Of a stretch of 13,705 nucleotides of DNA, positions 1-13,705 are shown one piece after another. The position numbers and the translations under genes were made by a program. The DNA lies in assembly GCA_024636405.1 (NCBI GenBank), contig JAGXHC010000094.1:1-13705 (forward strand), in the 5' to 3' direction. The notes beneath the pieces are model-generated. The model was not told the origin of the DNA and ran no database searches. It worked only from the letters and a program-made list of their open reading frames with translations. How positions within the stretch are numbered: position 1 is the first letter of the stretch; each line of letters begins with the position of its first letter. The DNA comes from Sulfitobacter sp. GTDB lineage: Bacteria > Pseudomonadota > Alphaproteobacteria > Rhodobacterales > Rhodobacteraceae.

Positions 1-2
1 TC

Positions 3-662
3 TGCCCGCGCTCGTTCTCGGTGCTGGTGCGGCCCGGCATGCGTCTGAACCAGATCCGCTTCAGCAGTGGCGACGCGGTGCTGGACGACGCGGCGCTGCG
101 CGCGCTGCATGCAACAACGCCACTCGTCAACGGCGCGGCCGTAATCGACGACGGCCTTGGCTTTTCAGTTGATCTGAAACTGCCCGGCACCACCCTTGTC
201 GGTTACCGCGCCAAACCGCACACTGGCGTCATCGACCTTGACCGCATCGGGCATTACCCGCCCGCTGACTATTGGGAAGAGGTCCACAGCACCAATGGCC
301 AGATCATCCTTGATCCCGGCGCCTTCTACATTCTCGTCAGCCGCGAAGCCGTGACGATTCCGCCTGATTACGCGGCTGAAATGGCGCCGTATCTTGCAAT
401 GGTTGGGGAATTTCGCGTGCATTACGCTGGCTTTTTCGACCCCGGCTTCGGCCATGCTGCCGCAGGCGGCGCTGGCTCGCGCGGCGTGCTCGAAGTGCGC
501 TGCCATGAGGCCCCTTTTGTGCTGGAGCACGGGCAGGTCGTGGGCCGCCTGGTGTACGAACGCATGGCCGAAGTACCGACCCAGCTTTACGGCGCCGAAA
601 TTGCGTCAAACTATCAAGGTCAGGGCCTCAAACTCAGCAAACACTTTCAGGCGCCGAAATAG
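3..662 (+). CDS. dcd: dCTP deaminase, C-terminal part (5' end outside window)
   Basis: Deaminates dCTP to dUTP in the cytoplasm, feeding dTMP synthesis. The reading frame is already open at base 3, so the true start is upstream; 219 residues are visible, ending at TAG 660-662. The family hallmark is near the C terminus: an F-F-D-P-G-F-G stretch, then G-V-L-E-V, whose Glu (codon 492-494) fits the catalytic glutamate of dCTP deaminases. It is followed by a G-Q-V-V-G-R-L strand and a Y-Q-G-Q motif close to the end, as in the dCTP deaminase/dUTPase fold. Alphaproteobacterial versions are commonly longer than the roughly 190-residue E. coli enzyme, and the long visible part fits that. It converges on the small minus-strand gene at 757-1008, with a hairpin repeat between them. 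Assignment to the family is confident; whether the protein also cleaves dUTP cannot be told from this fragment. Confidence 0.88.
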   Translation, partial: CPRSFSVLVRPGMRLNQIRFSSGDAVLDDAALRALHATTPLVNGAAVIDDGLGFSVDLKLPGTTLVGYRAKPHTGVIDLDRIGHYPPADYWEEVHSTNGQIILDPGAFYILVSREAVTIPPDYAAEMAPYLAMVGEFRVHYAGFFDPGFGHAAAGGAGSRGVLEVRCHEAPFVLEHGQVVGRLVYERMAEVPTQLYGAEIASNYQGQGLKLSKHFQAPK

Positions 663-678
663 CGCCCTTCCTTTACCA

Positions 679-726
679 TTCTTTTGGCTCCAAATATCCC
701 GGGGGTCCGGGGGCTGGCCCCCGGGG
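679..726 (-). repeat. GC-rich hairpin repeat, copy 1 (probable 3' terminator element)
   Basis: A short motif, CAAATATCCCGGGG (691-704 on the plus strand), preceded by a TTCTTTTGGCTC-like flank and followed by a strong hairpin: CCGGGGG (707-713), loop CTGG, CCCCCGG (718-724). A second copy with the same flank and same layout is at 7112-7153. On the minus strand the hairpin begins 32 nt after the stop of the small gene ending at 757, and the conserved GGGATATTTGG stretch follows the stem. It lies between convergent genes and may stop transcription from either side. There is no long T tract, so it is not a textbook intrinsic terminator. From general knowledge, similar elements are dispersed in Rhodobacteraceae intergenic DNA; copy number in this genome cannot be judged here. 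Confidence 0.7.
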
Positions 727-756
727 TCGCTAACTTGCAAGCTCAGTTCAAATTTA

Positions 757-1008
757 TCAGAACTTCGACATACGCCGCATGGCACGGATCGACTGCTTGG
801 CCTGACGCGCAGGTTTCTGCCCCTGCTTGCCTTGGCTTTTGCCCTGAGGTTCAACCGGGTTGCCGTAATCGTCAATCTCACCCACGGGTCCGTCCTGGCC
901 ATTCTTGCGTTTGCCCAGTTTGCCCGCCTGGTTGATTCCAACATCAAGCCCTTTGTTAACCACCCGACGCATCACCTGTCGCATGATCATGTTGATTATT
1001 TGGTTCAT
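757..1008 (-). CDS. Small conserved basic protein of unknown function (83 aa)
   Basis: No enzymatic family is recognised. The 83-residue product starts M-N-Q-I-I-N-M-I-M-R-Q with a short amphipathic or hydrophobic helix, followed by a Lys/Arg/Gln/Gly-rich, probably disordered, strongly basic tail ending R-R-M-S-K-F. The start is supported by an AAAGGGG Shine-Dalgarno sequence 7 nt before ATG 1008. It is the last gene of the scp cluster, 69 bp after the scpB stop, and a promoter-like sequence at 1038-1066 suggests it can be transcribed on its own. From memory, a small gene of this kind commonly sits after scpB and before tatA in Rhodobacterales, which supports it being real. The basic tail could bind nucleic acid or acidic membrane, but that is speculation. 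Confidence 0.72.
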   Translation of the reverse strand: MNQIINMIMRQVMRRVVNKGLDVGINQAGKLGKRKNGQDGPVGEIDDYGNPVEPQGKSQGKQGQKPARQAKQSIRAMRRMSKF

Positions 1009-1037
1009 TTCAGTGCCCCTTTACTTGCCTCACCCGC

Positions 1038-1066
1038 AATATAGCACGTAATGCGGCGATTTTCAG
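1038..1066 (-). promoter_or_regulatory. Sigma70-like extended -10 promoter for the 83-aa gene
   Basis: Read on the minus strand: -35 CTGAAA (1066-1061), a 17-bp spacer ending in TGC, then -10 TATATT (1043-1038). The TGC directly before the -10 gives an extended -10 element. A start near 1031 would leave a leader of about 22 nt carrying the AAAGGGG ribosome site before ATG 1008. It lies wholly in the gap between the scpB stop and the small gene. Confidence 0.5.
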
Positions 1067-1077
1067 GCGATATTGCT

Positions 1078-1734
1078 TCAATCTTCAAAAAGCTCACTCT
1101 GACCTTCAGCCGATTCCTCTTCGTCCTCGCCTGCACCCATGAAAGGGACGGTGCCCAGCGGCGGCCGGTTCTCCAGCAGACCGGCCGAGCGCAATTCCTT
1201 AAGCCCCGGCAGATCGCGCGCGTTCTCCAGTCCGAAATGATCAAGGAACCCTTGCGTGACAACGAATGTAACGGGGCGTCCCGGCGTCATCTTGCGACGA
1301 CCAAAGCGGATCCATTCCAGTTCCAACAACTGATCGACTGTGCCGCGTGACACTGATACGCCCCTGATTTCTTCTATTTCCGCTCGAGTAACAGGCTGGT
1401 GATAGGCGATTATCGCAAGGGTCTCGATCGCGGCACGGCTCAGCTTGCGGATCTCGACGGTTTCCTTCTGCATCAAAAACCCCAGGTCCGCTGCCGTGCG
1501 CAGGGCATAGCCGTCGCCCATCTTCATCACCTGCACACCGCGTCCTTCGTAGCGGCGGCGCAGTTGCGCCATAGCCTCGCCAGCGTCGCAGCCATGCGGC
1601 AGGCGCGCTTCAAGCTCGCGCAGGCTGATCGGCTCAGTGGTGGCAAAAAGCACCGCTTCGATCATGCGTTCCTGCTGCACCATGGGTGGCGCATCAAAAA
1701 GGCTTTCCTCATTTTTATCAATATCTTCTCTCAC
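1078..1734 (-). CDS. scpB: Segregation and condensation protein B (condensin kleisin-associated subunit)
   Basis: ScpB dimerises and, with ScpA and SMC, forms the bacterial condensin complex that compacts and segregates chromosomes. The product (218 residues from GTG 1734) has two winged-helix regions: the first from about residue 17 (M-V-Q-Q-E-R-M-I-E-A-V-L-F) and the second around 100-165, containing the family hallmark T-L-A-I-I-A-Y-H-Q-P-V-T-R (105-117) and the R-G-V-S segment. The tail from 203 is highly acidic, as in many ScpB proteins. GTG 1734 is preferred because an AAGGA Shine-Dalgarno sequence lies 8 nt upstream and it falls just after the scpA stop (1739-1741); an upstream ATG at 1770 would overlap scpA by 32 bp. 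Translation is probably coupled to scpA. Confidence 0.95.
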   Translation of the reverse strand: MREDIDKNEESLFDAPPMVQQERMIEAVLFATTEPISLRELEARLPHGCDAGEAMAQLRRRYEGRGVQVMKMGDGYALRTAADLGFLMQKETVEIRKLSRAAIETLAIIAYHQPVTRAEIEEIRGVSVSRGTVDQLLELEWIRFGRRKMTPGRPVTFVVTQGFLDHFGLENARDLPGLKELRSAGLLENRPPLGTVPFMGAGEDEEESAEGQSELFED

Positions 1735-1738
1735 GACG

Positions 1739-2521
1739 CTAATCCTTCTTGCGCACCTGAATCGGTGCAAAAAGAGCGGATTGCCTCATCTCCAGATGCC
1801 CTTCCTTGACCAATTCCAGCGAGGCCGCAAAGGTGGATGCAGTGGCTGACCGCCGCCGTGCCGGATCGGCCTCCCACCCTTCGGGCAGATAGCTCGTAAG
1901 CTCCGACCAATCTCTGGCATAACCGATCAGCCCGCGCATCCGCTCCAATGCCTGTTCCATCGTAAAAATTGCATCGCGGTCCATTACGAACGGGCGGAAA
2001 TCATCACGGGTGCGGATCCGGGCATACGCCTGCATCAGATCCACCAATGACGCCGTATAGCTGACCCGCCGAACACGTTGCACTTCATGTGTCTGGCCCC
2101 GCGCAAAGAAATCGCGGCCCAGTTGATTACGTGCCATCAGCCGCGCGGCCATGTCACGCATCGCTTGCAACCGCTCAAGCTGAAACGCCAGATGTGCAGC
2201 CAATTCTTCGCCCGACGGCCCCTCTTCGTTGGGATCGGGCGGCAGCAGCAGCCGCGACTTAAGGAATGCCAGCCACGCCGCCATCACCAGATAATCCGCG
2301 GCCAGTTCCAGCCGCAACGATTTGGCCTTTTGAACGAATGAAAGATATTGCCGCGCCAGCTGCAGCACCGATATTTTGCGCAGATCAACCTTTTGCGTCC
2401 GGCTCAGCGTCAGCAGCAGATCCAGCGGGCCTTCAAAACCGTCCACATCCACGATCAGCGCCTCGGCGGCCAGCCGTTCGGCAACCGAAACACGGTCTTC
2501 CTCGAATGTGGTTTCAGCCAT
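1739..2521 (-). CDS. scpA: Segregation and condensation protein A (kleisin)
   Basis: ScpA is the kleisin that bridges SMC heads in bacterial condensin and recruits ScpB. The product (260 residues from ATG 2521) has the ScpA signature F-E-G-P-L-D-L-L-L at 29-37, then T-Q-K-V-D-L-R-K-I, the helical N-terminal kleisin domain, and a C-terminal winged helix that contacts SMC. ATG 2521 is chosen because it overlaps the end of nagZ by 8 bp (ATG embedded in GCATGGC just before the nagZ TGA), a compact arrangement typical of coupled genes. A start farther upstream (2578) would add 19 non-conserved residues inside nagZ. scpB begins 4 nt after its stop, consistent with balanced synthesis of the two partners. 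Confidence 0.95.
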   Translation of the reverse strand: MAETTFEEDRVSVAERLAAEALIVDVDGFEGPLDLLLTLSRTQKVDLRKISVLQLARQYLSFVQKAKSLRLELAADYLVMAAWLAFLKSRLLLPPDPNEEGPSGEELAAHLAFQLERLQAMRDMAARLMARNQLGRDFFARGQTHEVQRVRRVSYTASLVDLMQAYARIRTRDDFRPFVMDRDAIFTMEQALERMRGLIGYARDWSELTSYLPEGWEADPARRRSATASTFAASLELVKEGHLEMRQSALFAPIQVRKKD

Positions 2522-3518
2522 GCGCAATCCCGCCCAGAAGCGCCTCAAGCTCGGCGTCCATGGCGGGAATGTCAACATCGTCCGGTGTCAGACGCGCCGT
2601 GAGGGCCCGGTCCGCACGGGTTTGGGCGGCATCGCTCATGTCGCCCGCCGCCTGCGCCACCGCGGCACGGTCTTGCAGCGCGGCATTGCAATAAAGCACC
2701 ACATCGCAGCCCGCCGCAATCGCCGCGCGGGTATTGTCCACAGGCGCGCCGCTCAACGCTTTCATTGAAATATCATCTGTCATGATCAGGTTATCGAAAC
2801 CGATTTCCTCGCGGATCAGCCGCATCACCCTGCGCGACAGCGTCGCAGGGCGGTCGTCAATCGCATCATAAACCAGATGCGCGGTCATCCCCATCGGCAG
2901 ATGGTTCAGCCGCCGAAACGGCAGAAAATCCGAATGATGCAGATCCACCGCAGAGGCTGTCACCACCGGCAGATCATGATGGCTGTCCATCGTCGCGCGA
3001 CCGTGCCCCGGAATGTGCTTCAACACCGGCAGCACGCCCCCCGCCAATAATCCTTCCGCAGCGGAACGGCCCAGCATCGCCACCCGCACAGGGTCCGCGC
3101 CATAGCAGCGGTTGCGCAGAAATTCATGGGTCGCGGGCCCGGCCAGATCAACCATCGGCGCACAGTTGCTGTCCACCCCGATCGCGCGCAACTCATCCGC
3201 GATCAGCCGGTACCGCAGATACATCGCGCGGGCCGCATCCGCCCCGGCCAACGCCACAAAATCAAGCGGCGGCAACCAATCGCGCCAGACCGGCGGGCGC
3301 AGCCGCGCCACCCGTCCGCCTTCTTGATCAATGGTAATCACAGCATCATGGCCCGCAGCTTCACGCAGCTCTGCGCACAGGGCGCGCACCTGATCCGGCG
3401 TCTCGATATTGCGCGCGAACAGGATGAAACCAAAGGGCCGAACATCGCGAAACAGCGCTTTTTCGTCCGGTGTCAGCCGCAGACCCGTCGCGTCCAGTAT
3501 CGTCGCGCCAAAGCGCAT
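2514..3518 (-). CDS. nagZ: Beta-N-acetylhexosaminidase NagZ (glycoside hydrolase family 3)
   Basis: NagZ removes N-acetylglucosamine from anhydromuropeptides during cytoplasmic peptidoglycan recycling; in some bacteria its products control beta-lactamase induction. The product (334 residues from ATG 3518) lacks a signal peptide, as expected for a cytosolic enzyme. Family motifs are clear: D-Q-E-G-G-R-V (64-70), K-H-I-P-G-H-G (167-173), D-S-H-H (178-181) containing the catalytic His loop, and M-T-D-D-I-S-M (246-252) in which Asp248 fits the nucleophile. The upstream SPOR gene ends with TGA 3520-3518, so ATG 3518 shares one base with it; GTG 3521 directly before is an alternative start and adds a single residue. 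Length is normal for the family. Confidence 0.95.
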   Translation of the reverse strand: MRFGATILDATGLRLTPDEKALFRDVRPFGFILFARNIETPDQVRALCAELREAAGHDAVITIDQEGGRVARLRPPVWRDWLPPLDFVALAGADAARAMYLRYRLIADELRAIGVDSNCAPMVDLAGPATHEFLRNRCYGADPVRVAMLGRSAAEGLLAGGVLPVLKHIPGHGRATMDSHHDLPVVTASAVDLHHSDFLPFRRLNHLPMGMTAHLVYDAIDDRPATLSRRVMRLIREEIGFDNLIMTDDISMKALSGAPVDNTRAAIAAGCDVVLYCNAALQDRAAVAQAAGDMSDAAQTRADRALTARLTPDDVDIPAMDAELEALLGGIAHG

Positions 3519-4510
3519 CACCGCGTGACCACAGGAATGCAGTCAGCCTTTTCCGCCACCAGCGCAGAACAGAAACGCCGCGCGTCCGCAATATCCTCAA
3601 ATCCCATAGCCCGCAGACGGTAGAACACCCGCCCGCCGCTCGTGGCCTTCTGCACCACCCGCTGTTTGCCCTCAAGATAGGCACCGAAACGCCCATGCAG
3701 CTTTGTCCACTGCTCGCGCGCCACCTCAGGGCTGTCGAACGCACCCAACTGCGCCAGCCGCGTGCCCTTGGGCAGGCTGTCGCCATCAACCTCATTGTCC
3801 GGCGCAGGGCTGCTTTGGGCGACGAAGGACGCCGCAAGCACATTGACAGGCTCAAGTGGCCGCTTTTTGGGCCGCAAGGACTGGCGCACGCCCGGCGCGT
3901 CCAGCACGGCAGCAGCGGCTTTGACCTCGGCGGCCTGCACCTCCTGCACAACCTCTTGAGTGACGGTGGCCACGACGTCGGCCACATCCTTGTCCAACGC
4001 GCTCATCGGGGTGACACCTTCGGTCAGCTGCGCCACCAACGATTCAACATTCCCGGCATTCAGCGCGCCCGAGACATCCAACGACGCCGCCTCTGGTTCC
4101 GCCACCTGTGGCGCCTCTGCCACCATCGCGGCAGGAATAATGCGGTCTTCGGCGGTCAGATCAATCGGCGTCGGCGCAAGTCGCAGTTCATCCGCTGGTT
4201 TGCCTGCGGTGCCTTCGGCTGCGATCACATTGACCGACAGCCCCTGATGCGCGGCAAAATCGCCGCCCGGTTTTTCAGGCCGCACCCGCATGTCGCCTTG
4301 TGCCGCGCGCACCACCGGGATGCCGCTTACGTCGCGCACGATCAGCTTGTAACCCCAGACACCAATGCCCGCGATCAATGCCAGCGACACCACTGCACCG
4401 GTGACATTCGTCAGCTTCGTCAATGCGTTCGGCGCCGTTCTTACAGTATATTCCTGGTCGGACTCGTCATCATATCCCCCCGACATCGGGGATGCTGTGA
4501 AATCTGCCAT
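3518..4510 (-). CDS. SPOR-domain membrane protein (septal peptidoglycan binding)
   Basis: Predicted inner-membrane protein with a periplasmic SPOR domain; such domains bind denuded glycan strands at division septa. The 330-residue product has a short acidic cytoplasmic N terminus with a D-D-E-S-D-Q-E stretch, one membrane segment around 38-57 (G-A-V-V-S-L-A-L-I-A-G-I-G-V-W-G), a long low-complexity Ala/Val/Glu-rich periplasmic linker, and a C-terminal SPOR domain from about 248 (R-L-A-Q-L-G-A-F to the end, with F-Y-R-L-R-A-M-G-F). ATG 4510 is favoured over TTG 4531 because GAGG lies 6 nt before it. It sits 77 bp after argS and touches nagZ, a usual alphaproteobacterial order linking it with cell-wall turnover. 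It resembles no named SPOR protein (FtsN, DamX, DedD) closely enough to use that symbol. Confidence 0.88.
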   Translation of the reverse strand: MADFTASPMSGGYDDESDQEYTVRTAPNALTKLTNVTGAVVSLALIAGIGVWGYKLIVRDVSGIPVVRAAQGDMRVRPEKPGGDFAAHQGLSVNVIAAEGTAGKPADELRLAPTPIDLTAEDRIIPAAMVAEAPQVAEPEAASLDVSGALNAGNVESLVAQLTEGVTPMSALDKDVADVVATVTQEVVQEVQAAEVKAAAAVLDAPGVRQSLRPKKRPLEPVNVLAASFVAQSSPAPDNEVDGDSLPKGTRLAQLGAFDSPEVAREQWTKLHGRFGAYLEGKQRVVQKATSGGRVFYRLRAMGFEDIADARRFCSALVAEKADCIPVVTR

Positions 4511-4587
4511 GTTTGCCTCGCTGCCCGCCAAGGTACATTGCCTCGCGGGTCTGATCGTTACTTTACCTGTCGCGGCACGTGGTGCGT

Positions 4588-6333
4588 TTATCGCATCTCC
4601 TGCGCCGGTGTGACCCCAAGAATACCAAGACCGGCTGCAATTACAATCGCCACGGCGCGGGCAAGAGCGATTTTTGCCTGACTGGTCGCGGCATCACCGT
4701 CCTGCAGGGCGCGCAGATTGTCGTCCGACCGGCCCAGATGATAGAGCCCGTGGAAGTCCGATGCCAGTTCGTAAAGATAGAACGCCACCCGGTGCGGCTC
4801 ATGCGCGCGCGCCGCCGTCTCAACCAGACGCGGCCATTCCGCCAGTTTGCGCAGAACTGCCTGCTCGGCCGTGTGGTCCAATTTGCTCAGATCCGCAGCT
4901 GCCAGCGTGGCGTCATCCACGGCCACACCCGCCTCTACCGCCTTGCGCAGCACCGATGCCACGCGGGCATGGGCATATTGCACGTAGAAAACCGGATTGT
5001 CTTTCGATTGCTCCGTCACCTTCGCAAAGTCAAAATCCAGCATCGCATCGTTCTTGCGCGTCAACATGACAAAGCGCGTCACATCCGGCCCCACCTGATC
5101 GACAACATCGCGCAGGGTCACAAAGGTGCCTGCCCGCTTTGACATCTTGAAAGGTTCGCCATTCTTGAACAGCTTGACCAATTGCGTCAGCTTGATATCC
5201 AGCGGTACGCGCCCGTCAGACAGCGCCGACACCGCCGCCTTCATGCGTTTGACATACCCGCCATGATCCGCCCCGAAGACATCAATCAGCGCATCAAATC
5301 CACGCTGCACCTTGTCATAATGATAAGCAATGTCAGGCGCGAAATAGGTCCAGTCGCCATCGGACTTCATCACCGGGCGGTCAACGTCATCGCCATGTGC
5401 GGTGGATTTGAAAAGGGTCTGCTCGCGCGGCTCCCAATCCTCGGGCGTCTTGCCCTTTGGCGGCTCCAGCACGCCTTCATAGATCAGCCCCTTGGACTTC
5501 AGGTCCGCAATCGCCGCCTCGATCTTGCCGGTCCCGTACAGCGACTTTTCGCTGTAAAACACATCCATCTCAACACCCAACGCCTTGAGATCGGCCCGGA
5601 TCAGACCCATCATCGCATCGGTTGAGAAATTGCGCACATCATCCAGCCAGACGTCCTCGCCTGTGTCGACAAAGGCGTCGCCGACCTTGGCCTTCAGCGC
5701 CTCACCGACCTCGATCAGATAATCACCGGGATAGGTGCCCTCGGGCCAGTCAACGGTCAGGTCATGCGCTTCAAGATACCGCAGATAGACCGACCGCGCC
5801 AACACATCCACCTGCGCCCCACCATCGTTGATGTAATATTCCCGCGTGACGTCAAAACCCGCGAAATCCAGCAACGACGCCAGCGCATCGCCAAAAACCG
5901 CGCCGCGTGTATGCCCGACATGCAGCGGCCCGGTGGGGTTGGCCGACACATATTCCACGTTCACCTTGCGTCCCTGTCCCAAAGCCCCGCGGCCAAACCC
6001 CGTGCCTTGTGTCAGAACCGCCCCGGCGACCTGTTGCCAAAGCCCTGCTGCCAGCCGCAAATTCAAAAAGCCCGGCCCCGCCACGTCCGCCGCCGTAATG
6101 CGCGCGTCTGCCATCAACTGCGTCGCCAGCGCTTCGGCAATATCGCGTGGCTTCATCCCCGAGGGTTTGGCCAGCACCATTGCTGCATTGGTTGCCATGT
6201 CGCCATGCGACGCATCGCGCGGCGGCTCGACCGTGACCGCGTCAAACACCAGATCTTCAGGCAACGCACCCTGGGATACCATGGTTTCAAGCGTCGCGAT
6301 CACCAGCGCGCGGATATCGGCAAATAAATTCAT
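4588..6333 (-). CDS. argS: Arginyl-tRNA synthetase
   Basis: Class I aminoacyl-tRNA synthetase charging tRNA(Arg) in the cytoplasm. The 581-residue product carries the HIGH-type motif H-V-G-H at 138-141 inside [14 protein letters not shown], the Y-Y-I-N-D-G-G-A-Q segment (166-174), and the KMSK-type loop F-K-M-S-K-R-A-G-T (395-403). The C-terminal DALR anticodon-binding domain starts near 445, and the protein ends normally. ATG 6333 has an AGGA Shine-Dalgarno 8 nt upstream. The 85-bp gap to the SDR-like gene contains a weak promoter-like pair on the minus strand (TTGACG 6384-6379, TACATG 6362-6357, 16-bp spacer), so argS may also be transcribed separately from the genes upstream; that promoter is only tentative. 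Confidence 0.97.
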
Positions 6334-6418
6334 GTCAGGCTTCCTTGTTCAGTGCCCATGTATCATCTGGATGGGTGCCGTCAATCAAGGGCCGGATGCC
6401 TGAAAGGCGCGCAATAAG

Positions 6419-7033
6419 TCAGCTTAGATCCAGCACCGCACCAGGCACCGATTGCCCCCTCTCGCTGCCAAGGAACAGCAACGGCTCAATGGCGCGCGCC
6501 ATCTGATTTTGCGGCACGATCAGCGTGTGCACACGTACACCGTGCCCCGCCAGCTCCCGCGCCAGCGCCTGTCCCGCCGCCGCAACAGCACCGCACATCC
6601 CCTGCCCGCTCAGCGAAAGCGGCTCCACCGGGCGCCGCACCACATTGATCAGCGCACCCCGGCCCGCAATCAGCCCACGGCCCTTGCTGCGCAAAAGCGC
6701 CGTCAAAGCGTGCATCTGTTCGGAAATTTCCACGCCCCGCTGTAGCGGCATGAGGTTCACCAGAAGGTGCAGCGGCGTATCGCCCCAGGTGTCCCTGATC
6801 AGATCCAGTGTTTCACGGTGACACCTGTCCACCACCAGCGGCTCAATCAGCCGTGGCGCCAACCGCGCCAGCGCCTCCAGCTTTTTGGCCTCCCGGTCGA
6901 TCACCACCACCCGCGCCCCGTCACCCGCCAATGCCTGCGCCAGCTTCGGACCCGGAGACTGGCACGCCGCAACGATCACGGCAACGCGCGCGCCAGATGC
7001 GTGTTCACGAGGGGCGGCTGTATCTGTTTTCAT
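6419..7033 (-). CDS. SDR-fold protein with degenerate active site
   Basis: A 204-residue protein with the outline of a short-chain dehydrogenase/reductase: beta1 V-A-V-I-V-A-A (17-23), beta2 R-V-V-V-I-D (41-46), beta4 H-L-L-V-N-L (89-94), beta5 A-L-I-N-V-V (127-132), a helix A-A-G-Q-A-L-A-R-E-L-A, and beta6 V-R-V-H-T-L-I-V (166-173). Several SDR hallmarks are absent. The TGxxxGxG nucleotide loop reads A-A-C-Q-S-P-G-P-K, NNAG reads V-N-L-M-P, and no YxxxK pair precedes the helix (the stretch is M-C-G-A-V-A-A-A-G). It may be a non-catalytic relative. ATG 7033 is preferred because a GGGGGG tract lies 6 nt before it; ATG 7039 would be too close to that tract. It lies between dgt (187-bp gap with the hairpin repeat) and argS. 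Confidence 0.75.
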   Translation of the reverse strand: MKTDTAAPREHASGARVAVIVAACQSPGPKLAQALAGDGARVVVIDREAKKLEALARLAPRLIEPLVVDRCHRETLDLIRDTWGDTPLHLLVNLMPLQRGVEISEQMHALTALLRSKGRGLIAGRGALINVVRRPVEPLSLSGQGMCGAVAAAGQALARELAGHGVRVHTLIVPQNQMARAIEPLLFLGSERGQSVPGAVLDLS

Positions 7034-7111
7034 TTCCATCCCCCCTGATACCACGCAATCACCCGGCGCAAAAGCAAGGACCGCAGCGCCCCGGCCGCAT
7101 TGATCCTGTAT

Positions 7112-7153
7112 CTTCTGGCCCCAAATATCCCGGGGTCTGGGGCAGCGCCCCAG
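7112..7153 (-). repeat. GC-rich hairpin repeat, copy 2 (probable 3' terminator element of dgt)
   Basis: Second copy of the element at 679-726. The plus strand again reads TCTTCTGGCCC, then CAAATATCCCGGGG (7122-7135), then a hairpin: CTGGGGC (7137-7143), loop AGC, GCCCCAG (7147-7153). The stem bases differ from copy 1 but pairing is kept, while the CAAATATCCCGGGG block is identical. On the minus strand the stem starts 67 nt after the dgt stop codon, so both copies follow the 3' end of a minus-strand gene. A smaller hairpin, TGCAC/GTGCA with loop GCCG (7200-7213), lies between dgt and this element. Confidence 0.7.
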
Positions 7154-7220
7154 CCGGTCGGATCGCGTCAGCGAACCGAGATTGCCCGCGTCATACCGCT
7201 GCACGCCGGTGCAACCCGCG

Positions 7221-8366
7221 TCAGGTTTTCCCCAGCAACCTTGCATGTTCCTGCAGGGCAAATCGGTCCGTCATTCCCGCGATATAATCGCAGACCATCC
7301 GCGCCAGCGTGGTGCGGTCCTGCGCGGCCTCCTCGATCTGGCGCGCCCAGTGGCGTGGCAACATCTCAGGATGTGCAAGAAACAGCGGAAAAAGATCCTC
7401 GACCACCTGCGTGACCTCACCGCGCTTCACCATCACTGATGGCGCGCGGTACATGTGCTCAAACAAAAATGCTCTGATCTCACGCAGGTCACGCCACATC
7501 GGGTCTGAAAACCGGATCACCGGGCGGCCCAGATGCCGGATATCTTCCGCCGATCTTGCGCCCGCATCCGCCAGGACCGCGCGCGAGGTCTCAATCACAT
7601 CCGCCACCATCACCCCGAACACCCGCCGCAGCGCCTCATGCCGCCGCCGATAAGCATCGGTATCCGGATATTCGGCATCCACCTGCGCATAGGCTGGTCC
7701 GACCAGCGGTAACGCCGCGATTTCTGCTTCGCTGAACAGCTTTGCGCGAAGCCCGTCATGCAGATCATGGTTGTTATAAGCAATGTCGTCCGACAAGGCT
7801 GCCACCTGCGCTTCGGCGCTGGCATGGCTGTGCAGTTCCAGATCATGCCGCGCATCGTATTCCGCCAGCGCATAGGGCAGATCCCCGGTCACAGGCCCGT
7901 TGTGCTTGGCGATCCCCTCCAATGTCTCCCACGTCAGGTTAAGCCCATCAAAAGCTGCATAGTGGCGCTCCAGCGACGTCACGATGCGGATCGCCTGCGC
8001 GTTATGATCGAACCCGCCGTAAGGCACCATCAGCGCATGCAGCGCATCCTCACCTGTGTGTCCGAACGGCGTGTGCCCCAGATCATGCGCCAGCGCGACC
8101 GCCTCAGTCAGCTCCGCATTCAACCCCAGCGCGCCTGCGATCGTGCGCGCCACCTGCGCCACCTCGATGGAATGGGTCAGGCGCGTGCGGTAATAGTCGC
8201 CCTCATGTTCAACAAAAACCTGCGTCTTGTGCTTGAGCCGCCGAAAGGCGCTGGCATGGATTATCCGGTCCCGGTCCCGCTGAAAACAGGACCGGAAAGT
8301 GCTTTCCTCCTCCGGCACCAACCGTCCCCTGGTCGCCGCCGGATCAGAGGCAAAAGTTGCGCGCAT
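7221..8366 (-). CDS. dgt: Deoxyguanosinetriphosphate triphosphohydrolase-like protein (HD domain dNTPase)
   Basis: HD-superfamily metal-dependent hydrolase converting dNTPs to deoxynucleosides plus triphosphate, a control on the dNTP pool. The 381-residue product has the Dgt N-terminal layout: F-R-R-L-K-H-K-T-Q-V-F (41-51), T-R-L-T-H-S-I-E-V (61-69) supplying the first metal His, A-H-D-L-G-H-T-P-F-G-H (93-103) supplying the HD pair, and a later S-D-D-I-A-Y-N-N-H-D segment supplying the last Asp. The length fits the shorter alphaproteobacterial 'Dgt-like' class rather than the roughly 500-residue E. coli Dgt, so strict dGTP specificity should not be assumed. ATG 8366 has AGGA 9 nt upstream. 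It diverges from the Fe-S carrier gene at 8451; the 84-bp gap holds an AT-rich ATATTA core that could serve both directions. Confidence 0.93.
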   Translation of the reverse strand: MRATFASDPAATRGRLVPEEESTFRSCFQRDRDRIIHASAFRRLKHKTQVFVEHEGDYYRTRLTHSIEVAQVARTIAGALGLNAELTEAVALAHDLGHTPFGHTGEDALHALMVPYGGFDHNAQAIRIVTSLERHYAAFDGLNLTWETLEGIAKHNGPVTGDLPYALAEYDARHDLELHSHASAEAQVAALSDDIAYNNHDLHDGLRAKLFSEAEIAALPLVGPAYAQVDAEYPDTDAYRRRHEALRRVFGVMVADVIETSRAVLADAGARSAEDIRHLGRPVIRFSDPMWRDLREIRAFLFEHMYRAPSVMVKRGEVTQVVEDLFPLFLAHPEMLPRHWARQIEEAAQDRTTLARMVCDYIAGMTDRFALQEHARLLGKT

Positions 8367-8378
8367 AAAGCGTGGTCC

Positions 8379-8407
8379 TTGTGGCCTGTCCTTGGGACTT
8401 CTATATT
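8379..8407 (+). promoter_or_regulatory. Candidate sigma70-like promoter for the Fe-S carrier gene
   Basis: -35 TTGTGG (8379-8384), 17-bp spacer, -10 TATATT (8402-8407), giving a start near 8414 and a leader of about 37 nt before ATG 8451. It lies in the divergent dgt / Fe-S carrier gap, and its -35 box overlaps the ribosome-binding region of dgt on the other strand, so the two transcription units may interfere with each other. Based on consensus match only. Confidence 0.4.
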
Positions 8408-8450
8408 ACACGGCAAGACGGATGGAAACCGACGCATCGGAGCACCTGAA

Positions 8451-8774
8451 ATGAACCTGCCACCCAAAGTCACCCCGCGCGCCTTTGCCCGGCTCGCCGA
8501 AATTGGCGCCGCTGCCGAAGGCAAGGCCCTGCGCGTTGCTGTCGATGGGGGCGGCTGTTCGGGCTTTCAGTACGAAATCGCATTGGACGCGCCGGCGGGC
8601 GACGATCTGGTTTTGGAAGGCGACGGTCAAAAAGTGGTGGTCGACGCGGTATCTTTGCCGTTTCTGGCCAATGCGGTCATTGATTTCTCCGAAGAGCTGA
8701 TTGGCGCGCGTTTTGTGATCGAAAACCCCAATGCGACCAGTTCATGCGGCTGCGGCACGTCCTTCTCGATGTAG
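8451..8774 (+). CDS. erpA: A-type iron-sulfur carrier protein (HesB/IscA/ErpA family)
   Basis: A-type carrier that receives Fe-S clusters from a scaffold and delivers them to apo-enzymes. The 107-residue product has the three invariant cysteines: Cys36 in G-G-G-C-S-G-F-Q-Y and Cys99/Cys101 in S-S-C-G-C-G-T-S-F near the C terminus. Length is typical. ATG 8451 has GGAG 8 nt upstream; a longer in-frame extension upstream runs antisense through dgt and is not credible as coding. It is divergent from dgt and is not part of an isc or suf operon here, as often seen for ErpA in alphaproteobacteria. The family is certain; the choice of ErpA over IscA or SufA rests on this context and is less sure. A stem-loop follows its stop. 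Confidence 0.92.
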   Translation: MNLPPKVTPRAFARLAEIGAAAEGKALRVAVDGGGCSGFQYEIALDAPAGDDLVLEGDGQKVVVDAVSLPFLANAVIDFSEELIGARFVIENPNATSSCGCGTSFSM

Positions 8775-8783
8775 GTGCCGTTT

Positions 8784-8809
8784 CTGATGCAGGTGCCGCG
8801 CGTCAGTTT
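8784..8809 (+). terminator. Possible stem-loop terminator after erpA
   Basis: CTGATGC (8784-8790) pairs with GCGTCAG (8800-8806), one G-T wobble, loop of 9 nt, followed by TTTC. It begins 9 nt after the erpA stop and overlaps the stop codon of the convergent gene (8805-8803). The T run is short, so termination strength is uncertain. Confidence 0.35.
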
Positions 8810-9861
8810 CCGGCGCGCGCGAACCCCTCAAAGAATCCATCGAAACACGAACTGGACCGTTCCGCTTGCACCAGAACGCCATGCGCATCCGGCCCCAGAT
8901 AGGCCAGCACATGCGCACGCATCGCACCCCAGTCGCTGCTGCGCCGTGCCCCCAGATCATACATGCACTCTGACATTGCGCGCAGCGCCCCCGGTGCGGT
9001 GCCTGCCCGCGCAAATCGCAATGACCCTTCCGGCACCGCTGCGCCAAACCCGGATCCACCCGCCACCCGCGCGGCCCATCCCGTGACCAGATATTCGTGG
9101 TAGCCATCGTGTAGCGTGCCCTGCCCGTCCGCCAGCACCGAATATCCCGCATGCGTGGCCTGCACTGCCGCGTCCCATATTTCACTTGGGCGCTGTCCGG
9201 CAAAACGCAGCGCGGTGCAGACCTCTGCCAGCAGATCCATATCGCCGTCCAGAAACGCCAGCAGCCCCGCGTATTGCAGGCTCAGATGCGCCTGCGTCCC
9301 GATTTCCGGCACACACGCACCGTAGTTCGACAGATAAAACACCAGATGTGTCAGCTCATAGGCAGCCTTCTTGTTCGGCATGGCAAATGTAGCACTTTGC
9401 GCCATGAACCGGTGCAGCCGCGCGCCCAAGGCGCCACCGTCCACGGGCCCCGCTGCACCGCGCCGTGCCAGCAACCGCCGCGCCTCGGCGCGTTGCAGAT
9501 CCGACATCTCGGACCGCGCCAGACCTTGGCGCGCCACGCGCGCGCACAGCGCAGCGCCCTTGTCACCGCGCATTCCCAGATCTTCCAGATCAAGGCAGAT
9601 CGACAACAAAAACCGGTAATACTGCGGAAAGAACCGCAAACGCTCGTCGATATTGTCGTAGAATTCGGTGAAAACCGCCAGATCGTCCGGTGCCACATCT
9701 GCACCGGTCGTCACCAGAATACCAAGCAACTCCGCGTTTTCCTTAAGCCAGAATACATCGTCTGGCGCCCTGCGCTGCGTCGCAAAGCAGCTTAGCAGGC
9801 GCGCACGCGCTGTTTGCGGGCTGCAGCGGCCTGGCAGGTTCAGAGTAACGACATTGGACAT
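8803..9861 (-). CDS. Uncharacterised 352-aa partner protein of the repeat peptide
   Basis: I do not recognise an established enzyme family. The 352-residue product has no signal peptide or membrane segment and looks mostly alpha-helical. Visible landmarks are F-W-L-K-E-N-A-E-L-L (37-46), F-F-P-Q-Y-Y-R-F-L-L (77-86) followed by C-L-D-L-E-D-L-G-M, the motif Y-E-L-T-H-L-V-F-Y-L-S-N-Y-G (168-181) and H-D-G-Y-H-E-Y (251-257). The last two place His172, His251, His255 and nearby Glu residues in conspicuous aromatic settings, which could mean a metal site, but this is inference. ATG 9861 has AAGGA 9 nt upstream. It follows the 80-aa repeat-peptide gene on the same strand after 70 bp containing a 9-bp hairpin, so both are probably co-transcribed and functionally paired, for example as modifier, binder or exporter adaptor of the peptide. 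It converges on erpA. Confidence 0.85.
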   Translation of the reverse strand: MSNVVTLNLPGRCSPQTARARLLSCFATQRRAPDDVFWLKENAELLGILVTTGADVAPDDLAVFTEFYDNIDERLRFFPQYYRFLLSICLDLEDLGMRGDKGAALCARVARQGLARSEMSDLQRAEARRLLARRGAAGPVDGGALGARLHRFMAQSATFAMPNKKAAYELTHLVFYLSNYGACVPEIGTQAHLSLQYAGLLAFLDGDMDLLAEVCTALRFAGQRPSEIWDAAVQATHAGYSVLADGQGTLHDGYHEYLVTGWAARVAGGSGFGAAVPEGSLRFARAGTAPGALRAMSECMYDLGARRSSDWGAMRAHVLAYLGPDAHGVLVQAERSSSCFDGFFEGFARAGN

Positions 9862-9885
9862 GGCCGGGGTTCCTTGCGTGCGGTG

Positions 9886-9911
9886 GCCCCGGCACCTCTC
9901 GATGCCGGGGC
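9886..9911 (-). terminator. Strong intercistronic hairpin between repeat peptide and partner gene
   Basis: GCCCCGGCA (9886-9894) pairs perfectly with TGCCGGGGC (9903-9911), 9 bp, loop of 8 nt. On the minus strand it starts 20 nt after the peptide stop codon and ends 24 nt before ATG 9861, leaving the AAGGA ribosome site of the partner gene free. There is no T tract, so it is better read as a partial terminator or 3'-end stabiliser that would let the small peptide be made in excess over its partner. That role is inferred. Confidence 0.6.
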
Positions 9912-9931
9912 GGGCGTCAATCGGCAGGGGT

Positions 9932-10174
9932 TCAGCAGCTGGTGGTGAACAGCTCTACCTTGTCGCCCGCGACGCTGTCGCTTTGCGCCGTGACGCAGCT
10001 GGTTGTGAACATCTCTACGCCGGCACCACTGTGCGTGTCAGTCACCGCCGCGACGGAGCCAGAGGTGAAAAGCGCTGTGCCATTCCCCTCGAAGATCGAT
10101 GTCTCAGTTGGCGCGGCAGACTGGGTGATGGGAGTTTGGGCGGCGGAGGTCTGGATTTGTGCGCGTGCTGTCAT
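9932..10174 (-). CDS. Repeat peptide, putative RiPP-type precursor (leader + 3 x 20-aa repeats)
   Basis: An 80-residue Ser/Thr/Ala-rich peptide without signal sequence. After a 20-residue N-terminal part (starting M-T-A-R-A-Q-I-Q-T-S) come three repeats of exactly 20 residues: 21-40 ends T-A-L-F-T-S-G-S, 41-60 ends V-E-M-F-T-T-S-C, and 61-80 ends V-E-L-F-T-T-S-C, where the last Cys is the C terminus. Repeats 2 and 3 share G-x-x-V-E-[LM]-F-T-T-S-C. At DNA level the period is 60 bp (aligned positions 9935, 9995, 10055). ATG 10174 has AAGGA 8 nt upstream. A leader plus tandem Cys/Ser/Thr-ending cores next to a dedicated partner gene is the architecture of multi-core RiPP precursors, but no known modifying enzyme or protease is adjacent. 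It could instead be a metal-binding or structural repeat peptide. The gene's reality is well supported; its function is unknown. Confidence 0.85.
   Translation of the reverse strand: MTARAQIQTSAAQTPITQSAAPTETSIFEGNGTALFTSGSVAAVTDTHSGAGVEMFTTSCVTAQSDSVAGDKVELFTTSC
9935..10114 (-). repeat. Three in-frame 60-bp tandem repeats within the repeat-peptide gene
   Basis: Units 9935-9994, 9995-10054 and 10055-10114. The first 24 bp of the two C-terminal units (9935-9958 and 9995-10018), encoding the conserved E-[LM]-F-T-T-S-C end, differ at only two positions, whereas the rest of each unit is much more diverged. The N-terminal unit (10055-10114) is the most diverged and has lost the Cys codon. Confidence 0.8.
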
Positions 10175-10525
10175 GTGGAATATCCTTTTGGTTCATTCAA
10201 GTACAGGTTGTAGTGACGATACGCTTGCCCGTTTAGAGTGTTTCGCCAACCGGAAATTTCAGCGCCCGCGCCCATAGGTCGTTCTGTCCACAGCAGGGTC
10301 AGCCGCTAACCTGCCCGCCACCGTGGCTCCAATCAGATTGTCCACAGGTGAGAAAAAATGTTATGCACAGGCCGGTATTGTTGACGTTTCAGCACCAATT
10401 GTTGGTTGGAATCTGCCTTAGCGCGACTAATTCACACCCGAATCACGTTAAACGATTGCAACGCGTCCCTTGCCCCAACCCGCAGTTTCGGCGATGACAT
10501 GGGCACCTCACACGAAAGCGCCGCC
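10175..10525. other. Divergent intergenic region between the repeat-peptide gene and xthA
   Basis: A 351-bp stretch without a credible gene. Contents: the AAGGA ribosome site of the peptide gene near 10183-10187 (minus strand); a GAAATTTC palindrome (10253-10260); three same-strand TGNCCACA/DnaA-box-like nonamers (10284-10369); an A-rich run next to them (10351-10358); an inverted repeat ACCAA-TTG-TTGGT (10394-10406); two GANTC sites (10409-10413, 10440-10444); and a weak plus-strand promoter-like pair, TTGGTT (10402-10407) and ACTAAT (10426-10431), 18-bp spacer, which could drive xthA. No convincing sigma70 promoter was found for the peptide gene, so it may depend on an activator or alternative sigma factor. 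Confidence 0.6.
10284..10369 (+). promoter_or_regulatory. Cluster of DnaA-box-like nonamers
   Basis: TTATGCACA (10361-10369) fits the DnaA-box consensus TTATNCACA; TTGTCCACA (10338-10346) differs from TTATCCACA at one base; CTGTCCACA (10284-10292) differs at two. All three are in the same orientation in 86 bp, with an A-rich run between the last two. This may be a DnaA-controlled promoter or titration site; three boxes alone do not make an origin. Confidence 0.4.
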
Positions 10526-11308
10526 ATGAAAATTGCCACCTTCAATATCAACGGGATCAAGGCCCGCGCCGAAGCGCTGCCCGCCTGGCTGGACGCAACT
10601 GCCCCCGATGTCGTGCTGCTGCAAGAGATCAAATCAGTGGACGAAGGTTTCCCCGGCGCGCTGTTCGAGGACCGCGGCTATAACGTCGAATCTCACGGCC
10701 AGAAATCCTTTAACGGTGTGGCGATCCTGTCAAAGTACCCGCTGGAGGATGTCACCCGCGGCCTGCCCGGTGATGACACCGATGAACAGGCACGCTGGAT
10801 AGAAGCAACGGTCGTCGGGGACCGCGAGGCACTTCGGATTTGCGGGCTTTACCTGCCCAACGGAAACCCTGCGCCGGGTCCGAAATTCGATTACAAACTG
10901 GGGTGGATGGAGCGCCTGAAAACCCGCGCCGAAGCATTGTTGGCGCAAGAAGTGCCGTTCCTGATGGCGGGCGACTATAATATCATCCCGCAGGCCGAAG
11001 ACGCCGCCAACCCGGACGCCTGGCGCGAAGACGCTCTGTTCCGCCCCGAAGCCCGCGCAGCATGGCGCAAAATCATCAACCTGGCTTTGACGGACGCCTT
11101 CCGCGCCCGCGTGCAAGGACCAGGGCATTATTCATTCTGGGATTATCAGGCCGGTGCGTGGAATCGCAACATGGGCATCCGCATCGATCATTTCCTGCTG
11201 TCGCCAACCTGCGCCGACATGCTGCGCGACGTCGGGATCGACAAGGACGTGCGCGCCGGTGAAAAGCCGTCGGATCATGTGCCGGTCTGGGTTGATCTGG
11301 ATGTCTGA
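10526..11308 (+). CDS. xthA: Exodeoxyribonuclease III (AP endonuclease)
   Basis: Mg-dependent AP endonuclease / 3'-5' exonuclease of base-excision repair. The 260-residue product shows the full ExoIII/APE1-type active site: Asn7 in F-N-I-N-G-I-K-A-R, Glu34 in L-L-Q-E-I-K, Tyr109 in G-L-Y-L-P-N-G, Asp150 and Asn152 in A-G-D-Y-N-I-I-P, Asp221 in R-I-D-H-F, and His251 in P-S-D-H-V-P-V. ATG 10526 gives the normal family N terminus (M-K-I-A-T-F-N-I-N-G), although its ribosome site is weak; the frame stays open upstream to 10406 and ATG 10499 is a possible longer start with no homology support. It ends 33 bp from the convergent HNH gene, with a stem-loop in between. Confidence 0.95.
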   Translation: MKIATFNINGIKARAEALPAWLDATAPDVVLLQEIKSVDEGFPGALFEDRGYNVESHGQKSFNGVAILSKYPLEDVTRGLPGDDTDEQARWIEATVVGDREALRICGLYLPNGNPAPGPKFDYKLGWMERLKTRAEALLAQEVPFLMAGDYNIIPQAEDAANPDAWREDALFRPEARAAWRKIINLALTDAFRARVQGPGHYSFWDYQAGAWNRNMGIRIDHFLLSPTCADMLRDVGIDKDVRAGEKPSDHVPVWVDLDV

Positions 11309-11309
11309 C

Positions 11310-11335
11310 GCCCGCTGATCCCAAAGATCGCGGGC
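11310..11335. terminator. Bidirectional stem-loop between xthA and HNH gene
   Basis: GCCCGC (11310-11315) pairs with GCGGGC (11330-11335) and, after one bulged T, GATC (11317-11320) with GATC (11326-11329), loop CCAAA. That is 10 bp in total with one bulge, filling almost the whole 33-bp gap between two convergent stop codons. There is no T tract on either strand, so it may act as a roadblock or RNA stabiliser rather than a classical terminator. Confidence 0.5.
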
Positions 11336-11341
11336 CTGCCC

Positions 11342-11926
11342 CTAGGCTTGCAACTCCGCGTCCCAATACAGGAAATCCATCCAGCTTTCGTGCAGATGGC
11401 CCGGCGGGAACTTCCGCCCCATATTGCGCAACTCTTCCGCACCGGGCTGGCGGGGCGGCTTGCGCAGCGACATGCCGGTGTGATGCAGCGCCTTGGCCCC
11501 CTTGCGCAGGTTGCACGGGCTACAGGCCGCCACCACATTCTGCCAGCTTGTCACGCCGCCAGAGGCACGCGGCACCACATGATCAAAGGTCAGATCCCCG
11601 CGCGCGCCGCAGTATTGACAGCGAAATTCGTCCCGCAGAAATAAATTAAAGCGCGTGAAGGCCACGCGCTTTTGAGGTTTTACATAATCTTTCAGCACCA
11701 CAACCGACGGTATTCGGATCACCGTCGATGGGCTGCGCACCACGTCATCATATTCGGCAACAATGTCGACCCGGTCCAGCCATTTGGCCTTGATCGCCTC
11801 CTGCCAGGGCCAAAGCGACAGCGGATAATAGCTCAGCGGTCGATAATCCGCGTTCAGCACCAAAGCGGGCCGATGTTTAAGACTTGCCGGATTACGCACA
11901 AAATCCGTTCTGAAATCACCGTCCAT
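11342..11926 (-). CDS. HNH endonuclease-domain protein
   Basis: A 194-residue protein with a central HNH/treble-clef nuclease domain. Cys103-x-x-Cys106 (F-R-C-Q-Y-C-G) and Cys135-x-x-Cys138 (C-S-P-C-N) form the likely zinc site; His116 in F-D-H-V-V-P-R is the catalytic-type His; Asn130 (W-Q-N-V-V-A-A-C) and Asn139 complete the HNH pattern. The N-terminal region (L-V-L-N-A-D-Y-R-P-L-S-Y-Y-P-L-S-L-W) is the conserved extension of the widespread bacterial single-gene HNH family, which is not tied to a phage or intein here. ATG 11926 is chosen from that conserved N terminus; an AGGA lies 11 nt upstream, rather far. A good sigma70-like promoter is at 11990-12017. The natural substrate is unknown; a DNA maintenance role is possible. 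Confidence 0.88.
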   Translation of the reverse strand: MDGDFRTDFVRNPASLKHRPALVLNADYRPLSYYPLSLWPWQEAIKAKWLDRVDIVAEYDDVVRSPSTVIRIPSVVVLKDYVKPQKRVAFTRFNLFLRDEFRCQYCGARGDLTFDHVVPRASGGVTSWQNVVAACSPCNLRKGAKALHHTGMSLRKPPRQPGAEELRNMGRKFPPGHLHESWMDFLYWDAELQA

Positions 11927-11989
11927 GCTGCGGGCTGTCCTCTGCCGATCCTTATCCGCCAGACCGCCACGCCACCTGCGGTCGATTTG

Positions 11990-12017
11990 ACTATATCTCG
12001 TGGCTTTGCGCTGGCAA
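11990..12017 (-). promoter_or_regulatory. Sigma70-like promoter for the HNH gene
   Basis: On the minus strand: -35 TTGCCA (12017-12012, 5 of 6 consensus bases), 16-bp spacer, -10 TATAGT (11995-11990, 5 of 6). Predicted start near 11983, leaving about 57 nt before ATG 11926. It lies within the 165-bp gap after the serine-hydrolase gene, so the HNH gene is probably a separate transcription unit. It is the best consensus promoter in the window. Confidence 0.6.
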
Positions 12018-12091
12018 GTCAAAGCTGCTCACCAGATGTGCGACACTCTCGGCAGACAAAGATAGTGCAAACGGGGCTGGCGATGCGCCGG

Positions 12092-12757
12092 TCAGAATGC
12101 CAGCTTGTCGCGCATAAAGGCCAACGCAATGCTCAGCCCGTCTGGCGCAATGCCGTGGCCGGTGCCCTTCATTACATGGGCGAATACATCTTCCCACCCC
12201 GCCCCGTGCAATGCCTCAACGGCCTGCGGCAGCGACTGCGGCGGCACCACATCATCAGCGTCACCATGCACCAGCAACATCGGCGGGCGCACCTTTACGT
12301 CATCGACCAGCGTCTCAGGCGACAGCATCCGGCCCGAAAAGCCGATAACGCCCGCAAGCGCATCATCGCGGCGCGGGGCCACATGCAGCGCCATCATGGT
12401 GCCTTGCGAAAAGCCGAACAGCACCACTTGTTCGGGCAGCACGTCCTCGTCCACCATCAGCGCATCCAAAAACGCATCAAGATCGGCGACCGCGCTTGCC
12501 ATCCCGCGCGCGGCTTCTTCTTCTGAGGAATTGTCGATCCATGGGATCGGAAACCACTGGAAACCCATCGGGGCCCCGGCACAGGCTTCGGGCGCATCCG
12601 GTGCCACGAACAACGTGTCCGGCAAATGCTCTGCCAACGGATCGGCCAGCCCCAGAAGATCTGCGCCATTGGCACCGTAGCCGTGCAAAAAGACCACAAC
12701 CGATCCAACCTCGCCCGAAGCAGGCTCCCGGCGCTCTGCGTTCAAAACCCGTGTCAT
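12092..12757 (-). CDS. Alpha/beta-hydrolase, carboxylesterase/phospholipase family
   Basis: Cytoplasmic serine hydrolase of the small carboxylesterase / acyl-protein-thioesterase-like family. The 221-residue product has the oxyanion-region motif F-L-H-G-Y-G-A-N (23-30), nucleophile elbow G-F-S-Q-G with Ser117, Asp168 in H-G-D-A-D-D-V-V-P, and His201 in G-T-G-H-G-I, a complete Ser-Asp-His triad. ATG 12757 overlaps the end of the glycosylase gene in an ATGA arrangement and has a GAGGGG ribosome site 5 nt upstream; an extension upstream would lie in the glycosylase gene and is not supported. Substrate is not evident: family members act on short-chain esters, lysophospholipids or acyl-proteins. 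It is the last gene of the cobK / glycosylase / hydrolase unit. Confidence 0.92.
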   Translation of the reverse strand: MTRVLNAERREPASGEVGSVVVFLHGYGANGADLLGLADPLAEHLPDTLFVAPDAPEACAGAPMGFQWFPIPWIDNSSEEEAARGMASAVADLDAFLDALMVDEDVLPEQVVLFGFSQGTMMALHVAPRRDDALAGVIGFSGRMLSPETLVDDVKVRPPMLLVHGDADDVVPPQSLPQAVEALHGAGWEDVFAHVMKGTGHGIAPDGLSIALAFMRDKLAF

Positions 12758-13386
12758 GTGATCCCCTCTCTTTGTTTTGCCACCCGGTAGTACGTAAACA
12801 GCAACCGCGCCGCAACCGATCGCCAAGGTGACCACGCGACCGCGCGCTGTGCAAGGGCCGCCGACGTGGGCCGTGCGTTCAGTGCAAACAGGATCCGCGC
12901 GGCTTCCTGCAACGCCAGATCACCGGGCGCAAAAACATCGGCCCGCCCCAGCGCGAACATGGCATAGACCTGCGCCGTCCAGACCCCGATCCCCGGCACC
13001 GCCGTCAGTGTCGCCATCACATCAGCGTCGGGCGCACTGCGCAGCGCAACGTAATCAATATCCGCCGCCGCCAACGCCTGTGCATAACGGATCTTCTGGC
13101 GGCTGAATCCGACGGCGCGCAATCCGTCCTCGCCCGCACGCAAAACCGCATGCGGGCCGACCAGCCCCGCTTCAACCATGCGCGCCCGGATCGCATCGGC
13201 AGAGGCGACGCTGACCTGCTGGCTCACAATTGCACCAAGCAACGTGTCAAACCCGTCCCGTTTCAGCCGCAGCGGCAACGGACCCGTCTGGGCAAGGGCC
13301 TGTGCAAAGCGTGGCTCAATCGCTGCCAGATGCGCGGCACCTTCGGCCACATCCCCGGCGCACGTGATCACCCGGCCCGCGCTCAC
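12754..13386 (-). CDS. DNA-3-methyladenine glycosylase II-like (AlkA/HhH-GPD family)
   Basis: Base-excision-repair glycosylase removing alkylated purines. The 210-residue product has the HhH-GPD signature: L-T-A-V-P-G-I-G-V-W-T-A (127-138), then G-R-A-D-V-F-A-P-G-D-L-A-L (147-159), in which Asp156 is the catalytic Asp. An earlier helix carries I-V-S-Q-Q-V-S (53-59), typical of the family. It is shorter than E. coli AlkA (282 residues) because the N-terminal beta domain is missing, as in the compact AlkA-like class. GTG 13386 is preferred: it forms a GTGA overlap with the cobK stop, indicating translational coupling; an upstream start at 13434 would lie inside cobK. The downstream hydrolase starts in an ATGA overlap. 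Confidence 0.9.
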   Translation of the reverse strand: MSAGRVITCAGDVAEGAAHLAAIEPRFAQALAQTGPLPLRLKRDGFDTLLGAIVSQQVSVASADAIRARMVEAGLVGPHAVLRAGEDGLRAVGFSRQKIRYAQALAAADIDYVALRSAPDADVMATLTAVPGIGVWTAQVYAMFALGRADVFAPGDLALQEAARILFALNARPTSAALAQRAVAWSPWRSVAARLLFTYYRVAKQREGIT

Positions 13387-13705
13387 AGTGCTGCCACATA
13401 ATCCAGCGCCGCATTGATTTCCCAGACGACGCAAGTTGGATCGGGATGGATCGGTCGGTCAATCAGGATCACATCCAGATCAAGTGCGGCCGCCGCGTCC
13501 AACTTGGGACGGCTCGCCTGTCCGCCAAGATTGCGGCACATCAGCGTATCAATTTGATATCTGGTGAATAAATCGACTTCGCCTGCAACGTCAAACGGCG
13601 CCGTGCCAAACACCGGCTCGACAAAATCGAAAGGGGCCGGGCGCGCGTGCTGCGTTGTCTGGCGCACAAAAAGGCGTGCGCCGGGAAACGCCGCACAATC
13701 AGCCA
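13383..13705 (-). CDS. cobK: Precorrin-6A reductase, C-terminal part (5' end outside window)
   Basis: NAD(P)H-dependent reductase of the corrin ring in cobalamin biosynthesis. Only the last 106 residues are inside the window; the frame is open to the edge, so the gene continues beyond 13705. Recognisable CobK/CbiJ features are F-P-G-A-R-L-F-V-R-Q near the visible start, then the conserved segment D-T-L-M-C-R-N-L-G-G-Q-A-S with K-L-D-A-A-A-A-L-D-L-D-V-I-L-I-D-R-P. The usual motif here reads N-S-G-G; Leu replaces Ser in this protein. No other cob gene is visible, so whether it belongs to a larger cobalamin operon cannot be decided. Its stop overlaps the GTG start of the glycosylase gene. Confidence 0.85.
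   Translation of the reverse strand, partial: ADCAAFPGARLFVRQTTQHARPAPFDFVEPVFGTAPFDVAGEVDLFTRYQIDTLMCRNLGGQASRPKLDAAAALDLDVILIDRPIHPDPTCVVWEINAALDYVAAL

Follow-up and report, generated by a model that had tools for sequence, protein, structure and literature searches.

An 80-aa reading frame in Sulfitobacter sp. raises two questions, namely whether a short peptide built from repeats is a genuine precursor of a modified product, and which gene would carry out the modification. The window (the whole stretch of 13,705 nucleotides that was analysed) contains this frame 70 nt upstream of a gene for a 352-aa protein of the Pfam family DUF6902. The features of the locus are as follows.

9932..10174, minus strand: candidate multi-core precursor peptide gene, 80 aa; an open reading frame to which the best 80 loci have a counterpart in the same position
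10115..10174, minus strand: N-terminal leader-like segment, residues 1-20, MTARAQ... (MTAL.. in relatives), from alignment; putative leader role
10055..10114, minus strand: repeat unit 1, core FTSGS at 10055-10069
9995..10054, minus strand: repeat unit 2, core FTTSC at 9995-10009
9935..9994, minus strand: repeat unit 3, core FTTSC at 9935-9949; the protein ends with its last residue
9886..9911, minus strand: intergenic hairpin between the precursor and enzyme genes, 11-bp stem, GAGA loop, z about -2.0
8803..9861, minus strand: DUF6902 protein, 352 aa, proposed maturase/epimerase (Pfam match, all-alpha model, invariant residues)
8445..8774, plus strand: HesB/ErpA-like Fe-S protein gene, conserved convergent neighbour outside the system; family in 58/80 loci
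10529..11308, plus strand: endonuclease/exonuclease/phosphatase-family (exo-III-like) gene, conserved divergent neighbour outside the system; family in 76/80 loci

The repeat gene and its partner

There is a real frame at 9932-10174, in which three units of 20 residues follow a 20-residue leader-like part. It starts with ATG, and an AAGGA ribosome-site-like stretch can be read just 5' of it. The units occupy residues 21-40 (APTETSIFEGNGTALFTSGS), 41-60 (VAAVTDTHSGAGVEMFTTSC) and 61-80 (VTAQSDSVAGDKVELFTTSC). A sequence-only reading had described them as three exact 20-residue repeats ending in FTTSC. The exact length stands, but the sequences are identical at 5/20, 4/20 and 11/20 positions in pairwise comparison, so that the units have a common length and not a common sequence, and unit 1 ends in FTSGS. 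The same reading correctly noted that the last two units end in GxxVE[ML]FTTSC with the final Cys at the C terminus, and the layout of a leader-like part followed by repeated cores, which it had also proposed, recurs in relatives. When the same residues were shuffled, none of 20,000 shuffles matched the window repeat in a fixed register, and none of 2,000 did so with a period of 12-26 and the offset left free.

The peptide gene is tightly linked to its neighbour. A genome scan gave 350 enzyme relatives; in each of the 80 best loci a same-strand peptide frame lies upstream of the DUF6902 gene, with a degenerate array in L014. The gap between the two genes is 42-118 nt in 79/80 loci and 342 nt in L068. 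Twenty further, weaker loci were taken from the 19 weakest over-cut-off genes of the order-wide list and the broken gene of G524 (G551, below cut-off, was left out), and each of them also carries a peptide frame; the array of L123 is degenerate, with two unlike units, and that of L125 is decayed. The precursors of L115 and L124 are the same as those of L006 and L057, and the precursor of L110 was found by reading frames alone. The suggestion that the peptide forms a two-gene unit with the 352-aa neighbour is therefore borne out by the 80/80 best loci and the 20/20 further ones. In L125 (G524:C14:82000-90000), DUF6902 lies in several pieces behind a short upstream precursor (66 aa), and the two genes seem to be decaying together.

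Among 292 Rhodobacterales genomes sampled, a DUF6902 match occurs in 80, over the cut-off in 79. A single query, the 203-aa precursor of a relative, was searched with an E threshold of 1e-4 and no more than 10 scored candidates for each genome. Matches occurred in 57 genomes, all within the 80 with DUF6902. The query matched 0/212 Rhodobacterales genomes without DUF6902, a result of limited power because it also missed 23 of the 80 genomes that have the gene. DUF6902 was absent from the 72,556 plasmid records searched.

The precursor-DUF6902 pair occupies a core-genome slot. Besides the two conserved neighbours listed above, an HD-domain (dGTPase-like) gene is present in 74/80 loci and argS in 59/80, with identities taken from the window copies. 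At 2514-6333 of the window, a SPOR-domain gene overlaps a glycosyl-hydrolase-3 (nagZ-like) gene behind argS; many roseobacter loci have this gene order too, along with the HesB-like and HD-domain genes. An EamA-type gene follows DUF6902 on the same strand in 39/80 loci (the one member scanned with Pfam is EamA). Relative to the DUF6902 stop, its start overlaps by 4 nt in 28 of these loci, is in contact in 1, is called earlier in 9 and lies 94 nt on in 1. The window has no EamA-type transporter beside the pair. Seven loci (L016, L031, L037, L056, L060, L067 and L069) carry a second gene of the EamA-type cluster upstream on the opposite strand, and their cores are all FTSSL or FTSSM. PADLOC anti-phage defence models gave no match at E 0.01 for the peptide, the DUF6902 protein or one DUF6895 protein.

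The gap between the two genes tends to fold. The mean z was -1.06, with values below -2 in 23/79 gaps, versus -0.09 and 4/77 for control stretches before the precursor; L068, with its 342-nt gap, was left out of this comparison. Such a hairpin could hold precursor output above enzyme output.

Repeat arrays and selection on the cores

Across 79 loci and the window (L014 apart), precursors contain 3 to 12 units with a spacing of mostly 19-21, or 8 for compact copies; divergent loci go down to two units. Four false units, of which L014 had two and L016 and L064 a single one apiece, were dropped, and L004, which shows only its last repeats at a contig end (gap 68 nt), was excluded from the unit counts. 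Most units fit G-[DE]-x-[VT]-x-[ML]-F and continue with four residues that vary. The precursor ends exactly on the core pentamer in 67/80 cases, and a tail of 1-12 residues is found in 13/80. Core pentamers differ by species and include FSSGS, FTSGS, FTTSC, FTSSL, FTTSM, FTSGL, FTTGL, FSTSC and FTTSV, as well as FVTSC, FVSGL, FMQSV, FCSAS, IMSAS, FTSWS, among others; the cores of remoter members are VSSTC, MTSVA, PTSN, STSSF or AQSFSAP. A comparison of homologues had been proposed in the expectation that repeat number varies around an invariant FTTSC end. Repeat number does vary, but the end changes with the species, and a conserved C-terminal Cys is not found, as many precursors end in S, L, M, V or A or carry a tail. 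Cores are alike at +1 to +4 throughout the precursor in 60/79 cases. Two core types occur in 19/79, including the window, and a core of xSGS type often comes first. Uniform cores inside 60/79 precursors that differ between species are the stronger argument for a multi-copy product.

This contrast was quantified with units picked solely by G.....F (448 units; 79/80 precursors with three or more). Identity at core positions +1 to +4 was 0.85-0.94 within a precursor versus 0.24-0.51 between precursors, while spacer columns gave 0.13-0.29 versus 0.09-0.27. At the codon level, 78 of 79 precursors were compared, one being filtered out (because of an N, or because it was not located). When the repeats within a precursor were set against each other, pN was 0.132 and pS 0.583 for core codons, with pN below pS in 76/78 precursors; for spacer codons the values were 0.579 and 0.680, with pN below pS in 63/78. 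Purifying selection acts on the core codons and hardly on the spacers, and such a constraint is to be expected of RiPP cores, though it does not formally define them. The pS between repeats indicates that the copies are old by their synonymous sites, while the cores stay alike.

It is conceivable that such a frame is a neutral tandem-repeat artefact or is untranslated, and its variable copy number and low-complexity composition would fit that idea. The core pN far below pS, the 42-118 nt spacing from DUF6902 and the presence of the frame at every locus examined largely contradict it, and we regard it as very improbable. The peptide is established as selected, repeat-encoded and tightly paired with DUF6902.

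Cores also follow the descent of the enzyme, since nine core types, when placed on a tree of 81 enzyme rows, require 14 changes versus 42.3 in shuffles. Seventeen of the 81 rows belong to no core group; the label of L014 comes from a false unit, that of L015 is a tie and that of L002 is a 3-of-5 majority. The sister rows L019 (FSSGS six times) and L034 (FTSGS seven times), with end branches of about 0.02, illustrate how a whole array may switch. In four of their units the spacers match, or nearly so, and Ser stands in every L019 copy where L034 has Thr. The last of these units differs by one base, TTC TCT TCG GGC AGC in L019 and TTC ACT TCG GGC AGC in L034, and the Thr codon in the other three matched L034 units is ACG. 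The switch thus needs at least two separate changes, for which a single gene-conversion event is insufficient. Selection for like copies would be the simplest reason for it.

DUF6902 as a candidate modifying enzyme

The 352-aa protein matches Pfam DUF6902 (PF21843) with 469.2 bits (cut-off 27, E 9.6e-141) and DUF6895 (PF21836) with 80 bits (cut-off 23.8, E 2.5e-22). There is no sharp border between the two families, and the G483 member of DUF6902 reaches E 5.7e-44 against DUF6895. A protein search returned 1457 relatives at E 1e-5 among 7998 candidates scored, and a PDB sequence search gave no credible relative of the window protein. Six residues, Y168, H172, G181, D209, E213 and H255, are identical in 16/16 DUF6902 and 12/12 DUF6895 aligned rows and are invariant in all 30 DUF6902 rows of the alignment. 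The predicted model of the window protein (mean pLDDT 92.7) is all-alpha and resembles a toroid by its best, weak fold matches. In this model, the six residues lie in or beside helices 164-177, 208-220 and 254-266, which alternate and would line the inside of the toroid. The Y/H/G/D/E/H set may form a putative active site, and the His/Asp/Glu/His invariance is suggestive of catalysis.

The sequence-only reading had seen no RiPP enzyme next to the peptide. This view is not supported, because the neighbour belongs to the DUF6895/DUF6902 superfamily, in which the title of one study reports a lasso-peptide epimerase of the DUF6895 family (Shi et al., ACS Catal 2026, doi 10.1021/acscatal.5c08590, cited in PMC13352647). 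DUF6902 is homologous to the family named in that title and keeps the residues that are invariant in the 28 aligned rows. It differs from a lasso system in its setting, as the 15 window proteins scanned with Pfam include no lasso leader protease or cyclase. The same scan found no enzyme of the lanthipeptide, YcaO or radical-SAM classes. A further difference is that the candidate substrate of DUF6902 is a linear multi-repeat peptide.

A comparison can also be made with MslH, which is described as a metal-dependent peptide epimerase of the lasso peptide MS-271 with a calcineurin-like fold and two His/Asp pairs, acting on one C-terminal Trp (PMC10406935). The two His and two acidic residues of DUF6902 are a plausible parallel to these pairs; the folds differ, MslH being calcineurin-like and DUF6902 modelled as an all-alpha toroid.

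Small peptide genes also accompany DUF6895. Twelve DUF6895 loci, mostly from other groups, were examined (the below-cut-off matches G081 and G093 were omitted), and in eight a small peptide frame lies directly 5' of the DUF6895 gene. These are found in Pseudomonadota (L094, L095, L096), Kitasatospora (L098), Pseudalkalibacillus (L099), Streptomyces (L100, L101) and Gemmatirosa (L105), and the frames of L094-L096 and L105 are unannotated. No clear repeat peptide stands directly upstream of the DUF6895 gene in L097, L102, L103 or L104. By eye, several DUF6895 peptides have a common leader-like stretch, LxxSGIIDxxxTLxxL, to which the DUF6902 leaders are unlike. Aromatic ends such as GPWYxY occur in some of them, two repeats are present in L095 and L096, and five of these peptides scanned with Pfam gave no family match. 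In L094 (3119-9576, Pseudomonadota), two small peptide frames and the DUF6895 gene lie together with genes for a papain-like cysteine protease and an MFS transporter, which has the look of a more complete biosynthetic cluster akin to the DUF6902 pair. A Streptomyces fungicidicus plasmid (L102) has two overlapping tandem DUF6895-like genes (3718-4689 and 4686-5603) behind a 62-aa frame and another gene, with a P450 gene adjoining, possibly a distinct peptide cluster.

The encoded precursor stands beside DUF6902; that DUF6902 modifies the peptide we infer from its superfamily membership and conserved residues. A precursor with a dedicated modifying enzyme is in our view likely. The whole reading, a multi-core RiPP precursor with DUF6902 as its dedicated maturase and probably an epimerase, is drawn from sequence comparison and is held with somewhat more confidence than doubt. 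The 80-aa gene would encode a multi-core precursor of a ribosomally made and modified peptide (RiPP). DUF6902 would read the GxxVxMF element of each repeat and act on the core that follows, in the window FTSGS once and FTTSC twice. The chemistry would be an epimerisation that turns one core residue from L to D through two-base acid/base catalysis, after the title of the DUF6895 study. Host proteases would then free one short product per repeat, and in roughly half of the relatives an EamA-type transporter may export it. Among the possible chemistries, epimerisation has the best support since it is the sole one found in print for the superfamily, by one title, and we put it forward tentatively, at a little under an even chance. 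Release of the cores as separate short peptides is more doubtful still. Because epimerisation leaves the mass unchanged, LC-MS for a mass shift, which had been proposed as a check, would miss it.

DUF6902 may instead modify the repeats by other chemistry, such as dehydration, cyclisation or cleavage at the Ser/Thr/Cys residues of the core, and the product would still be a RiPP. Core hydroxyls are indeed common (T/S at +1 in 94% and at +2 in 99% of 459 full-length units), the divergent cores VSSTC, MTSVA, PTSN and STSSF retain Ser/Thr, and the toroid fold is also that of cyclases and lyases, at fold level and by weak matches. Cores such as FMQSV and IMSAS are without this pair of hydroxyls, however, and epimerisation is what the title cited above reports. 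We consider other chemistry rather unlikely.

Helical toroids and solenoids often bind peptides. The peptide could accordingly be an unmodified multivalent scaffold, with repeats that serve as linear motifs for binding DUF6902 or another partner and no product released. The weak fold matches to helical toroids and solenoids would suit such a role, as would the 28 recurrent neighbour clusters, among which no protease is apparent by eye. A scaffold does not readily explain cores that are uniform yet switch, an exact C terminus in 67/80 precursors, the His/Asp/Glu/His invariance suggestive of catalysis, or the peptide frames before DUF6895 genes in other groups, and it appears improbable. A modified multi-core precursor is the reading that we retain.

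Known systems and meaning for the roseobacters

Multi-core RiPP precursors are known from dikaritins/ustiloxins, cyanobactins and repeat graspetides, in which near-identical cores are separated by variable spacers. The roseobacter peptides resemble them in both respects and differ in having another enzyme, two genes only and a fixed chromosomal slot in Rhodobacterales. Another parallel is with the alpha-factor-like pheromone precursors of yeast, each of which contains many identical short peptides that are uniform within a precursor and change between species; the roseobacter pair differs in that no secretion signal or processing protease was identified for it. The open-licence PMC literature contained no paper naming DUF6902, none for any of five core strings searched, and no report of a repeat-bearing RiPP precursor peptide for Rhodobacteraceae. 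The proposal of an undescribed two-gene peptide system agrees with this search, which found no description of one. RiPPs and multi-core precursors are already known; for this enzyme family, this layout of the substrate and this group of hosts, that literature seems to contain no description.

About a quarter of the sampled Rhodobacterales genomes (80/292) carry DUF6902. Since cores are alike within a precursor and different between species, the specificity of the enzyme is directly testable by core swaps between relatives. A more speculative and rather improbable extension is that these are roseobacter peptide signals: each precursor would yield several identical four- to six-residue peptides with a D-residue set by DUF6902, exported by EamA-type transporters in about half of the species, the arrays would switch in the manner of pherotypes, and the pentamer would serve as a kin-specific word. 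DUF6895/DUF6902 proteins with repeat or GPWYxY-type peptides would then form a RiPP class of their own across Pseudomonadota, Actinomycetota, Bacillota and Gemmatimonadota. If the multi-core reading is true, the pair would be a minimal means, with two genes, of making many identical modified peptides from each precursor, and would add a branch with natural substrate libraries to an epimerase superfamily recently reported by title. It would also supply a candidate signal or effector peptide for an important group of marine bacteria.
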